64,000 nt of DNA from Oscillospiraceae bacterium (GCA_009776305.1 WRLY01000002.1:62001-126000); one strand, 5' to 3'. Counted from the stretch's first letter, positions 1 to 64,000 are shown. Program-made: numbers and translations. Notes: generated by a model not told the origin, from the letters alone.

Positions 1-139
1 GGTCGAACAGGTTTGCCATTCCCGGTGCTAAAAGCATTGAAAAAGCTACTAATACAATAATCCAAATTGCCGATACGACCCGTTCCCGCCTCAAAATGAA
101 ACGTACCAATTTTCCGGTATTGTCAAAGTTTCCGCGCAT
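1..139 (-). CDS. ABC-2 type exporter permease, N-terminal fragment
   Basis: This is the first 46 codons of a membrane protein whose remainder lies beyond the left edge. Translation from the ATG at 139 gives a short polar N-terminus, an arginine-rich patch (FILRRERVV) and then a hydrophobic segment (IWIIVLVAFSMLLAPG) typical of the first transmembrane helix of an ABC-2 exporter permease. The start lies 2 bases after the stop codon of the ATPase gene, so the two are almost certainly co-translated and form one transporter. The substrate cannot be told. The TetR/ATPase/permease layout is common for self-regulated drug or peptide exporters. Confidence 0.75.
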   Translation of the reverse strand, partial: MRGNFDNTGKLVRFILRRERVVSAIWIIVLVAFSMLLAPGMANLFD

Positions 140-141
140 AA

Positions 142-1032
142 CTATTCACCCCCGTTCGACGCATAATGGCGCATAAATAAATCTTCTAACTTAGGCGGTG
201 CGCTTTCAAGTTTTTTAACGCCGTATTTTGATATATAAGATATTATATTGCCCATTTCATTAGAATCCACTTGGAAAGACACAGAGCCTTTATCGGTGAA
301 AACCTCGTGTACGCCTTTGATTTTTTCAAGGTTCTCTATTGTTTTTTCGGTTTCTACGCTCATAATGATTCTGGTCAAATGCCGCAGTTCTCCGAGCGTT
401 CCGGTTTCAACCACTTTTCCCTCGCGGATTATTGCGACCTTGTCGCAAAGCCGCTCAACTTCCTGTAAAATATGACTTGAAAGGAAAATGCTTTTCCCCT
501 GCGTCTTTATTTCGGCGACGCACTCCTGGAAAATCTGCTCCATTAAGGGGTCAAGCCCCGACGTCGGCTCGTCTAAAATATATAAATCGGCGTCAGAGGC
601 AAAAGCAGCTATTAACGCTACTTTTTGGCGGTTGCCCTTTGAATAGGTTCTGCACTTTTTGGAGGGGTCAAGCTCAAATTTTTCAATTAATCTTTCCCGC
701 TTTTCCTTGTTACTTTTTTGCCGCAGACTGACGAATAAATCAATTACCTCCCCGCCCGTGAGGTTTTGCCAAAGATTTACGTCGCCGGGTACATAAGCAA
801 TACGTTTATGTATTTCAACCGCTTTTTTCCATGCGTCCATACCAAACACCGAAGCCGTACCTTCTGTCGCCTGTAAAATCCCCAGCAACACCCTTATGGT
901 TGTGGTTTTTCCCGCGCCGTTAGGTCCTATAAAGCCAAACACTTCTCCCTCTTTTACCTGCAAATTCACCCTGTCAAGGGCGGTGAATTTACCGAATTTC
1001 TTGGTTAGATTACTTGTTTCGAGCATAAACAT
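142..1032 (-). CDS. ABC transporter ATP-binding protein (exporter)
   Basis: This is the nucleotide-binding subunit, 296 aa, of the exporter whose permease follows directly. It should hydrolyse ATP on the cytoplasmic face to drive export. Walker A is GPNGAGKTT at residues 36-44, the signature loop is a degenerate YSKGNRQKVAL near 130, Walker B with the catalytic Glu is LYILDEPTSGLDP near 150, and the H-loop is SSHILQEVE. A C-terminal extension after about residue 220 is usual for DrrA/CcmA-like exporter ATPases. The ATG at 1032 has a strong AAGGAGG seven bases upstream. The tetR gene ends 15 bases upstream, so tetR, ATPase and permease form an operon. Confidence 0.93.
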   Translation of the reverse strand: MFMLETSNLTKKFGKFTALDRVNLQVKEGEVFGFIGPNGAGKTTTIRVLLGILQATEGTASVFGMDAWKKAVEIHKRIAYVPGDVNLWQNLTGGEVIDLFVSLRQKSNKEKRERLIEKFELDPSKKCRTYSKGNRQKVALIAAFASDADLYILDEPTSGLDPLMEQIFQECVAEIKTQGKSIFLSSHILQEVERLCDKVAIIREGKVVETGTLGELRHLTRIIMSVETEKTIENLEKIKGVHEVFTDKGSVSFQVDSNEMGNIISYISKYGVKKLESAPPKLEDLFMRHYASNGGE

Positions 1033-1047
1033 GTCAAAACCTCCTTA

Positions 1048-1653
1048 TTATACATATAAATTATTTCTGAAAAGTGCTAAACATTCATCAAATTCCCGCA
1101 TAATCAGCTCCATGTCAACCCTTTGACCTTTCGGCATTTCGTTCATGCGTCCTGTAGTGAAATAAAGCAAGAGCTTGGTGACAAGCATAGGGTCAACCCC
1201 CTCTTTGAACCTTGAAAAATCAATCCCCTCAAAATACGGCTGTACATTGAAATTCAACTCGCTTACTGACATAAACTTTTTAATTTCCGACTCTACCTCC
1301 GGGTCGGTTTCAAAAAACATGCACTCCATGAACGACATCATACCGGGGTACTCACTTATTACCTTGAGTTTTATTTCGGAGATAATTCTGATTCGCTTGA
1401 AAAATTCCGTTTCGCCTTTGTCAAGTCTGCTCATAACGCCGCCCGAAATTGCTTCGGCGCAGAATTCAACTAAATAAAGGTAGAGCTTTTTTTTACTGCC
1501 AAAATAATAAAATACCATAGCTTTTGAAATGCCTGCCGTTGCCGCTATATCTGCCGCCGAGGTTTTTTTATAGCCGTTGCGTCCGAAAGAAGAGAGCGCG
1601 GCGTTGATAATGTTTTGCTGTTTTTCGGACGGCAGGTTAAAAAAATGTTTCAA
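1048..1653 (-). CDS. TetR-family transcriptional repressor
   Basis: This is a 201-aa TetR regulator. The N-terminal helix-turn-helix is KTSAADIAATAGISKAMVFYYFGSKKKL (written in two parts: KTSAADIAATAGISK and AMVFYYFGSKKKL), and the alpha-helical C-terminal half would bind an inducer. I place the start at the TTG at 1653, because AGGAGGTGA lies just before it; the longer in-frame reading MGGGDF merely translates that ribosome binding site. It is first gene of the operon with the downstream ABC exporter. Two palindromes flank its promoter, so it very likely represses itself and the transporter until a ligand, perhaps an exporter substrate, releases it. Confidence 0.92.
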   Translation of the reverse strand: MKHFFNLPSEKQQNIINAALSSFGRNGYKKTSAADIAATAGISKAMVFYYFGSKKKLYLYLVEFCAEAISGGVMSRLDKGETEFFKRIRIISEIKLKVISEYPGMMSFMECMFFETDPEVESEIKKFMSVSELNFNVQPYFEGIDFSRFKEGVDPMLVTKLLLYFTTGRMNEMPKGQRVDMELIMREFDECLALFRNNLYV

Positions 1654-1678
1654 AAAATCACCTCCTCCCAATTAAATC

Positions 1679-1728
1679 AACCGATTCGGTTTATTTGTTA
1701 TCATTATAACATAATAAACCGAATCGGT
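1679..1728. promoter_or_regulatory. paired TetR operators
   Basis: Two copies of the same palindrome flank the tetR promoter: AACCGATTCGGTT at 1679-1691 and ACCGAATCGGT at 1718-1728. Together they form a larger perfect 15-bp inverted repeat, 1681-1695 with 1713-1727. The upstream copy overlaps the -35 element and spacer, and the other lies just downstream of the -10. This is the expected arrangement for autorepression by the adjacent TetR protein. The protein-site assignment is inference from position. Confidence 0.8.
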
Positions 1729-1731
1729 CAA
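1703..1731 (-). promoter_or_regulatory. sigma-A promoter of the tetR-ABC operon
   Basis: On the minus strand TTGACC (1731-1726) and TATAAT (1708-1703) are separated by 17 bases. It is embedded between the two operator palindromes. Confidence 0.8.
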
Positions 1732-1763
1732 TGGGGTTTCGGAAAATTTTTCAAAAATATAAA

Positions 1764-2333
1764 TTATATCTTCCACTCAGGCAAAACCCCGAATTCCCTC
1801 AAAACTATCGCCGTCCTCGCGAGCGGCAAGCCCATAACGTTGAAATAATCGCCGCGTATCCCCTTAACCAAAAGTGCGCCTTTTTCCTGTATGCCGTAAG
1901 CGCCCGCCTTGTCAAAAGGTTCGCCGGTTTTTATATAAGAAGTTATTTCATAATCCGAGAGAACATGAAATTCTACCGAGGTGCGCCCGAAAAACGAGCG
2001 GCTTGAAACCCCTTTAAGTATAAAAACGCCGGTGATTACAGTATGCCGTGCACCCGATAAGGCTTTCAGCATACGAAAAGCGTCATCGCAGTTTACAGGC
2101 TTGCCCAATATTTCGCCGCCTGAAACCACTATTGTATCTGCCGCTAAAATTATGCAGTCCGGATTTTTTTCCGCGATTTCAAGCGCCTTAACTTTGGCGA
2201 TTTCGACCGCCGCACGCTCGGGATTTAAAGGCGGCAACATTTCCTCGCCTTCGGCGGGAATTACCTTAAATTTATACCCCGCGCTTTTGAGCAGCTTCTG
2301 TCTGCGGGGAGAATTACTGGCTAAAATCAGCAT
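1764..2333 (-). CDS. maf: Maf-family nucleoside triphosphate pyrophosphatase
   Basis: This is a 189-aa Maf protein. The family hydrolyses non-canonical or modified nucleoside triphosphates (dTTP/UTP class or m7GTP class) to the monophosphate and pyrophosphate, acting as house-cleaning enzymes; in Bacillus Maf is linked to septum control. The N-terminal motif SNSPRRQKLL is at residues 7-16 and the catalytic-region motif ILAADTIVV is near 62-70. The length is normal. Its start overlaps the end of the pyrophosphatase gene by 20 bases, a fitting pair since the Maf reaction releases pyrophosphate that the neighbour would hydrolyse. Which nucleotide subclass it belongs to is not decided here. Confidence 0.93.
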   Translation of the reverse strand: MLILASNSPRRQKLLKSAGYKFKVIPAEGEEMLPPLNPERAAVEIAKVKALEIAEKNPDCIILAADTIVVSGGEILGKPVNCDDAFRMLKALSGARHTVITGVFILKGVSSRSFFGRTSVEFHVLSDYEITSYIKTGEPFDKAGAYGIQEKGALLVKGIRGDYFNVMGLPLARTAIVLREFGVLPEWKI

Positions 2334-2871
2334 TTTTAACCTTATTTCCGAACGCTAGTTTATAGTTGTTTATGCTTTGCTGTATGATTTTGCGGGCTTT
2401 TTTAGCGTCCATGACCTCGTCAACGGCGGTGTTTTTACCTTCAAGCTGTTTATAAACCGAGAAAAAGTGCCGCATTTCCTCAAAAATATGGGACGGCAGG
2501 TCGGTTATATCCTTGTATGAATTGTATGTAGGGTCGTTAAAGGCGATGGCGATTATTTTCTCGTCCATGCTGTCGTTGTCAATCATGTTAATCACGCCAA
2601 TCGGATAACAGTGCACCAATACCATAGGCTGAATCGGCTCGTTGCAGAGAATCAGAACATCTAAAGGGTCGCCGTCGTCGGCGAAAGTTTTGGGGAGAAA
2701 CCCGTAATTCGCGGGGTAGTGGGTGGAGGTATAAAGCACCCGGTCAAGGATTAAAAAACCGCTCTTTTTATCAAGCTCGTACTTTGTTCGCTCTCCCTTT
2801 GAAATTTCGACATAGGCTAAAAAGTCGTCGGGGGTGATTCTGCTTTCATCAATATCGTGCCATACGTTCAT
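2314..2871 (-). CDS. ppa: inorganic pyrophosphatase, family I
   Basis: This is a 185-aa soluble family I pyrophosphatase, which hydrolyses pyrophosphate to phosphate in the cytoplasm and pulls biosynthetic reactions forward. The signature DGDPLDVLI and the metal and substrate residues of the EISKGERTKYELDKKSG strand are present. Many Clostridia use family II or membrane enzymes instead, so a family I copy is informative. I choose the ATG at 2871 (MNVWHDI), matching the usual N-terminus; an in-frame upstream extension reads through the leader. It overlaps maf by 20 bases. The leader directly upstream weakly resembles the repeated leader described elsewhere in this window. Confidence 0.92.
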   Translation of the reverse strand: MNVWHDIDESRITPDDFLAYVEISKGERTKYELDKKSGFLILDRVLYTSTHYPANYGFLPKTFADDGDPLDVLILCNEPIQPMVLVHCYPIGVINMIDNDSMDEKIIAIAFNDPTYNSYKDITDLPSHIFEEMRHFFSVYKQLEGKNTAVDEVMDAKKARKIIQQSINNYKLAFGNKVKNADFSQ

Positions 2872-2992
2872 AATGATGACCATGCCCTTTCTGTGCACAA
2901 AACAACCATGTAGGTTCGCATGGTTTCGTTTTTTCTGTGCTTCTTATTATTTTCTTTCAAACTTTAGTCCTTCGTGTATATGATAATGCTTA

Positions 2993-3478
2993 TTATGCAC
3001 ATCTTGACTTGTACTCACTCTCAATAAGCTTAGTCAAAAAAGGAAGTGTTTCGCTATTTACCTCAAAATAAAAACAACTGTTGCGACACTTTTGATAATG
3101 ATTTTCTCCTATGTAAAAATCATATCCTCCAAGACAGTTTGGGTTACAAGACTGCGTGTTCAAAAGCCGCTTACATGGTGTTGCCTTATCCATTTGCCTA
3201 ATCATAATTTCAGGAATTTCGCTAAAAAGAGCAGTGTAGTCGTTGTGATTATCGGCGTACACGCGGACAATAAGCCCGACCTTGCGAAACAAAAAATTCA
3301 GCACACTCCGCTTTGTTGCCGGGTGAGAATATGAAACGAAAAAACCGCTCGCTTTGGACTCTATTTTTACCTTGTAATTTTCTGTCAAAAACATTGCGTG
3401 AATATTGTTGACAAAATCCTTATAGTTGCCGTCAACTTCTGCAAGAAAGTCACTAAACTGAAATTCTGACTTAGTCAT
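2993..3478 (-). CDS. uncharacterised 161-aa protein with a five-cysteine cluster
   Basis: I do not recognise this gene. The protein is soluble, with no signal peptide or membrane segment. Its distinctive part is a cysteine cluster, C102-x8-C111-x3-C115-x15-C131-x3-C135, plus a penultimate Cys160, which could hold zinc or an iron-sulfur cluster. The N-terminal half looks like a mixed alpha/beta fold (FFVSYSHPATKRSVLNFLFRK, in parts FFVSYSHPATK and RSVLNFLFRK). The ATG at 3478 has GGAGG five bases upstream. It stands alone, behind a strong terminator, with a TATAAT at 3513-3508 on its strand, so it is probably monocistronic. Confidence 0.75.
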   Translation of the reverse strand: MTKSEFQFSDFLAEVDGNYKDFVNNIHAMFLTENYKVKIESKASGFFVSYSHPATKRSVLNFLFRKVGLIVRVYADNHNDYTALFSEIPEIMIRQMDKATPCKRLLNTQSCNPNCLGGYDFYIGENHYQKCRNSCFYFEVNSETLPFLTKLIESEYKSRCA

Positions 3479-3507
3479 TTCAACCTCCGATAATATAAAT
3501 TACCCAT

Positions 3508-3513
3508 ATTATA
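3508..3513 (-). promoter_or_regulatory. possible -10 element for the Cys-cluster gene
   Basis: On the minus strand TATAAT lies 30 bases before the start codon at 3478, downstream of the terminator at 3551-3586. I see no good -35 at normal spacing, so this is tentative. Confidence 0.4.
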
Positions 3514-3550
3514 CCACATAAAAAAAAATATTTCTATCGCCATTATAGAC

Positions 3551-3586
3551 AAAAAGCGTCCCCGCTTTTTGACGGGGACGCTTTTT
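3551..3586 (-). terminator. intrinsic terminator after the P-loop protein gene
   Basis: A perfect 14-bp stem pairs AAAAAGCGTCCCCG with CGGGGACGCTTTTT around an 8-base loop. The T-rich end follows the stem in either direction. It lies 13 bases past the stop codon at 3599. Confidence 0.85.
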
Positions 3587-3598
3587 ATGTTCTTTTGC

Positions 3599-4684
3599 CT
3601 ATTCGGAAAGCTCTTCCAAAACTTTATTATACGCCCTGTGCATTCTTTTAAAGTCCATTCCCTCGGCATAAATCGCCTCGACTTTCAAATGTATATCCTT
3701 TGACGCCGCCATAGTCCTTATGGCTTTTTGTAAAAGCTCGTCAAAAAGCCCGCCGTTATAACTCAATTCCCCGCTGTATTTTTCAAGAATCGCGGGGTCT
3801 GAAAATTCCTCAAGATTTATTTCCTCGCTCAAAGCTTGCTTGGAAATTTCGCCGCTTAACTCATGATACCGGTTAGAGGTTATAAAAGCCGCGTTCAGCG
3901 CGGGAATCAAAAGGTGCTCGGTTTTTTGCGGTTCAAGCGGACTTTTAAAGCTCACGGTGTCCATTCCGAGGAAATTTGCGTATCTTTGCACTAAATCGAA
4001 TAAAGTTTCGGCGGTTCCCGTAACCCCCATACCGTTAATCAGATAGATTTTTTCCGCGGCAAGCGCCGAATGAATAACGCTTTTTATTCCCTCCGGTGTG
4101 ATTGCCGTGGCGAACAGTTTTCTGTCACGGGCATTATGACTGCCAGGCTTAATCCCGTCGAAAAGGCTCAATAATTCAAAAACGCGCTTATTTAAAGCCG
4201 CCTCATTCAGCGTTTGAGCGAAAATATTTTCACTCAATTTATAAATGCCGTATGCCGCGCCTAAGTAACCGTAGGCTCTTTGGTATAAGCCTTTTTTCTC
4301 CGCCAGCATTTGACTTAAATGAGTTTTATTCTGCCTTATATAAGACTTGTCAAGAAAATCCGCCGCGTTAAAAATCTCGTCTGTGGCGGCGGGAATCTGC
4401 GGGTCTGAGGGATGGGGTGCGGTCGCGTCAACCACGGCGATTCCGAGTTTGGGCATACTTACCCCGTCGAGGCTTTCAGCGTCGTTAGAGCAGAAAAAAT
4501 ATTCGGTATAATGTCCCTTTTGCTCAAAAAGCTCGCCTGTTTTTTTGATTAGCGTGCTTTTCCCTGTACCTGAACCGCCCTTTATATAGACTTTTTTGTT
4601 TGTTTTTTCAAGCGTAATTATATGGTCGAAATAGCTGAAAAATCCGTCGGGCGTATTAGCCCCCGCGAAATAATTTCGTGACAT
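3599..4684 (-). CDS. P-loop ATPase, PRK06851-like
   Basis: This is a 361-aa cytoplasmic protein with Walker A GGSGTGKST near residues 37-45. It resembles an uncharacterised Firmicutes family of P-loop proteins (PRK06851-like) that appears to carry a second degenerate P-loop; here the matching region near residue 215 reads INGMGVTGTAET and lacks the Lys. The motif VVDATAPHPSDP near 84-95 is typical of the family. The substrate is unknown; the fold suggests a kinase-like or nucleotide-switch role. The gene has its own terminator. Its ribosome binding site AAGGGGG lies inside the right arm of a 46-bp perfect palindrome, so initiation may depend on RNA structure. Confidence 0.8.
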   Translation of the reverse strand: MSRNYFAGANTPDGFFSYFDHIITLEKTNKKVYIKGGSGTGKSTLIKKTGELFEQKGHYTEYFFCSNDAESLDGVSMPKLGIAVVDATAPHPSDPQIPAATDEIFNAADFLDKSYIRQNKTHLSQMLAEKKGLYQRAYGYLGAAYGIYKLSENIFAQTLNEAALNKRVFELLSLFDGIKPGSHNARDRKLFATAITPEGIKSVIHSALAAEKIYLINGMGVTGTAETLFDLVQRYANFLGMDTVSFKSPLEPQKTEHLLIPALNAAFITSNRYHELSGEISKQALSEEINLEEFSDPAILEKYSGELSYNGGLFDELLQKAIRTMAASKDIHLKVEAIYAEGMDFKRMHRAYNKVLEELSE

Positions 4685-4691
4685 GATGTGT

Positions 4692-4737
4692 TTCCCCCTT
4701 GATTCAATATAATTAATTATATTGAATCAAGGGGGAA
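4692..4737. repeat. 46-bp perfect palindrome before the P-loop protein gene
   Basis: Positions 4692-4714 are the exact reverse complement of 4715-4737, with no loop. The outer bases are TTCCCCC/GGGGGAA and the centre is AT-rich (ATAATTAATTAT). On the minus strand the right arm ends in AAGGGGG, which serves as the Shine-Dalgarno of the gene starting at 4684. No T-tract follows, so a simple terminator is a poor explanation. It lies between the AraC-type gene (ending 4756) and the P-loop gene. Confidence 0.85.
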
Positions 4738-4755
4738 TTTATGTAGGGTGGGGTT

Positions 4756-5607
4756 TTAATCGGCTGTAACGGGCATCCAAATTTCCCAAACGGAAACGCC
4801 GTCGTCGGCGCCGACCGGGAGTACTTCAAGGTGTGGAGCAGTTTCGTCGCGCTTATAGTTGCTTGACGGAAACCATTCGGTTAAAATTCTTGCGTATGCG
4901 GAATCGTATGTTTCGCATATACGTCCTTCAATCGTAAACACCACCCATGTCGAGGCGGGTACGTCTTTAAAAACCAATTTTAACCCGTCCGGCCTTTGAC
5001 CTTTATACTCCGTACCGATAACCACGGGAGCTTTGCCGTCAACCGACTCGAAATCATACACGCTTACCTGTCTGAATGGCTCGGTGTAATATTGGCTCAT
5101 TTTAGGGTAATAATTGTCGAAATACTCTTTCACGACAGACGGCATACCGTCTACGAGTTCGCCCTGGATATAGCCCGATAGCCCCATAACCCTAAAGTCT
5201 TCTTTCTTCTCAATTCTGAAATTCATTTCTTCAACTCCTTTTATAGTGAGTGCGAAGCTGATTGCGGGATAGGTTTTTAAAGATACACTTGTTTTACGGG
5301 CGGATAAAGGCGTTGTCCCGTGTAATTCTTTAAACGCCCTGGTGAACGCCGCCGGTGATTCATAACAGTATTTCAAAGCTACGTCGATTATTTTTTCACT
5401 GCCGTTTTGAATGTCGAAAACGGCTTGCGATAATCTTCTTCGGCGAATATACTCTGAAACAGACATTCCCGCCATGAATGAGAATATACGCGAAAATTCA
5501 TAGACCGAGCAACCCACGATACGCGACAGCGATTCAAATTGTATTTGCTGCGTTAAATTTTCCTCGATATATTGAACGACATTGTTCATGCCTTTAAGCC
5601 AATCCAT
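4756..5607 (-). CDS. AraC-family regulator with GyrI-like effector domain
   Basis: This is a 283-aa regulator. Residues about 1-105 hold the two AraC helix-turn-helix motifs (SLSRIVGCSVYEFSRIFSF and DVALKYCYESPAAFTRAFK). Residues about 120-283 form a GyrI-like small-molecule binding domain of the type fused to AraC heads in Rob/BmrR-like sensors. The start is the ATG at 5607 with GAGGGGAT in front; a longer in-frame reading MRGGDC translates that ribosome binding site. The ligand and targets are unknown. The palindrome and P-loop gene lie directly downstream and are candidate targets, as is its own promoter. Confidence 0.9.
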   Translation of the reverse strand: MDWLKGMNNVVQYIEENLTQQIQFESLSRIVGCSVYEFSRIFSFMAGMSVSEYIRRRRLSQAVFDIQNGSEKIIDVALKYCYESPAAFTRAFKELHGTTPLSARKTSVSLKTYPAISFALTIKGVEEMNFRIEKKEDFRVMGLSGYIQGELVDGMPSVVKEYFDNYYPKMSQYYTEPFRQVSVYDFESVDGKAPVVIGTEYKGQRPDGLKLVFKDVPASTWVVFTIEGRICETYDSAYARILTEWFPSSNYKRDETAPHLEVLPVGADDGVSVWEIWMPVTAD

Positions 5608-5768
5608 GCAATCCCCTCCTCTCATTTATAATGATAAAGCAATTAAGAATATATTTCTTTGCATTTGTTGCTGTATTCGGTCAAGTACAGACGGCAATCT
5701 GCCGGGCGGGGCGGCTTATGCCGTTATGCCGTAGGAAACCCGTTTGGAATCTTCCCTGCATTTATTCT

Positions 5769-6143
5769 CTATACTTTTTTTAATATCAGTCCCGCTAAAA
5801 ACATTCCCAGCACGACGGCGGACAGACTTAACGCCAAATTCAATAAAACATTTAACCCGCATAACAAATATCTGCCGTCGCTGAATAAATTCACGGTTTC
5901 AAGGCTGAAAGCGGAAAAAGTGCTCAATCCGCCGAGTAAGCCGGTTACAAAAAACAGTTTGGTACGCGGTGAAAAAACACCGAGACCAATGATAAAACCG
6001 ATTGCGCTTCCCGCAATAACGTTTGAAAGTAATGTACCGATAGGGAATTCAATTCCCAAATAGACAGTTACTTTAGTAAGTGCGAACCGTAAGCATGAAC
6101 CGATAAAGCCGCCCATTCCCACAAATAAAAAATCTATAATCAT
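5769..6143 (-). CDS. crcB: CrcB/Fluc fluoride ion channel
   Basis: This is a 124-aa membrane protein with four hydrophobic segments. The Fluc family forms dual-topology dimeric channels that export fluoride passively. The family motifs are visible: GGFIGSCLRFAL at the N-terminus (GxxGSxxR) and GGLSTFSAFSLE near residues 91-102 with the pore-lining Thr/Ser and Phe residues. Only one copy is seen here, so it may act as a homodimer; a partner elsewhere is possible. I looked upstream for a fluoride riboswitch and did not find its conserved sequence, although a hairpin lies between it and the upstream GH43 gene. Confidence 0.92.
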   Translation of the reverse strand: MIIDFLFVGMGGFIGSCLRFALTKVTVYLGIEFPIGTLLSNVIAGSAIGFIIGLGVFSPRTKLFFVTGLLGGLSTFSAFSLETVNLFSDGRYLLCGLNVLLNLALSLSAVVLGMFLAGLILKKV

Positions 6144-6174
6144 ATTTTCACCGCCCTTTCAGGAATATTAATTG

Positions 6175-6209
6175 TTTCCCCGCGTTTGATTTCATCAAAC
6201 GCGGGGAAA
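6175..6209. terminator. strong hairpin between the GH43 and crcB genes
   Basis: A perfect 16-bp stem pairs TTTCCCCGCGTTTGAT with ATCAAACGCGGGGAAA around a 3-base loop. It sits just after the GH43 stop on the minus strand. The U-tract is poor (AAACAAT follows), so termination may be partial or the hairpin may protect the transcript end. Confidence 0.6.
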
Positions 6210-6219
6210 ATTTTTAATT

Positions 6220-7209
6220 TTAATCATCATAAGGTTTCATAGTCTGAATCGTGCCGTCATCATTATATTTAATTTCTCTGAACATAATACAACGCAGAGG
6301 AGTAGCACCGCCGGACAGGGAACTGTCGTGATAAAATAAATACCACTTACCCTTGAACTCAACAATTGACTGATGGGTCGTCCAACCGATAACCGGCTCT
6401 AAAATCCTGCCGCCGTAGGTGAAAGGTCCTTTCGGGCTGTCGCTTATGGCATAGCAAAGGAAATGGGTGTCACCTGTGGAATAGGACAGATAATACTTGC
6501 CGTTGTATTTATGCACCCAAGGCGCTTCAAAAAACCTTCTGTCAGTATCGCCCGCTTTTATGAAACTGCCGTCTTTATCAAGCATTTTGCTTTCTTTAAG
6601 CGGCTCTTTTAAAGTCAGCATATCATCGTTCATCTCGGCAATAAGTACCCCAAGCGCAGGCTGGTCCCCCGAAGGGCTGTCAGTTCCCGCTTCGGGATTA
6701 AATGTACCGGTCTGCCATTTTTCAAGCTGTCCGCCCCAAAGTCCGCCGACATACATATAAGCTCTGCCGTCGTCGTCAATAAAAACTGCGGGGTCGATGC
6801 TAAAAGTACCGGGAATGTAATTCGGCTCAGGTTTGAAAGGTCCTGAGGGTTTGTCGCTTGTGGCGGCACCTATGCGGAAAATGCCTTCCTTATCCTTAGC
6901 AGGGAAGTAGAAGTAGTATTTGCCATTTTTATAAGCGGCGTCGGGAGCCCACATCTGCTCGCTCGCCCACGGAACGTCTTTTATGTGGATAGCCTCCCCG
7001 TGGTCGATACAAGGCGCGTCTATATCGTCCATAGATAAGACGTGATAATCCTCCATTTTGAAATGGTCGCCGGAACCGTCGTCAGGTTTATCGTTCCCAA
7101 GGTCATGGGAGGGATAGATGTAAAGCTTGCCTTCAAAGACGTGCGCCGAGGGGTCGGCGGTATAAATATGCGTAACTAAAGGGGTTTTGGGCTTAGAGTT
7201 CTTTTCCAT
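6220..7209 (-). CDS. glycoside hydrolase family 43 (alpha-arabinofuranosidase/beta-xylosidase type)
   Basis: This is a 329-aa five-bladed beta-propeller glycosidase that should cut arabinose or xylose residues from hemicellulose fragments by inversion. The GH43 catalytic set is visible: general base Asp19 in TADPSAHVF, the pKa-modulating Asp in SIDPAVFIDDDG near residue 138, and the acid Glu in RRFFEAPWVHKYNGKYY near 229. There is no signal peptide and no carbohydrate-binding module, so it probably acts in the cytoplasm on imported oligosaccharides. No sugar transporter or regulator is adjacent. It lies upstream of crcB with a hairpin between. Confidence 0.9.
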   Translation of the reverse strand: MEKNSKPKTPLVTHIYTADPSAHVFEGKLYIYPSHDLGNDKPDDGSGDHFKMEDYHVLSMDDIDAPCIDHGEAIHIKDVPWASEQMWAPDAAYKNGKYYFYFPAKDKEGIFRIGAATSDKPSGPFKPEPNYIPGTFSIDPAVFIDDDGRAYMYVGGLWGGQLEKWQTGTFNPEAGTDSPSGDQPALGVLIAEMNDDMLTLKEPLKESKMLDKDGSFIKAGDTDRRFFEAPWVHKYNGKYYLSYSTGDTHFLCYAISDSPKGPFTYGGRILEPVIGWTTHQSIVEFKGKWYLFYHDSSLSGGATPLRCIMFREIKYNDDGTIQTMKPYDD

Positions 7210-7266
7210 AGCACTTCCTCCGTTATGATTTTATAAATTTTATTGTACCATAATAAAGCCGTAAAG

Positions 7267-7872
7267 TCAAACATGTTTTAGGAAAACTTTTCTTTTAACA
7301 AAAAGGTTTATTTTTTCAATTTCTCTGCAATTTTCACCGTCAAAGCTCATTTTAACCGCCCACGGCATTAAATCGACAATTGCCATGAAATCTTTATATC
7401 CGTATGTATTGTCATAATAATTAATAATTGTTGATAAAGCTGTGGCGTGAGTGCCTATTGCTATATTTTTGCCGTTATATTTTGCTAAAGCTTGTCTTAG
7501 AGCGGCAATATTTCGGATTTGAACCTCCGATAAGCTTTCGCCGCCGTATAATTTATAGTCAAAATCAGCCCACTGCCGTTCAATTAAAGTAAAAAAATCG
7601 GGCTGGCTTAACCATTCGTCTCCCCATTTGTGTTCTTTAAAATTTTCGATTATTTCTGTTTTAAGCTTGTTTCTCTGTGCGAAATCCGACACAGTATCCA
7701 CTGCCCGCCTGAAGGGGCTTGAAAGCACGGCATTAATACTCTTATCGCTTAAAAATTCTGTTACAAAACGGCAATCGGCAAGTCCTTTTTGGGTTAGGGG
7801 GCGGGCGACTTCGTCGCGGACGGAATAGTCGGACTCGGCGTGACGGATAAAATATACTGTTGTTAATTGCAT
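7267..7872 (-). CDS. histidine phosphatase superfamily protein
   Basis: This is a 201-aa phosphoglycerate-mutase-like phosphatase. The RHG-type motif appears as FIRHAESDY near residues 9-17, with His11 as the expected phospho-acceptor. The second catalytic His is in GTHATALS near 145, and the supporting Arg (SSPFRRAVDT) and Glu (GGESLSEV) are present. The substrate may be a phosphosugar, an alpha-ribazole-type phosphate or another small phosphate ester; the sequence does not say. The ATG at 7872 has a GGAGGGG site and lies 25 bases after trmD, so it is probably transcribed with rimM-trmD. Confidence 0.87.
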   Translation of the reverse strand: MQLTTVYFIRHAESDYSVRDEVARPLTQKGLADCRFVTEFLSDKSINAVLSSPFRRAVDTVSDFAQRNKLKTEIIENFKEHKWGDEWLSQPDFFTLIERQWADFDYKLYGGESLSEVQIRNIAALRQALAKYNGKNIAIGTHATALSTIINYYDNTYGYKDFMAIVDLMPWAVKMSFDGENCREIEKINLFVKRKVFLKHV

Positions 7873-7897
7873 TTTCCCCTCCGTTAAAAAGAATCTC

Positions 7898-8578
7898 TTA
7901 TTTGTTATCTGTTAATAAATCCGGTCTTTTCTCCTCTGTAACTTTAAGGCTTTGCTCTTTTTTCCATTTTTCAATATTAGCGTGATGCCCTGAAATAAGC
8001 ACTTCAGGGACTTTTTCCCCGCGCCAGACTTCGGGGCGGGTGTACTGCGGGTATTCTAAAAGTCCGTTATAATGACTTTCTTCGGTGAAAGCGTCCTCGT
8101 TCGGCAAAACGCCGTCCTGAAACCTTGCCACAGCATCAGTCAGAATCAGCGCGGGCAATTCCCCGCCTGTGACGACGTAATCCCCTATTGAAATTTCCTC
8201 AAAGCTTAATTGGTCCAAAACCCGCCTGTCTACCCCCTCGTAATGCCCGCAAAGAATAATCAGTCTTTCTTCTTTTGCAAGCTCTTTTACAAGGCTTTGA
8301 TTGAGGACTTTCCCTTGCGGCGACATGAAAATCAGGCGGGGGTTTTCATTCCCCGCTACGCTTACTGTACAATCATAAACAGGTTGCGACTGCATAACCA
8401 TACCCGTACCGCCACCGTAAGCCTTATCGTCCACACGGCGGTGCTTATCAGTAGTATAATCGCGGATATTATGGCAGTTTATGTCAAGGAAACCGGCTTT
8501 CCGCGCCCGTCCGATTATACTTGCACTTAAATAATTTTCGCACATTTCAGGGAAAAGGGTTAATATGTCGATTTTCAT
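7898..8578 (-). CDS. trmD: tRNA (guanine37-N1)-methyltransferase
   Basis: TrmD, 226 aa, methylates G37 of tRNAs with S-adenosylmethionine and prevents +1 frameshifting. The SPOUT trefoil-knot motifs are clear: [21 protein letters not shown] and [20 protein letters not shown]. The start is the ATG at 8578 ([12 protein letters not shown]), the standard N-terminus, preceded by GGTGAT. rimM is upstream, as in the usual rpsP-rimM-trmD-rplS operon, but the two ribosomal protein genes are missing here; a phosphatase gene follows instead. The leader before this start is a weak relative of the repeated leader seen before phoU and others. Confidence 0.96.
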
Positions 8579-8667
8579 GTTTATCACCATGCCTTTCCGA
8601 ACAAACGTGCTATGAAAGTACATTTTCCCAATTACCGAGGATTTACTTTCAAACTTTTAACATTATC

Positions 8668-8702
8668 AGAGCTGTCCGCCGACTTTGTTCACGGACAGCT
8701 CT
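8668..8702 (-). terminator. hairpin at the rimM stop codon (attenuator-like)
   Basis: An 11-bp perfect stem (AGAGCTGTCCG with CGGACAGCTCT) overlaps the rimM stop codon. No T-run follows, so it may stabilise the rimM message or reduce read-through into trmD rather than end transcription. Confidence 0.5.
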
Positions 8703-9204
8703 ATTCAAATAAACCGTCAAGCGGTTTTATTAAAATTTTCCTTTCGCCTAAGTCAACATCTATCAAAACCTCGGGGATTGACGGGAAAAGCAGTTGTTTT
8801 CCCTCATCCGTTCGTATTGAATAAACATCGGTGGGGGCGTTTTGCAGTATTTCTTCCACAGCACCGTATTTGATGCCGCTGTCGGCGTCGAAAACCTCTA
8901 AGCCGATTAAATCTTTTATGAACCACACATTTTGGTCTAATTCAACGTCGCCGCGGTCAATATAAATCAGCTTCCCCGTAAGTTTCTGTGCAAGTTCAAC
9001 AGTATCTACGCCGGGTAGTCCTATGATGAGCATATTTTTGCTTAACCTGCAGGACGTAAGCTTTACCGGCATTTTTTCCTCGCCGAGGTATAAAACGTCA
9101 AACTGTTCAGGCTCATAAGGGTCGTCGCAGTAATATTTCGCTCGCATTTCCCCTTTGAGACCGTGCGGCTTTGTGATTTCGAGAATTTCAAGATATTTTT
9201 CCAT
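8701..9204 (-). CDS. rimM: 16S rRNA processing/30S assembly factor RimM
   Basis: RimM, 167 aa, helps assemble the 30S head by binding ribosomal protein S19. The N-terminal RimM domain (EILEITKPHGLKGEMRAK) and the C-terminal PRC-barrel (NVWFIKDLIGLEVFDADSG through EVLIDVDLGERKILIKPLDG, given here as two segments) are intact. It is the first gene of a rimM-trmD-phosphatase unit and has its own promoter, diverging from the ybjQ-type gene. In many bacteria rpsP stands before rimM; it is absent here. Confidence 0.95.
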   Translation of the reverse strand: MEKYLEILEITKPHGLKGEMRAKYYCDDPYEPEQFDVLYLGEEKMPVKLTSCRLSKNMLIIGLPGVDTVELAQKLTGKLIYIDRGDVELDQNVWFIKDLIGLEVFDADSGIKYGAVEEILQNAPTDVYSIRTDEGKQLLFPSIPEVLIDVDLGERKILIKPLDGLFE

Positions 9205-9224
9205 TTTTTATTACCTCAAGTATC

Positions 9225-9254
9225 ATTTTAACATTTTATAACCTGCAAAGTCAA
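9225..9254 (-). promoter_or_regulatory. rimM-trmD promoter
   Basis: On the minus strand TTGACT (9254-9249) and TAAAAT (9230-9225) have an 18-base spacer. The start codon follows 20 bases later. Confidence 0.6.
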
Positions 9255-9258
9255 GTCA

Positions 9259-9287
9259 TTGACATTTAGCGAATATAATTGTATAAT
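9259..9287 (+). promoter_or_regulatory. promoter of the YbjQ-family gene
   Basis: TTGACA, 17-base spacer, TATAAT: a consensus sigma-A promoter 35 bases before the start codon, diverging from the rimM promoter. Confidence 0.85.
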
Positions 9288-9322
9288 TAAAAGAAATAAA
9301 TCGCGAAAAGGAGAAGTTCGGC

Positions 9323-9634
9323 ATGATATTAGTAAATACTGATTTTATCACCGGCAGAAATTTACATACCTTAGGTTTGGTAAAAGGCAGCGTTGTTCAG
9401 TCGAAACATGTGGGAAAGGACATAATGGCGGGATTTAAAACCCTTGTCGGCGGCGAAATCAAAGGCTATACCGAAATGATGAACGAGGCAAGAAATATTG
9501 CCACGGGCAGAATGGTAGGGGAGGCGCAGCAAATGGGCGCCGACGGCATTATAAATCTGCGCTATGTTTCAGCGGAAATTATGCAGGGATGCGCCGAGGT
9601 AATCGCTTACGGTACTGCTGTAAAATTTATTTAA
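9323..9634 (+). CDS. YbjQ/UPF0145 family protein
   Basis: This is a 103-aa protein of the YbjQ (DUF74) family, small beta-rich proteins that assemble into pentamers; some annotations call it a heavy-metal-binding domain. Family signatures are LGLVKGSVVQSKHVGKD, the glycine-rich turn TLVGGEIKGY and GADGIINLRY. The function is unsettled. AAGGAG precedes the ATG, a consensus promoter drives it and a strong terminator follows, so it is monocistronic and probably well expressed. Confidence 0.88.
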   Translation: MILVNTDFITGRNLHTLGLVKGSVVQSKHVGKDIMAGFKTLVGGEIKGYTEMMNEARNIATGRMVGEAQQMGADGIINLRYVSAEIMQGCAEVIAYGTAVKFI

Positions 9635-9636
9635 TA

Positions 9637-9670
9637 AATACCGCCGCCGACTTGAAACAGCGGCGGTATT
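9637..9670 (+). terminator. intrinsic terminator of the YbjQ-family gene
   Basis: An 11-bp stem pairs AATACCGCCGC with GCGGCGGTATT and is followed by TTCTGCTT. Confidence 0.8.
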
Positions 9671-9676
9671 TTCTGC

Positions 9677-9705
9677 TTGCAATTATAGCGTTTATATGCT
9701 ATAAT
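9677..9705 (+). promoter_or_regulatory. promoter of the hybrid sensor kinase
   Basis: TTGCAA, 17-base spacer, TATAAT, about 65 bases before the kinase start. Confidence 0.75.
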
Positions 9706-9769
9706 GTTTTAGTTAATATTTTAAATCCAAAATCAGCTATAGCAAAATTCCGCATGGGGAGGCTTGAAA

Positions 9770-12700
9770 ATGAAAAAAAACGGCAAATTAATCCGCAGAT
9801 TATTATACGCGGTAATTGCGGTAATATTGTTAAGTCTTTTTTCGGGTTGCGCGAATTATAATATAGCCGGTAATGCGGGGGAAACGCAATCCGAAAACTT
9901 TGCGGTCTTTACCTCATATCGTGATATTCCGGGCGTAACGGAGGAAGAAATAAACGCAATCGAGGCGCTTTTGGAGGAATACGATTATTTTGTCTACGCG
10001 ATGATGCCAAACATTGAGGCTTTTCTTGATAAAAACGGCGAAATCAGAGGTTATTCGGCGCTTTTATGCGAGTGGCTGACAGAAATTTTCGGGATTGAAT
10101 TTGTTCCCACCCACTTTGCCTGGAATGAATTAATGGAGGGTCTTGAAAACTACGAAATTGATTTTGCCGGCAACCTGACCGCCACCGATGAACGCCGTGA
10201 AGTTTTTTATATGACCGACCCGATTGCCCAGCGCACGGTTAAATATCTGCGCCTTACAGACAGTTCATCCCTCTCCGAAATCTCCCGAACACGCCTGCCT
10301 CGGTACGGATTGCTCGAGGGCTCGAGTACCATTGACAAGGTTTTTCTTTATGCCGCGCAGGAATTTGAGCCGGTTTATTTAGCCGAATACGCCGACGCCT
10401 ACGAGCTTTTAAAGTCGGGGGAAATTGACGCTCTTATATATGAAAGCTCTGCGGAGGCTATTTTCGGCGCTTACGACAATATTGTGACGTCGGATTTTTT
10501 GCCGCTGATTTTCACCCCTGTTTCTCTTGCGACCAAAAATCCTGAGCTTTCCCCTATTATTTCCGTTATGCAAAAAGCGCTGGATAACGGTATTATTTTT
10601 CATTTAAACGAGTTATACAATCAGGGTTATGCCGAATACATGCGCTACAGGCTTTCAATGCGGTTGACAGAGGAGGAGTCGGAGTACATAAAAAACAACC
10701 CCGTTATCTCCTTTGCGATAGAATATGATGATTATCCTGTAAGCTTTTACAGTATGCACTACAATGAATGGCAGGGAATCAGCATAGACGTAATAAAGGA
10801 AATCGAGATGCTTACGGGACTCGAATTTGTAACCTTACACGATGTGGATACCGGATGGACTGAACTGCTCAGAATGCTTGAAGACGGGGAGGTGCTTATA
10901 CTTTCCGAGCTTGTTCGGACAAAAGAGCGGGAGGAGAGCTTTTTATGGGCGGAATCCTCATTTTTCACCGACCAGTCGGCACTTTTATCTAAAACCGAGC
11001 ATCGCGATATAAATATAAACGACGTATATTCGGTCAAAGTTGGGCTGATTAAGGACAATGCTAACGCCGAAATGTTTCGGAGTTGGTTTCCCGACCACCA
11101 TAATGTAGTAGAATACGAAAGCAATCAAGCGGCTTTTGACGCGCTGAAACGCGACGAGGTTGACATGGTTATGAGCAGTAAAAGCAGCCTTTTGTATCTT
11201 ACGAATTATCAGGAGGTCACAGGTTATAAAGCCAATATCGTATTCAATAACAGCTTTGAATCCACCTTTGGATTTAATAAGGACGCGGAGATTTTACGTT
11301 CCATCGTTGACAAATCCCTTGATTTAATCGACGTCGAGGCTATTTCGGAACAGTGGCTGAGAAAAAATTACGATTACCGACTGAAAATGACAGAGGCGCA
11401 AAGACCGTGGGTAATCGGTGTGTGTTTTCTGCTTTTCTCCACTTCGGTTTTAATGTTTGCCTTATTTCAAAGAACCCGCAGGGAGGGAAAGCGTCTTGAC
11501 GATTTAGTTAAGGAGCGAAGCGAAACTATAGTTTCATTGTTTGAGGTAAATCCTCAAATCAATTTTCTTTTTAACAGCAAGTTCAAAGTAGTGGATTGTA
11601 ATTCGGTGGTTTGTAAGGTGATGGGGTTTGACACTAAGAAAGCCGCACTGAAAGGATTTGTTGAGCGCATTAATGAAAGTCAGCCGGATTTTCAGCTGGA
11701 CGGCAGTCCCGTTATATCGTTGTCCGAAAGGCTTGAGAGGGCTGTGGAAAACGGCTCGGAAAAATTTGAAGCCGAGCTCACGATAAATGATAATCTGCTG
11801 ACGTTTGACGTGTATCTTATAAAGATTCCTTATGAAGACAGCCATGCCGTGGTTGGCTATGCTTTTGATATAACCGATATACACAAAAGGGAAAAGGCGC
11901 TTTTACACGCACAGGAATTGAGCGAGTTGCAATTGCTCAAATTAGGCTTAATGATTAAAGCCACCAAAATCGGTTTGTGGGACATGGAGGTTGTAAATCA
12001 CGAGCTTTTAAATTTGTCCAACCCATTTATTTGGTCGCAGGAATTTCGTCAAATGCTCGGATTTAAGGACGAGTCGGATTTTCCGAATGTATTAAGTAGC
12101 TGGAGTGAACGTCTTCACCCCGATGATAAGGATAGGACGCTTGAATGTTTTAAAAAGCACTTGCTTGACAAAACAGGAAAAACACTTTATGATGTGGAGT
12201 ATAAGCTAAAAAAGAAAAACGGCAAATACGCCTATTTCCGCGCTTCCGGCGAAACCATTCGCGACGACAACGGTAACGCTGTCCGCGTCGCGGGTGCGCT
12301 CATGGATATAACCGAAACCAAGAATATGCTGCTCGAGACCGAAAAACAGCGTATTCAAGCCGAAGCCGCGAGTAAGGCAAAGGGCGACTTCCTCTCCATA
12401 ATGAGCCACGAAATGCGTACTCCGATGAACGCCATTATCGGCATGACGGTGATTGGCAAGAAAGCCGGAGAAATCGAACAGAAAAATTACGCCTTAAAAA
12501 AAATCGGGGACGCTTCGTCACATCTGTTGGGGGTTATAAACGACGTATTGGATATGGCAAAAATTGAGGCGGATAAATTAGAGCTTGCGCCTGTTGAATA
12601 CAGCTTTGAGAGAATGTTGCAAAAGACAATTTCTATTATTAACTTTCGGATAGATGAAAAACAGCAGATTTTTTCGGCAAAGGTTGACAATGACATACCG

Positions 12701-13921
12701 CATTTTATTATAGGTGACAGTCAGCGTTTGGCGCAGGTAATCGCAAACTTGTTATCAAATGCCGTAAAATTCACTCCCGAAGGGGGCAAAATCCGCCTTG
12801 AGGCGGATTTAGTCAGTGAAATTGACGGGGATTGTGAATTGCGTATACAAGTAATTGACAGCGGAATAGGCATAGACCCGTCGCAACAGCAGAGGCTCTT
12901 CCTTGCGTTTGAACAGGCAGACAGGGAGACCAGCCACAGATTCGGCGGCACGGGCTTGGGTTTGGTCATTTCAAAACGCATAATAGAACTTATGGGTGGA
13001 AATATTTTTGTGGAATCGGAAGTGGGCAAGGGGGCGCGGTTCTGCTTTACCGTAAAAGCGCGCCGTGGTGAAAAAAATGTCCGTTCACTGCTAACGCCTG
13101 ATGTTAATTGGGAAGACGTGAGGATTTTAGTAGCAGATAATACCGCGGAAGCCCGCAGTCAGTTTGAGGGAATTTTCAGCCGTCTCGGCTTAAAATGTGA
13201 CGTCACGTCCGATGGCGCTGAGGTTATTCGCATGATTGAAAAACATGGTAATTACGACATGTGCTTTATAGACAATAGTCTGCCCGACATTGACGGCGCC
13301 GAACTGGCAAAACAAATCAAATCGCTCTGTGCCGATGATAATGAGCCGACCGTGGCGGTTATCACCGCAGGGATGCAGTGGGAGCAAACCAAGACTCGGG
13401 CGGAAAGCGCGGAAGTTAATAAGTATCTGCCGAAACCTGTTTTTTCATTTATGATTATTGACGCTTTAAACGGATGCCTCACCCAATACTGTAGTCAGGA
13501 TAAGGACTATATCAATAACGACGGCGTGTTTGTAGGAAGACGAATGTTGCTTGCCGAGGACATAGAGATTAACCGGGAAATACTCACGCTACTTTTGGAG
13601 AATACCGGGATTATAATTGACTACGCCGAAAACGGCAGAGAAGCATTAGGCATGGTTACGGCGACTCCCGACAAGTATGACGTGGTGTTTATGGATGTGC
13701 AAATGCCTGTTATGGACGGTCTCGAAGCCACCCGCGAAATCCGCGCTTTACCGGAAATAACCGAAAGAGAGGGCGGCAGACTGCCAATCATAGCGCTTAC
13801 GGCGAATGTGTTTAAAGACGACATTGAAGCCTGCCTGGCGGCGGGCATGGACGACCACTTAGGCAAGCCGTTTGATGTTGATAAGGTGTTTGAGAAGTTG
13901 AGGAAGTTTTTGAAAACGTAA
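9770..13921 (+). CDS. hybrid sensor histidine kinase with two solute-binding domains
   Basis: This is a 1383-aa membrane kinase. In order: a signal segment ending LFSGC27 (lipobox-like), two extracellular SBP_bac_3-type domains (about 45-265 and 300-535), a transmembrane helix (about 545-565), two PAS domains (about 590-710 and 735-850), HisKA with His about 879 (SIMSHEMRTPMN), HATPase_c (GTGLGLVISKRIIELMGG) and two receiver domains. The receivers have acceptor Asp in FIDNSLPDIDG (about 1166) and FMDVQMPVMDG (about 1307). It thus resembles BvgS/EvgS-like phosphorelays but lacks a visible HPt domain, so a separate phosphotransfer protein is expected. The ATG at 9770 has GGGGAGG seven bases upstream. 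The ligand is unknown. Confidence 0.93.
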   Translation: MKKNGKLIRRLLYAVIAVILLSLFSGCANYNIAGNAGETQSENFAVFTSYRDIPGVTEEEINAIEALLEEYDYFVYAMMPNIEAFLDKNGEIRGYSALLCEWLTEIFGIEFVPTHFAWNELMEGLENYEIDFAGNLTATDERREVFYMTDPIAQRTVKYLRLTDSSSLSEISRTRLPRYGLLEGSSTIDKVFLYAAQEFEPVYLAEYADAYELLKSGEIDALIYESSAEAIFGAYDNIVTSDFLPLIFTPVSLATKNPELSPIISVMQKALDNGIIFHLNELYNQGYAEYMRYRLSMRLTEEESEYIKNNPVISFAIEYDDYPVSFYSMHYNEWQGISIDVIKEIEMLTGLEFVTLHDVDTGWTELLRMLEDGEVLILSELVRTKEREESFLWAESSFFTDQSALLSKTEHRDININDVYSVKVGLIKDNANAEMFRSWFPDHHNVVEYESNQAAFDALKRDEVDMVMSSKSSLLYLTNYQEVTGYKANIVFNNSFESTFGFNKDAEILRSIVDKSLDLIDVEAISEQWLRKNYDYRLKMTEAQRPWVIGVCFLLFSTSVLMFALFQRTRREGKRLDDLVKERSETIVSLFEVNPQINFLFNSKFKVVDCNSVVCKVMGFDTKKAALKGFVERINESQPDFQLDGSPVISLSERLERAVENGSEKFEAELTINDNLLTFDVYLIKIPYEDSHAVVGYAFDITDIHKREKALLHAQELSELQLLKLGLMIKATKIGLWDMEVVNHELLNLSNPFIWSQEFRQMLGFKDESDFPNVLSSWSERLHPDDKDRTLECFKKHLLDKTGKTLYDVEYKLKKKNGKYAYFRASGETIRDDNGNAVRVAGALMDITETKNMLLETEKQRIQAEAASKAKGDFLSIMSHEMRTPMNAIIGMTVIGKKAGEIEQKNYALKKIGDASSHLLGVINDVLDMAKIEADKLELAPVEYSFERMLQKTISIINFRIDEKQQIFSAKVDNDIPHFIIGDSQRLAQVIANLLSNAVKFTPEGGKIRLEADLVSEIDGDCELRIQVIDSGIGIDPSQQQRLFLAFEQADRETSHRFGGTGLGLVISKRIIELMGGNIFVESEVGKGARFCFTVKARRGEKNVRSLLTPDVNWEDVRILVADNTAEARSQFEGIFSRLGLKCDVTSDGAEVIRMIEKHGNYDMCFIDNSLPDIDGAELAKQIKSLCADDNEPTVAVITAGMQWEQTKTRAESAEVNKYLPKPVFSFMIIDALNGCLTQYCSQDKDYINNDGVFVGRRMLLAEDIEINREILTLLLENTGIIIDYAENGREALGMVTATPDKYDVVFMDVQMPVMDGLEATREIRALPEITEREGGRLPIIALTANVFKDDIEACLAAGMDDHLGKPFDVDKVFEKLRKFLKT

Positions 13922-13929
13922 AAAATATT

Positions 13930-14886
13930 TCACTCAAGTGCAATTCTAAGCGTTTCCGCGTTTTCCCTCATGAAATCAATATACCCCTTGCCGCTGTCGA
14001 TTTCCTCTTGCGTAACCGTATGGCAGGAATGTAAAAGCATAGGCAGAGCATCGGTTTCGCGGCTTATTGTATTAGCGGTCTTTTTATCAGAAAGCTCGCC
14101 GTAAAAGACGACGGGGATTTGCTCCCGCCTGATTTTTTCAATCAGGAACGCTATGGTCATGGCGCTCGGCTCGGATTCTTCCGAGCAACCTGGGAACGCC
14201 GCGTAATACTCAAGTCCGTAGCAGTCGGCAAGATAGCGGAAAGCAAAACGGTCGGCAAAAACAATGACGTTTCTTGAAGCGTTTGAAATTATCCCGGTAA
14301 AAGCGTTATCAAGTTCTTCAAGCTTTTTTATGTACTCTTCGGCGTTGTTTTTATAAAATTCCGCGTTTTCGGAATCCTTATCGCTTAAAGCGTCGGCAAT
14401 CGCCCGGGTCATTAAAACGGCGTTTGGGGGAGAAGTCCATATATGCTGGTCGAAATTATCGGAATTGTCGGCGCTTTCATGCTCGTGGTCATGCTCTTGC
14501 GTTTCCATGCCTTCAACAATTTCCTCTTCCAAAAGCGTTACGCTGTTCATCAGTCTTACACTTTTGACGTTTTCCTGCTCTGCCAAAATCTTCTCAACCC
14601 AACTGTCGTCCGCACCGCCTATGTAAAGGAAAACGTCACATTCCCTGATTCTGATTATGTCATGCGGGGTAGGCTCATAGGAGTGACTGTCGGCTGAAGA
14701 CGGTAGCAACAATGAAACATCAGCCCTGTCGCCGGCTATATTTTTGGCGAAGTCATATAGAGGGAAGACGGTGGCAATTACTTTTAATTTTCCGCTATTT
14801 TCCGAATACGCGCTGTCCGCACTGCAACCGGGGAGAATACATAACAGCAAAGCTATGATTGTAAAAACAGTTATTGAAGTTTTCAT
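13930..14886 (-). CDS. metal-binding lipoprotein, ZnuA/cluster A-I family
   Basis: This is a 318-aa solute-binding protein of the zinc/manganese ABC uptake class. It has a lipoprotein signal with lipobox LPGC21. The likely metal ligands are His in ADSHSYEPTPHD, His in DQHIWTSPPNA, and acidic residues in the C-terminal lobe. An acidic His-rich loop, QEHDHEHESAD, near residue 130-140 is typical of zinc-binding ZnuA. No permease or ATPase gene lies beside it, so it depends on components elsewhere. It converges on the kinase gene with only 8 bases between the stops and no obvious terminator. Its start is preceded by one copy of the repeated leader. Confidence 0.88.
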   Translation of the reverse strand: MKTSITVFTIIALLLCILPGCSADSAYSENSGKLKVIATVFPLYDFAKNIAGDRADVSLLLPSSADSHSYEPTPHDIIRIRECDVFLYIGGADDSWVEKILAEQENVKSVRLMNSVTLLEEEIVEGMETQEHDHEHESADNSDNFDQHIWTSPPNAVLMTRAIADALSDKDSENAEFYKNNAEEYIKKLEELDNAFTGIISNASRNVIVFADRFAFRYLADCYGLEYYAAFPGCSEESEPSAMTIAFLIEKIRREQIPVVFYGELSDKKTANTISRETDALPMLLHSCHTVTQEEIDSGKGYIDFMRENAETLRIALE

Positions 14887-14937
14887 TTATACCATCCCTG
14901 CCCGACGCCAACGCGCCGTAAAATGTTTTTCCTCTTA
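14887..14937 (-). repeat. repeated leader, copy D (before the metal-binding lipoprotein)
   Basis: This 51-nt element on the minus strand ends directly at the ATG. It begins TAAGAGGAAAAACATTTTA and contains the hairpin CGGCGC-GTTG-GCGTCG and then GGGCAGGGATGGTATAA, which includes the ribosome binding region. It matches copies at 18882, 19632 and 57282. Confidence 0.8.
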
Positions 14938-15026
14938 CACTTGTTATTTTTTCAAGCTAATTTAAGCCCTTGAAACTCAGATGTAAAAATATCCTGCTTT
15001 TTAATGCAAACTTTTGGATAAAATAA

Positions 15027-15055
15027 ACTATAACATAACTTAAAACAAAAGTCAA
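15027..15055 (-). promoter_or_regulatory. promoter of the metal-binding lipoprotein gene
   Basis: On the minus strand TTGACT (15055-15050) and TATAGT (15032-15027) have a 17-base spacer. The transcript would carry a leader of about 135 nt that includes the repeated leader. Confidence 0.7.
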
Positions 15056-15107
15056 CCTGAAATTTGGCGGATTTTATTAAAGTGTTCGATATAAAATATT
15101 GCAAAAT

Positions 15108-15146
15108 TTTACATAAAATTTACACAATCAACCCCAAAACTTTACA
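15108..15146 (+). promoter_or_regulatory. PHO-box-like direct repeats upstream of pstS
   Basis: TTTACA occurs at 15108, 15119 and 15141, in 11-base phase (the 15130 position is degenerate). Gram-positive PhoP binds TT(A/C)ACA-like repeats spaced by about 5 bases, so this is a probable PhoP site controlling pst under phosphate limitation. Confidence 0.7.
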
Positions 15147-15175
15147 AACAGGCATTATCATAGTAAGTGCGAATA

Positions 15176-15203
15176 TTGTCATACAATTTCGCCATGTTAA
15201 ATT
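15176..15203 (+). promoter_or_regulatory. likely pstS promoter
   Basis: TTGTCA, 16-base spacer, TAAATT, downstream of the PHO-box repeats. The -10 is imperfect, as expected for an activator-dependent promoter; other alignments are possible. Confidence 0.45.
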
Positions 15204-15251
15204 ATAGAAAACCAAAAATTCAACAAATCAAAACAAACGGAGGATAATTTT

Positions 15252-16208
15252 ATGAAAACCGGACGCATACTTACAATTATAACTATGCTTTTAGCGCTTT
15301 GTCTTACAATGGGGATGGTAACCGCATGCGACAGCACAGACCAAGTTTCTGTAGCGCCGCCCGCAACTGAGGGCAACCAACCCGAAGAAACCCAAGCAGA
15401 GGTTCCTGCCTCTAACTTTAATTCCAATGAAGAAATCGTTTTTGTAACCCGTGAAGCCGGCTCAGGTACACGCGGCGCGTTTATTGAGCTTTTCGAGATT
15501 GAAGTAAGACTTGAAGACGGCTCGAGAACCGACACGACCTCACCCGAGGCTCAGGAAGCCAACTCAACCGGCGTTATGCTTACTACGGTTCAGTCCGACG
15601 CTTATACAATAGGCTACGCTTCTCTCGGCTCTGTAAACGATTCGGTTAAGGTTATTGAAATTGACGGCGTTTTGGCGTCACAGGAAAACATTGTGAACGG
15701 AAGCTACGCGATTCAGCGCCCTTTCAACATAGCTACTAATGGTGAAGCTACAGGTCTTGCAAAAGATTTCATCGACTTCATCTTCTCGGCTGAAGGACAG
15801 GACATTATCGCTGACAGAGGCTATATAAAAATTAATGAAGACGCCACCGCTTTTGAGGGTGAATTACCCGAAGGCAGAATAGTTATAGCCGGTTCTTCCT
15901 CGGTTTCTCCCGTAATGCTAAGACTTAAAGAAGCTTATGAAGCGCTGAACCCAAATGCTCAGATTGAGCTTCAGGAAACCGATTCAACTGCAGGTATGAA
16001 CGCTCTTATTGACGGTATATGCGATATAGGTATGGCAAGCCGTGATTTAAAAGACAACGAGCGGGAAGTTTTAACCGATATGGCAATCGCAATTGACGGC
16101 ATAGCCGTAATAGTGAACAACCAAAACCCCGTTACCGGACTTACAAGCGAACAAGTAAAAAACATTTACACCGGCGAAACTTCGGTGTGGAATGAAATAA
16201 TAGGATAA
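15252..16208 (+). CDS. pstS: phosphate-binding lipoprotein PstS
   Basis: PstS, 318 aa, captures phosphate outside the membrane for the PstCAB importer. It has a lipoprotein signal ending VTAC26, then the two-lobed phosphate-binding fold. The phosphate-contact motifs EAGSGTRGAFIELF and AGSSSVSPVMLRL are both present, and the second half is oriented in the usual circular order seen in clostridial PstS (full duplication of lobes, EIDGIAVIVN and GETSVWNEIIG near the end). GGAGG lies before the ATG. It opens the pst-phoU-phoPR unit and sits behind a PHO-box-like repeat set. Confidence 0.95.
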   Translation: MKTGRILTIITMLLALCLTMGMVTACDSTDQVSVAPPATEGNQPEETQAEVPASNFNSNEEIVFVTREAGSGTRGAFIELFEIEVRLEDGSRTDTTSPEAQEANSTGVMLTTVQSDAYTIGYASLGSVNDSVKVIEIDGVLASQENIVNGSYAIQRPFNIATNGEATGLAKDFIDFIFSAEGQDIIADRGYIKINEDATAFEGELPEGRIVIAGSSSVSPVMLRLKEAYEALNPNAQIELQETDSTAGMNALIDGICDIGMASRDLKDNEREVLTDMAIAIDGIAVIVNNQNPVTGLTSEQVKNIYTGETSVWNEIIG

Positions 16209-16235
16209 TAAACAATTGATAAGATGTGCCTTGAG

Positions 16236-16263
16236 ACCGGAAATGTTTCTAAAATTTTCCGGT
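16236..16263 (+). promoter_or_regulatory. intercistronic hairpin between pstS and pstC
   Basis: An 8-bp stem pairs ACCGGAAA with TTTCCGGT. Such a hairpin after pstS would favour higher PstS levels than membrane subunits by stabilising the pstS message or lowering read-through. Function is inferred. Confidence 0.5.
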
Positions 16264-16301
16264 TTCGGGTACAAACTTTTTTCTTCAAAAGCAGGCTTTT
16301 T

Positions 16302-17195
16302 ATGAAAACAAATACAATTAAAAACAAACATTATTTTAACAAAAACCGGGTTTCGGAAAACATTATGCGGTTGTTGTTTTTTATAGCGGCGCTGACTTCT
16401 GTCGGAGCGGTATTGTTAATCTGCATTTTCCTTTTCGGAAACGGAATTCCCGCTATGGCTGAAATAGGCATATTTAAATTTTTAACGGGAGTTCAGTGGT
16501 CTCCTACTAATGTTCCGCCTTCATTCGGGATTCTTCCGATGATTTTAGGAAGCATTTACACCACTGCGGGAGCAATTGTGGTTGGGGTTCCGGTCGGAAT
16601 ACTTACGGCGGTTTATATGGCGCGTTTCTGCGATAAAAGAATTTACAAGTGCCTGAAACCCGCGGTAGAGCTTTTGGCGGGAATACCGTCAATTGTTTAC
16701 GGTTTCTTCGGAATGACAGTTATGGTTCCGTTGGTACGCAGTTTCTTCGGCGTAAACGGCAGTACTATGCTGACGGCTTCGGTGCTTCTCGGAATTATGA
16801 TACTTCCTACGATTATAAACATATCCGAAAGTGCAATCAGAGCCGTTCCCGAAAGCTATTATGAAGGTGCGCTCGCACTCGGCGCAAGTAAGGAAAGAAG
16901 CGTGTTTTTCGTCATTCTTCCGGCGGCGAAATCAGGCGTATTCGCTTCGGTTATACTCGGCACCGGGCGCGCAATCGGCGAAACAATGGCAGTTATAATG
17001 GTAGCGGGAAATCAGCCCAGAATGCCGCAGGGATTACTTCGCGGTGTGCGTACCATGACCGCCAACATAGTTCAGGAGATGGGATACGCGGCAGGCTTGC
17101 ACCGAGAGGCGCTTATAGCCACAGGGGTGGTTCTGTTTGTGTTTATACTTATTATAAATCTGTCTTTCTCTCTTTTAAAAAGGAGGGATAAATAA
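16302..17195 (+). CDS. pstC: phosphate ABC transporter permease PstC
   Basis: PstC, 297 aa, is one of two membrane subunits of the phosphate importer, with about six transmembrane helices. The coupling (EAA) loop that contacts PstB is YYEGALALGASKERSVFFV. The ATG at 16302 (MKTNTIKN) is preferred: it has an AGCAGG site, whereas an upstream in-frame start would add 26 residues translated from the intercistronic hairpin. The last base of its TAA is the first base of the pstA ATG, indicating coupled translation. Confidence 0.94.
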   Translation: MKTNTIKNKHYFNKNRVSENIMRLLFFIAALTSVGAVLLICIFLFGNGIPAMAEIGIFKFLTGVQWSPTNVPPSFGILPMILGSIYTTAGAIVVGVPVGILTAVYMARFCDKRIYKCLKPAVELLAGIPSIVYGFFGMTVMVPLVRSFFGVNGSTMLTASVLLGIMILPTIINISESAIRAVPESYYEGALALGASKERSVFFVILPAAKSGVFASVILGTGRAIGETMAVIMVAGNQPRMPQGLLRGVRTMTANIVQEMGYAAGLHREALIATGVVLFVFILIINLSFSLLKRRDK

Positions 17196-18064
17196 TGTCA
17201 AAATTTTTAAAACTGTTGCGGAAAAAGTGGTTTGACTGGTTACTTAAAATTGCTTTAAGATTAGCGGCGGTTTTGACTATAGGCGTTCTTTTTATCATTG
17301 TAGGCTATATACTTATAAGAGGCATACCCACCCTTGAAGCGTCAATGTTCGCATTTAAATTCAACAGCGATAATCAGTCCATGTTCCCCGCGCTGATTTC
17401 CACGGTAATCATTACCTTAATATCACTCGTTTTAGCGGTGCCGCTCGGCGTCTTTTCAGCAATTTACCTTGTGGAATACGCTAAGAGAGGCAACAAGGCG
17501 GTGGGTGTCATAAGAGTCACGGCTGAAACCCTTTCGGGAATACCGTCTATTGTTTACGGGCTTTTCGGTTTTCTGTTTTTTGTAATTTTTATGAAATGGG
17601 GAAATTCCGTATTAGCGGGTTCTTTTACTCTTGCTATTATGATACTTCCGTTAATTATGCGTACCACCGAGGAGGCGCTTAAATCTGTTCCAGACAGTTT
17701 CAGGGAGGGTTCTTTCGGTCTCGGAGCGGGCAGGCTCAGAACCGTGTTCAGAATCGTTCTGCCCTCGGCTATGCCGGGGATTTTGGCGGGCGTAATACTC
17801 GGTATAGGCAGAATAGTCGGCGAAACCGCCGCCCTGCTCTACACTGCGGGAACGGTAGCGCAAATCCCGTCGGGGTTAAATGTTTTCACGGGGGATGTTT
17901 TTTGGCAGGATTCGGCAAGGACGCTGTCGGTTCACATGTATTCGCTTTACAGGGAAGGGCTCTACATCGACAAGATGTACGGCACGGCTGTAATACTTTT
18001 ACTTTTGGTTATCGTGCTTAATACTGTTTCAACATTTATCGCTAAAAAATTAACAAAAAAATAG
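17195..18064 (+). CDS. pstA: phosphate ABC transporter permease PstA
   Basis: PstA, 289 aa, pairs with PstC in the membrane channel. It has about six transmembrane segments and the coupling loop SFREGSFGLGAGRLRTVFRI. It is translationally coupled to pstC (TAATG). A 45-base spacer with alternating dyads separates it from pstB. Confidence 0.94.
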   Translation: MSKFLKLLRKKWFDWLLKIALRLAAVLTIGVLFIIVGYILIRGIPTLEASMFAFKFNSDNQSMFPALISTVIITLISLVLAVPLGVFSAIYLVEYAKRGNKAVGVIRVTAETLSGIPSIVYGLFGFLFFVIFMKWGNSVLAGSFTLAIMILPLIMRTTEEALKSVPDSFREGSFGLGAGRLRTVFRIVLPSAMPGILAGVILGIGRIVGETAALLYTAGTVAQIPSGLNVFTGDVFWQDSARTLSVHMYSLYREGLYIDKMYGTAVILLLLVIVLNTVSTFIAKKLTKK

Positions 18065-18070
18065 ACTGTA

Positions 18071-18099
18071 TCGGTCTTATAGACCGAATCGGTCCGATA
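18071..18099 (+). promoter_or_regulatory. three-block dyad with a TetR-operator-like core, pstA-pstB spacer
   Basis: TCGGTC (18071-18076), GACCGA (18082-18087) and TCGGTC (18089-18094) alternate, so block 2 can pair with block 1 or block 3 but not both. The last two form GACCGAATCGGTC, whose 11-base core equals the second TetR operator at 1718-1728. It lies just before the pstB ribosome binding region. Confidence 0.55.
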
Positions 18100-18109
18100 G
18101 GTAAAACAA

Positions 18110-18862
18110 ATGGAAAAGAAATTTGAAATTACAGACTTAAACCTTTGGTACGACGCTTTTCAGGCGCTCAAGAACATAAACATTGAAATTCCGAAAAACA
18201 ATGTTACGGCGTTTATCGGACCGTCAGGTTGCGGTAAATCTACTTTCCTTAAAACGCTGAACCGAATGAATGATTTGGTTGAGGGGTGCAAAATAAACGG
18301 AAAGATTTTGCTTGACGGAGAGGATGTTTACGGAGACATTGACGTAAATGCGCTCAGAAAACGGGTTGGAATGGTTTTTCAAAAACCAAACCCGTTTCCT
18401 ATGAGTATTTACGACAACGTAGCTTTCGGACCGCGCACTCACGGAAAGCGCTCTAAGCACGCCCTTGACGAAATAGTGGAAACCGCGCTGAAAAATGCCG
18501 CCATTTGGGACGAGGTTAAAGACAGGCTTAAAAAATCCGCGCTTTCGCTTTCGGGTGGACAGCAACAAAGGATTTGTATAGCCCGTGCGCTCGCTGTTTC
18601 GCCCGATGTAATTTTGATGGACGAACCTACCAGTGCGCTTGACCCCATATCTACGTCAAAAATCGAGGACTTAATATTTGACTTAAAAGAGAAATACAGC
18701 ATAATAATAGTAACGCACAATATGCAACAGGCGGCGAGAATTTCCGACCTTACGGCGTTCTTCCTTTTGGGAGAACTTATTGAGACCGGTGACACGGATA
18801 AAATTTTCTCTATGCCTAAAAACAAAAAGACCGAGGATTATATTACTGGGAGGTTCGGGTAG
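18110..18862 (+). CDS. pstB: phosphate ABC transporter ATP-binding protein PstB
   Basis: PstB, 250 aa, energises phosphate import. Walker A is GPSGCGKST near residues 37-45, the Q-loop is [18 protein letters not shown] (a PstB hallmark), the signature is [16 protein letters not shown] and Walker B is [12 protein letters not shown], followed by the H-loop [12 protein letters not shown]. The length is typical. A repeated leader copy separates it from phoU. Confidence 0.97.
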
Positions 18863-18881
18863 ATTGAAAAAAGGACAAATA

Positions 18882-18935
18882 CAAGAGGAAATATATTTTA
18901 TGGCTCGCTTATGTCTGGAAAGGAAGATATAAAAT
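18882..18935 (+). repeat. repeated leader, copy A (before phoU)
   Basis: A 54-nt element from CAAGAGGAAATATATTTTA to the base before the phoU ATG. It shares layout and most bases with copies B (19632) and C (57282), which are exactly the same length. The central hairpin is poorly kept in this copy. Confidence 0.75.
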
Positions 18936-19610
18936 ATGAGAAACAAATTTGAAGAACAGCTTAAAGAGCTTAACAACAAGCTTATAGAAATGGGCGCGGT
19001 TGTCGAACACTCGATTTCGACCACGGTGGAGGCGTTGCTTAAACAAGATTCCGGGCTTGCCGACACGGTTATAGAAGACGAGAGATTAAGCGACGCAAAG
19101 GAAAAGGAAATCGAAACGCTTTGCCTGAAACTGCTTTTGCATCAACAGCCTGTAGCAAGCGATTTGCGGATTATTTCTTCCGCACTCAAAATGGTTACCG
19201 ATATGGAAAGAATCGGAGACCAGGCAAGGGATATAGCCGAAATCACAAAATTCCTTGAGGGCAGCAATTTTATAAAGAAACCCGAAGACATAGAAAAAAT
19301 GGCTGTTGAAACCAGAAAGATGCTTAAAGAAAGCATCGACTCTTTCGTAAACAGGGATTTGGACTTGGCAACCAATGTTTTAAAGCATGACGACGTTGTA
19401 GATGAGCTTTTCATGAAAATCAGAAAAGACCTGATTGGGCTTATTCGTGAAAATCCCGCTAACGGCGAGCAGGCGCTTGACTTGCTCATGATAGCAAAAT
19501 ACTTTGAGAGAATAGGCGACCACGCTGTAAATATAGCCGAATGGGTCATATTTATGATAACCGGAAAGCACAGAAGCGGCGAAATATTATACCAATACAG
19601 AAAGTATTAG
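18936..19610 (+). CDS. phoU: phosphate signalling regulator PhoU
   Basis: PhoU, 224 aa, is an all-helical protein with two three-helix bundles. Both carry the acidic metal-binding repeats: ALKMVTDMERIGDQARDIAE near residues 85-104 and IAKYFERIGDHAVNIAEWV near 185-203. It dampens PstB activity and PhoR signalling when phosphate is plentiful. Its place after pstB is standard. A terminal segment ends at 19610 and another copy of the repeated leader separates it from the response regulator. Confidence 0.96.
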   Translation: MRNKFEEQLKELNNKLIEMGAVVEHSISTTVEALLKQDSGLADTVIEDERLSDAKEKEIETLCLKLLLHQQPVASDLRIISSALKMVTDMERIGDQARDIAEITKFLEGSNFIKKPEDIEKMAVETRKMLKESIDSFVNRDLDLATNVLKHDDVVDELFMKIRKDLIGLIRENPANGEQALDLLMIAKYFERIGDHAVNIAEWVIFMITGKHRSGEILYQYRKY

Positions 19611-19631
19611 GAGCTTTTGAAAAAGCAAGCG

Positions 19632-19685
19632 CAAGAGAAAATATATTTTATGGTTCGTTGACGCCGGGAAGGGATGGTATATAAA
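19632..19685 (+). repeat. repeated leader, copy B (before the PhoP-like regulator)
   Basis: A 54-nt element from CAAGAGAAAATATATTTTA through GGGAAGGGATGG to the base before the ATG. The upstream flank of copies A and B is also similar (TTGAAAAA before CAAG), so the duplicated unit may be about 70 nt and fills nearly the whole intergenic gap. Confidence 0.78.
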
Positions 19686-20396
19686 ATGAGCCTAATATAT
19701 ATTGTCGAGGACGATAAGCATATAAGAGAGCTTGTAATTTACGCGCTCAAATCCAATGGCTTTGATGTCGTTGGGTTTGAATCAGGCGCGGAATTTTATG
19801 CTAAAATGCAAAAAAACGGAAGCCCTGATGTTGATGAAAATTCCGACGGCAACGTATATCCTGACCTTATTTTGCTTGATATTATGCTACCCGGTGAGAA
19901 CGGACTCAGTATATTAAAAAATATTCGCGTTAAACCGCTTACTGCGGGTATTCCCGTAATTATACTGACAGCCCAAACCGGCGAATACGACAAAGTGACC
20001 GGTCTTGACCTCGGCGCAGATGATTATATTACCAAGCCTTTTTCTGTGTTAGAGCTTATTTCACGGGTTAAGGCGGTGCTGAGACGTATGCGGTCGCCCA
20101 ATTGTGAGGTATTATCCTGTAAAGGCGTTGAACTTGACGTATTGAAACACACTGTAAAAAACAATGGAGAATATGTAAAACTGACCCGCAAGGAATTCGA
20201 GCTTTTGCAGTATCTCATGCAAAACAGGGGTATGGTTTTGTCCCGTGACAGAGTTATCGAAACGATTTGGGATTTTGACTTTGAGGGGGAAAGCCGAACG
20301 GTTGATATGCACATAAAATCGCTGAGAAAAAAGCTTGGCGAAAACGGCGGTTTAATTGAGACAGTGCGCGGAATTGGCTATAAATTTGAAAATTAA
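19686..20396 (+). CDS. phoP: PhoP-like (OmpR-family) response regulator
   Basis: This is a 236-aa regulator. The receiver domain is at residues 1-125, with the acidic pocket (VEDDKH), acceptor Asp65 (LILLDIMLPGENG) and Lys in ITKPFS. The winged-helix DNA-binding domain follows (LTRKEFELLQYLMQN and RTVDMHIKSLRKKLG). Its position after phoU and before phoR makes it the phosphate-starvation regulator that should bind the repeats upstream of pstS. The start is the ATG at 19686; the in-frame ATG 12 bases upstream lies inside the repeated leader. Confidence 0.92.
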   Translation: MSLIYIVEDDKHIRELVIYALKSNGFDVVGFESGAEFYAKMQKNGSPDVDENSDGNVYPDLILLDIMLPGENGLSILKNIRVKPLTAGIPVIILTAQTGEYDKVTGLDLGADDYITKPFSVLELISRVKAVLRRMRSPNCEVLSCKGVELDVLKHTVKNNGEYVKLTRKEFELLQYLMQNRGMVLSRDRVIETIWDFDFEGESRTVDMHIKSLRKKLGENGGLIETVRGIGYKFEN

Positions 20397-20417
20397 TAAC
20401 TACAACGAAAGTATGAT

Positions 20418-21755
20418 ATGGGAAAAAAAATTATATTAGGTATGCTCCTTTTGAATGCCGTCAGCGTTATTTTGTCTGCGGTGTTTTTCACTTTTGCCTT
20501 AGCGGGAGCGCCGGGCGGTGAAATATTATCTGAAATCGCCTATATACTGCCTTTGACTCTTTTAATCATAATTATAAATTCAGCCGTTTGCCTTTTGCTG
20601 TCAAAACGTCTGACCCAAAAAATCTTCAAAACCATAAATAAAATTGATTTTGATTTTAACGGCGATGCGGAGATTTACGAAGAATTATCCCCGTTTATGA
20701 AAACCATAAACGAGCAGAAAAAGCAAATCCGTGAACAATTATCGGCGCTGAGAGACAAAAACGACACCATAGACGCTATTATCAAAAACATGCGGGCGGG
20801 AATCCTGTTGCTTGATAAAAATCAGGTTGTTTTAACGGCAAACAAAGGCGTTGTAAAGTTTCTCGATAATGTAGAAAACAGCCGCAGTCTTGTCGGAAAG
20901 AATATTCTTTCGGTAGTGAGGGAAGTTAATTTTCACAGTTGCATAAGAAAAGCCTTAGCGGGTGAGCAGTGTAATCTTACTTCCCATTACGGTAAAACTG
21001 AGGTTGAAACCTTTTTCAGCCCCGTTAAAAGCGGGGAAATAATAGAAGGCTTGGTTATATTTTTCCTTGACGTGACCGAAAAAAACAGCGCTGAAAAAAT
21101 GCGCCGCGAATTTTCTGCCAACGTTTCTCACGAGCTGAAAACCCCGCTCACCGCAATTCTCGGAATGTCCGAAATGCTTGACGAGGGTATGGTAAAACAG
21201 GAGGATATAGTTAATTTTATAGGGGTTATAAGGTCGGAGGCTTCAAGACTGCTCAGGCTGATTGAGGATATTATCAAGCTTTCCGAGCTTGATGAGGGTA
21301 TTACGGGCAGCAGTTTTGAGGAATTTGACGTGGGTGTGGTTGCTAAAGAAACCGCCCAAAGGTTAGCCTCGCTTGCCGATGAAAAGAACGTTACAATAAT
21401 AACCGAAGGCGGAGGCATTATAAAAGGCAATAAAATTCTAATTGAGGAAATGCTTTATAACCTGACCGACAACGGAATTAAATACAACAAAACCGGCGGC
21501 GAGGTAAAAGTAACTGTTAATGTAACTCAAAAAAGCACTGAATTTATGGTTTCCGATACCGGAATAGGTATAGAAAAAGAGCATTTGAGCCGAATTTTCG
21601 AGCGTTTTTACCGCGCCGACAAGTCCCGCTCTAAGAAAACGGGCGGTACGGGGTTGGGACTTTCAATCGTAAAACACATCGCCGAATACCACGGCGGCAG
21701 TGTTGATATTAAAAGTGAACTCGGCGTTGGGACTGATGTGGCGGTGAGGATATAA
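20418..21755 (+). CDS. phoR: PhoR-like sensor histidine kinase
   Basis: This is a 445-aa kinase. Two transmembrane helices (about 5-30 and 40-62) enclose only a short outer loop, so it probably senses phosphate status through PstCAB/PhoU rather than by a large external domain. A linker and PAS domain follow (about 105-220, NMRAGILLLDKNQVVLTANK), then HisKA with His238 (SANVSHELKTPLTAILG) and HATPase_c with N box (LTDNGIKYNK), G1 and G2 (GTGLGLSIVKHIAE). It starts 21 bases after the response regulator. It ends the pst-pho unit; the next gene is convergent with 4 bases between. Confidence 0.93.
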   Translation: MGKKIILGMLLLNAVSVILSAVFFTFALAGAPGGEILSEIAYILPLTLLIIIINSAVCLLLSKRLTQKIFKTINKIDFDFNGDAEIYEELSPFMKTINEQKKQIREQLSALRDKNDTIDAIIKNMRAGILLLDKNQVVLTANKGVVKFLDNVENSRSLVGKNILSVVREVNFHSCIRKALAGEQCNLTSHYGKTEVETFFSPVKSGEIIEGLVIFFLDVTEKNSAEKMRREFSANVSHELKTPLTAILGMSEMLDEGMVKQEDIVNFIGVIRSEASRLLRLIEDIIKLSELDEGITGSSFEEFDVGVVAKETAQRLASLADEKNVTIITEGGGIIKGNKILIEEMLYNLTDNGIKYNKTGGEVKVTVNVTQKSTEFMVSDTGIGIEKEHLSRIFERFYRADKSRSKKTGGTGLGLSIVKHIAEYHGGSVDIKSELGVGTDVAVRI

Positions 21756-21759
21756 GAAT

Positions 21760-22596
21760 CTATTCCTGCAACAATCGCCCGATGTGCCTTTTCTCAAAAA
21801 ACATATCCTTGTTAGTAGCTACGACAATGCCCGCCGCTATGAACAGCACAAGCGTTTCTACGCATTTTGTAGTATTGGTCATGGCTATTTTTTCTTGCAG
21901 GAAATTCACGAAGAAGTGGAAGATGATGCTCGCGAACAGACTGCGGTTATTCTTGACATAAACCCATGTGACGATGAAGCCGAGCGGAACAACCGAGATA
22001 AAGAAGTTAATCATATACAGCGGGCTTTCATGAAAGATATTGTAATGATATGTATCGGGAATGAAGAACAGCGGCAAATGCCAAACCGCCCATACGCCCC
22101 CGAATATTATGGATTCTTTCCACCAACTGCAATAAAACGCAATGGAGTCCTCGGCATACCCACGCCAACCCAATTCTTCTAAAGCCGCCGCCAATACAAT
22201 TGCAATAAGTGCCAACGCCCCGCCGCCCGCAAACGAAAAGCCGTCTGTAAACGAAAACTGGTCAAGCGATTGCCCAAACAGCGTTGAGATAAGTATAGAC
22301 GACGCGATAACTGCGGCAAAGGTAAGCACGGAGATTACTATGTTCAGAGGTTTTACACGAAACAGGCCGACGAATTTAAGTCGCAGGTCTTTTTTTAATG
22401 CGGTGCTTTTAGATGTGAACACCATGTACAGTGCGGTTACGGACGGCATAAGCAGACCGGCAAGCATTAGCGAGAGGCTGACGCCGCTGTCGGCGAAGCT
22501 CCGTCCCGTGAAAATCGCCGCAATCCAAAACGCCCACGTCAGCACGAACGCGATGACATAAAAGCGTATAGGGAGGTATTTATAAGTTGTATTCAT
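21760..22596 (-). CDS. CPBP-family intramembrane metalloprotease
   Basis: This is a 278-aa polytopic membrane protein of the CPBP/Rce1-like group. The glutamyl catalytic motif is AAALEELGWRGYAEDS near residues 137-152 (EExxxR), with the partner histidines in VWHLPLFF and FHFFVNFL. Bacterial members are linked to bacteriocin self-immunity or protein maturation, but no bacteriocin gene is near. It converges on phoR with a 4-base gap, so the two transcripts overlap at their ends. The start has a GAAGGA site. Confidence 0.88.
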   Translation of the reverse strand: MNTTYKYLPIRFYVIAFVLTWAFWIAAIFTGRSFADSGVSLSLMLAGLLMPSVTALYMVFTSKSTALKKDLRLKFVGLFRVKPLNIVISVLTFAAVIASSILISTLFGQSLDQFSFTDGFSFAGGGALALIAIVLAAALEELGWRGYAEDSIAFYCSWWKESIIFGGVWAVWHLPLFFIPDTYHYNIFHESPLYMINFFISVVPLGFIVTWVYVKNNRSLFASIIFHFFVNFLQEKIAMTNTTKCVETLVLFIAAGIVVATNKDMFFEKRHIGRLLQE

Positions 22597-22647
22597 TGTT
22601 TTAGTTCCTTCTTTCTTTCTTTTTTGTTTATGATTTCATTATATCAA

Positions 22648-22680
22648 ATGCCCCGCGCACTTAACAGTGACGCGGGACAT
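22648..22680 (-). terminator. hairpin downstream of tex
   Basis: A 13-bp stem with two G-U pairs (ATGCCCCGCGCAC with GTGACGCGGGACAT). It lies between the tex stop and the CPBP gene on the same strand. The following T-run is weak. Confidence 0.45.
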
Positions 22681-22711
22681 ATTTTTTATATTACTTTTGT
22701 CATGGCTTTTT

Positions 22712-24865
22712 TCAAACCTGCGCCTTTTTCATACTCAGCGCAATCCTTTTCTTCCCTACATCAACCGAAAGCACCTCGACATTAACAATATCTCCGACCT
22801 TTACCACCTCCGACGGGTGCTTTACAAATCTGTTGCAAAGTTCCGAAATATGCACAAGACCGTCCTGATGCACGCCAATGTCAACAAATGCGCCGAAGTC
22901 AATCACGTTCCTAACGGTACCCTGCATAAACATGCCCGGAGCAAGGTCTTTCATGTCCATAACATCGGTACGGAGCATGGCGGGCGGTAGCTCGTCGCGG
23001 GGGTCGCGTCCCGGCTTTAATAATTCTGCTGCTATATCGTCAACCGTAGGAACGCCAACTCCGCTGAATTCGGCGACTTTTAAAGCTCCGGTTTCCTTGA
23101 TTTTTTCTTTTAAATGATTAACTTTACCCGAAACCACGTCCTGCAAGGAAAAACCGCAGATTTCAAGGATTTTCTCGGCGGCTTTGTAGCTTTCGGGATG
23201 CACTCCGGTGTTGTCGAGAATATTCTTGCTTTCGGGAATCCGTAAAAACCCCGCGCACTGCTCAAAGGCTTTCGCGCCGATTTTGGGAATTTTCTTAATT
23301 TCCTTGCGGGAAGAATAGACGCCGTTTTCCTCTCGGTAGATGACTATGTTGTTGGCGGTTGTAGAATTTAGCCCCGAAACATAAGACAGCAGGGCGGGGG
23401 AGGCGGTGTTCATGTCAACGCCCACCGCATTCACACAGTCCTCAACGACATTGCCCAAGGTTTCGTCGAGCCGTGCTGTAGGCATATCATGCTGGTATTG
23501 CCCTACGCCGATTGACTTAGGGTCGATTTTTACAAGCTCGGCAAGCGGGTCTTGCAATCTTCTGGCTATGGAAACGGCGCTTCTCAATGAAACATCTAAA
23601 TTTGGAAATTCTCCCGCCGCAAGTTTCGACGCCGAATAAACCGAAGCCCCAGCCTCGTTTACCACCATATAGGAAACGCCCGGTAATTCTTTCAGCATAT
23701 CCGCCACAAAAATCTCCGATTCCTTTGAAGCTGTGCCGTTTCCGATTGCAATTGCCCGAACCCCGTGTTTATTAATCATACGGGTTAAAATTGTTTTAGC
23801 CTCCGCAGTTTTATTATGAGGGGCGGTTGGATAGACTACTCCGGTTTCAAGCAATTTTCCCGTACCGTCAACCACGGCGATTTTACAACCGGTTCTGTAA
23901 GCGGGGTCAAAGCCCATTGTCACCATGTTTTTGACGGGGGGCTGCATTAAGGTGGGCTTTAAATTCACAGCGAACATCTTTATTGCCTGCTCGGACGCCA
24001 TGTCGGTCAGCATATTGCGTGCCTCACGTTCAAGGGAGGGGAATATAAGCCGCTCGTAAGAATCAACAGCGGCACTTGCTACAAAATCTGTGGAAATGCT
24101 TCCGTGCTTCAATACCTTGCGCTTGATTATTTTAAGTGATTCCACTGCGTCAATATCTATGGAAACTTTCAGAAATTTTTCCTTCTCCCCCCGGTTAATC
24201 GCCAAGACCCTGTGGCTTTGCAGGTGTGGGATTAATTCGCTGAAGTCATAGTATAAACGATAAACCGAATCCTCATCGGTAGTTGCCGCAGAAACTAAAA
24301 AGCCGTGTTCGGATATATAAGCCCGCAGGCTGTCACGTATTTCCGCGTTGTCGGAAATGTCCTCTGCTATTATGTCATTAGCGCCCTGTAGCGCATCTGC
24401 GGCGGTTTCAACTCCTTTTTCGGGGTCGATATAATCCGTCGCGAGTTCTTCTAACGTTCCTGTTTTTAATTCTTGTGAAAAAATCGCTTCCGCTAACGGT
24501 TCCAAGCCTTTTTCGCGGGCTATTGTGGCTCTTGTGCGTCGTTTTTGCTTATAGGGGCGATAGATGTCTTCAAGCTTTGCCAAAGTTTCGGCGTTTTCAA
24601 TTTTTTTCGCAAGCTCGTCGGTTAATTTGCCCTGACTGTCTATACTTGAGATTATTTCGGCGCGGCGGGCGGCAAGGTTGCGGAGATAGCCTAATCTGTC
24701 CGCAAGGTCGCGCAGGAGTCCGTCGTCCATAGAGCCGTGCAGTTCCTTTCGGTAGCGGGCGATGAAAGGGATTGTGTTACCTTCGTCAATAAGTACAATT
24801 ACATTTTTGACCTGCTCGGGCGGACGGCTGAATTCGGCTGATAATTGCGATATAAACTTTTCCAA
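22712..24865 (-). CDS. tex: Tex-family RNA-binding transcription accessory protein
   Basis: Tex, 717 aa, binds nucleic acid and is related to eukaryotic Spt6. Domains in order: Tex N-terminal helical region, YqgF/RNase H-like core (MGFDPAYRTGCKIAVVDGTG near residue 315), helix-hairpin-helix repeats (LLSYVSGLNSTTANNIVIYR) and a C-terminal S1 domain (GMFMQGTVRNVIDFGAFVDI). It starts at the TTG at 24865, with AAAGGAG upstream. It stands alone and has normal length. Confidence 0.95.
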   Translation of the reverse strand: MEKFISQLSAEFSRPPEQVKNVIVLIDEGNTIPFIARYRKELHGSMDDGLLRDLADRLGYLRNLAARRAEIISSIDSQGKLTDELAKKIENAETLAKLEDIYRPYKQKRRTRATIAREKGLEPLAEAIFSQELKTGTLEELATDYIDPEKGVETAADALQGANDIIAEDISDNAEIRDSLRAYISEHGFLVSAATTDEDSVYRLYYDFSELIPHLQSHRVLAINRGEKEKFLKVSIDIDAVESLKIIKRKVLKHGSISTDFVASAAVDSYERLIFPSLEREARNMLTDMASEQAIKMFAVNLKPTLMQPPVKNMVTMGFDPAYRTGCKIAVVDGTGKLLETGVVYPTAPHNKTAEAKTILTRMINKHGVRAIAIGNGTASKESEIFVADMLKELPGVSYMVVNEAGASVYSASKLAAGEFPNLDVSLRSAVSIARRLQDPLAELVKIDPKSIGVGQYQHDMPTARLDETLGNVVEDCVNAVGVDMNTASPALLSYVSGLNSTTANNIVIYREENGVYSSRKEIKKIPKIGAKAFEQCAGFLRIPESKNILDNTGVHPESYKAAEKILEICGFSLQDVVSGKVNHLKEKIKETGALKVAEFSGVGVPTVDDIAAELLKPGRDPRDELPPAMLRTDVMDMKDLAPGMFMQGTVRNVIDFGAFVDIGVHQDGLVHISELCNRFVKHPSEVVKVGDIVNVEVLSVDVGKKRIALSMKKAQV

Positions 24866-25016
24866 TGGAATACTCCTTTATTGAATACAAATTCTTTGCT
24901 TTTTTAGCTTGTAATATTTTACCATAAATTAAAAAAGATTTCAAGTGGTAATTTTTGCAATACTCACCTACGGATTAAAACCGCGAAAATCGACATAAAA
25001 ATTAATTAGGAACATA

Positions 25017-25045
25017 TTGATTTATTATTATTTTTATGGTAGAAT
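25017..25045 (+). promoter_or_regulatory. promoter of the acyl-AMP ligase cluster
   Basis: TTGATT, 17-base spacer, TAGAAT, 39 bases before the ligase ATG. Confidence 0.65.
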
Positions 25046-25083
25046 ATTAAAAGGAAGAAATTACATTTAAGACGGAGGAGTTT

Positions 25084-26676
25084 ATGTCAACAAATTTAAA
25101 AGAGCTTTTGAGTGAAATCAAAGGCAAATACGGTGAAAAAACCGCATTCAGGTATAAAACGGGTAAAGACAGCATTAAAAGCGTTTCTTACAACGAATTC
25201 GTTGACCAGGTCGAGTCACTCGGAACAACCCTGATTTCTAAAGGGCTAAAGGACAAGCATATAGCCGTTTTAAGCGAGAACAGATATGAATGGATTGTTG
25301 CTTATTTAGCTGTAGCCGCAGGTACGGGCGTAGTGGTTCCTATTGACAGGGATTTGCCGGAAGAAGCTATTCATTATCTTTTAGAACAGGGCGACACCTG
25401 TGCGGTTTTATATTCCGAAACCTATGAGGAAATAATAAAAAGCTCCAAGGTTTCAAAAATAGAGTACTGCGTAAATTTTGATAAGAAAACAGACGAGGAC
25501 GGAAAGTACTTGTCTTATGAAAAAGCCTTAGACGGCGGAAGACAGCTTTTGGATTCGGGCGATACCGCTTTTGCCGACGCCTCTGTTGACACAGATAATA
25601 TGGCGTGTATCCTCTTTACTTCGGGAACTACCGGCTTTTCAAAGGGGGTAATGCTGACCCATAAAAACATCACAAGTAATATTTATGCGGCTACGGCTTT
25701 TGAGCAGTTCCGTGAGGACGAGGTTATGCTTTCGGTTCTGCCTTATCACCACGCTTTTGAATGTACTGTAGGGTTGCTTGCGTCTCTCGCTTTCGGCGCT
25801 ACGGTTTGTATTAACGACAGCCTTAAATATTTTTCCAAAAACCTTGCTTTGTTTAAGCCAACCGGAATGTTCTCAGTACCGGCGCTTGTCAACGCCATGT
25901 ACAAAAAAATGACTGACGCCGAGAAAAAAGTCGGAAAGCTTATTGCCAAGGTTGGGGTTAAAAAAGCTTTCGGCGGTCAGCTTAACCGTATTTTCAGCGG
26001 AAGTGCGCCGTTAAAGCCGGAACTTATTGAGGCGTTTAAGCGTTACGGTATAATGCTTTGTCAAGGGTACGGACTTACCGAAACCTCTCCCGTTGTAACG
26101 GCGACTCAGTACGATAAGTTAAATGACAAAAATATTAACAGCGTAGGTCAGGTTATTCCGGGTTGTGAAGTTAAGATAGTAGATGATGAAATCTGGGTCA
26201 AAGGTAATAACGTTATGAAAGGTTATTATAAAAACCCTGAAGCCACAGCCGAAGTGTTTGACGGAGAATGGTTTAAGACCGGAGACCTCGGGTATCTTGA
26301 TGAATACGGTTTCCTTTACATCAACGGCAGAAAAAAGAACGTCATAATAGCCAGCGGCGGCGAAAATGTTTACCCCGAGGAAATCGAGCAGTTCCTTTAC
26401 GGCATACCTCAAATTTTAGATGCAATGGTTTACGGCGGCGAAGGCGACGGCGATGTGCAGTCGGTGGTTACGGCAGTAATCTATCCCAACTATGAAATGC
26501 TGGAAAGAAAAAGCGACGAGGAAATCAAAAAAATCATTGACGCGGCAATTCAGGGCGTAAACCAAAAGCTTCCGCTTTATAAGCATATTCTTGTCACAAA
26601 AATCAGGAAGACAGAGTTTGAAAAAACCACCGCAAGAAAAATCAAGAGAAACCATGAAAATACGTTGGAAAAATAA
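25084..26676 (+). CDS. acyl-AMP ligase (long-chain fatty acyl synthetase family)
   Basis: This is a 530-aa ANL-superfamily enzyme that adenylates a carboxylic acid and passes it to a thiol. Motifs: LFTSGTTGFSKGVMLTHKN near residue 178-196, GYGLTETSP near 321, KTGDLGYLDEYGFLYINGR near 399-417, and the C-terminal catalytic Lys in TTARKIKRN. It is somewhat shorter than classical FadD. An acyl carrier protein gene begins 61 bases downstream, so the acceptor may be ACP rather than CoA. The chain length of the acid cannot be told. GGAGGAG precedes the ATG. Confidence 0.9.
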   Translation: MSTNLKELLSEIKGKYGEKTAFRYKTGKDSIKSVSYNEFVDQVESLGTTLISKGLKDKHIAVLSENRYEWIVAYLAVAAGTGVVVPIDRDLPEEAIHYLLEQGDTCAVLYSETYEEIIKSSKVSKIEYCVNFDKKTDEDGKYLSYEKALDGGRQLLDSGDTAFADASVDTDNMACILFTSGTTGFSKGVMLTHKNITSNIYAATAFEQFREDEVMLSVLPYHHAFECTVGLLASLAFGATVCINDSLKYFSKNLALFKPTGMFSVPALVNAMYKKMTDAEKKVGKLIAKVGVKKAFGGQLNRIFSGSAPLKPELIEAFKRYGIMLCQGYGLTETSPVVTATQYDKLNDKNINSVGQVIPGCEVKIVDDEIWVKGNNVMKGYYKNPEATAEVFDGEWFKTGDLGYLDEYGFLYINGRKKNVIIASGGENVYPEEIEQFLYGIPQILDAMVYGGEGDGDVQSVVTAVIYPNYEMLERKSDEEIKKIIDAAIQGVNQKLPLYKHILVTKIRKTEFEKTTARKIKRNHENTLEK

Positions 26677-26678
26677 TA

Positions 26679-26715
26679 CTTTGTGGGCGGGCGGCTTGCG
26701 CCGTCTGCCCCAAAG
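26679..26715 (+). promoter_or_regulatory. GC-rich hairpin between ligase and ACP genes
   Basis: GGGCGGGCGGC (26685-26695) pairs with GCCGTCTGCCC (26700-26710), extended by CTTTG/CAAAG outside a bulge. No T-run follows, so it is more likely a processing or expression-balancing structure than a terminator. Confidence 0.5.
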
Positions 26716-26737
26716 GTAATAATTTGGAGGGTGTAAA

Positions 26738-26962
26738 ATGCTTGAAAAAGTAATCGACATAATCTGCCGCAATGTTGATATTCCGAGGGAAAAAATAACA
26801 GGAGATACCAACCTGTTGACCGACCTCGGATTGCAGTCTATAGATTTTATAGACATGGTATGCGATTTTGAGGAAACCTTTGATGTAGAGGTACCTGAGC
26901 GCGATTTAAGGAAATTAGTTACGGTTAAGAGCATAGTAAGCTATATTGAAGACAATTCTTAA
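26738..26962 (+). CDS. acyl carrier protein
   Basis: This is a 74-aa free-standing carrier protein. The phosphopantetheine site is Ser34 in TDLGLQSIDFIDMV, a variant of the usual LGxDSL motif, within an acidic four-helix fold. It is separate from any fatty acid synthase operon and lies between an acyl-AMP ligase and an acyltransferase-like protein, so it is probably a dedicated carrier for this pathway. GGAGG lies before the ATG. Confidence 0.92.
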   Translation: MLEKVIDIICRNVDIPREKITGDTNLLTDLGLQSIDFIDMVCDFEETFDVEVPERDLRKLVTVKSIVSYIEDNS

Positions 26963-27091
26963 ATAATTTTTTAAGGGTTTACTTTAGAACCTGCAAGTTA
27001 CATAAGCGGGAAACTTTGAGTGCGCCGTTTTATAAGCAGGGGATTTAGACGCCGGCAGCTCGCCGATTAAACATTTGGGTGTGGTGACAGT

Positions 27092-29446
27092 ATGCGTATT
27101 TTAAAGGAATACTCCGCATTGGCGAACCCGTTCGTATTAACGGACGAGAACAGTGCAGTGCTTACTCTTACACGGGAGAATAATGAAAAAGCCGCCGGGT
27201 ACGTTGAAGAACGTACCCGCGATACCGATATTTGCGGCAAAACATTAATTTCGCTTAAAGTAACGGTCAACGACATATTTGACATTCTTGCCGAAAACGC
27301 GGCGGAAGGTGAGGAAGCAAGACTTGCCTGTACCTATCATAAGTATTATTACATGCTGGTGTTTGAATTTTCGGAATCGGCGTTGCCTTTGCATACGCTG
27401 AACAAAGCCATTAAAATTCTGAACACAGGACGTTCTTTGGGAACTGATGTACCTGATGAATCCGACCAATCTGTTGAGGTAGGTTTTATGGATTTGGTGC
27501 ATCTTGTCAACAGAATTGAATTATCTGTTGATAAGGTTTCGGGAAAAATGAGAATAACCATAATAAAGGAAAAACGTTACCCTGCCCCGGACATAAAGGG
27601 TGAACCGCCTTTATTGGGGAAAAGTTTCAAAATTTGTGAAGATTACAGTGCCGGTGATAATCGGATATTGCGGGATTTTTCAAAACGGCTCGCAAAAAAA
27701 TACGGCAAGAATATTGATAAGTTTCTGACTTGCCCGGAACTGCTTTCTGATAACCTTGCGGCGGACGAGCTTGAAATCATGCTTTTACAGGATGAAAACG
27801 GTAATTGCGGAGGCGGCGCGGCTTGGCAGAAAACATACGGCGTAACGGTTTTAATGGTGATTGCAATTTTTGTCGATGAGGAAAATCCGGAATACCAAAA
27901 TGCCAAGAACCTGCTTTTCGATAGGCTAAAACAGTTAGTTGAAATATCGAAAGTGAATTTTTTGATTTCGCAAATACGTCATTCTGAAATTATTTCCGAT
28001 TATTTTGATTCATGCGACGAAAAATATAATTATAAATTTTTATCAATAGAAAAAAAGGTTACGTCTTATATCAAGCCCGATTTAATTCCGCTGATTAAAA
28101 AGGCGTATAAAAGCTTTGAAATCAACCGCGAAGTGCGCCAGATTAATTCTAACTATACCTTTATAGAGCCTCATTCGGTTTTGACGGCTAAAGTGGACGC
28201 CGAAACCTCCGAAGCGGTTTTGTCGGTGATGTGGTTCGGCGACGACTTGAAGTCCAACATTATACGGCATGTAATCGCGTTGAAACGAATCGGTATTGAA
28301 AGCATTTATTTCAGACTCGATTTGGGCGTTTATGAAGAAATGGCAGTTTCGGATTTAGTGCAGGACTGCGGGTTTGAGGCAAAGTACCTTTGGCCTTACA
28401 GCAGTGATAGTGGCGATATAGTAATATTCTCTTATTATGAAAACGCTGTTTATGAAATGAAACCCTGCGTCATATCGCCTATAAATAAAGCTAATATAGA
28501 AAAAACGCCCGAATTGGTCAGAAAAGTTTACGGTGATAACTATCCGTCGCAATACCTTTACCGTCCCGAACAGCTTTGGGAGAAAATCCGCAAAAGACAG
28601 GTATATCCTTATATTGCCGTTGACGATGAGCAAAAGGCGGTAGGCTTGATTTCCTTTTTGAAGCTCGGGAGCAACCCTTATTTATTTGAAATAGGGCAGC
28701 TTATGGTTGACCCCGCTCACAGGGGAACAAACGTTGTAAACCAACTTATCGAGTACCTTTACAACACGGCGATTCAAAATCTTGACTTTGACGCGGTGCT
28801 TTCCGAAGCCGTGACAAATCATAAATTATCTCAGCGTTCTTGCGTGAACAGCGGTTTTTGTGATACCGCGCTTAAAGTTAATTTAATGTCGGAGGAAGCC
28901 TTTACGTTAGAAGAAGAAAAACGGCGCATAGGAAGAATGAGTTGTGTTGTTTCCTGTATTGAGCAGGCAGACGAAGGCTTTACGGTTTATTTGCCGGAAG
29001 AATACGCGGAGCAAATTAAATTCTGTTTTGAGGGCTTAAAGCCGCGCCGCTATGAAAGTGTTACCGCTTCCTCGGAATTAAGCGGTATAACCGAATATCG
29101 GCTTGACGACAGCGAGGCGGAAACCTCGCGCATGATAAATGTTACCATTTTCAATATCGGCACCGACCTTGATTCGGTACTGGAAAAGGTAGAAGAATAC
29201 GCGGTAAGCAAAGGAATAAAAACCATGATGATTAATATTCCTTTAAACACGGGTAATAATTCCGCCGCTGTTAAGCTTTTGAAATCACGGGGATTCTTTT
29301 TCGGCGGAATCATGCCGTTTTGGTTTCCTGAATCTGACGCGCTTTTAATGCAGAAACTTTATAACAGCGCGGTTAATTGGGACGGCATAAAGCTTTTCAG
29401 CCGTAAAATTAAAAAAATCGCTGAATTCATTAAACAGGACATGTAA
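27092..29446 (+). CDS. 784-aa protein with ATPase-like N-terminus and GNAT acyltransferase domain
   Basis: This is a large cytoplasmic protein. Residues about 1-165 resemble a degenerate RsbW-type HATPase (the stretch VNDIFDILAENAAEGEEA, then FMDLVHLVNRIELSVDKVSG), but the canonical Asn and glycine boxes are not clear. A GNAT core is visible near residues 500-600, with the acyl-CoA or acyl-carrier binding loop in GQLMVDPAHRGTNVVNQLIE. The flanking regions (about 330-480 and 640-760) look like further, diverged alpha/beta repeats. It starts 129 bases after the ACP gene, with GGTGTGGTGA upstream, and 28 bases precede the M20 gene. An acyl transfer using the neighbouring carrier is a plausible inference; the acceptor is unknown. 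Confidence 0.75.
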   Translation: MRILKEYSALANPFVLTDENSAVLTLTRENNEKAAGYVEERTRDTDICGKTLISLKVTVNDIFDILAENAAEGEEARLACTYHKYYYMLVFEFSESALPLHTLNKAIKILNTGRSLGTDVPDESDQSVEVGFMDLVHLVNRIELSVDKVSGKMRITIIKEKRYPAPDIKGEPPLLGKSFKICEDYSAGDNRILRDFSKRLAKKYGKNIDKFLTCPELLSDNLAADELEIMLLQDENGNCGGGAAWQKTYGVTVLMVIAIFVDEENPEYQNAKNLLFDRLKQLVEISKVNFLISQIRHSEIISDYFDSCDEKYNYKFLSIEKKVTSYIKPDLIPLIKKAYKSFEINREVRQINSNYTFIEPHSVLTAKVDAETSEAVLSVMWFGDDLKSNIIRHVIALKRIGIESIYFRLDLGVYEEMAVSDLVQDCGFEAKYLWPYSSDSGDIVIFSYYENAVYEMKPCVISPINKANIEKTPELVRKVYGDNYPSQYLYRPEQLWEKIRKRQVYPYIAVDDEQKAVGLISFLKLGSNPYLFEIGQLMVDPAHRGTNVVNQLIEYLYNTAIQNLDFDAVLSEAVTNHKLSQRSCVNSGFCDTALKVNLMSEEAFTLEEEKRRIGRMSCVVSCIEQADEGFTVYLPEEYAEQIKFCFEGLKPRRYESVTASSELSGITEYRLDDSEAETSRMINVTIFNIGTDLDSVLEKVEEYAVSKGIKTMMINIPLNTGNNSAAVKLLKSRGFFFGGIMPFWFPESDALLMQKLYNSAVNWDGIKLFSRKIKKIAEFIKQDM

Positions 29447-29474
29447 TCTTAAAAAGGCGGAAGTATAACTCATT

Positions 29475-30800
29475 ATGTACGATAAAGAAAAAGCGGCGAA
29501 AAACTTCAGCAAAATGTTGCAGTACAGGACAGTCGCAGGAAACAAGGCGGATTTTGTCGGATTCCGCGACGCTTTAAAAGAAATGTATCCGAATATAAAC
29601 AAAACTTGTAAGCTTGAATTAATAGGCGAAAAGGGTATAATGTATACCTGGAAGGGTCAAAATGAGCAAAATTCCGAAAAAACGGGAAATAAAAGCATAG
29701 TTTTAATGTCGCACTACGATGTAGTTCCTGCCGATAACGAAAAATGGAAGTATCCGCCTTTTTCAGGTGCACAGGCGGAAGGAAAAATATGGGGGCGCGG
29801 CGCTCTTGACACCAAAGGCACGCTCTGCGCCATAATGGAAAGCGTAGAGGCTCTAATTTCGCAGGGCTTCACTCCTAAAGCCGACATATATTTATGTTTC
29901 GGCGGGGACGAGGAGACGGCGGGAAACGGCGCAATTCAAATCGCGCGGCAACTCAAAATTAGAAACGTCAGACCTTATTTAGTCTTAGACGAGGGCGGAG
30001 CGGTCATTGACGGAAAGGTAATAGGGGTAAATCATCCCTGCGCCTTTGTCGGGATTGCCGAAAAGGGATATATGGACGTAGAATTTTTAACCTCGGGAAC
30101 AGGCGGTCATTCCTCCCTTACGGGGGCGCATAACCCGATTGTTACCATGTCGGAGGTTATAAAACGCTTAAACTCAAAGGTTTTTAAACCAAGGTTAAGC
30201 CGTCCCGCGAAAATCATGGTAGATGCCGCCTCTAAGCACAGCGGCTTTAAACTTGGGCTTTTACTCAGAAGTTATTTTATATGGGGAAAACTGTTCAGAA
30301 AATTTTTTATAAAAATTTTGCCGGAAATTGACGCTTTTACGAGAACCGTTGGAGCAATAACCCAAATTTCGGGCGGAAGTGCCGAAAATATTATTCCCGA
30401 GCAGGTCAGAGCCGTCGGAAATTTCAGAATCATAAACGGGAGCAGCGTAGCCGAAACCTTATCCGTTATAAAAAAAGCTTTGTCGGGAATCGACGTAAAG
30501 GTCAATTTAATTAGTGGGCTTGAACCCTCCGTAATATCAGACACAAGCGGTTACGGGTGGCAAACTTTAACAAACGCAGTTTCAGAAATTTGGCAGGGTA
30601 GCGTTATTATTCCTTATTTAATGATGGCTCGGAGCGATTCGCGCTCCTACGGAAACATATCTGAAAATATTTTCAGATTTACCCCCGTCACACTGACAAG
30701 GGACAAGCGGGTTTCCATTCACGGGGTAAACGAGAATATTTCAAAAGAAGGATTTTTCAGGATTATTGATTTTTATATTTGTTTAATCAGGGAAAATTAG
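29475..30800 (+). CDS. M20-family metallopeptidase, PM20D1/CPS1-like
   Basis: This is a 441-aa di-zinc hydrolase without signal peptide. Metal and catalytic residues are visible: His and Asp in MSHYDVVPAD, the bridging Asp in GRGALDTKGTL, the general base Glu in FGGDEETAGNG, Asp/Glu in LVLDEGGAV, and the last His in SIHGVNENI. The HYDVVPA..W..PPFSG..IWGRGALD pattern resembles the CPS1/PM20D1 branch, whose animal member makes and hydrolyses N-acyl amino acids. It may therefore act on an acylated amino acid made by the preceding genes, or simply be a dipeptidase. Confidence 0.87.
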   Translation: MYDKEKAAKNFSKMLQYRTVAGNKADFVGFRDALKEMYPNINKTCKLELIGEKGIMYTWKGQNEQNSEKTGNKSIVLMSHYDVVPADNEKWKYPPFSGAQAEGKIWGRGALDTKGTLCAIMESVEALISQGFTPKADIYLCFGGDEETAGNGAIQIARQLKIRNVRPYLVLDEGGAVIDGKVIGVNHPCAFVGIAEKGYMDVEFLTSGTGGHSSLTGAHNPIVTMSEVIKRLNSKVFKPRLSRPAKIMVDAASKHSGFKLGLLLRSYFIWGKLFRKFFIKILPEIDAFTRTVGAITQISGGSAENIIPEQVRAVGNFRIINGSSVAETLSVIKKALSGIDVKVNLISGLEPSVISDTSGYGWQTLTNAVSEIWQGSVIIPYLMMARSDSRSYGNISENIFRFTPVTLTRDKRVSIHGVNENISKEGFFRIIDFYICLIREN

Positions 30801-30816
30801 ACGGTATTTTATATTC

Positions 30817-30837
30817 GGGCGGCGGGTGAAGCCGCCC
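30817..30837 (+). terminator. GC-rich hairpin after the M20 gene
   Basis: GGGCGGC pairs with GCCGCCC around a 7-base loop and is followed after a few bases by a T-run (GAATTTTTTG). It is a probable terminator of the ligase-ACP-GNAT-M20 unit. Confidence 0.6.
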
Positions 30838-30876
30838 TTACGAATTTTTTGAGGTACTGAAAATAAGGAAATTTAA

Positions 30877-30905
30877 TTGACAATTTTGGTAAAAAATGTT
30901 ATAAT
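30877..30905 (+). promoter_or_regulatory. promoter of the YgjP-like metallopeptidase, leaderless
   Basis: TTGACA, 17-base spacer, TATAAT. The ATG at 30915 starts only 9 bases after the -10, so transcription would begin within a few bases of the start codon. Confidence 0.85.
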
Positions 30906-30914
30906 TATTAAAAT

Positions 30915-31589
30915 ATGATAAAATATACTTTAATCCGTTCAAAACGTAAAACGGTAGCGATTTACATTCGCGGCGGCGGGGTTGAAGTCCGCGCACCTTT
31001 AAACCTCCCTAAAAGCTATATAGACGACTTTGTGCTGTCAAAAGAAAAGTGGCTCGCAAAACAGCTCCAAGCCGAAAGGGAGCGGATTAACAGGCGGGTT
31101 GAATTTACTTTGGATTATGGCGCACTTCTAACCTGCCGAGGGAAAGCATATATAATCGACAAAAGTCAAAGCAAACACATCGGAGTAAGCGACAACTCAT
31201 TTTACATACCGCCGAATTTAACTTCCGAAGAAATCAAAGCTGCCTGTGTTAAAATTTATAAGATTATCGCCAAAAGCGATTTGGCTGAAAAAACGTTTAA
31301 GTTTGCTAATCAAATGTCGCTCAAGCTTAATGCCGTTAAAATTAACAGCGCCAAAACCCGCTGGGGAAGTTGCTCGTCTAAGAAAAATATTAATTTTTCG
31401 TGGTTTTTGATTATGGCGGAGGACGATGTAATTGATTATGTCGTAGTGCATGAATTGGCGCATTTAATTCACATGAATCATTCAAAGCGGTTTTGGGCGG
31501 TGGTGGAAAGCGTTCTGCCCGATTACCGCCAACGCAGGAAGAAGTTAAAAGAGTTTCAGCAAAAATTAAATACAGAGAACTGGGATTAA
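30915..31589 (+). CDS. YgjP/SprT-like zinc metallopeptidase (DUF45)
   Basis: This is a 224-aa protein with the metal site HELAHLIHMNHSKRFW near residues 178-193 (HExxH plus the distal NHSxxFW). Another family motif is AKTRWGSCSSKKNINFSW. Members are soluble peptidase-like proteins often found next to restriction or repair genes; their substrates are mostly unknown. There is no Shine-Dalgarno before the ATG and a consensus promoter lies right against it, so translation is probably from a leaderless mRNA. The thioesterase gene starts 13 bases after its stop. Confidence 0.87.
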   Translation: MIKYTLIRSKRKTVAIYIRGGGVEVRAPLNLPKSYIDDFVLSKEKWLAKQLQAERERINRRVEFTLDYGALLTCRGKAYIIDKSQSKHIGVSDNSFYIPPNLTSEEIKAACVKIYKIIAKSDLAEKTFKFANQMSLKLNAVKINSAKTRWGSCSSKKNINFSWFLIMAEDDVIDYVVVHELAHLIHMNHSKRFWAVVESVLPDYRQRRKKLKEFQQKLNTENWD

Positions 31590-31602
31590 AAAGTAAAAAT
31601 TT

Positions 31603-31989
31603 ATGAACCAAACAGCAATAGGAAAAACCGCAAGTGCAGACGCAACCGTAAACCAAGCCAATACCGCCGAGGCAGTTGGGAGCGGAAGTCTTGAGGTTTT
31701 CGCCACACCGATGATGTTGGCGTTAATGGAGAAAGCCGCCTGTGAGTGCCTCAAAGACGGGCTTGAAATAGGGGAAACTTCGGTAGGAACGTTTGTTAAT
31801 ATTTCACACACTGCCGCAAGTCCAATAGGCGCAAAAATAACCGCCACGGCTGTCGTAAAAAACATTTCCGGGCGGAAAATTGAATTTGAAATAACCGCGT
31901 TTGACCATTCAAGTCAAAAGGAAATCGGCAGAGGAGAGCATACGCGAATGGTTATTGATGAGAAAAGGTTTATGGAGAAACTGAAATAA
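31603..31989 (+). CDS. hotdog-fold thioesterase, FlK-like
   Basis: This is a 128-aa protein resembling the fluoroacetyl-CoA thioesterase (FlK) family: GSGSLEVFATPMMLALMEKAA, then GETSVGTFVNISHTAASPIG with the conserved His, and RGEHTRMVIDEKRFM (each shown as a short part). Most family members are general small acyl thioesterases, so fluoroacetate need not be the substrate. It follows the YgjP-like gene by 13 bases and has a weak ribosome binding site. Its closeness to the acyl-transfer cluster may be meaningful: it could release acyl groups from CoA or ACP. It converges with mutS2, 11 bases apart. Confidence 0.87.
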   Translation: MNQTAIGKTASADATVNQANTAEAVGSGSLEVFATPMMLALMEKAACECLKDGLEIGETSVGTFVNISHTAASPIGAKITATAVVKNISGRKIEFEITAFDHSSQKEIGRGEHTRMVIDEKRFMEKLK

Positions 31990-32000
31990 ATAGAGGCTAA

Positions 32001-34385
32001 TCATTTTAGCTCTACCACAGTAACTCCTGTTTCACCTTCGCCGTAAGCCCCGAGCCTGAAACTTTTAACCTGCCTGTGACCTTTCAGGAAACGATGCACT
32101 GCGTCGCGCAGAATCCCTGTGCCTTTTCCGTGAATAATGGTGACAAGTTGCAATCCGCCCATAATACTCGAATCAATGAATCTGTCAACCTCCAAAACGC
32201 CCTCGTCCGACGCCATTCCGCGAATGTCAAGTTCCATGCTTACTTTCCTTGTGAGATTGCTTTGAATTCCTTTAGTCGAAATGTGCTTATTGTTTACTTT
32301 TATTCTGTCTTCCGGATTTTCTTCAATCAAACGCAGGTTAGCCTGCGTTGTTTTTGTTTTAATCAAGCCGATTTGAACTAAGCAGTTCCCCGATTTATCA
32401 GGCAGATTCAACAAAGTCCCTTTCTTATCAATATCGGCAAGCAAAACGGTGTCGTAAGCTTTAAGCGGACGGGGCAAAACGTAGTTTTCCTTTTTCTTTT
32501 CGGAGACGGGATTTGCGGTATCATACATTTTGTCAAGGGTTTTATTAAGCCTGGAGCGGGCGTTTTTGACCCTTTCAGAAAAGTCTTCTTTATCCTTTTC
32601 TTTACGCAATTGTTCCAATTCGTCTATAATTTCGTCTGCAATAAACCTGACTTCATTTATAATCCCCGCCGCCTTATTTCGGGTGTTTTGAAGCTCCTTT
32701 TCTTTAGCGTATTCAACCTGCTCGCGTAGTTTTTCGGCGGATTGGCTGTTTTTGAGGGCTTCGCGCCGCTCAACTTCAATTTCGGCTTTGGCGGCTTCAA
32801 GTTCAACCCGTGCGGTTTCAAGGGTTTCAACAGTTCTCTCAAAGCGTTTGCTCTCGCCCGTAATCAGCTTTTCAGCGCTATTTATTATTTCCACGTTTAA
32901 CCCCAATCGCTTGGCAATGGCAAAGGCGTTGGATTTCCCGGGCATACCTATAATCAGCTTATATGTTGGTCTTAGGGTGTTTATATCGAATTCGCAGCTT
33001 GCGTTCTCCACCCCTTCTTCTTCAATCGCGAACATCTTGACTTCCTGATAATGCGTGGTCGCAAGTACAAGGCATGAATTACTTTTAAGAAATTCCAAAA
33101 TCGAAACGGCGAGTGCCGCCCCCTCAACGGGGTCGGTTCCCGAGCCCAGTTCGTCTAAAAGAACTAACGAATTTTTATCCGATGTATTCAGGATTCTCGT
33201 GATGTTGTTCATGTGGGATGAAAATGTTGAAAGGCTTTGCTCAATGCTCTGCTCATCGCCTATATCGGCAAAGATTCCTCCGAAAACCCCGACCTTACTC
33301 CCGTCTGCAACAGGGAGCATAAGCCCGCACATCGCCATCAGCGTCAAAAGTCCCGCTGTTTTGATTGCCACGGTTTTACCGCCTGTATTAGGACCGGTGA
33401 CAATCAGACAGGTGTAATTAAACCCTAATTCTATTGTAACGGGAACTACAGTCTCGGCGCTTATGAGCGGGTGACGCGCTTTGTTTAAAAAAAGACAAGG
33501 CGTTTGGCAAATTTCAGGGGTTACGGCTTTCATTTTAGCTCCGAGATTTGCTTTGGCAAAGTACATTTCAAGTTTTATTAAGGTTTCATAGCCTATAATT
33601 AATAATTCTGAAAAATCCCCGACATCGGCACTTAGTTCGGCGATAATCCGTTCAATTTCAACTTGTTCATGCCCTCTCAAAAGTCGTATTTCATTATTTG
33701 CCTCTACCACCGCCATAGGCTCTATAAAAAGGGTCTGTCCGCTTGCCGACGTGTCATGAACCAAGCCGCTGATTTCGCTTTTATGCTCATGCTTAACCGG
33801 CACAACATAACGTCCGTCCCGCATGGTAACTATGTTTTCCTGTAAAAACTTCTGCTTTTCGGCGTTTTTGACAAGCTTTTCTAACTGCTCTCTTATAAAT
33901 AATCCCTGGCGTGTAATGGCTTTACGGATTCTTGAAAGCTCGGGACTCGCGCTGTCGGAAATTTCATCATCGGACACAATCGCGGCGTCTATTTTTTCGG
34001 CGAGCGGTTTATTGGGTGTAAGCATGTGAAAATATCCCGCAAGGGAATTGTCTATGCCGGAACACTGCGAATACCATTTGACCAATCCGCCTATATTCTT
34101 TATAACCGCGCAAATATCCAAAAGCTCTCTCAAAGACAGAGCAGCGCCGCTTCCCGCACGTTTTGCCGCGTCGCAGATATTTTTTATCCTTGAAAACCTC
34201 GGCGTGCCGAATTTTGCCGACAAGGTAAAAGCGTCATCGGTTTTTTGCAATTCTCCGCGTATTTTATCCAAATCGTGCAAAGGCTCTATTTCAGCGATTT
34301 TTTCCTTACATCCGTTGCTCCATGCCTGTTCTGATAACAATGATAATATTTTATCAAGCTCTAATTTTTTGTGGTCGTTCTTCAT
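32001..34385 (-). CDS. mutS2: MutS2 endonuclease/ribosome rescue ATPase
   Basis: MutS2, 794 aa, has a MutS-like core and ATPase (Walker A TGPNTGGKTVAIKT near residue 334, Walker B LVLLDELGSGTDP), a long coiled coil (about 510-640) and a C-terminal Smr nuclease domain (LDIRGMASDEGV and IIHGKGTGILRDAV). It suppresses homologous recombination in some bacteria and splits collided ribosomes in Bacillus. It lacks the mismatch-recognition domain of MutS. It follows recO on the same strand, separated by two GC-rich hairpins. Confidence 0.96.
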   Translation of the reverse strand: MKNDHKKLELDKILSLLSEQAWSNGCKEKIAEIEPLHDLDKIRGELQKTDDAFTLSAKFGTPRFSRIKNICDAAKRAGSGAALSLRELLDICAVIKNIGGLVKWYSQCSGIDNSLAGYFHMLTPNKPLAEKIDAAIVSDDEISDSASPELSRIRKAITRQGLFIREQLEKLVKNAEKQKFLQENIVTMRDGRYVVPVKHEHKSEISGLVHDTSASGQTLFIEPMAVVEANNEIRLLRGHEQVEIERIIAELSADVGDFSELLIIGYETLIKLEMYFAKANLGAKMKAVTPEICQTPCLFLNKARHPLISAETVVPVTIELGFNYTCLIVTGPNTGGKTVAIKTAGLLTLMAMCGLMLPVADGSKVGVFGGIFADIGDEQSIEQSLSTFSSHMNNITRILNTSDKNSLVLLDELGSGTDPVEGAALAVSILEFLKSNSCLVLATTHYQEVKMFAIEEEGVENASCEFDINTLRPTYKLIIGMPGKSNAFAIAKRLGLNVEIINSAEKLITGESKRFERTVETLETARVELEAAKAEIEVERREALKNSQSAEKLREQVEYAKEKELQNTRNKAAGIINEVRFIADEIIDELEQLRKEKDKEDFSERVKNARSRLNKTLDKMYDTANPVSEKKKENYVLPRPLKAYDTVLLADIDKKGTLLNLPDKSGNCLVQIGLIKTKTTQANLRLIEENPEDRIKVNNKHISTKGIQSNLTRKVSMELDIRGMASDEGVLEVDRFIDSSIMGGLQLVTIIHGKGTGILRDAVHRFLKGHRQVKSFRLGAYGEGETGVTVVELK

Positions 34386-34407
34386 TAATCTGTATTCCTT
34401 TTTAAGG

Positions 34408-34467
34408 GGCGGGAACCTCCCCGCCTGTTATTTTTATATTGCTTCAGTCGGGCGGGAAAACCCCGCC
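34408..34467 (-). repeat. two near-identical GC-rich hairpins between recO and mutS2
   Basis: GGCGGG/CCCGCC stems occur twice, at 34408-34425 and 34451-34467, with 5-6-base loops. The second begins 2 bases after the recO stop on the minus strand. Neither has a T-run in the direction of transcription. Confidence 0.6.
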
Positions 34468-34468
34468 T

Positions 34469-35236
34469 CTACATAAATATTTTTTTATAGTATTCCAGCG
34501 TCCTGAACTTTTTTCCCAAATGATACAGCAAATACTCCTCTGTTATGAACCCTAATTCCCGCAGATTTTTTTCGCCGAGCTCAAATTTATAGATTTTCTC
34601 AACCCTTGAAAAAACAATAAACCTCATTGCCTGTAAAAGGGAAGGGGTGAGAATAAAGGTATTTTGGTTTATAAAATTTGTGTCATAAAAGCAGTCGCCG
34701 CAAAAAAGCTTGCCTTCCCCAGCGGCAAAAAATATTTCCGCATGCTCATAGCAAAAACATTCGGCGCAGGCGATTAAGTCCGGCGATAAGCCTAAAATCA
34801 TCGACAGCCGTAATTCAAAAGCAGATTTTATAAGGGAAAAAGACGCGTCCTTTTTTTCAAGTTCATATAAGCTTATGGCAAAGAAACGCAGTAATCCGTC
34901 TGATTTTTGCTCGGTAGCCGAGGTATATTTAATAAGTTCGGCGAAGTAAGCGGCTAAGGAAAATGCCGTAAAATCTGCCGAAAGCTTATGAAAGCTGTAA
35001 ATCGGCTCGGCGCTGTTAATAGAATAGCGGTTCTTGTTGTTTTTATTCAAGCAGAATTTTGCATAGGTGAAAAGGGAAGTACTGCCCGCATTTTTAGAGT
35101 TTATTTTTTTTATGGCGTGTGCGGTCGCCTCAATAACGCCGAATTCTTCGGTCAGAATATCAAGATAACGGCTACTTTCACCGACATTTCTTTGTCCTAT
35201 TATAATACCGTTAAGGGTAATCAACACGCCTTTCAT
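34469..35236 (-). CDS. recO: DNA repair protein RecO
   Basis: RecO, 255 aa, loads RecA with RecR in gap repair and anneals single strands. An N-terminal OB fold (LNGIIIGQRNVGESSRYLDI) is followed by a helical domain with a four-cysteine zinc site (CAECFCYEHAE and KLFCGDC). Its ATG overlaps the era stop codon (ATGA), so the two are translationally coupled. Confidence 0.94.
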   Translation of the reverse strand: MKGVLITLNGIIIGQRNVGESSRYLDILTEEFGVIEATAHAIKKINSKNAGSTSLFTYAKFCLNKNNKNRYSINSAEPIYSFHKLSADFTAFSLAAYFAELIKYTSATEQKSDGLLRFFAISLYELEKKDASFSLIKSAFELRLSMILGLSPDLIACAECFCYEHAEIFFAAGEGKLFCGDCFYDTNFINQNTFILTPSLLQAMRFIVFSRVEKIYKFELGEKNLRELGFITEEYLLYHLGKKFRTLEYYKKIFM

Positions 35237-36138
35237 TCCGCGTTCAACCCCAAATCGGTAATAAACCCTTCCTTATTGCGCCAATCTTCCTTTACCTTAA
35301 CCCAAAGCTCCATATTGACCTTACATTTGAAATATTCCTCCATTTCAAGGCGTGCCTCCGAGCCGATTTTTTTAAGATTCTGCCCCTGCTTGCCTATGAG
35401 CATACCTTTATGTGAAGCCTTTTCGCAGTATATAACCACAGAAAGGTCGATAATATCCTTGCCTTTGTTGGTTTCGGATTCTTTCATACTTTCTATTTCT
35501 ACGGCTGTGCCGAAAGGTATTTCTTCCCGCATTGTACGCAAGATTTTCTCCCTGACTATTTCCGAAAGCCAAATCTTTTCTGCCTGGTCGGTGGATATAT
35601 CGCTCGGGAAATAATGTTCTTCAGTTTCTTCCGCGTACTTCTCAAGGGCGGGTAGGATTTTTTCAGTATTTTCACCTGTTTTTGCGCTTATGGGGATAAT
35701 TTCGGCGAACTCATACAGCTTGGAATAACGCTCGATTATACCGAGAAGTTTGGTTTTATCTTTTACTAAGTCAACCTTGTTTAAAAGCAATAGTACATCA
35801 ACTTCAAGCTCTTTGAAACTTTCGACAAGCGACAGGTCGGCAGGGGAGAATTTCTTTGTGCAATCTGCAACCATCAAAATAACATCAGCCCCCGCAACGC
35901 CGGAACGCGCCTGCTTTACCATGTGTTCCGAAAGCCTGTTCTCAGCCCTGTGAAAGCCGGGAGTATCTATAAATATGAATTGCGTATTGTTTTCGGTAAT
36001 AATACCGTGGATTTTTGTACGGGTAGTCTGGGGCTTGTTGCTGACAATAGCCACCTTATCTCCTACAAGCAGATTCATAAGGGTTGACTTTCCGGTATTT
36101 GCTCTGCCTGCGATTGCCGTAAAAACATTTTTATTCAT
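35233..36138 (-). CDS. era: GTPase Era
   Basis: Era, 301 aa, is an essential GTPase that checks the 3' end of 16S rRNA during 30S maturation. G1 is GRANTGKST at residues 11-19, G3 is DTPGFH, G4 is NKVD, and the C-terminal KH domain contains GMLIGKQGQNLKKIGSEAR. It overlaps the end of dgkA by 8 bases and the start of recO by 4, in the classic Firmicutes order. Confidence 0.97.
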   Translation of the reverse strand: MNKNVFTAIAGRANTGKSTLMNLLVGDKVAIVSNKPQTTRTKIHGIITENNTQFIFIDTPGFHRAENRLSEHMVKQARSGVAGADVILMVADCTKKFSPADLSLVESFKELEVDVLLLLNKVDLVKDKTKLLGIIERYSKLYEFAEIIPISAKTGENTEKILPALEKYAEETEEHYFPSDISTDQAEKIWLSEIVREKILRTMREEIPFGTAVEIESMKESETNKGKDIIDLSVVIYCEKASHKGMLIGKQGQNLKKIGSEARLEMEEYFKCKVNMELWVKVKEDWRNKEGFITDLGLNAE

Positions 36139-36622
36139 CGTTTTTCCCCTTATTCTTTATTCTGCGCTTTTTGCGCTCTTTAACCGAATTAATAAAAATA
36201 AATGAGATTATTATTGAAATCACTAAAACTATAATATTCAGAGCCCGCATAAGGAAAAAATCCTTGATTTCCAAAAACACACCAACGTCCCAAAAAAGTA
36301 GGATTCCTATAACAACAGCCGCCGCTGAAGCGATAAAAACCGCTCCCGCCGCCGCGTCTTTGGCGATTTTAGCAAGCGTGTGATAGTGCGGCGAAACTTT
36401 GTCCACAATTACCTCGATTGACGTATTTATTATTTCAAGCGACATAACCAAAACACAGGTTAGGATAAGCAGGATTAATTCCTCTCTGGTTTTATCATAA
36501 AAACTTGAAAAATACAGTAAATAAAGCGTTGCAATAATATGTATCCGCATATTTCGTTCATATCTTGCGCAAAAAATAATACCGTTCATAGCGTAACGAA
36601 AGCTGTTTAATAAATTTCTCAA
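36131..36622 (-). CDS. dgkA: undecaprenol/diacylglycerol kinase, C-terminally extended
   Basis: This is a 163-aa membrane kinase of the DgkA family; in Gram-positives it usually phosphorylates undecaprenol for cell-wall lipid recycling. The active-site stretch is EIINTSIEVIVDKVSPHYHTLAKIAKDAAAGAV (shown in pieces: EIINTSIEVIVD and KIAKDAAAGAV). It is longer than the typical 120-130 aa because of an extra C-terminal transmembrane helix and basic tail (FLMRALNIIVLVISIIISF, KERKKRRIKNKGK). The start is taken as TTG at 36622: it follows GGAGGAAAAAAA and overlaps the ybeY stop as TTGA. The longer ATG reading translates the ribosome binding site. Confidence 0.88.
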   Translation of the reverse strand: MRNLLNSFRYAMNGIIFCARYERNMRIHIIATLYLLYFSSFYDKTREELILLILTCVLVMSLEIINTSIEVIVDKVSPHYHTLAKIAKDAAAGAVFIASAAAVVIGILLFWDVGVFLEIKDFFLMRALNIIVLVISIIISFIFINSVKERKKRRIKNKGKNDE

Positions 36623-37098
36623 TTTTTTTCCTCCGTGCGTATTTCTACGCATATACCAAGCTCATTCAAAATCCGCGTCTGCTTTTCACGCATAATTTCT
36701 TCGTCCGATTTGCAGTTCTCGTGGTCGTAGCCCAACAGATGAAGCATTGAGTGTACTGCCAAAAACGCTATTTCGCGTTTAGAACTGTGACCGTATTCAA
36801 AAGCCTGCTTCCTTGCAAGTTCAACATTTATTACAATATCCCCGAGCATTGTAAAATTGTTTTCGGGATTGATTTCATTGATTGGAAAAGAAAGTGTATC
36901 GGTAGATTTGTCCTTGCCGCGATAATCACGGTTAAGAATTTTAATCTCACCGCTCCCGGTCAACAGTACCGAAACTTCCGCGTTACCGAATTCCTCCGAT
37001 TTCTCCTGTTTCAATACCGCAAAACAGCATATTTTTATTAAGTCTGTAATTGACCTGTCAACCCCTGCTTTATTGTTAAAGCTTACTTTTAATTTCAT
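36619..37098 (-). CDS. ybeY: rRNA maturation endoribonuclease YbeY
   Basis: YbeY, 159 aa, is a zinc-dependent RNase in 16S rRNA maturation and ribosome quality control. The zinc motif HSMLHLLGYDHE near residues 118-129 (H3xH5xH) is intact. It lies between phoH and dgkA, 20 bases after phoH and overlapping dgkA by 4, as is common in Firmicutes. Confidence 0.96.
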   Translation of the reverse strand: MKLKVSFNNKAGVDRSITDLIKICCFAVLKQEKSEEFGNAEVSVLLTGSGEIKILNRDYRGKDKSTDTLSFPINEINPENNFTMLGDIVINVELARKQAFEYGHSSKREIAFLAVHSMLHLLGYDHENCKSDEEIMREKQTRILNELGICVEIRTEEKN

Positions 37099-37118
37099 TT
37101 TTGGTTTTTCCTGACGGG

Positions 37119-38165
37119 TTATTTTTTAGAAACCGACTGTCGGTTAGGAGGGGAATGACGGCTTTGGCGTTTGACGAGAATTTTCTTTTTTGGCTTGGAA
37201 TTAGGATTGGATTCAGTCGCAGGTTTAGACTTTTCATAAGCTTTGACTATATCCTGAACCAATTTGTGCCGTACCACGTCTTTCTCGCTGAAATAGCATA
37301 TAGCTATGTCGTCTATGTTTTTCAGCACCTTTACCGCTTCAACAAGCCCCGAACGCCGCGGGTCGGGAAGGTCAATTTGGGTTATGTCACCTGTAATCAC
37401 CATTTTACTGCCGTAACCAAGACGGGTTAAAAACATCTTCATCTGCTCATGGGTGGTATTTTGCGCCTCGTCAAGGATTATAAAGCTGTCGTCAAGGGTG
37501 CGCCCTCTCATGTAGGCAAGCGGAGCTACTTCGATATTGCCTCTTTCCATATTCCTCTGAAACGCTTCTGCGCCAAGCATGTCAAACAAGGCGTCGTAAA
37601 GAGGGCGCAAATAAGGGTCAACTTTATTCTGCAAATCGCCGGGCAAAAAACCAAGCTTTTCCCCTGCCTCAACAGCAGGGCGCGTGAGAATAATCCTTTG
37701 AACCTCCTTGGCTTTAAAAGCCCGCACAGCAAGCGCAACGGCAAGATAGGTCTTTCCCGTGCCGGCAGGTCCGACGGTGAAAGTGACGGTGTTTTTTCTG
37801 ATACCCTCCACATATTTTTTCTGTCCGACAGTTTTGGGTTTAACAGGTTTTCCTGTAAAACTGACGCAAACGCAGTCCTTTGACATATCCGCAAGACGGT
37901 CGTCGCTACCTTCGCCTGTCATAGAAATAATGTATCTCACAATCTGCTCGGTAACAGATTCTCCCCGCTCTAAGATTTCCGCAAGATTTTCCACCGCCGA
38001 AAGGGCTTTTTGTACATTTGCCTCCTCGCCCATAATTTTTACATTTCCGTCGCGGTTGAGGATTTTAACGTTAAAAGCCCGCGAAATCATATTAATATTT
38101 TCATCGAACGCACCGAAAAGCTGCGGCGTCAACTCACTTTTATTAAAATTATATGTTTTTTCCAA
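37119..38165 (-). CDS. phoH: PhoH-like ATPase
   Basis: This is a 348-aa PhoH/PhoL-type protein. An N-terminal nucleic-acid-binding region (NRDGNVKIMGEEANVQKAL) is followed by the P-loop VGPAGTGKTYLAVA near residue 131 and Walker B SFIILDEAQNTTHEQMK. A basic tail (KPKKKILVKRQSRH) ends the protein. PhoH-like proteins are helicase-like ATPases tied to RNA metabolism beside ybeY. It starts at TTG 38165 with GAGAAGG upstream. A large inverted repeat lies in the leader. Confidence 0.93.
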   Translation of the reverse strand: MEKTYNFNKSELTPQLFGAFDENINMISRAFNVKILNRDGNVKIMGEEANVQKALSAVENLAEILERGESVTEQIVRYIISMTGEGSDDRLADMSKDCVCVSFTGKPVKPKTVGQKKYVEGIRKNTVTFTVGPAGTGKTYLAVALAVRAFKAKEVQRIILTRPAVEAGEKLGFLPGDLQNKVDPYLRPLYDALFDMLGAEAFQRNMERGNIEVAPLAYMRGRTLDDSFIILDEAQNTTHEQMKMFLTRLGYGSKMVITGDITQIDLPDPRRSGLVEAVKVLKNIDDIAICYFSEKDVVRHKLVQDIVKAYEKSKPATESNPNSKPKKKILVKRQSRHSPPNRQSVSKK

Positions 38166-38196
38166 AATTTTACCTTCTCATAAATTTTTTGTTTTA

Positions 38197-38267
38197 TACT
38201 CTTTGACGGTTAAATTTTGCAGCTTATTTGCCGTGAATAGCGTGTGAAATTTAACCGTTAAGGAGTA
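38197..38267 (-). repeat. 21-bp inverted repeat upstream of phoH
   Basis: Arms 38197-38217 and 38247-38267 match over 21 bases with two mismatches; the inner 12 (ACGGTTAAATTT/AAATTTAACCGT) are perfect. The loop is 29 bases. It sits between the ABC-F gene and phoH. It has no T-run and no protein-coding content. Confidence 0.7.
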
Positions 38268-38308
38268 TATATAGTATATCATATTAGTTCAAAAAAAGAA
38301 AGTCAAAT

Positions 38309-40321
38309 CTATTCTGTTTCTAAATTTAACCATTCGTCCGTGATTTCATTCAATCTTTCCCTGGCGCGTTCCAATTCTCCGCATTTTTCCTCTGCAAGAA
38401 TATAATCCGCGCAGATTTCGGGCAGGGTTAATTCAGCTTCAAGGCGTGAAATTTCCGATTCAAGCTGCTCAATCTCAGTTTCAAGTGTTTTTGTACGCAG
38501 ACGTTTCTTAGCGTCGGCAGCCCGCTTTTCCTTTGAGCGGTAATTAGAATTTGCGGCAGATTTTTCGGAAAGGTTTTCCGGTGTTTCTACCTCTAAATTA
38601 GCGGGCGCTGTTAATGATTCTTTGCGTTTTACTTCCATGTATTCATCAAACCCGCCGTCGTAAACCTGCGGGTTGTTTTCAGTAATTTCAAGAATTCTTG
38701 TAGATAGCTTATTAAGTAAATACCTGTCGTGTGAAACGAAAATCACCGTGCCGTCATAATCAAAAAGCGCTCTTTCAATAACCTCCCGCGTTGAAATATC
38801 AAGGTGATTTGTGGGTTCGTCCAATATAAGTACATTCCCGCGCTCTAATCTCATTAAGGCAAAACAAAGCTTTGCCCTCTCGCCGCCCGAAATTACCCCG
38901 ACTTTCTTGAAAACATCTTCGCCGCTTAAAAGTACACTCCCGAGCAACGTGCGGACTTCCACCTCTTTCATTGAGCGGAATTTTTTATGAACTGCGTCAA
39001 TTACCGTGTCGTTCAGGTTCAGCCGTGCGCTCCCTTGGTCAAAGTAGGAAATTTTGACGTTATCCGCCCATTCAACACTGCCTTTACGATTAGGGAGCAG
39101 ACGTTGAATGAGTTTCAAAACTGTTGATTTACCAATGCCGTTAGCTCCGACAATTCCGATTTTATCGCCGCGCCTGACATTAAAAGAAAGCGATTCAATA
39201 AGGGTTTTAGCCGGCGCGCCGCCAGAGGCAAAATCTTCCCCTCCCACGCTGACTTCAAGAGCCTTTACGCTGAGAATATCAAGCGGCGGCGTAATATCAT
39301 ACTCGAATTTAATTTTTGCGGCTTTTTCATATAAAACAGGTTTTTCAACAATTTCCATTGCGTCAAGTTTTTTGAGTCTGCTTTTAGCCATATTTGAGGT
39401 TGAGGCACGGACTAAATTCCTTGCTACATAATCTTCAAGCTTTGCGATTTCCTGCCTTTGGGCTTGGTATTCTTTCATCTGTCTTTCGACAAGCGCCTGC
39501 TTTTCTTTAGTGAAAGCTGAGTAATTCCCTTTAAAACGGCGCAGTTTCCCGCGCTCAATTTCACAGATTGAAGTACAAAGCTTATCGAGAAAATATCTGT
39601 CGTGGGAAACTATTAAAAGCGCACCCTTATATTCTTTTAAATAATCCTCAAGCCAAATTACGGTATTAAAATCGAGATGATTGGTAGGTTCGTCAAGAAT
39701 TAACAAGCCCGGGTTTTCAAGCAATAACTTAGCTATGGCAAGCCGTGTTTTTTCACCGCCGCTTAAAGTAGAAATAATTCTGCCGTAAGTATCGGGCGGG
39801 AAACCCATGCCGTTCAAAACCTTACTTATTTTAACGTCGGTTAAGTATCCGTCGTTAGTTTCAAAAAAAGCCGTCAGGCGGGAATATTCTTCGGCTGATT
39901 CTCGGTATTTATTGCTTTGATGGTCTTCGATACTACTCATTTCCGATTCAATTACCCGTAGTCTTTCTGCCGCGTCGTCAAGTGGCTTAAATACGCTTTT
40001 CATTTCATCGTAAACAGTATGATTTTCACCATTTTGGTTATTGACATCGGATTTACGTTGAATATTACCTCCGTCAGCTTGCCGATTTTGTGCTAAATAG
40101 CCGATGGTCACGCTTTTGTTTTTAAAAATTTTCGGCTCATTTGGAGCAGAGCGGTTTTCGGGATTTTCAAACCCTGTGATAATTCGCAAAAGCGTTGATT
40201 TCCCGCAACCGTTTACCCCTATTAAGCCTATACGGTCGTTGTCCTCAATTGTTAATCCGACGTCATCAAGGACGGTTTCGCCATTATAATATTTTGTGAT
40301 TTTTTCAAGGGAAATTATCAT
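38309..40321 (-). CDS. ABC-F family ATPase
   Basis: This is a 670-aa cytoplasmic ABC-F protein with two ABC cassettes and no membrane domain. Cassette 1: Walker A GVNGCGKST near 35-43, signature LSGGEKTRLAIAKLL, Walker B LLILDEPTNHLDF. Cassette 2: GANGIGKST near residue 397, ISGGERAKLCFALM, VLILDEPTNHLD. The interdomain linker (about residues 245-320) is of moderate length and a C-terminal coiled coil follows. ABC-F proteins act on the ribosome; this one resembles Uup/YdiF-type housekeeping factors more than known resistance factors, but this is not certain. A low-complexity insert near residues 78-105 is unusual. Confidence 0.92.
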   Translation of the reverse strand: MIISLEKITKYYNGETVLDDVGLTIEDNDRIGLIGVNGCGKSTLLRIITGFENPENRSAPNEPKIFKNKSVTIGYLAQNRQADGGNIQRKSDVNNQNGENHTVYDEMKSVFKPLDDAAERLRVIESEMSSIEDHQSNKYRESAEEYSRLTAFFETNDGYLTDVKISKVLNGMGFPPDTYGRIISTLSGGEKTRLAIAKLLLENPGLLILDEPTNHLDFNTVIWLEDYLKEYKGALLIVSHDRYFLDKLCTSICEIERGKLRRFKGNYSAFTKEKQALVERQMKEYQAQRQEIAKLEDYVARNLVRASTSNMAKSRLKKLDAMEIVEKPVLYEKAAKIKFEYDITPPLDILSVKALEVSVGGEDFASGGAPAKTLIESLSFNVRRGDKIGIVGANGIGKSTVLKLIQRLLPNRKGSVEWADNVKISYFDQGSARLNLNDTVIDAVHKKFRSMKEVEVRTLLGSVLLSGEDVFKKVGVISGGERAKLCFALMRLERGNVLILDEPTNHLDISTREVIERALFDYDGTVIFVSHDRYLLNKLSTRILEITENNPQVYDGGFDEYMEVKRKESLTAPANLEVETPENLSEKSAANSNYRSKEKRAADAKKRLRTKTLETEIEQLESEISRLEAELTLPEICADYILAEEKCGELERARERLNEITDEWLNLETE

Positions 40322-40377
40322 TTTTGATTGCTCCGATTAGTTCATGGTGGTCAAAAATATGAAAAATAAAGAATGCT

Positions 40378-41748
40378 CTACTTTAAAAACGAATACTTTC
40401 TGTATTTTCCATTACGGCGACGACGACGTTTTTTAAATATTATGTAATTACGAATACGCAGAATAATTAAAATAACAAGCAACGCTCCTATGAACCCGAA
40501 AATCCAAAGAAAAACAACCGATATACCGCCTTTGCTTTGGTCTTGAACCGATTGAATATTATCTGCGCTTGCGGATAGGGTGTCTTCGATATTTATAATG
40601 TCTACCAACATATCTAATTCTCCCAATTTTCTATGCTCGGGATAATCAGGAAGAGAATCAGGTTGTAGCAATGTAAATACCGCATTGACCTGCGGCGGTT
40701 GGTACTCGTCGCCGTAACTTACGGTTCTGTAACTTATCTCAATATCATTTTTTGTACTTCCCTTTGGAATCAGGCAGTTAAACGGCTGTTCGGCGTACAG
40801 GTTCATCTCGGCTCGCACGCCTTCTTCGCTTGTAATTATATAATTGTCTTTCGACAGTTCATCCGCGTTAAAGCTTACATCGCTAAAGCTTTCAAAACCA
40901 TAATCCAATAACGCCGCTGTGTCTGTATATTTATCGTCGGCGGCGGCAGATTTCATAACAACGGCAATTAGCGTTCTGCCGTTTTTGCGGGCTGCCGTCA
41001 CAAGGGTATGTTGCGATTCGGGCGTCCAGCCTGTTTTACCCGCAATCACGCCGTCATATTTATACCAACCCGCTATTATAGAGTTATGACTCCAAAAAGT
41101 TCTTGCCTCGCGCTGTTTGTTGGTAGGCGGCATTTCGTATTTTTCCGCCCCGAATATTTCGGTAAATCCCGGTGTTTTTAACGCCGCCATAGTAATTACA
41201 GCCATATCATAAGCCGTCGTGTAATGTTCGGGTTCGGGCAGACCATGGGCATTTTTGAAACTTGTGTTTAATGCGCCGGCTTCTTTCGACCTTTCGGTCA
41301 TAAGCAGAGCGAAATTCTCCATAGAGCTACCGACATGTTCGGCGATGCCGTTGGCGGCGTCATTCCCCGATTCGATTGCCAGCGCGTATAAAGCCTGCTC
41401 AAGTGTTATTATTTCATCTACGTCAAGGGCAATGTGTGAGGTATCCCGCCCTATTGAAAAAACGGCGTCGTGAGACATAATTATTGTATCGCTGAGTTCA
41501 GCATTCTCTAACGCCAAAAGCCCGGTCATAATTTTAGTTATGCTTGCCGGTTCCATTTTTTTGTTCATGTTTTTTTCAAAAAGGACTTGTCCCGTATCGC
41601 CGTCAATTAACACGGCAGTTTCGGACTTTAACTGTTGTCTTAATTCTCGATTTGAGAACGGAATCGAAACGGCTCCTGCGGGAATTAAAAAACAGGCGAT
41701 TAAAACAATTATAATTAACAAAAAACTTGCAAATTTTTTTAACGGCAC
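40378..41748 (-). CDS. D-alanyl-D-alanine carboxypeptidase, DacF-type
   Basis: This is a 456-aa penicillin-binding protein that trims the terminal D-Ala from peptidoglycan pentapeptides. It has a signal peptide, active-site S69xxK72 (PASITKIM), the SGN triad motif in ESGNDAANG and KTG in VIAGKTGWTP. A PBP5-like beta domain follows, then a C-terminal transmembrane helix (VVFLWIFGFIGALLVILIIL) and a very basic tail (IFKKRRRRRNGKYRK), so it is anchored to the outer face of the membrane. It stands upstream of the ABC-F gene with no terminator seen between. Confidence 0.93.
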   Translation of the reverse strand: MPLKKFASFLLIIIVLIACFLIPAGAVSIPFSNRELRQQLKSETAVLIDGDTGQVLFEKNMNKKMEPASITKIMTGLLALENAELSDTIIMSHDAVFSIGRDTSHIALDVDEIITLEQALYALAIESGNDAANGIAEHVGSSMENFALLMTERSKEAGALNTSFKNAHGLPEPEHYTTAYDMAVITMAALKTPGFTEIFGAEKYEMPPTNKQREARTFWSHNSIIAGWYKYDGVIAGKTGWTPESQHTLVTAARKNGRTLIAVVMKSAAADDKYTDTAALLDYGFESFSDVSFNADELSKDNYIITSEEGVRAEMNLYAEQPFNCLIPKGSTKNDIEISYRTVSYGDEYQPPQVNAVFTLLQPDSLPDYPEHRKLGELDMLVDIINIEDTLSASADNIQSVQDQSKGGISVVFLWIFGFIGALLVILIILRIRNYIIFKKRRRRRNGKYRKYSFLK

Positions 41749-41799
41749 TTAATAAAAACCTCGATTTTTAAATTTTTTTGGAATCTGTGCTCAGTACCC

Positions 41800-42180
41800 T
41801 TATTCATGTATATGGGCGAAACCCTGTTCAAAAATATCATTAACATGCTTGTCTGCAAGGGAGTAGTAAACGATTTTCCCCTGTTTGCGAAACTTTACTA
41901 AATTACCGAGACGAAGGGACTTCAGTTGATGAGATATTGCCGATTTGGTCATATTTAAAAGCACCGCAAGGTCGCATACGCACATTTCGCTACAATGCAA
42001 AGCCCATAAAATTTTCACCCGCGTGGGGTCTGAAAACATTTTGTAAAGATTCGCGAGTTTTAAAAAATCTTCACCCTGCGGCATCATACTGCGGACTTTG
42101 CTGACCGATTCCTCGTGAATCACTTCGCAGTCACACTTATCGGAAATTGCCTGAATCGAGGTCGTTTGAGTCTTGGTCAA
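41800..42180 (-). CDS. ArsR/CadC-family metal-responsive repressor
   Basis: This is a 126-aa winged-helix repressor. The N-terminus has CDCEVIHEE and the recognition helix region has CSEMCVCDLAVLLNMTKSAISHQ, which together form the CadC/SmtB-type thiol site (CxC plus CxC) that binds Cd, Pb or Zn. C-terminal His residues (DKHVND and AHIHE) match a second zinc site. The start is TTG 42180 with AAAGGGGG upstream; a longer reading would cross the operator. It is divergent from the M28 peptidase. No metal efflux pump is adjacent, so its target beyond itself is not seen here. Confidence 0.88.
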   Translation of the reverse strand: MTKTQTTSIQAISDKCDCEVIHEESVSKVRSMMPQGEDFLKLANLYKMFSDPTRVKILWALHCSEMCVCDLAVLLNMTKSAISHQLKSLRLGNLVKFRKQGKIVYYSLADKHVNDIFEQGFAHIHE

Positions 42181-42199
42181 GCTTAATACCCCCTTTAAA

Positions 42200-42228
42200 T
42201 TGAGCAATTACTCAATCATAAAATGATT
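42200..42228. promoter_or_regulatory. probable ArsR/CadC operator
   Basis: An imperfect palindrome TTGAGCAATTACTCAA (42200-42215), then AATCATAAAATGATT (42214-42228). It lies between the -10 and the start codon of the repressor gene, where binding would block transcription. Confidence 0.65.
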
Positions 42229-42254
42229 ATACATTATATTTTTAAATTTGTCAA
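42226..42254 (-). promoter_or_regulatory. promoter of the ArsR/CadC-type gene
   Basis: On the minus strand TTGACA (42254-42249), 17-base spacer, TATAAT (42231-42226): a consensus sigma-A promoter. Confidence 0.85.
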
Positions 42255-42266
42255 TATACGTAATGA

Positions 42267-42295
42267 TTGACTTTTAAGCCGATACATGATAAAAT
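42267..42295 (+). promoter_or_regulatory. promoter of the M28 peptidase gene
   Basis: TTGACT, 17-base spacer, TAAAAT, 38 bases before the ATG and divergent from the repressor promoter. Confidence 0.7.
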
Positions 42296-42333
42296 AAACA
42301 AAGAAAAAAGTCAAAAAATGAGGTATATGACAG

Positions 42334-44778
42334 ATGAAGAAAATTTTACTCCCCACAATACTTGCAATATTAGTTTTTGTTACTTTTACATGCTCTGTTT
42401 ATATTTCTGTAGGAAATAAAAACCTGTATAAGATAAGAGATGATTTTGATATGGACAGGGTTTTTGATACCCTTACCGAAATATCGAGAGAACCTCGTCC
42501 GCGCGGCAGTGCTACTCATCAAAGGGTATTGGATTTTGTTTATACCGAGCTTGCGTCTTATGGAACGGAGCCTGTAATAATAGAATATATGACGACTTAT
42601 GAAGATGCAGTCAGGTTGGGAGGGTATGGCGAGGAATACACGCTGATTCCCGACACTAAGGTAACTAATATTTTAGTGGAATTTACCGGAGAAAAGTCAG
42701 ACGATATACTTTTGTTTGCCGCCCATACCGATAGTGTGCCTATGGGAGCGGGGGCGGGTGACGCCGGCGTTCCGGTTGCCGCTATGCTTGAGGTAATAAG
42801 ACAGATTAAAACGCGGGAACTCACTTTTGACAACACCGTTGTATTCCTTTTCACCGATGGGGAGGAAGAAGGCTTGCTCGGCGCTTATCTCTTTGCCGAG
42901 AGACGGCAGCCTGTCAACAATGTTGATTCAAGATTTGTGAATTTAATGGACGACGTAAAATTTGTCGCCAACTGGGAGTGCAGGGGAACAGGCGGAATGC
43001 TGAATATGTTTGAAACGACAAACGGGGAATATAACGGTATTCCAAGCGGCAATTACAATACTGTTAAACATTTCGCGAAAATTAACGATAATATTTTCGC
43101 CAATTCAATTACCGATTTCGTCTACAGCCAAATGCCAAACGGCACGGATTTTTCGGCTTTTTCGGAGCAGGGCGTACAGGGCTTGAACTTTGCCAACCTC
43201 GGAGAGGGCTATAACTACCATACCGCTAATGACAACGTCGGGAAACTTTCGGATTTAATCGTTGCCCAAAACGGCAACATGATGCTCGAGGTTCTTTACT
43301 ATTTCGGCAATCTGGATTTAAACACGCTTTACGGTGTTGAAAACAGTGCGGTTTTTTACACATGGCTAAATTTGTTTACCTTTTATTATCCGCCGTGGGT
43401 TGCTGTAGCGTTCGGGGTTTTAAGTCTGTTGTTAATCGCGACGGCTTTATTCCTTAATGCCAGGTTAAGAAAATATTCTCTAAAAGGCTTATTATTAGCC
43501 CTGCTTTCTAATATTGCAGCGGTTGTCATTTCTTTGCTGATGGCATTTTTGGTTAGAAGCGGCTTGGCTCTAATTCCGGTTTACGGCAGACTTTTAGGTT
43601 CGTATTCGTTCAGTCATTGGATTACGGTACTTGGCTTTTTGTTCTTAACCCTTGGGGTTTATGTTGCGGTTCTCGCTGTAATGAATAAGTGGCTATCGCT
43701 AAAATATAAGTCAACGCCGCAATACTTATTTTTGGCTAATTGTATTTTTATGGGTGCAATAGGTTCTTTGGGTGCTGTTTTCGCTCCCGAACTCAGCATT
43801 TTATTCTCGCCTGCGGGATTTGTCGGGGCGGTTATATTGGCGTTAAATATGGGTGTTAAGCGTGATATATCTAAATTTTACTTAGGCGTAATTCCCTGCA
43901 TTTGTATGCTTCCTTTGGCTGTGCCTTTGGCAATTTTGGCTTCCGATGCTTTGGGGCTGACTTTGGGCTGGGCGCTCGGAATAGTCCCCGTACTGGCGCT
44001 TGGTTTTATCATTCCTTATTTGTTTGAAATAGAGAGCCCAATAAAGGTTATAAGTAAAATCAACCGTTTGGTGGCGGGTGGGTTTATCCTTGCGGGACTT
44101 GTATTGATTTTGTCACTTGCCGCCTTTCCGCTTAATCTTTCCACAAATATTTACGAAAAAGCAAGCGGAATACACAAGCTTTTTAATGATGACACGATTA
44201 TTTATAGATATGACCTTGAAACCGATTCGGGAATATTTATTATGTACGACCAATCGGCTTACGAATATTTGGAAAGAGAGTACGGACTCACAGGCAGGTT
44301 TGACGCCGAGCTTAACGGTTATGTCCTTGCGCTTGACGGAGTCGCGGATTCAGATAAATTAGCCGAGCCTGAAATAATTACTTCTTATAATGGGGAATTT
44401 TTTGAGATTGACGTGCGAAAGGTTTCGGATTCAGAAGGGGCTTTTTCGTTGTTTTTCCCCTTAAACGCGAGTGATTCCGGCGCTTATACAAATATCACAA
44501 GAATAGAAGTTGAAGACGAAAACGGTAAATATTTATTTGAAGCAGAAAACTTTATGGAATATATGACCGAGCGAGGGGAAATTAAGTTCAGAAGCTTTTC
44601 GGATTCAATAATTCGTGTTTACACAAACAACGATAACGCGCTTTTATTCGGATACACGGAAAATTATTATTTAGATTTTGACGGCGCTGTATTCAAAGCA
44701 CCAAAATCAATAGAAGAAAATGAAATAAATTTAAAAACCGGAGTTGAAGTCTATAAATGGTTTTTTATAGCCCGTTAA
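42334..44778 (+). CDS. membrane-anchored M28-family metallopeptidase
   Basis: This is an 814-aa protein. An N-terminal membrane anchor (about 5-25) is followed by an extracytoplasmic M28 peptidase domain (about 50-335). All five zinc ligands are present: His/Asp in FAAHTDSVP, Asp in GAGDAGVPVA, catalytic Glu-Glu in FTDGEEEGLLGA, the acidic ligand in NWECRGTGG and His in YNYHTANDN. About eight transmembrane helices follow (about 345-600), then a beta-rich C-terminal domain (about 610-814). This layout resembles eukaryotic ER metallopeptidase 1/FXNA and bacterial M28 multi-pass proteins. The substrate is unknown. Confidence 0.88.
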   Translation: MKKILLPTILAILVFVTFTCSVYISVGNKNLYKIRDDFDMDRVFDTLTEISREPRPRGSATHQRVLDFVYTELASYGTEPVIIEYMTTYEDAVRLGGYGEEYTLIPDTKVTNILVEFTGEKSDDILLFAAHTDSVPMGAGAGDAGVPVAAMLEVIRQIKTRELTFDNTVVFLFTDGEEEGLLGAYLFAERRQPVNNVDSRFVNLMDDVKFVANWECRGTGGMLNMFETTNGEYNGIPSGNYNTVKHFAKINDNIFANSITDFVYSQMPNGTDFSAFSEQGVQGLNFANLGEGYNYHTANDNVGKLSDLIVAQNGNMMLEVLYYFGNLDLNTLYGVENSAVFYTWLNLFTFYYPPWVAVAFGVLSLLLIATALFLNARLRKYSLKGLLLALLSNIAAVVISLLMAFLVRSGLALIPVYGRLLGSYSFSHWITVLGFLFLTLGVYVAVLAVMNKWLSLKYKSTPQYLFLANCIFMGAIGSLGAVFAPELSILFSPAGFVGAVILALNMGVKRDISKFYLGVIPCICMLPLAVPLAILASDALGLTLGWALGIVPVLALGFIIPYLFEIESPIKVISKINRLVAGGFILAGLVLILSLAAFPLNLSTNIYEKASGIHKLFNDDTIIYRYDLETDSGIFIMYDQSAYEYLEREYGLTGRFDAELNGYVLALDGVADSDKLAEPEIITSYNGEFFEIDVRKVSDSEGAFSLFFPLNASDSGAYTNITRIEVEDENGKYLFEAENFMEYMTERGEIKFRSFSDSIIRVYTNNDNALLFGYTENYYLDFDGAVFKAPKSIEENEINLKTGVEVYKWFFIAR

Positions 44779-44843
44779 TACAATAATATATGTTTACACT
44801 AACAAAGATAAGCCGATTATAACAAATACGGAGGTATAAATAT

Positions 44844-45758
44844 ATGACAATCCATGAATTACAAAATGCAATCCGAAACCTAAAGCAGGAGCGGAATATT
44901 TGCTTATTGGCGCATAGTTATCAGGCGCGGGAAATTATAGAGGTAGCGGATTACAGCGGAGACTCCTACGCTTTGAGCGTAGCCGCCACCAAAGCCACTC
45001 AAAGCACAGTTATAATGTGCGGCGTTCGCTTTATGGCAGAGACGGTGAAAATACTGTCGCCTGAAAAAACAGTCTACCTCGCGAACGGTGAAGCCGGATG
45101 TCCTATGGCAGAGCAGATGGAACCCGAGCTGATTTCTGCCGTCAAGCAAAAATATCCCGATTATACCGTGGTGGCTTATATAAATACTACGGCAGAGCTT
45201 AAAGCAATCAGCGACGTCTGCGTAACCTCTTCTTCGGCTGTAAGTATTGTAAGAAAATTAGAGAATCCCAATATATTATTTATCCCCGACTGTAATCTCG
45301 GCGATTATGTAGCGAAGCAGATTCCCGAAAAAAACGTTAAGCTGTTGCAGGGCGGCTGTCCTATTCACGCCTGTGTTGATATGCGGGACGTTGAAAAGGC
45401 TAAGAAAAAAAATCCGAATGCGCTTTTGCTTATTCATCCCGAATGTCTTCCGAGCGTTGTGGCGGCGGCTGATTTTGTGGGCTCTACGTCGGCTATTATG
45501 GAATACGCAAAAAATTCCCCCGAGAGGGAATTTATAATCGGTACTGAAATGAGTATTGCCGAGCATTTGCAGTATGCCTGTCCCGACAAAAGATTCTATG
45601 TTTTAAGTCAAAAGCTACTTTGCCCTAATATGAAAATCACGACTTTGGTTGACCTGTATCATTCGCTTTCGGGGAAGGGCGGGGAGGAAATCGTTCTACC
45701 GCAGGACTTAATCAGGGACGCGAGGAAATGTATTGATGAGATGATAAGGCTGGGATGA
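44844..45758 (+). CDS. nadA: quinolinate synthase NadA
   Basis: NadA, 304 aa, condenses iminoaspartate with dihydroxyacetone phosphate to quinolinate in NAD synthesis, using a [4Fe-4S] cluster. The three cluster cysteines fall in VIMCGVRFMAETVK, GGCPIHACVD and LLCPNMKITTL. The substrate motif AHSYQAREIIEVADYSGDS is intact. GGAGG precedes the ATG. The usual partners nadB and nadC are not adjacent, which is unusual for Clostridia. Confidence 0.96.
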   Translation: MTIHELQNAIRNLKQERNICLLAHSYQAREIIEVADYSGDSYALSVAATKATQSTVIMCGVRFMAETVKILSPEKTVYLANGEAGCPMAEQMEPELISAVKQKYPDYTVVAYINTTAELKAISDVCVTSSSAVSIVRKLENPNILFIPDCNLGDYVAKQIPEKNVKLLQGGCPIHACVDMRDVEKAKKKNPNALLLIHPECLPSVVAAADFVGSTSAIMEYAKNSPEREFIIGTEMSIAEHLQYACPDKRFYVLSQKLLCPNMKITTLVDLYHSLSGKGGEEIVLPQDLIRDARKCIDEMIRLG

Positions 45759-45834
45759 ATTTTCATAAGTTTTTCGGCTCACCTTATAATTTGAGCGTTT
45801 TGTAAAATTTCAAAAAAAATTAATATTTTTTCTA

Positions 45835-45863
45835 TTGACATTTAATATTTTTTGATATATAAT
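45835..45863 (+). promoter_or_regulatory. rubrerythrin promoter
   Basis: TTGACA, 17-base spacer, TATAAT, a full consensus match. Confidence 0.88.
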
Positions 45864-45869
45864 AATAAA

Positions 45870-45891
45870 TATCAATTGATAATAATTATTA
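45870..45891 (+). promoter_or_regulatory. Fur/PerR-type operator at the rubrerythrin promoter
   Basis: TGATAATAATTATTA (45877-45891) matches the 7-1-7 Fur/PerR inverted repeat at 13 of 14 arm bases and overlaps a perfect palindrome TATCAATTGATA (45870-45881). It lies just downstream of the -10. PerR control of rubrerythrin is known in clostridia; here it is inferred. Confidence 0.6.
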
Positions 45892-45906
45892 ATAAGGAGG
45901 TTTTTT

Positions 45907-46452
45907 ATGAAAAAATTTATCTGCACCATTTGCGGCTATGTACATGAGGGTTCTGAACCGCCTGAAAAATGCCCGCAATGCAAAGCCCCCGCCTCTAAGT
46001 TCACTGAGCAGCCGGGAGAAGGGTTAGCTTTCGCCGATGAGCATCGCATAGGCGTGGCTAAAGACGTTGACCCTGAAATTGTTGAAGGGCTTCGTCAAAA
46101 CTTTATGGGTGAATGTACCGAAGTGGGAATGTATCTTGCCATGAGCCGTCAGGCAGACAGGGAGGGTTTCCCCGAAGTCGCAGAAGCCTACAAAAGGATT
46201 GCTTTTGAAGAAGCCGAACACGCCGCTAAATTCGCCGAACTTCTTGGAGAAGTCGTTGACGTTTCAACTAAGAAAAATCTTGAAATGCGGGTTTTGGCGG
46301 AACACGGAGCGACGCAGGGCAAAAAAGACCTTGCGACAAGGGCAAAACAGCTTGACCTTGATGCTATTCACGACACCGTACATGAAATGTGTAAAGACGA
46401 AGCCCGTCACGGTATGGCGTTTCAGGGCTTGCTGAAACGGTATTTTCAGTGA
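45907..46452 (+). CDS. rubrerythrin with N-terminal rubredoxin domain
   Basis: This is a 181-aa peroxide-reducing protein of anaerobes. The rubredoxin-like Fe(Cys)4 domain is at the N-terminus ([12 protein letters not shown] and [13 protein letters not shown]), ahead of the ferritin-like diiron domain with Glu/His ligands ([46 protein letters not shown]). This is the reversed order typical of clostridial 'reverse' rubrerythrins. It works in the cytoplasm in peroxide defence. GGAGG precedes the ATG. It has its own promoter and a strong shared terminator. Confidence 0.94.
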
Positions 46453-46465
46453 TTAAGTTTATCGG

Positions 46466-46510
46466 TTTAAAGAAAAAACCAATCCTTTAAGGATTGGTTT
46501 TTTCTTTAAA
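46466..46510. terminator. bidirectional terminator for rubrerythrin and the PatB-like gene
   Basis: A perfect 20-bp stem (46466-46485 with 46491-46510) surrounds a 5-base loop. The stems carry A- and T-rich outer runs in both directions. The stop codon of the convergent aminotransferase gene lies in the loop. Confidence 0.9.
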
Positions 46511-47671
46511 CGCATGCTCTAATTTTTCAAGGGCGGTATTTATTAACCCGCGTGGGCAGGCGACATTAATCCTTTGAAAGCCCTTTCCGTCTTCGCCGAA
46601 CATTGTACCCGAGTCAAGCCAAAGCCCAGCCTCATGAATTATTCTTCGGTCAAGCTCCTCCTGCGTTAGTTTATAAGCTGAAAAATCAAGCCATACAAGA
46701 TATGTACCCTGAGGCTCGATAAGTTTTACACGCGGAAGCCGCTCCTTTAAAAATTCTTTGACGGCGCTTATATTTCCTTGTAAATATATTTTAAGCTCCG
46801 TCAGCCATTCACTGCCTTTTGAATAGGCGCTTTTACAGGCGGCAAGCCCGAGAGTATTAAGTTGGCTGTAGCCGCTTTTAGCTATTTCAGATTTAAACAA
46901 ACGGCGAAGCTTTGTGTTTTTAATAAAAATATTGGCAATCTGTAATCCCGCTAAATTGAAAGTTTTACTCGGCGCGGTCATAATCACCGCGTTTTTTTCA
47001 ATATTGCCGAAACAGACATGTTCGTATCCACTCCAAACAAAGTCGCAGTGGATTTCATCGGAGATAACCAAAACGTTATTATCGGCGCAGATTTTGTTCA
47101 GGCGTTCAAGCTCGACCCTTGTCCAGACCCGCCCCACAGGGTTGTGCGGGTTGCAAAGTATAAATAATTTTACATTTTCGGTTTTAATTTTACTTTCAAA
47201 GTCGTCAAAGTCAATGCTGTAATTCCCTTCGTTATAATTAAGAGGATTCATAACTAAATTTCTGCCGTTATCGCGGATAACCTCAAAAAAAGGATAGTAA
47301 ACCGGCGTTTGAATAATTATGCCGTCGCTCGGTTGGGTGAAAGCTCGGATTGCCATGGCGATGGCGTATACCACGCCGGGGGTTTTGACAGTTTCATGTC
47401 TGCTTACGGAATAACCGTAACGTGAAAAAAACCAATCGGTAACGGCGTTGTAATAATCATTTTTTGCCTCTGTGTAGCCGAATATGCCGTGGCGGACAGC
47501 TTTTTCCACATCGACTAAAACTTCGGGCGGGGCGGGGAAGTCCATATCGGCTATCCATAAAGGAATCAAGTTCCCGGACATTTTTCGCTCGGCGGCAAAG
47601 TCGTATTTTAAAGAATCGGTGTTTTTTCTGTTTACTACAGTGTCAAAATTATATTTCATATTCTTGCTCAT
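46487..47671 (-). CDS. PatB/MalY-type C-S lyase (aminotransferase fold)
   Basis: This is a 394-aa fold-type I PLP enzyme of the MalY/PatB group, which cleaves cystathionine or cysteine at the C-beta-S bond to give homocysteine or sulfide, pyruvate and ammonia. The PLP Lys is in MTAPSKTFNLAGLQIA near residue 236, the Asn/Tyr contacts are in CNPHNPVGRVW and SDEIHCDFVW, and the terminal Arg is in FQRINVACPRG. It is next to a trans-sulfuration enzyme and cysK. The last codons and the stop are built into the shared terminator stem-loop. The start has no strong ribosome binding site; the ATG 12 bases later is an alternative. Confidence 0.9.
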   Translation of the reverse strand: MSKNMKYNFDTVVNRKNTDSLKYDFAAERKMSGNLIPLWIADMDFPAPPEVLVDVEKAVRHGIFGYTEAKNDYYNAVTDWFFSRYGYSVSRHETVKTPGVVYAIAMAIRAFTQPSDGIIIQTPVYYPFFEVIRDNGRNLVMNPLNYNEGNYSIDFDDFESKIKTENVKLFILCNPHNPVGRVWTRVELERLNKICADNNVLVISDEIHCDFVWSGYEHVCFGNIEKNAVIMTAPSKTFNLAGLQIANIFIKNTKLRRLFKSEIAKSGYSQLNTLGLAACKSAYSKGSEWLTELKIYLQGNISAVKEFLKERLPRVKLIEPQGTYLVWLDFSAYKLTQEELDRRIIHEAGLWLDSGTMFGEDGKGFQRINVACPRGLINTALEKLEHAFKEKTNP

Positions 47672-47712
47672 TTCGGTAAAATTTTACAGAACGAGATTGA
47701 TTTTGCGGGCGG

Positions 47713-48864
47713 TTATAAACCACCCTGCATGGCTTTTGCCAAATCGGCTATAATATCTTCCACCGCCTCAATTCCAACCGAGAGGCGCAACAATTTTTCA
47801 TTGATTCCCTGCGCAATTCGCCGTTCTTCAGGAACATCGGCGTGGGTTTGCATTACGGGATAGGTAATCAGTGTTTCCACACCTCCCAATGATTCTGCGT
47901 ACAGAATAAGCTTAACCCTATTCAAAATATTTCGCGCCGTTTCCGCGCTGTCTGTTGTAAACGAAATCATTGAGCCGAAACCGGACGCCTGTCGTTTTGA
48001 CAATGCATAAGCAGGGTGCTCAGGTGAACCGACATAATGAACAGAGGTAATTTTGGGCTGAATTTTCAGCCATTCAGCGATTTCAAGGGCATTTTTCTGA
48101 GCTTTTTCCATACGCACAGCTAAAGTTTTGAGTCCGCGGGTTACTAAAAATGAATCAAACGGGGAAAGCACCGCCCCTGTGGTTTTTTGAAGGAAACGGA
48201 GTTTCTCATAGATTTTAGAATCGGCGGCTACTAAAAACCCGCTTAACGTATCGTTGTGACCGCTTAAATATTTTGTACCGCTGTGAACGACTATATCGGC
48301 GCCGAGTTTTATAGGATTACAGAAATAAGGGCTCATAAAGGTATTGTCAACGATTAAAAGAATATTTCGCCCGGCTATAATTTCTTTCACCGCCACTATG
48401 TCGGTGACTTTCATCATGGGGTTGGTTGGGCTTTCAATAAAAATAGCTTTGGTTTTGTCCGAAATTGTAGATTTTAAAACCGATAAGCCCGACGTATCAG
48501 TGTAATGAACAATCAAACCGTTTTTGGCTGAAACATGGTCGAACAGTCGTACCGTTCCGCCGTAGAGGTCGTCGGTAGAGATGATTTCATCACCCGGAGA
48601 AAACAGCTCGGTAAGGGTTGAAACAGCCGCCATACCGCTTGAAAATGCCAACCCGCCTGCGCCGCCCTCTAAGGCGGCGATTAAGCTCTCGACATGTTCG
48701 CGGGTGGGGTTTCCAGAGCGTGAATAGTCATACCCCGTGCTTTCCCCGACCGAAGGGTGCGCGAAAGTAGCGGACTGGAATATAGGCGCGGCAACCGCTC
48801 CGGTACTGTGCATTTGATTTATTTTATTTCTTGCCGCGTGAATACACGCTGTTTCCTGTTTCAT
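47713..48864 (-). CDS. trans-sulfuration PLP enzyme (cystathionine gamma-synthase/lyase type)
   Basis: This is a 383-aa Cys/Met-metabolism PLP enzyme. The PLP Lys is in VVHSGTKYLSGHNDTLSG, the phosphate-binding and ring contacts in YDYSRSGNPTREHVE and FSSGMAAVSTL, and the C-terminal Arg region is LRLSVGIEAVEDIIADL. Sequence alone does not separate MetB-type synthase from MccB-type lyase. Between patB and cysK it most likely interconverts cysteine and homocysteine. It starts 41 bases before patB and follows cysK by 124 bases. Confidence 0.88.
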   Translation of the reverse strand: MKQETACIHAARNKINQMHSTGAVAAPIFQSATFAHPSVGESTGYDYSRSGNPTREHVESLIAALEGGAGGLAFSSGMAAVSTLTELFSPGDEIISTDDLYGGTVRLFDHVSAKNGLIVHYTDTSGLSVLKSTISDKTKAIFIESPTNPMMKVTDIVAVKEIIAGRNILLIVDNTFMSPYFCNPIKLGADIVVHSGTKYLSGHNDTLSGFLVAADSKIYEKLRFLQKTTGAVLSPFDSFLVTRGLKTLAVRMEKAQKNALEIAEWLKIQPKITSVHYVGSPEHPAYALSKRQASGFGSMISFTTDSAETARNILNRVKLILYAESLGGVETLITYPVMQTHADVPEERRIAQGINEKLLRLSVGIEAVEDIIADLAKAMQGGL

Positions 48865-48988
48865 AAGTATAGTCCCTTATATTGAAGTAAGCTTTGTAAG
48901 AAACAGACGATTTAAGCCGCCGTTTAACATAAACCGACCGTTTTCACCCCTTTTGGAAACGGCTGAATCGCGTATGACGTAGCATCGG

Positions 48989-49921
48989 TCATACTTCGGC
49001 GAACATTGCAGTAGAAAGATAACGCTCACCTGTGTCCGGCAGAATCACAACGATTACTTTATTTGCGTTTTCGGGTTTCTTAGCGACCTGAACAGCCGCC
49101 CAAAGCGCTGCGCCTGAAGAAATTCCGAGCAGAACACCGTCGCTTTTGGCGATTGTGCGCCCCGTTTCAAATGCGTCCTCATTTGAAACCGTAACAATTT
49201 CATCGTAAATTGCTGTATTAAGTACTTCCGGAACAAATCCCGCGCCAATTCCCTGAATCTTGTGCGGGCCGGGTGTTCCCGCCGACAAAACGGGGGAGGC
49301 GGCAGGTTCAACGGCGATTATTTTTATATTGGGGTTTTTCTCTTTTAAGTATCCGCCCGTTCCGGTAATAGTACCGCCCGTTCCGATTCCGGAAACAAGT
49401 ATATCAACTTTACCGTCGGTATCCTCCCAAATCTCGGGACCTGTAGTTTTTCTGTGTACGGCAGGATTGGCGGGATTAACGAATTGCCCCGGAATAAAGC
49501 TGTCAGGGATTTCAGCGGCAAGCTCTTCGGCTTTGGCAATCGCACCTTTCATTCCTTTCGCTCCCTCGGTCAAAACAAGCTCCGCGCCGTAGGCTTTCAG
49601 CAGGTTACGGCGTTCTACGCTCATAGTTTCGGGCATGGTCAGAATAATTTTGTAGTTTTTGGCAGCCGCAATTGAAGCTAATCCTATTCCGGTATTGCCG
49701 CTGGTCGGCTCTATTATTACCGAATCCGGTTTTAAAACGCCTCTTTCCTCCGCATCTTCAATCATTGCTTTTGCTATGCGGTCTTTTACACTTCCGGCAG
49801 GATTATAATATTCTAACTTGCCGAGCAGGGTAGCTGATAAACCTTGTTCCTTTTTAAAATTTGTTAATTCCAACAGAGGGGTTTTTCCGATTAAGTCGGT
49901 TATTTTTTGATAAGTTTTCAT
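48989..49921 (-). CDS. cysK: cysteine synthase (O-acetylserine sulfhydrylase)
   Basis: CysK, 310 aa, makes cysteine from O-acetylserine and sulfide with PLP. The PLP Lys is in [17 protein letters not shown] near residue 43, the substrate loop is [11 protein letters not shown] and the phosphate cup is [17 protein letters not shown]. The length is standard for CysK. A consensus promoter precedes it and GGAG lies before the ATG. cysK, the trans-sulfuration enzyme and the C-S lyase form a sulfur amino acid block. Confidence 0.96.
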
Positions 49922-49979
49922 TTAGTGGGTTCTCCTTATTATAAAGTTAATAATTACAATACATATCTGCATGGTAAGA

Positions 49980-50008
49980 ATTATAACATATAACGCTCTC
50001 TCTGTCAA
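49980..50008 (-). promoter_or_regulatory. cysK promoter
   Basis: On the minus strand TTGACA (50008-50003), 17-base spacer, TATAAT (49985-49980). The roughly 50-base leader shows no riboswitch or T-box. Confidence 0.88.
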
Positions 50009-50050
50009 GTGGTTTTTTGAGTTTTTTGACTTTTTTATAACCTGCGGTAT

Positions 50051-51196
50051 TTAAAAAGCATGAACTTCACTTATTGTTCCGCCGCCTATGACGGTATCTC
50101 CGTCGTATAAGACCGCCGCCTGTCCTTTAGTTACAGCTCTTTGCGGGCTGTCAAACTCTAACCTGAGAGTATCCGAATCAATTTGGCGGACGACAGCGGG
50201 CTGTTCGCTTTGGTTGTAACGTATTTTGGCGCGAACTTTCAGCGGCGATTCAATTTTTTTAAATGGTATTATATTTATATCTCTTGCAATCAGGACTTTG
50301 GCGTACAGTTCTGCCTCTGTTCCGACGACCACGGTATTATTATCTGGGCATAACGAGCAAACATATAAAGGCTTTTCGGATGTTAAGCCCAATCCTTTCC
50401 GTTGACCTACGGTATAATGAATAATCCCTTTATGTTCGCCGAGGTCGTTGCCGCTTTTATCGGTAAAGCGCCCTTTTGCAAAATCTTCTCCTGTATATTG
50501 ACGAATGAAATCTGCGTAGCCTCCGCTTTGCACAAAGCAAATATCTTGACTATCGCGTTTTTTTGCGTTTATGAATCCATGTTCAAGCGCAATTTCACGC
50601 ACTTCGGATTTATTGAGCCCGCCAAGAGGGAAAAGCGTGTATTTTAATTGCTCTTGCGTCATGGCGTAAAGCACATAGCTTTGGTCTTTGGACAAATCCA
50701 TACCCTTTTTTAAAAGATACCGCTGACTTGCCTGATTATATTCAATTCGTGCGTAATGTCCCGTAACTATATATTCTTTATCAAGCTCTCTTGCACGGTT
50801 GAGCAACCGCTCAAATTTCAAATATCGGTTGCAGTTGATACAAGGGTTGGGGGTTTGGCAGTTTTTATAGGTTTCGATAAACCGTTCAATCACTTGTTTT
50901 TTGAAATCGGCGGCAAAGTTGAAAACATAAAAAGGAATCCCAAGCTTATGAGCTACGGCGCGGGCGTCCTCGGCGTCCTCCAGCGAGCAGCATTTGCGTT
51001 CGCGGCTTTCATCGGTTTCACCAATATCCTCGTTGGAAAAAAGCTTCATCATGCTTCCGATACATTCAAAGCCCCTCTTTACTGTCAAAAAAGCCGCAAC
51101 CGAGCTGTCAACTCCGCCGCTCATGGCTATAAGCGCACCGTTCATAGCGGGAGCGTTGTCAAGCGGCGCAGTTCCGGAGCAGTCTGATATGTTCAA
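50051..51196 (-). CDS. mnmA: tRNA-specific 2-thiouridylase MnmA
   Basis: MnmA, 381 aa, places sulfur on U34 of Lys, Glu and Gln tRNAs using ATP and persulfide. The PP-loop is AMSGGVDSSVAA near residues 25-36 and the catalytic cysteines are in TPNPCINCNRYLKFE and KRDSQDICFVQSG. The TTG at 51196 has GGAAG upstream and is used here; ATG at 51142 (MNGALIAMSGG) gives a more typical N-terminus and may be the true start. No cysteine desulfurase gene is adjacent. Confidence 0.94.
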   Translation of the reverse strand: MNISDCSGTAPLDNAPAMNGALIAMSGGVDSSVAAFLTVKRGFECIGSMMKLFSNEDIGETDESRERKCCSLEDAEDARAVAHKLGIPFYVFNFAADFKKQVIERFIETYKNCQTPNPCINCNRYLKFERLLNRARELDKEYIVTGHYARIEYNQASQRYLLKKGMDLSKDQSYVLYAMTQEQLKYTLFPLGGLNKSEVREIALEHGFINAKKRDSQDICFVQSGGYADFIRQYTGEDFAKGRFTDKSGNDLGEHKGIIHYTVGQRKGLGLTSEKPLYVCSLCPDNNTVVVGTEAELYAKVLIARDINIIPFKKIESPLKVRAKIRYNQSEQPAVVRQIDSDTLRLEFDSPQRAVTKGQAAVLYDGDTVIGGGTISEVHAF

Positions 51197-51253
51197 GGTA
51201 AAGTACTTCCTTACTTATATTTTACAGTTCGGCGTTACCTGAACCGTAATTAC

Positions 51254-51282
51254 ATTTTAGCACAGGCTAATAATTTTGACAA
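51254..51282 (-). promoter_or_regulatory. mnmA promoter
   Basis: On the minus strand TTGTCA (51282-51277), 17-base spacer, TAAAAT (51259-51254). Confidence 0.7.
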
Positions 51283-51319
51283 CAGTTTTTAATAAAAAAC
51301 AAAATACTTTTATTTTTTA

Positions 51320-51348
51320 TTGAATTTTAACTTTATATATGATATAGT
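51320..51348 (+). promoter_or_regulatory. promoter of the PNPOx-DUF3788-TfoX-uvrA group
   Basis: TTGAAT, 17-base spacer, TATAGT, about 130 bases before the first start codon. The leader contains a short dyad ATGAC/GTCAT near 51413-51430. Confidence 0.55.
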
Positions 51349-51477
51349 GTACTAAGGCAACCAATCCGGTAAAATTAAACTAAGACGTTCAATTTAAAAG
51401 AATTTTTTAAACATGACATACTGCCGTCATATTTTATATGATAAAATCAGGTTATAAATATTTTGGGGGTTTTTATC

Positions 51478-51894
51478 ATGAGTACTGAGTCAGGAAAATT
51501 AATTAAAAAAGCAGAGGAAATTATTATCAGTCAACGCAACTGCGTACTTACGCTTATTGACAAGGACGGCTATCCCTCCTCGTCAGTAATAACCGTATCA
51601 AAGGCGGACGGAATTAAATTTCTGACTTTTTGCACAGGCATCGACAGTAATAAAGCGGTAAGAATAAGCGGTTGTAATCGTGCAAGCGTCTGCTTTGGCT
51701 CTGAAGAATACGGCGTTTCACTTTCGGGCGATGTTGAAATAGTCACCGAGCCTGAAGTTAAAAAAGAAATGTGGTATGAAGGGCTTGAACATTATTTTAA
51801 GGATTATAACGACCCCAATTACTGTGTTATAAAATTTACGGCAAAGCGGTACAGCCTTTTTATTGATTGGACTGAGAAAGCAGGGGAAATATAA
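51478..51894 (+). CDS. pyridoxamine 5'-phosphate oxidase-fold protein
   Basis: This is a 138-aa split-barrel flavin-binding protein of the PNPOx-like superfamily. Family features include ISQRNCVLTLIDKDGYPSS at the N-terminus, FLTFCTGIDSNKAVRI and YCVIKFTAKRYSLFIDW. It is a small FMN-type oxidoreductase or heme/flavin carrier; the exact reaction cannot be read. The ATG at 51478 has GGGGG upstream; an earlier in-frame TTG only adds the ribosome binding site. The DUF3788 gene starts 2 bases after its stop. Confidence 0.85.
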   Translation: MSTESGKLIKKAEEIIISQRNCVLTLIDKDGYPSSSVITVSKADGIKFLTFCTGIDSNKAVRISGCNRASVCFGSEEYGVSLSGDVEIVTEPEVKKEMWYEGLEHYFKDYNDPNYCVIKFTAKRYSLFIDWTEKAGEI

Positions 51895-51896
51895 TT

Positions 51897-52385
51897 ATGA
51901 GTAATGAAACAAGAACGCCGCCCGCTATGGAGTGGCATAATTTATTTCCGCAAACCCATCAACCTTCCTATACTGAAATTGAGAATTATATAGGCGGCAC
52001 GGGTAAAGCCTTATGGCAATCGCTTTTTGATTTTATGGACAAGGTCTGTAAAGCCAAGCCGAAAATGACCTACAGCGGTTGTTCGTATGCGCCTGGTTGG
52101 AATGTTAAATTCCAGAAAAGTGGACAGGCTCTCGGTACTTTTTATCCGGAAATAGATGGTTTTTCAGTATTTATGGTCATCAGCTATAAATTATCGCCCG
52201 AAGCCGAGGCGGTTTTGCCGGAATTATCGCCCGAAATCAGGGAAGCTTATCAAAATGGCGGCGATTTTATGAAAAACGGCAGGTATTTTATGTTCAGGAT
52301 TGAAAAAGAACCGGATTTAGAGGGTTATAAAAAGTTGTGCGGGGTAAAAATCAAGCCTAAAGGAGAAAATAATGGGCGAACTTAG
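51897..52385 (+). CDS. DUF3788 family protein
   Basis: This is a 162-aa soluble protein of unknown function. The DUF3788 pattern is visible: ALWQSLFDFMDKVCKAKPKM, YSGCSYAPGWNVKFQKSGQ (aromatic and Lys-rich pocket), LGTFYPEIDGFSVFMVI and GGDFMKNGRYFMFRIE. It is wedged between the PNPOx-like gene (2 bases) and the TfoX-C gene (14-base overlap), so the three are one operon, a combination sometimes seen in Firmicutes. Confidence 0.82.
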   Translation: MSNETRTPPAMEWHNLFPQTHQPSYTEIENYIGGTGKALWQSLFDFMDKVCKAKPKMTYSGCSYAPGWNVKFQKSGQALGTFYPEIDGFSVFMVISYKLSPEAEAVLPELSPEIREAYQNGGDFMKNGRYFMFRIEKEPDLEGYKKLCGVKIKPKGENNGRT

Positions 52386-52635
52386 AAAGTTGCCAAACAT
52401 AGCGGAAAAGCTGGAAACACAGCTTGAACATGTAGGCATAAAAACAGTAGAACAATTAAGGGAAATTGGTAGCTACGAAGCATGGTTGCGTATTCTTGCG
52501 AATGACCCGTCCGCCTGTATAATGCGGCTATCATCATTAGAGGGTGCTATTCAAGGGATGCGTTGGCATAATCTTGACGTTGGTACAAAAAAGTCCTTAA
52601 AAGAGTTTTATGATTTACACAAAGCTAAGAAATAG
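52372..52635 (+). CDS. TfoX C-terminal domain protein
   Basis: This is an 87-aa protein that consists only of the helical TfoX_C domain: [20 protein letters not shown] (helix-hairpin-helix-like), [13 protein letters not shown] and [15 protein letters not shown]. In gamma-proteobacteria this domain sits at the end of the competence regulator Sxy/TfoX, but stand-alone copies in Firmicutes have no proven role in competence. AGGAG precedes the ATG. It overlaps the preceding gene by 14 bases and ends 9 bases before uvrA. Confidence 0.88.
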
Positions 52636-52644
52636 GAGAAACAA

Positions 52645-55479
52645 ATGCCAAGCAATAAAATCATTATCCGAGGCGCACGTGAGCATAATTTAAAAAATAT
52701 CGACCTCGAACTGCCGAGGGACAAGCTTATAGTCATGACGGGGCTTTCCGGGTCGGGAAAGTCCTCATTGGCGTTCGACACGATTTACGCTGACGGGCAA
52801 AGAAGATATATAGAAAGCCTATCGTCTTATGCACGGCAATTCTTAGGGCAGATGGAAAAGCCGAACGTAGACAGCATAGAGGGGCTTTCGCCTGCTATTT
52901 CCATAGACCAGAAAACAACTTCGCGAAACCCGCGCTCTACGGTAGGGACTGTAACCGAGATTTATGATTATCTGCGATTGTTATACGCCCGAATCGGAAT
53001 CCCTCATTGTCCCGTCTGTAACAGGGAAATCCAACAGCAGACCATAGACCAAATCGTAGACCAGATTTTGATTTTGCCCGAGGGGACAAAAATCCAGATT
53101 TTATCGCCCATTGTGCGGGGGAGAAAAGGCGAGTATCAAAAAGAGCTTGACGCCATTCGCCGTCAGGGCTATGTCAGAGTCAGAATCGACGGCAGTATTT
53201 ACGACCTTTCGGAGAAAATCAAGCTTGATAAAAATATTAAGCACGATATAGAAGTTGTGGTAGACAGATTGGTCATAAAACCTGAAATAAAATCGCGCCT
53301 TTCGGAAAGTTTAGAAACGGCAGGAGGGTTGACCGACGGATTGATTTTTGTTGATAAGGGCGATGATGAAGAATTGCATTTCTCCCAAAACTACGCCTGT
53401 CCCGAGCATGGGGTCAGCATTGAGGCGCTTGAACCGCGCATGTTCTCTTTCAATAACCCTTACGGTGCATGTCAGAAATGCACGGGGTTGGGTACTTTTA
53501 TGCGAGTAGACCCTGACCTTATTATGCCGAACAGGGAGCTTTCAATTAAAGAGGGAGGAATCAAGGCTTCCGGCTGGACTTATGCCGAGGGTTCAATCGC
53601 GCAGATGTACTTTGACGCCCTTGCCAAGCATTATAAATTCTCCTTGATAGCGCCCTTGAAAAGCCTTTCAAAAACCGCACTAAATGTATTGCTCTACGGC
53701 ACAAACGGCGAAAAAATAGAGGTAGTGCGTTCTTACGAGAACGGTCACGGTAAGTATACAACTGATTTTGAGGGACTTGTAAACAACCTTGAACGGCGTT
53801 TTCGCGAAACAGGCAGTAATTATTCGCGGGAAGAAATACAGACGCTTATGAGCGATGTGCTTTGCCCCTCTTGCAAGGGCGAAAGGCTTAATAAAGAAGC
53901 CCTTTCTGTCACCGTTTCGGGAATCAATATAAGCGATTTTTGTAAAATGAGTATTGACGACGCATTGGAATTCAGCCAAAATGTTGAAGTTTCTGAGCGC
54001 GACATGCTTATAGCCGAGCAAATCATAAAGGAAGTAAAGGAAAGGCTCGGTTTTTTAAAAAGTGTGGGGCTTGGCTATCTGAACCTGAAACGGGCGGCTG
54101 GAACGTTGTCGGGCGGCGAAAGCCAAAGAATCAGATTAGCCACGCAAATAGGTAGCTCGCTCATGGGGGTGCTTTATATTTTAGATGAGCCCAGTATAGG
54201 CTTGCATCAGCGTGATAACGATAAGCTTATAGCTACTTTAAAACGTCTGCGCGATTTGGGTAACACCCTGATTGTAGTCGAACACGACGAAGAAACTATG
54301 TTTGCCGCCGATTATGTGGTTGATATAGGTCCGGGCGCGGGAGTCCACGGCGGGGAAATAGTCTCGGCGGGAACTATTGACGAAATTATCGCCTGCCCGG
54401 ATTCCGCTACGGGGCAGTATCTTTCGGGAAAGAAAAAAATTCCCATTCCTAAAAACCGACGCAAACCCGACGGGCGTTTTCTCACGGTTTTGGGCGCGTC
54501 TGAGAATAACCTAAAAGATATTAACGTAAAAATTCCGTTAGGTGTATTAACCTGCGTAACAGGGGTTTCGGGGAGTGGGAAAAGTTCGCTCGTAAACGAA
54601 ATTATTTATAAATACCTTGCGGGAAAGCTTAACCGCGCTCGCGTCAAAACCGGCTTTTTTAGTAAAATAACAGGCGCGGAGCAATTAGACAAGGTAATTG
54701 ATATTAACCAATCCCCAATAGGCAGAACCCCCCGCTCCAACCCCGCTACCTACACGGGAGTTTTTACCGATATACGAGACCTTTTCGCCTCAACCAACGC
54801 GGCGAAGATGAAAGGTTACGCCACCGGGCGCTTTTCGTTCAACGTAAGGGGCGGGCGGTGTGAAGCCTGTGAGGGCGACGGTATATTAAAAATAGAAATG
54901 CACTTTCTGCCTGATGTTTACGTTCCGTGCGATGTTTGCAAGGGTCAGAGATACAACCGCGAGACCCTTGAAGTGACTTACAAGGGCAAGAATATATACG
55001 ACGTTTTGGAAACTACTGTCGAAGAAGGCTTGAGTTTTTTTGAGAATATACCGCGTATTGCGAGAAAGCTTCAAACTCTTTATGACGTTGGGCTTGGTTA
55101 TATTAAAATCGGGCAGTCGGCTACCACCCTTTCAGGGGGGGAAGCCCAGCGGGTTAAGCTTGCCTCCGAATTATCCAAAAGACCCACGGGGCGTACTATT
55201 TATATTTTAGACGAGCCAACCACAGGGCTTCACACTGCCGATGTGCATAAGCTTATAGATGTACTGCAGAAATTAGTCGAGGGCGGGAACACCGTTGTTG
55301 TAATCGAGCATAATTTAGACATAATAAAAACCGCCGATTATGTAATAGACCTTGGTCCCGAGGGCGGCGACGGCGGCGGCTATATCATAGCTGAGGGTAC
55401 GCCGGAGGAATTGGCAAAGAATAAGGAATCATTTACGGGGCAGTATTTAAAGAAAGTGTTGGGTAGGAAGAAAAAGTAG
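52645..55479 (+). CDS. uvrA: excinuclease ABC subunit UvrA
   Basis: UvrA, 944 aa, finds DNA damage in nucleotide excision repair and loads UvrB. It has two ABC ATPases: Walker [15 protein letters not shown] near residues 33-46 and [13 protein letters not shown] near 650, with signatures [14 protein letters not shown] and [14 protein letters not shown]. Zinc sites are seen in [28 protein letters not shown] and [17 protein letters not shown]. The length is full. AGGAG lies before the ATG. uvrB and uvrC are not next to it. Confidence 0.97.
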
Positions 55480-55485
55480 GTTTGG

Positions 55486-55510
55486 GGCTTGCATATTCGC
55501 AAGCCTTTTT
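55486..55510 (+). terminator. uvrA terminator
   Basis: A 7-bp stem GGCTTGC/GCAAGCC with a 6-base loop is followed directly by TTTTT, 7 bases after the stop codon. Confidence 0.88.
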
Positions 55511-55625
55511 CTATGTCCTCTTGTTCGCCTTCCCAAGCATAAAAGTCTTCTGTAAACATTTTCATGTTTACTATATCAGTTATTTTGAGGGAAAACTAAA
55601 TTTTCGTGGCTTGGGCGGTTTTTTA

Positions 55626-55654
55626 TTGACATATTTAAAAATATGTTGTATAAT
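55626..55654 (+). promoter_or_regulatory. tRNA-Ser promoter
   Basis: TTGACA, 17-base spacer, TATAAT, 24 bases before the tRNA: a full consensus promoter. Confidence 0.9.
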
Positions 55655-55678
55655 ACTTAAGTTAGGTTTAAAATACTC

Positions 55679-55766
55679 GGAGGAGTATCGAAGTGGTCAT
55701 AACGAGCTCGACTCGAAATCGAGTTGCCCTTAACCGGGCACGTGGGTTCGAATCCCACCTCCTCCG
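55679..55766 (+). tRNA. tRNA-Ser, anticodon CGA
   Basis: This 88-nt tRNA has acceptor stem GGAGGAG/CTCCTCC, discriminator G, anticodon stem CTCGA/TCGAG around the loop CTCGAAA (anticodon CGA, reading UCG), a long variable arm (class II, TTGCCCTTAACCGGGCA) and T-arm GTGGG-TTCGAAT-CCCAC. CCA is not encoded, so it is added after transcription. It is transcribed alone from its own promoter to the following hairpin. Confidence 0.96.
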
Positions 55767-55785
55767 GCGGTGAGCCACCGCAGGC

Positions 55786-55820
55786 AAAATCCCTGCCACT
55801 CTAAAAGCTGCAGGGATTTT
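55786..55820 (+). terminator. terminator after tRNA-Ser
   Basis: An 11-bp stem AAAATCCCTGC/GCAGGGATTTT ends in a T-run, 20 bases past the tRNA. Confidence 0.8.
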
Positions 55821-55884
55821 CATGTTTCGGTTTAAACTCTGCCATACTTTAAAATATTAAAACAAAAATTATAAGGAAAAAACA

Positions 55885-57255
55885 ATGAATGACAATCGCG
55901 GAAACTGGAAATCATCTATGGGCTTTGTTTTAGCTACGGCAGGCTCTGCCATAGGCGTGGGAAATTTGTGGAGATTCCCGTACCTTATGGGCGAAAACGG
56001 CGGGTTTTGGTTTCTTTTATGTTATCTTGCAATCATCATACTGCTCGGCGTCCCCGTCATGCTCGGCGAAATCACTATCGGTCGCTATACCCAAAAAAGC
56101 CCCGTTGAGGCATATTCAAAAATACAAAAAGGCTCAGGTTTCATAGGCGTTATAGCGGTTTTTGCCCCGTTTTTGTTAATGACTTATTACGGTATTGTCG
56201 GCGGCTGGGCGCTGAGATATATGTTCGCGTTTATTTTTCACGGTGCAGGTGTTGATTTTGTTTCGTTGGTAGGCGGCTCTCTCGCCGCAGGTGCATGGCA
56301 ACCCGTACTGTGGACGTTTTTATTTGTAGGGCTTACATGGTTTATCTGCATCTTCGGTACATCGGGTATTGAAAAAGCAAGTAAAGTCATGATGCCTTTA
56401 TTCTTTGTAGTTTTGATGTTAGTTGTAATCCGTTCGGTCACACTTCCGGGTGCGGGCGAAGGGCTGAAGTTCATGTTCGCCAATTCCGAAGGATTTACGA
56501 TTCGGACAATTCCAATGGCGCTTGGACAGGCATTCTTCTCAATGAGTCTTGCCTCCGGCGTTTTGATTACTTTCGGAAGTTACCTGAAAAAAGACGCCAA
56601 AATGCCTAAAACCGCTATGACAATAGCCGGTCTCGATACATTAGCGGCAGTACTTGCGGGAATGGCGATTTTCCCCGCTGTGTTTGCTATGGGCGGTAGT
56701 CCGGGAGAGGGTACGGGCTTGGCGTTTACGACACTCCCCGCCACTTTTGAGCACATGCCTATGGGCAGGGTTATCGGCGCGGCATTCTTTTTGCTGTTGT
56801 CAATGGCAGCTCTCACATCGTCAATTTCATTGACCGAAGCCTGCTGTTCTTTTACAATTGATACACTTAAATGGAAACGCAAAACCTCCGTTACGGGTTT
56901 ATGTGTCGCTTTTTGCCTGCTTTCAATACCTAATTCCATGTCTTTGGCTGAAGGAACTGTTTTCAGCGGTAATAATTTCCTCGGAACGGGAAAGAGTATT
57001 TTCCAATTGATGGATTACATCACAGGCAACATTCTATTGCCTGTAAGCGGTCTTTTGATGTGTATATTTATCGGTTGGTTCTGGAAACCTAAGAGCGCGA
57101 TTGATGAAATAGAAAGTACTCCGGGTTACGTCTTTAAGCAAAAAGCCGCCTGGTCATGGATTATAAAGTTTTTAGCGCCGATTCTTATCCTGATTGTGTT
57201 AATCTTTCCATTTATTGAATTTATACCAATATTCAATAAATATCTTTTAAAATGA
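55885..57255 (+). CDS. sodium-dependent transporter, SNF (neurotransmitter symporter) family
   Basis: This is a 456-aa membrane protein of the LeuT/SNF fold, probably importing an amino acid or amine with sodium. The first-helix sodium and substrate motif is ATAGSAIGVGNLWRFPYL near residues 13-30, and GEITIGRYTQKSPVEAY is conserved. It has eleven or so hydrophobic segments, shorter than the twelve of LeuT, a trait of many bacterial members. The substrate cannot be told. The next gene is a beta-glucosidase behind a repeated leader. Confidence 0.9.
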   Translation: MNDNRGNWKSSMGFVLATAGSAIGVGNLWRFPYLMGENGGFWFLLCYLAIIILLGVPVMLGEITIGRYTQKSPVEAYSKIQKGSGFIGVIAVFAPFLLMTYYGIVGGWALRYMFAFIFHGAGVDFVSLVGGSLAAGAWQPVLWTFLFVGLTWFICIFGTSGIEKASKVMMPLFFVVLMLVVIRSVTLPGAGEGLKFMFANSEGFTIRTIPMALGQAFFSMSLASGVLITFGSYLKKDAKMPKTAMTIAGLDTLAAVLAGMAIFPAVFAMGGSPGEGTGLAFTTLPATFEHMPMGRVIGAAFFLLLSMAALTSSISLTEACCSFTIDTLKWKRKTSVTGLCVAFCLLSIPNSMSLAEGTVFSGNNFLGTGKSIFQLMDYITGNILLPVSGLLMCIFIGWFWKPKSAIDEIESTPGYVFKQKAAWSWIIKFLAPILILIVLIFPFIEFIPIFNKYLLK

Positions 57256-57281
57256 TTATAAATTAAAAAAAATAACAACCG

Positions 57282-57335
57282 CAAGAGGAAAAATATTTTA
57301 CGGCGTGTTAATGCCGGGAAAGAATGGTGCATAAA
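57282..57335 (+). repeat. repeated leader, copy C (before beta-glucosidase)
   Basis: A 54-nt element from CAAGAGGAAAAATATTTTA to the base before the ATG. Its central hairpin CGGCGT-GTTA-ATGCCG differs from copy D by changes that keep pairing (C-G to T-A, G-T to G-C). Confidence 0.8.
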
Positions 57336-58688
57336 ATGTTCAAAAAAGATTTTGTATGGGGCGCGGCTACTTCAAGCTATCAGATTGAGGGGGCGGCATA
57401 CGAGGACGGCAAGGGCTTGAATATTTGGGACATGTTTTGCCAAAAAGACGGCGCAATCTACGAAGGACATAACGGCGACGTTGCCTGTGACCATTACCGC
57501 AGATACAAGGACGATGTTGCCCTTATGAAAGAGTTGGGGCTTAAAGCCTATCGTTTCTCGATTTCATGGGCGAGAATCATGCCCGACGGCACGGGCGAAG
57601 TTAATCAAAAAGGCTTAGAATTTTACAATAATCTTATAAATGAGCTGATTGCAAACGGCATAACCCCTTTCATAACCCTTTTTCACTGGGAGTTGCCCCT
57701 TGAATTACATAAAAGAGGCGGTTGGCTAAACCCCGATTCCCCCGACTGGTTTGCAGAGTACGCCAAAGTCGTAGTCGAAAACTTCTCGGACAGGGTTAAG
57801 CATTTTATAACCTTTAACGAACCGCAGGTCTTCATAGGTTTCGGCTGTATTACCGGAACACACGCTCCGGGTCTTAAAATGTCGCTTTCGGAAATAATTC
57901 CGATGGCGCACAATGTTCTTATTGCCCATGGCAAAGCGGTTAAAGCCATGCGCGCAATCGCAGGCGATTTGCAAATAGGTTTTGCCCCTTGCGGAACTTT
58001 CCCTTATCCCGAAACCGAGAGTCTTGAAAATATAGCCATTGCGAGAAAAGAGGCTTTTACCGTGACCGACGACGAAAGATGGTTTTGGAGCGTTTCATGG
58101 TGGAGCGACCCCGTAGTTTTGGGCAAATATCCCAAAGACGGGCTTCAAATTTTCGGTAAATATCTCCCGGAGGGCTACGAAAAAGATTTAGAAACAATAA
58201 AACAGCCGATTGACTTTTACGGACAGAACATTTATCATGGCTTTGCCGTAAAAGCAGACAAAAACTGCGAGCTTGAAGTAATAAAAAGATACGAGGGCTA
58301 TCCCCGTAATTCTTTCGGCTGGGCTATTACCCCTGAGGCGCTGAAATGGGGCGCAAAATTTTTATACGAAAGATATATGTTGCCTATTTACATCACCGAA
58401 AACGGGCTCTCCTGTCACGATGTAATTTCCCTGGACGGAAAAGTTCACGACCCTAACAGAATTGATTTTCTCAACCGCTATCTGCTCTGCTTGAGAGAAG
58501 CCGCGGACGAGGGTGCGGACGTGGCGGGGTATTTCCAGTGGTCGCTTATGGATAATTTTGAGTGGGCGGCAGGTTACAGCGAGCGTTTTGGTTTGGTTTA
58601 CGTCAATTTTGTTACGCAGGAGCGAATCATTAAGGATAGCGGGTATTGGTACAGAGAAGTGATTGAAAGTAACGGGGAGAATCTGTAG
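57336..58688 (+). CDS. GH1 beta-glucosidase
   Basis: This is a 450-aa family 1 retaining glycosidase acting on cellobiose-like or other beta-glucosides in the cytoplasm. The acid/base is Glu162 in TFNEPQV and the nucleophile is Glu355 in YITENGLS. The N-terminal FVWGAATSSYQIEGA, the WSLMDNFEWAAGYSERFGL motif near the end and the lack of a 6-phosphate-binding signature that I can be sure of suggest an unphosphorylated substrate. The start is the ATG at 57336; an ATG 12 bases upstream falls in the repeated leader. No sugar transporter is adjacent. Confidence 0.93.
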   Translation: MFKKDFVWGAATSSYQIEGAAYEDGKGLNIWDMFCQKDGAIYEGHNGDVACDHYRRYKDDVALMKELGLKAYRFSISWARIMPDGTGEVNQKGLEFYNNLINELIANGITPFITLFHWELPLELHKRGGWLNPDSPDWFAEYAKVVVENFSDRVKHFITFNEPQVFIGFGCITGTHAPGLKMSLSEIIPMAHNVLIAHGKAVKAMRAIAGDLQIGFAPCGTFPYPETESLENIAIARKEAFTVTDDERWFWSVSWWSDPVVLGKYPKDGLQIFGKYLPEGYEKDLETIKQPIDFYGQNIYHGFAVKADKNCELEVIKRYEGYPRNSFGWAITPEALKWGAKFLYERYMLPIYITENGLSCHDVISLDGKVHDPNRIDFLNRYLLCLREAADEGADVAGYFQWSLMDNFEWAAGYSERFGLVYVNFVTQERIIKDSGYWYREVIESNGENL

Positions 58689-58720
58689 AAAATTTATATT
58701 TTGCATGAAAAGGGTTAATT

Positions 58721-58828
58721 ATGAGCAATGTCATAAAAAGCATAAATGAACAACTTTCCGTCATTGAATTTGATTTTTCTCATAAACCTATTGTAATTGG
58801 CGGTAAATATGAGGAAAACACCCACTAA
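58721..58828 (+). pseudogene. 35-codon remnant, possibly of a nucleotidyltransferase-like gene
   Basis: A short frame (MSNVIKSINEQLSVIEFD, ending KPIVIGGKYEENTH) follows the beta-glucosidase, with AAAAGGG before its ATG. The fragment resembles the N-terminus of small proteins that continue from KPIVIGGxAMEYY into a nucleotidyltransferase-like fold, but here it stops at once. I take it as a truncated remnant; a real 35-aa peptide is the alternative. It is in front of the secA terminator. Confidence 0.4.
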
Positions 58829-58857
58829 TAAGCATTATACACACTGAAAGAAATCAT

Positions 58858-58885
58858 AAAGCGGGCGTTATATAACGCCCGCTTT
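58858..58885. terminator. bidirectional terminator of secA and the upstream plus-strand genes
   Basis: A loop-free perfect palindrome AAAGCGGGCGTTAT/ATAACGCCCGCTTT with T-runs on both sides, 10 bases after the secA stop. Confidence 0.87.
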
Positions 58886-58894
58886 TAATTTTTA

Positions 58895-61618
58895 TTACGC
58901 TCCGCAGCATTTTTTAAACTTTTTCCCGCTCCCGCAGGGACAAGGGTCGTTCCTGCCGACCTTATCGCTTGAAATCTTTTTTATTGTATTCTGCGCTCCG
59001 GCGTTTGCCGCATCGGGTTTCATAACCTGTTCCCTTTGAGGCGGAGCTTCCTTTCTTATTTGCACGGTCAGTACCATTCTTACGGTGTCTTCGCGGATTG
59101 AAGCTATCATCTCGTCATACATTGCAAAACCCTCGTGACGATATTCAACCACAGGGTCTCTGTGAGAGCCCATAGCCCGCAGATAAATACCCTGCTTTAA
59201 GTCCGACATTGCGTCAATGTGGTCCATCCACTTTGAATCCACGTTTTTAAGCAGGATTACCCGCTCGACTTCGCGCATTATTTCGGGAGTGTATTCCTGC
59301 TCGCGCTTTTCATAAAGCTCTATTGCGCGTTTTTGCAGCTCTTCTTTAAGCTCTTCCTTGGTTATTTCGCCAAGCTCCTCTTTGTTGTAGCGGAAATCTG
59401 CCGAGGTGGTCAAAACTCCCGACCAGCTTTCCCGCAGTCCCGTAAGATTCCAGTCATCGGTTATGTCTCCCTGACAAAAAGTATCAACCGTTTCCTCTAA
59501 AGTATCGGTAATCATAGAGCGGATTTTTTCACTCACATCGCCGCCCTCAAGCACAGTGGCGCGCTGATTGTAAATAGTCATTCTCTGCTGTGACATAACG
59601 TCGTCAAAATCAAGTACGTTTTTACGGATTGAAAAGTTGCGACCCTCTATTTTCTTCTGCGCCGACTCAATGGTTCGGGTTAGCAACTTTTGCTGTATGG
59701 GCTGGTCTTCCTCAATGCGGAGGGTTTCCATAATACCCTGTACCCTTTCGCCGCCGAAAAGCCGCATTAAATCATCTTCAAGAGAAATAAAGAATCTGCT
59801 CTCGCCCGGGTCTCCCTGCCGCCCGGAACGTCCGCGTAGCTGATTGTCAATACGTCTTGACTCATGCCGCTCTGTACCGAGAATGAACAAGCCGCCCGCG
59901 TCCTTGACCGCTTGAGCTTCTGCCGCTATTTCCCCCTTAAAACGTTCGTTATATTTTTTATAACTGTCACGGGTTTTGAGGATTTCCTCATTGTCGGTCT
60001 CGGCGAAACCGGTGGCTTCTATAATTAAATCCTCCTCAACGCCCTCTTTACGCATCTGCGCCTTGGCAAGGTATTCGGGGTTTCCTCCGAGCATAATGTC
60101 AGTACCGCGTCCCGCCATGTTTGTGGCGATTGTAACGGCATTTTTCTTTCCTGCCTGCGCCACGATTTCAGCCTCGCGCTCATGGTTTTTGGCATTTAAA
60201 ACCTCATGCTTTATGCCCTCCCGTTTCAAAAGCTTGGACAAAAGCTCTGAGCGCTCAATAGAAATCGTACCAACGAGAACTGGCTGCCCCCTTTGGTAAC
60301 ATTCCTTAATCTGTCGTATAGCGGCGGCGAATTTCCCGCTTTCGTTTTTGAAAACCTGGTCTTCCTGGTCTAATCTTACAATCGGCTTATTAGTGGGGAT
60401 TTCCACAACATCAAGATTATAAATCCCTCTGAACTCCTGTTCTTCGGTCATAGCCGTTCCCGTCATTCCCGCAAGCTTACCGTAAAGTCTGAAATAATTC
60501 TGGAAAGTAATGGTAGCTAAGGTTTTGCTTTCATGCTTTACCTTAACCCCCTCTTTTGCCTCAATTGCCTGATGAAGCCCCTCGTTGAACCGCCGCCCCA
60601 GCATTTTACGTCCGGTAAATTCGTCGATGATAATGATTTCGCCGTCGTCAACGATGTAATCCACATCGTCTTTCATGATTCCGTGTGCGCGAATCGCCTG
60701 ATTAACATGGTGTAAAACCGTAAGGTTTTCGGAATCCATGAGGTTTGTAATATTAAAAAATTCTTCGGCTTTTTTCACGCCGTTCGGCAAAAGCGTGGCG
60801 GTGCGGGCTTTTTCGTCTACTATGAAGTCGCCCTGATAGTCGTCGTGTTCTTCCTTACTGTCAAGCTCAACCACTTTAACCATTTTTAATTTTCGGGCAA
60901 GTTTATCGGCTTGGCTATACATTTCGGTTGATTTATCCCCCCGCCCTGAAATAATCAGCGGGGTCCTCGCCTCGTCAATTAAAATCGAGTCAACCTCGTC
61001 TATAATGGCGTAATTATGCTCGCGCTGAACTTTTTGTTCTTTTCTTACGCACATATTGTCGCGCAGGTAGTCGAATCCGAGTTCGTTATTAGTTGCGTAG
61101 GTAATGTCGGCGGAATAGGCTTCACGGCGCTTATCATTATCCAAATCGTGTGCGATAAGACCCACGGTTAAGCCTAAAAAGCGGTGTACGCGTCCTATTT
61201 GGTCGCTGTCACGCTTTGCAAGATAATCGTTTACCGTGACGATATGCACGCCGTCGCCTGTCAGTGCGTTAAGGTATGACGGCAACGCTGCCACGAAGGT
61301 TTTACCTTCGCCCGTTTTCATTTCGGCGATTCTGCCCTGATGAAGTACGATTCCGCCCTCAACCTGAACTGGGTAGGGCTTTATTGCAATCACCCGCCAC
61401 ATTGCCTCGCGGCATACCGCGAAAGCGTCGGGTAATATGTCGTCAAGGGTTTCTCCGTCCTCAAGCCGTTTACGCAGGATTTCTGTCTGACCCTGAAGCT
61501 CCTTGTCGCTCATTTTTTCGTAAACCGCCTCAAGCTCTAAGGTTCTTAATTTCTGCGGCTCCATTCTTTTTAATTCTTTTTTTGAATAATCTCCGAATAA
61601 CAAATTTGAAATTCCCAT
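58895..61618 (-). CDS. secA: preprotein translocase ATPase SecA
   Basis: SecA, 907 aa, pushes unfolded secretory proteins through SecYEG. The ATPase core has Walker A MKTGEGKTFVAA near residue 102, DEAD-like box IDEVDSILIDEA and motif VI QLRGRSGRQGDPG. The C-terminal zinc-binding SEC-C tail is DPCPCGSGKKFKKCCGA. All regions are present at full length. It is driven by its own promoter and ends at a bidirectional terminator. Confidence 0.97.
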   Translation of the reverse strand: MGISNLLFGDYSKKELKRMEPQKLRTLELEAVYEKMSDKELQGQTEILRKRLEDGETLDDILPDAFAVCREAMWRVIAIKPYPVQVEGGIVLHQGRIAEMKTGEGKTFVAALPSYLNALTGDGVHIVTVNDYLAKRDSDQIGRVHRFLGLTVGLIAHDLDNDKRREAYSADITYATNNELGFDYLRDNMCVRKEQKVQREHNYAIIDEVDSILIDEARTPLIISGRGDKSTEMYSQADKLARKLKMVKVVELDSKEEHDDYQGDFIVDEKARTATLLPNGVKKAEEFFNITNLMDSENLTVLHHVNQAIRAHGIMKDDVDYIVDDGEIIIIDEFTGRKMLGRRFNEGLHQAIEAKEGVKVKHESKTLATITFQNYFRLYGKLAGMTGTAMTEEQEFRGIYNLDVVEIPTNKPIVRLDQEDQVFKNESGKFAAAIRQIKECYQRGQPVLVGTISIERSELLSKLLKREGIKHEVLNAKNHEREAEIVAQAGKKNAVTIATNMAGRGTDIMLGGNPEYLAKAQMRKEGVEEDLIIEATGFAETDNEEILKTRDSYKKYNERFKGEIAAEAQAVKDAGGLFILGTERHESRRIDNQLRGRSGRQGDPGESRFFISLEDDLMRLFGGERVQGIMETLRIEEDQPIQQKLLTRTIESAQKKIEGRNFSIRKNVLDFDDVMSQQRMTIYNQRATVLEGGDVSEKIRSMITDTLEETVDTFCQGDITDDWNLTGLRESWSGVLTTSADFRYNKEELGEITKEELKEELQKRAIELYEKREQEYTPEIMREVERVILLKNVDSKWMDHIDAMSDLKQGIYLRAMGSHRDPVVEYRHEGFAMYDEMIASIREDTVRMVLTVQIRKEAPPQREQVMKPDAANAGAQNTIKKISSDKVGRNDPCPCGSGKKFKKCCGA

Positions 61619-61653
61619 GCCTTTGTCCCTCTCTATTTAAATCAATCCTTAAT

Positions 61654-61682
61654 AGTATAGCATAAATTTGCCGCCCAGTCAA
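61654..61682 (-). promoter_or_regulatory. secA promoter
   Basis: On the minus strand TTGACT (61682-61677), 17-base spacer, TATACT (61659-61654). Confidence 0.8.
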
Positions 61683-61771
61683 TAATTTTTAAAGATTCCT
61701 TATATGTCGGTGTGCGGTTGTTATAACATTTTATCGCAAGAATAAAAATTGTAAATATTTCCAAAGTTTTG

Positions 61772-61801
61772 TTGACAAAACAGTCTTTTTTATGGTATAT
61801 T
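61772..61801 (+). promoter_or_regulatory. promoter of the RCC1-repeat gene
   Basis: TTGACA, 18-base spacer, TATATT, about 38 bases before the ATG. Confidence 0.65.
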
Positions 61802-61839
61802 TAATAATAGTGTGAATATTTTTTAGGGAGAATCCGAAC

Positions 61840-63282
61840 ATGCCATTATATCGCGAAACGGACGACAACACTGAAAACCTGCTTCAGGCTTTAAGCTCAT
61901 TCCAAGCGGAAAGTCCGCTCCAAGTGGAAAGTCAGCCACAAACTGAAAACTTGCCCAAAACCAAAAGTCCTCGTCAGGCAGAACGTCCGCACCAAGTGGA
62001 AAGCCCGCGTCAAGAAACTTTGGATTTTGAAGCGACTAAGTTTGAGCCTTATGCGGAAACCGCAACCCAAACGATGCAGCCGGAAATTTCGTCTGCTGTA
62101 AAGACTACGCCGAAAGCCGTAAAAGACGCCTTATCTTCTGCGCGTGAAAGTCTATCACGATTTCACGGTTGCATTTCCGCCGGTGACAAGCATACCGTAG
62201 GGCTTAAAACCGACGGTACCGTTGTGGCTGTCGGCAGTAACGAGAATGGTCGTTGCGAAGTGGGGAATTGGCGTAACATAAAGGCAGTCTGTGCCGATGA
62301 TTCTGACCATACCGTCGGTTTAAAGTCGGACGGAACTGTCATAGCTATCGGGTGGAATAAATACGGGCAGTGCGATACCTCCGACTGGCGGGACATTATT
62401 GCAGTTTCATCGGGTGGGCATCACACTGTCGGCTTAAAGTCGGATGGTACGGTGATTGCCGCCGGCAGTAACCGCTACGGCAGGTGCGATACCTCAAACT
62501 GGCAGGATATTGTCGCCGTTTCGGCTGGGGTTTCCCATACTGTAGGGCTTAAAAGTAACGGCACGGTGGTCGCCGTCGGCAACAATGATAAGGGTCAGTG
62601 CGATGTGGGAAACTGGCTTGATATTATCGCTGTTTCAGCGGGCGATATTCATACGGCGGGGTTAAAATCCGACGGAACGGTCGTTGCGGTCGGGTTTAAC
62701 GGTAGTGATGAATGTAATACCTATCTTTGGCGTGATATTGTGGCGGTTGCCGCTGGTTTTCAACATACGGTCGGATTAAAAAAGAACGGTACGGTGGTCG
62801 CCGTCGGGAGAAACGATAAATTTCAGTGTGAAATCAGAGACTGGGAGAACATAGTTTCGATTTCTGCCAAGGGACTGCACACCGTCGGCTTAAAATCGGA
62901 TGGCACAGTGCTTTCTATCGGAGAATATTCATCAGGTTTATGCGATACCTCTGAATGGAACGGCATAGGACTTCCTTTAACCGAGTTGATTATAGAACGT
63001 GAAAGGGCAGAGCGGGATGCCCAAAAAAAACTGGAAGATGAAAACAATCAACGTGAGCAGAAACAGCGGCTTTTAGAAGAAGAACAGCGTAAATCGGAAG
63101 AGGAAAAACTAAGGTCGGAGAGAATCCGCCATTTTGAAGAGCAGCAAAAGCAAGAGGAAGAATACCGAATCCGCGAGGAAGAAGAGCGTAAAAAACGCGC
63201 GCAACAGGGCTTGTGCGAATTTTGCGGGGGTAAATTTAATTTACTTGGGAAATGCAGGAATTGCGGCAGGATTGAAAAGTAA
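61840..63282 (+). CDS. RCC1-like beta-propeller protein with hexapeptide repeats and zinc ribbon
   Basis: This is a 480-aa cytoplasmic protein of unknown role. Residues about 22-57 are six tandem hexapeptides (QAESPL, QVESQP, QTENLP, KTKSPR, QAERPH, QVESPR). Residues about 107-380 hold seven RCC1-type blades of about 40 aa with the core HTVGLKSDGTVVAVG and xCDxxxWxDIxAVSAG, enough to close one propeller. A Glu/Arg/Lys-rich coiled coil follows (about 385-455), and the C-terminus is a CxxC-CxxC zinc ribbon (CEFCGGKF, CRNCGR). RCC1 repeats are rare in bacteria and usually mediate protein contact. The gene is monocistronic with a promoter and terminator. Confidence 0.87.
   Translation: MPLYRETDDNTENLLQALSSFQAESPLQVESQPQTENLPKTKSPRQAERPHQVESPRQETLDFEATKFEPYAETATQTMQPEISSAVKTTPKAVKDALSSARESLSRFHGCISAGDKHTVGLKTDGTVVAVGSNENGRCEVGNWRNIKAVCADDSDHTVGLKSDGTVIAIGWNKYGQCDTSDWRDIIAVSSGGHHTVGLKSDGTVIAAGSNRYGRCDTSNWQDIVAVSAGVSHTVGLKSNGTVVAVGNNDKGQCDVGNWLDIIAVSAGDIHTAGLKSDGTVVAVGFNGSDECNTYLWRDIVAVAAGFQHTVGLKKNGTVVAVGRNDKFQCEIRDWENIVSISAKGLHTVGLKSDGTVLSIGEYSSGLCDTSEWNGIGLPLTELIIERERAERDAQKKLEDENNQREQKQRLLEEEQRKSEEEKLRSERIRHFEEQQKQEEEYRIREEEERKKRAQQGLCEFCGGKFNLLGKCRNCGRIEK
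61903..62010 (+). repeat. six tandem 18-bp repeats encoding hexapeptides
   Basis: Six 18-bp units encode QxE(S/N)xx-like hexapeptides without a frame break. The units are diverged at the DNA level, so the repeat is old or under selection for protein pattern. Confidence 0.8.
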
Positions 63283-63295
63283 AATAACTAAATTT

Positions 63296-63327
63296 CCCCG
63301 CCGCCTTTTTAAAAAAGGGCGGCGGGG
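63296..63327 (+). terminator. terminator of the RCC1-repeat gene
   Basis: A 10-bp GC-rich stem CCCCGCCGCC/GGCGGCGGGG with further T/A pairs in the loop, followed by a short T-run (GTGTTTT). Confidence 0.75.
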
Positions 63328-63368
63328 ACGTGTTTTATGTGTGTGCTATTTCAATGTCTTTGGGGTAT

Positions 63369-64000
63369 TTACTCCCACTCTATAGTACCAGGCGGCTTTT
63401 TAGTTATATCATACACCACCCTGCTGATACCGTCAACTTCACTTGTAATTCGACCCGAAACCTTCTCTAAAACTTCGTAAGGTATTTTGGCAAAATCCGC
63501 CGTTACTAAGTCGGCTGATTTAATTGCTCTGAGCGCCAAAATATAATCATAAACCCTTTTGCCGTCTTTGACACCTACCGAGCGCATATCAGTTAGTACG
63601 GCGAAATATTGATTTATGTCGTTGTTAAGTCCCGCTGTCGTTATTTCCTCACGGTAGATGTAATCTGCGTTCCTCAAAATATCAAGACGCTTTTTAGTAA
63701 CCTCTCCGATTACTCGAATCGCAAGCCCTGGTCCGGGGAAAGGTTGCCTTTTGGTTATGTAGTCGGGCAGACCAAGCAATCCGCTTATTTCGCGCACCTC
63801 ATCCTTGTATAATTCGCGTACCGGCTCTATTATGCCACGAAAATTCATGCTGTCGGGCAGACCGCCGACGTTATGATGGGATTTTACGGCGACGTTATTT
63901 TTGTCTCCGCTTTCAATCACATCGGTGTAAATCGTCCCTTGGGCTAAAAATTCTGTTTCGCCTAATTTGGCGGATTCTTCCTCAAAAACACGAATAAATT
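63369..64000 (-). CDS. guaA: GMP synthase (glutamine-hydrolysing), 3' part
   Basis: This is the C-terminal 210 codons of GuaA, which converts XMP to GMP using glutamine; the glutaminase and the ATP-pyrophosphatase P-loop lie beyond the right edge. The frame is open to 64000 and reads [20 protein letters not shown] at the edge, then [20 protein letters not shown], the XMP-binding [15 protein letters not shown] and the terminal PGTIEWE, all typical. The frame shows that the methionine at 63920 is internal, not the start. It converges on the RCC1-repeat gene. Confidence 0.96.

Follow-up and report, generated by a model that had tools for sequence, protein, structure and literature searches.

A free-standing acyl-AMP ligase, an acyl carrier protein (ACP), a GNAT-type protein and an M20-family hydrolase are encoded one behind the other in the genome of an Oscillospiraceae bacterium, and the question raised by this locus is what the four proteins might make together. 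The window (the whole stretch of DNA analysed, 64,000 nucleotides, contig C2:62001-126000) belongs to a genome assembly of 1.54 Mb that is 71% complete. On the evidence set out below, the cassette is likely to be a four-gene biosynthetic set for an N-acyl amide.

Gene layout and boundary of the cassette

The tandem arrangement of ligase, ACP, 784-aa GNAT protein and M20 hydrolase on one strand, pointed out in an earlier note, was confirmed by open reading frames and domain matches. A weak sigma-70-like promoter (25017..25045, + strand; TTGATT-17-TAGAAT, 9/12 with an extended -10 TG, a consensus match only) lies 5′ of the gene for a 530-aa acyl-AMP ligase of the ANL superfamily (25084..26676, +; PF00501, 9.5e-77), followed on the same strand by the genes for a 74-aa ACP (26738..26962; PF00550, 2.2e-12), the GNAT protein (27092..29446) and a 441-aa M20-family amidohydrolase (29475..30800; PF01546, 4.5e-27, and PF07687). 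The intergenic gaps measure 61, 129 and 28 bp, and no terminator-like site was found on the + strand in any of the three. The GNAT protein carries a single recognisable GNAT domain (residues 480-570; PF00583, 2.2e-8), which is contained in a C-terminal core (residues 454-784; 28451..29446, +), and the remainder is an N-terminal extension (residues 1-453; 27092..28450, +) that has no Pfam domain and gives a weak AlphaFold model.

The cassette ends with the M20 gene, because a perfect sigma-70-type promoter (30877-30905; TTGACA-17-TATAAT with TG, 12/12) precedes the next genes. The separate promoter that had been placed past M20 is thus real as a consensus match, but it fronts a YgjP-type metallopeptidase gene (30915-31589; PF01863, 2.6e-57) that the earlier gene list had omitted between M20 and the FlK-like thioesterase gene (128 aa, within 30877-31989; PF22636, 3e-33). 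The inclusion of FlK in the cassette did not hold. Both YgjP and FlK were considered as cassette parts and rejected, given their own perfect promoter and the lack of a match to either at any other cassette locus; the YgjP gene and, 13 bp on, the FlK-like gene form a separate two-gene unit.

Conservation of the gene set across genomes

A neighbourhood search anchored on the GNAT protein had been chosen beforehand as the check on which the idea of a common unit should stand or fall, and it revealed that the four genes are kept together in relatives. The anchor was an alignment of the GNAT core (residues 454-784), which gave eight loci in the genome collection, while the whole 784-aa protein as a query against the contigs of the same collection gave none. 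The core search also yielded eight strong carriers, the window's own genome included, among 71 same-genus genomes. Ligase, ACP, GNAT and M20 occur in identical order and strand in the window, L009, L010, L003 (the same locus as L012), L013, L014 (where M20 is truncated at the contig end), L015 and L051; at a further locus, L016, the contig begins inside the unit. Beyond the window, this gene order is thus shared by at least seven Oscillospiraceae-type genomes.

Within the 71 same-genus genomes, the ligase, the GNAT and M20 each have a close copy in exactly the same eight, a co-occurrence that partly reflects shared ancestry and is not to be read as a probability. Close relatives in these genomes share 59-72% identity for the ligase and 53-57% for M20, the next-best matches among the 71 genomes reaching 41% and 35%, respectively. 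Since the order recurs in this way and the three genes mark an identical set of genomes, the four-gene arrangement is far beyond chance, and the genes do form a conserved unit for biosynthesis.

The named cassette loci are metagenome-assembled genomes, and those with a documented sample code derive from termite guts: codes Th196, Nt197 and Emb289 denote Termes hospes, Neocapritermes taracua and Embiratermes neotenicus (PMC7024585). The termite-gut origin rests on these three codes, Mx356 and Po218 being untraced, and the window's own DNA would by inference come from a termite gut.

Proteins of the cassette and their proposed roles

Briefly, in the reading that we prefer the ligase would convert a carboxylic acid, most probably an imported or recycled fatty acid, to its acyl-AMP and pass the acyl group to the dedicated ACP, onto the phosphopantetheine arm. 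The GNAT core, as the proposed acyl-ACP:amine N-acyltransferase, would move it from acyl-ACP to a small acceptor bearing an amino group, yielding an N-acyl amide and holo-ACP, and M20 may hydrolyse or reversibly form N-acyl amino acids, thereby controlling or recycling the product or clearing wrong products. Amide formation by such a trio is established for SbzL/SbzG/SbzI, so the same roles may be assigned here by analogy: in the biosynthesis of SB-203208/altemicidin, an adenylating enzyme (SbzL), an ACP (SbzG/SbzK) and a GNAT (SbzI) were shown biochemically to form an amide, and CoA could not substitute for the ACP (PMC6331615). Both systems encode an adenylate-forming enzyme, a stand-alone ACP and a GNAT N-acyltransferase together, the Sbz amide arising from acyl-ACP and not from acyl-CoA. 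The Sbz genes differ in belonging to a Streptomyces antibiotic cluster that uses 2-sulfamoylacetate as the acid and has no M20, and the likeness drawn here is one of gene set.

Membership of the cassette protein in the GNAT superfamily is supported by both sequence model and fold. PF00583 matched all ten cassette GNAT members, the AlphaFold model of the ACP-GNAT fusion of L003 reached a mean pLDDT of 83.6, and a Foldseek search matched the modelled fold to solved GNAT structures with E about 1e-8. The core has a second, C-terminal conserved region similar in size to the GNAT fold. Alignment revealed that E533, R544, H577 and Q581 are conserved in 10/10 cassette GNATs, as is Cys584, which is replaced by Tyr (L053), Phe (L005-L008) or Ala (L004) in distant relatives. 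Cys584 lies four residues ahead of the Gly of the GF motif, a position at which GNATs usually have a Tyr that serves as general acid; the Cys may itself be a general acid or carry the acyl group. An altered CoA-binding P-loop was considered as a sign of ACP use and discarded, as the Asn in question also occurs in paralogues that have no ligase or ACP neighbours.

FeeM, a further GNAT for which use of acyl-ACP is cited (PMC6331615), offers a second comparison. FeeM-type N-acyl amino acid synthases (PF21926, PF13444) share the GNAT fold and have acyl-ACP and an amino acid as substrates. The cassette core differs in its second conserved region, its dedicated ligase and ACP, and its failure to fit the FeeM model: PF21926 scored 16.1 bits against a cut-off of 27 in one of the ten members, and PF13444 gave E 0.094 in one of the ten. 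The cassette GNATs match general acetyltransferase models instead, which would count against the proposed mechanism.

The 453-aa extension is confined to the GNAT proteins of the window, L009 and L010, and a Pfam search inside it gave no match to a condensation domain. A degenerate HATPase, as in L005-L008, was rejected as its identity: predicted elements look alike, but profile comparison finds nothing. A check for duplication of the GNAT core showed the two regions colinear over 231 columns with a probability of 0.8%, both profiles being shallow.

The claim that the ACP is dedicated to this set was borne out. The protein adjoins the ligase as a stand-alone ACP, carries its phosphopantetheine serine at Ser34 (LGLQS34IDFIDM), which is conserved by alignment in 10/10 cassette ACPs, and in six loci (L003, L013, L014, L015, L016 and L051) forms one protein with the GNAT core, at the N-terminal end of the latter. 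Another ACP is encoded elsewhere in the genome, on contig 3. The fusion speaks directly for joint action of ACP and GNAT. A PF01648 phosphopantetheinyl transferase was not found in the 71% complete assembly despite the two ACPs; this counts against the mechanism, and the gene is probably missing from the assembly.

The ligase's acid is probably a fatty acid, because the long-chain fatty acid ligase model is the nearest, well ahead of the model for amino-acid adenylation, no curated cut-off being reached: the best NCBIfam model is long-chain-fatty-acid--CoA ligase PRK06187 (292 bits, cut-off 476), and the amino-acid adenylation model gave 160 bits (cut-off 317). These scores weigh against an alternative with an amino acid or other small acid as the ligase's substrate, in which the GNAT product would be peptide-like or a small acyl amide and M20 a dipeptidase or amide hydrolase. 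Small acids are indeed what the biochemical precedent for ligase, ACP and GNAT employs (SbzI, SbzC; PMC6331615), and the best solved-structure matches of M20 are DapE, aminoacylase-1 and dipeptidases. The model scores speak for a fatty substrate, and the closest solved relatives of the ligase are malonyl-CoA synthetase, luciferases, 4-coumarate ligases and fatty-acyl ligases, which argues in part against the alternative but leaves room for small acids. The ligase also has LPYHHAFE at the presumed site of the FDxS motif, with its Asp, of amino-acid adenylation domains. The small-acid alternative is therefore judged unlikely, and the fatty N-acyl amide is retained as the preferred product.

M20 is a member of the M20 peptidase family by Pfam and by its residues: H80, D82, D112, E146, E147, D172 and H416, invariant in all eight full-length cassette M20s, correspond to the expected zinc-binding and catalytic residues, which are intact by alignment. 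The PM20D1-type activity proposed earlier came down to family resemblance. The best NCBIfam model, PRK08262.1-4, from a group that we believe to contain PM20D1, gave 276 bits against a cut-off of 503, and all models shown scored below their cut-offs, which would also count against the mechanism. The protein shares with PM20D1 and the M20 aminoacylases the M20 fold with its dimerisation domain and the conserved metal and catalytic residues, and differs in its length (441 aa), its sub-threshold scores and its N-terminus, where no signal peptide is apparent. From this last feature M20 should be cytosolic and act on an intracellular product, by-product or recycled material. A cytosolic hydrolase beside a synthase looks futile unless regulated, a further point against the proposal. 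The known substrates of M20 acylases include N-acyl amino acids, which makes an amino acid the probable acceptor. The earlier suggestion of an N-acylated product thus stands insofar as the set fits amine N-acylation, and its amino-acid part derives from M20 alone.

Alternatively, M20 could itself be the condensing enzyme, working in the synthase direction in the manner of PM20D1, and the GNAT could serve another step such as the shuttling of acyl groups from CoA to ACP or back. Polyketide synthases have GNAT loading domains that move acyl groups in this way, and GNAT-ACP neighbours occur in polyketide loading modules. The ligase, however, already provides ATP-driven loading of the ACP, and one locus (L011) has ligase, ACP and GNAT with no M20 match, so that M20 would be dispensable and the GNAT not. 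This division of labour is very improbable, and the GNAT remains the preferred amide-forming enzyme.

Condensation-domain counterparts and the wider GNAT family

A search of the open-access literature returned no named ligase-ACP-GNAT-M20 pathway, in agreement with the earlier note, which nevertheless missed the nearest precedents, namely the Sbz system described above and the condensation-domain fatty-acid-amide clusters. The latter, from human-gut Clostridia, comprise an adenylating ligase (A), an ACP and a condensation domain (C), e.g. OaaA/OaaACP/OaaC of Coprococcus eutactus (Chang et al. 2021, as described in PMC13142362). Those clusters and the cassette share a free-standing ligase, an ACP, a free-standing amide-forming enzyme and the bacterial class; they differ in that a GNAT replaces the condensation domain and the ACP is sometimes fused to it. 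The stand-alone ligase and the adjoining ACP of the clostridial layout are both present in the window, whereas PF00668 had no match in the cassette proteins, a GNAT being found instead, in a search that matched the positive controls L080 and L087-L089. The cassette would resemble the fatty-acid-amide cassettes in working but is not a member of them, since it lacks the condensation domain that defines them.

With the ligase as query, the genus yielded 16 further places in 15 genomes, all of which lack the GNAT cassette. A condensation domain adjoins the ligase in 14 of these, mostly with an ACP between; of the other two, one has an ACP only and one lies at a contig end. Pfam confirmed PF00668, PF00550 and PF00501 in loci of this kind from other members of the class (PF00668 in L080 and L087-L089). 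By domain content, the 14 loci have the layout of the human-gut clusters, and the occurrence of this published layout in other genomes of the genus places the GNAT where the amide-forming condensation domain would stand. No genome of the genus held both types at the thresholds used. In a ligase tree, the nine GNAT-type ligases form one clade and the C-type ligases another, each with 100/100 support; in a 20-row tree, in which rerooting may shift the support labels, the C-type clade is again separate and the GNAT-type ligases group with ordinary acyl ligases. Because the two ligase types fall in separate clades, the window's ligase lying outside that of the C-type, the two kinds of cassette were probably assembled independently. 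They also differ in their hydrolases, M20 here and an alpha/beta hydrolase with some C-type cassettes (upstream in 6/16 places). The fourteen condensation-domain cassettes with a related ligase (within L110-L124), six of them hydrolase-linked, are an observation of their own, and the hydrolase link may merit study.

The cassette very probably couples an activated carboxylic (fatty) acid to an amine or amino acid and brings its own hydrolase for such compounds, and would in this be the counterpart, of different construction, of the signalling-lipid factories of human-gut bacteria, for whose fatty-amide compounds an action on the host or neighbours has been proposed. A wider interpretation can be offered only tentatively: a second, independently assembled gut-bacterial lipid-amide factory, a termite-gut alternative to the C-type, might use a GNAT with Cys584 at the usual Tyr position, often ACP-fused, in place of the condensation domain, be served by a dedicated N-acyl amino acid hydrolase, and release products that act on host or neighbours. 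If true, insect-gut bacteria would produce N-acyl amides by a route invisible to condensation-domain searches, and a single genus would hold both solutions as mutually exclusive alternatives. The genes would be candidates for unknown lipid amides of termite guts; sets of three small proteins that are easy to express, and the fusions of ACP and GNAT that occur in nature, could serve as models for GNAT use of acyl-ACP. As each type of synthase has a hydrolase of its own beside it, the testable question of controlled signal turnover arises.

Distant relatives of the GNAT core accompany other adenylating enzymes (PaaK-like in L005-L008, LuxE in L004) or, in Treponema and two same-genus loci, are flanked by a MATE exporter on one side and a SpoIIE phosphatase on the other, accompanied by STAS proteins. 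Such relatives, adjoining SpoIIE, STAS and HATPase signalling genes, lend something to a reading in which the GNAT acylates a protein or envelope molecule and M20 is a deacylase or an unrelated scavenger, as does the fact that protein acylation is common among GNATs. The cassette, however, has no conserved target gene, its exact conserved partner is M20, from a small-molecule amidase family, and in L011 a MATE exporter follows it, as for a small product. We regard macromolecular acylation as highly unlikely, and N-acyl amide synthesis remains the preferred function.

L011 lies on a Treponema-binned contig and shows STAS, ligase, ACP, GNAT, MATE and SpoIIE genes in a row. That the contig is misbinned and of Oscillospiraceae origin was rejected, its composition correlating with its Treponema genome at r 0.67 and with Oscillospiraceae loci at 0.35-0.50. 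Cross-phylum spread of the cassette, possibly by horizontal transfer, is likely but not proven. With MATE, SpoIIE and STAS genes beside the GNAT, the arrangement points, for some hosts, to a small product that is exported and controlled by partner switching. At L011 (5560-14362), the STAS protein gene lies ahead, the MATE protein bears a C-terminal HATPase domain and a Cache-HAMP-SpoIIE-HATPase phosphatase follows it.

Two further arrangements were observed. A recurrent set of MATE, GNAT, SpoIIE phosphatase and STAS occurs in Treponema and Oscillospiraceae (L097-L105, L053, L054), with no ligase seen nearby. In L005-L008 and L102, HATPase-GNAT proteins are encoded directly 5′ of, or just after, PaaK-like enzymes, with MATE genes ahead of the HATPase-GNAT gene in several loci; in L004 a LuxE acyl-protein synthetase takes the place of the PaaK-like enzyme.
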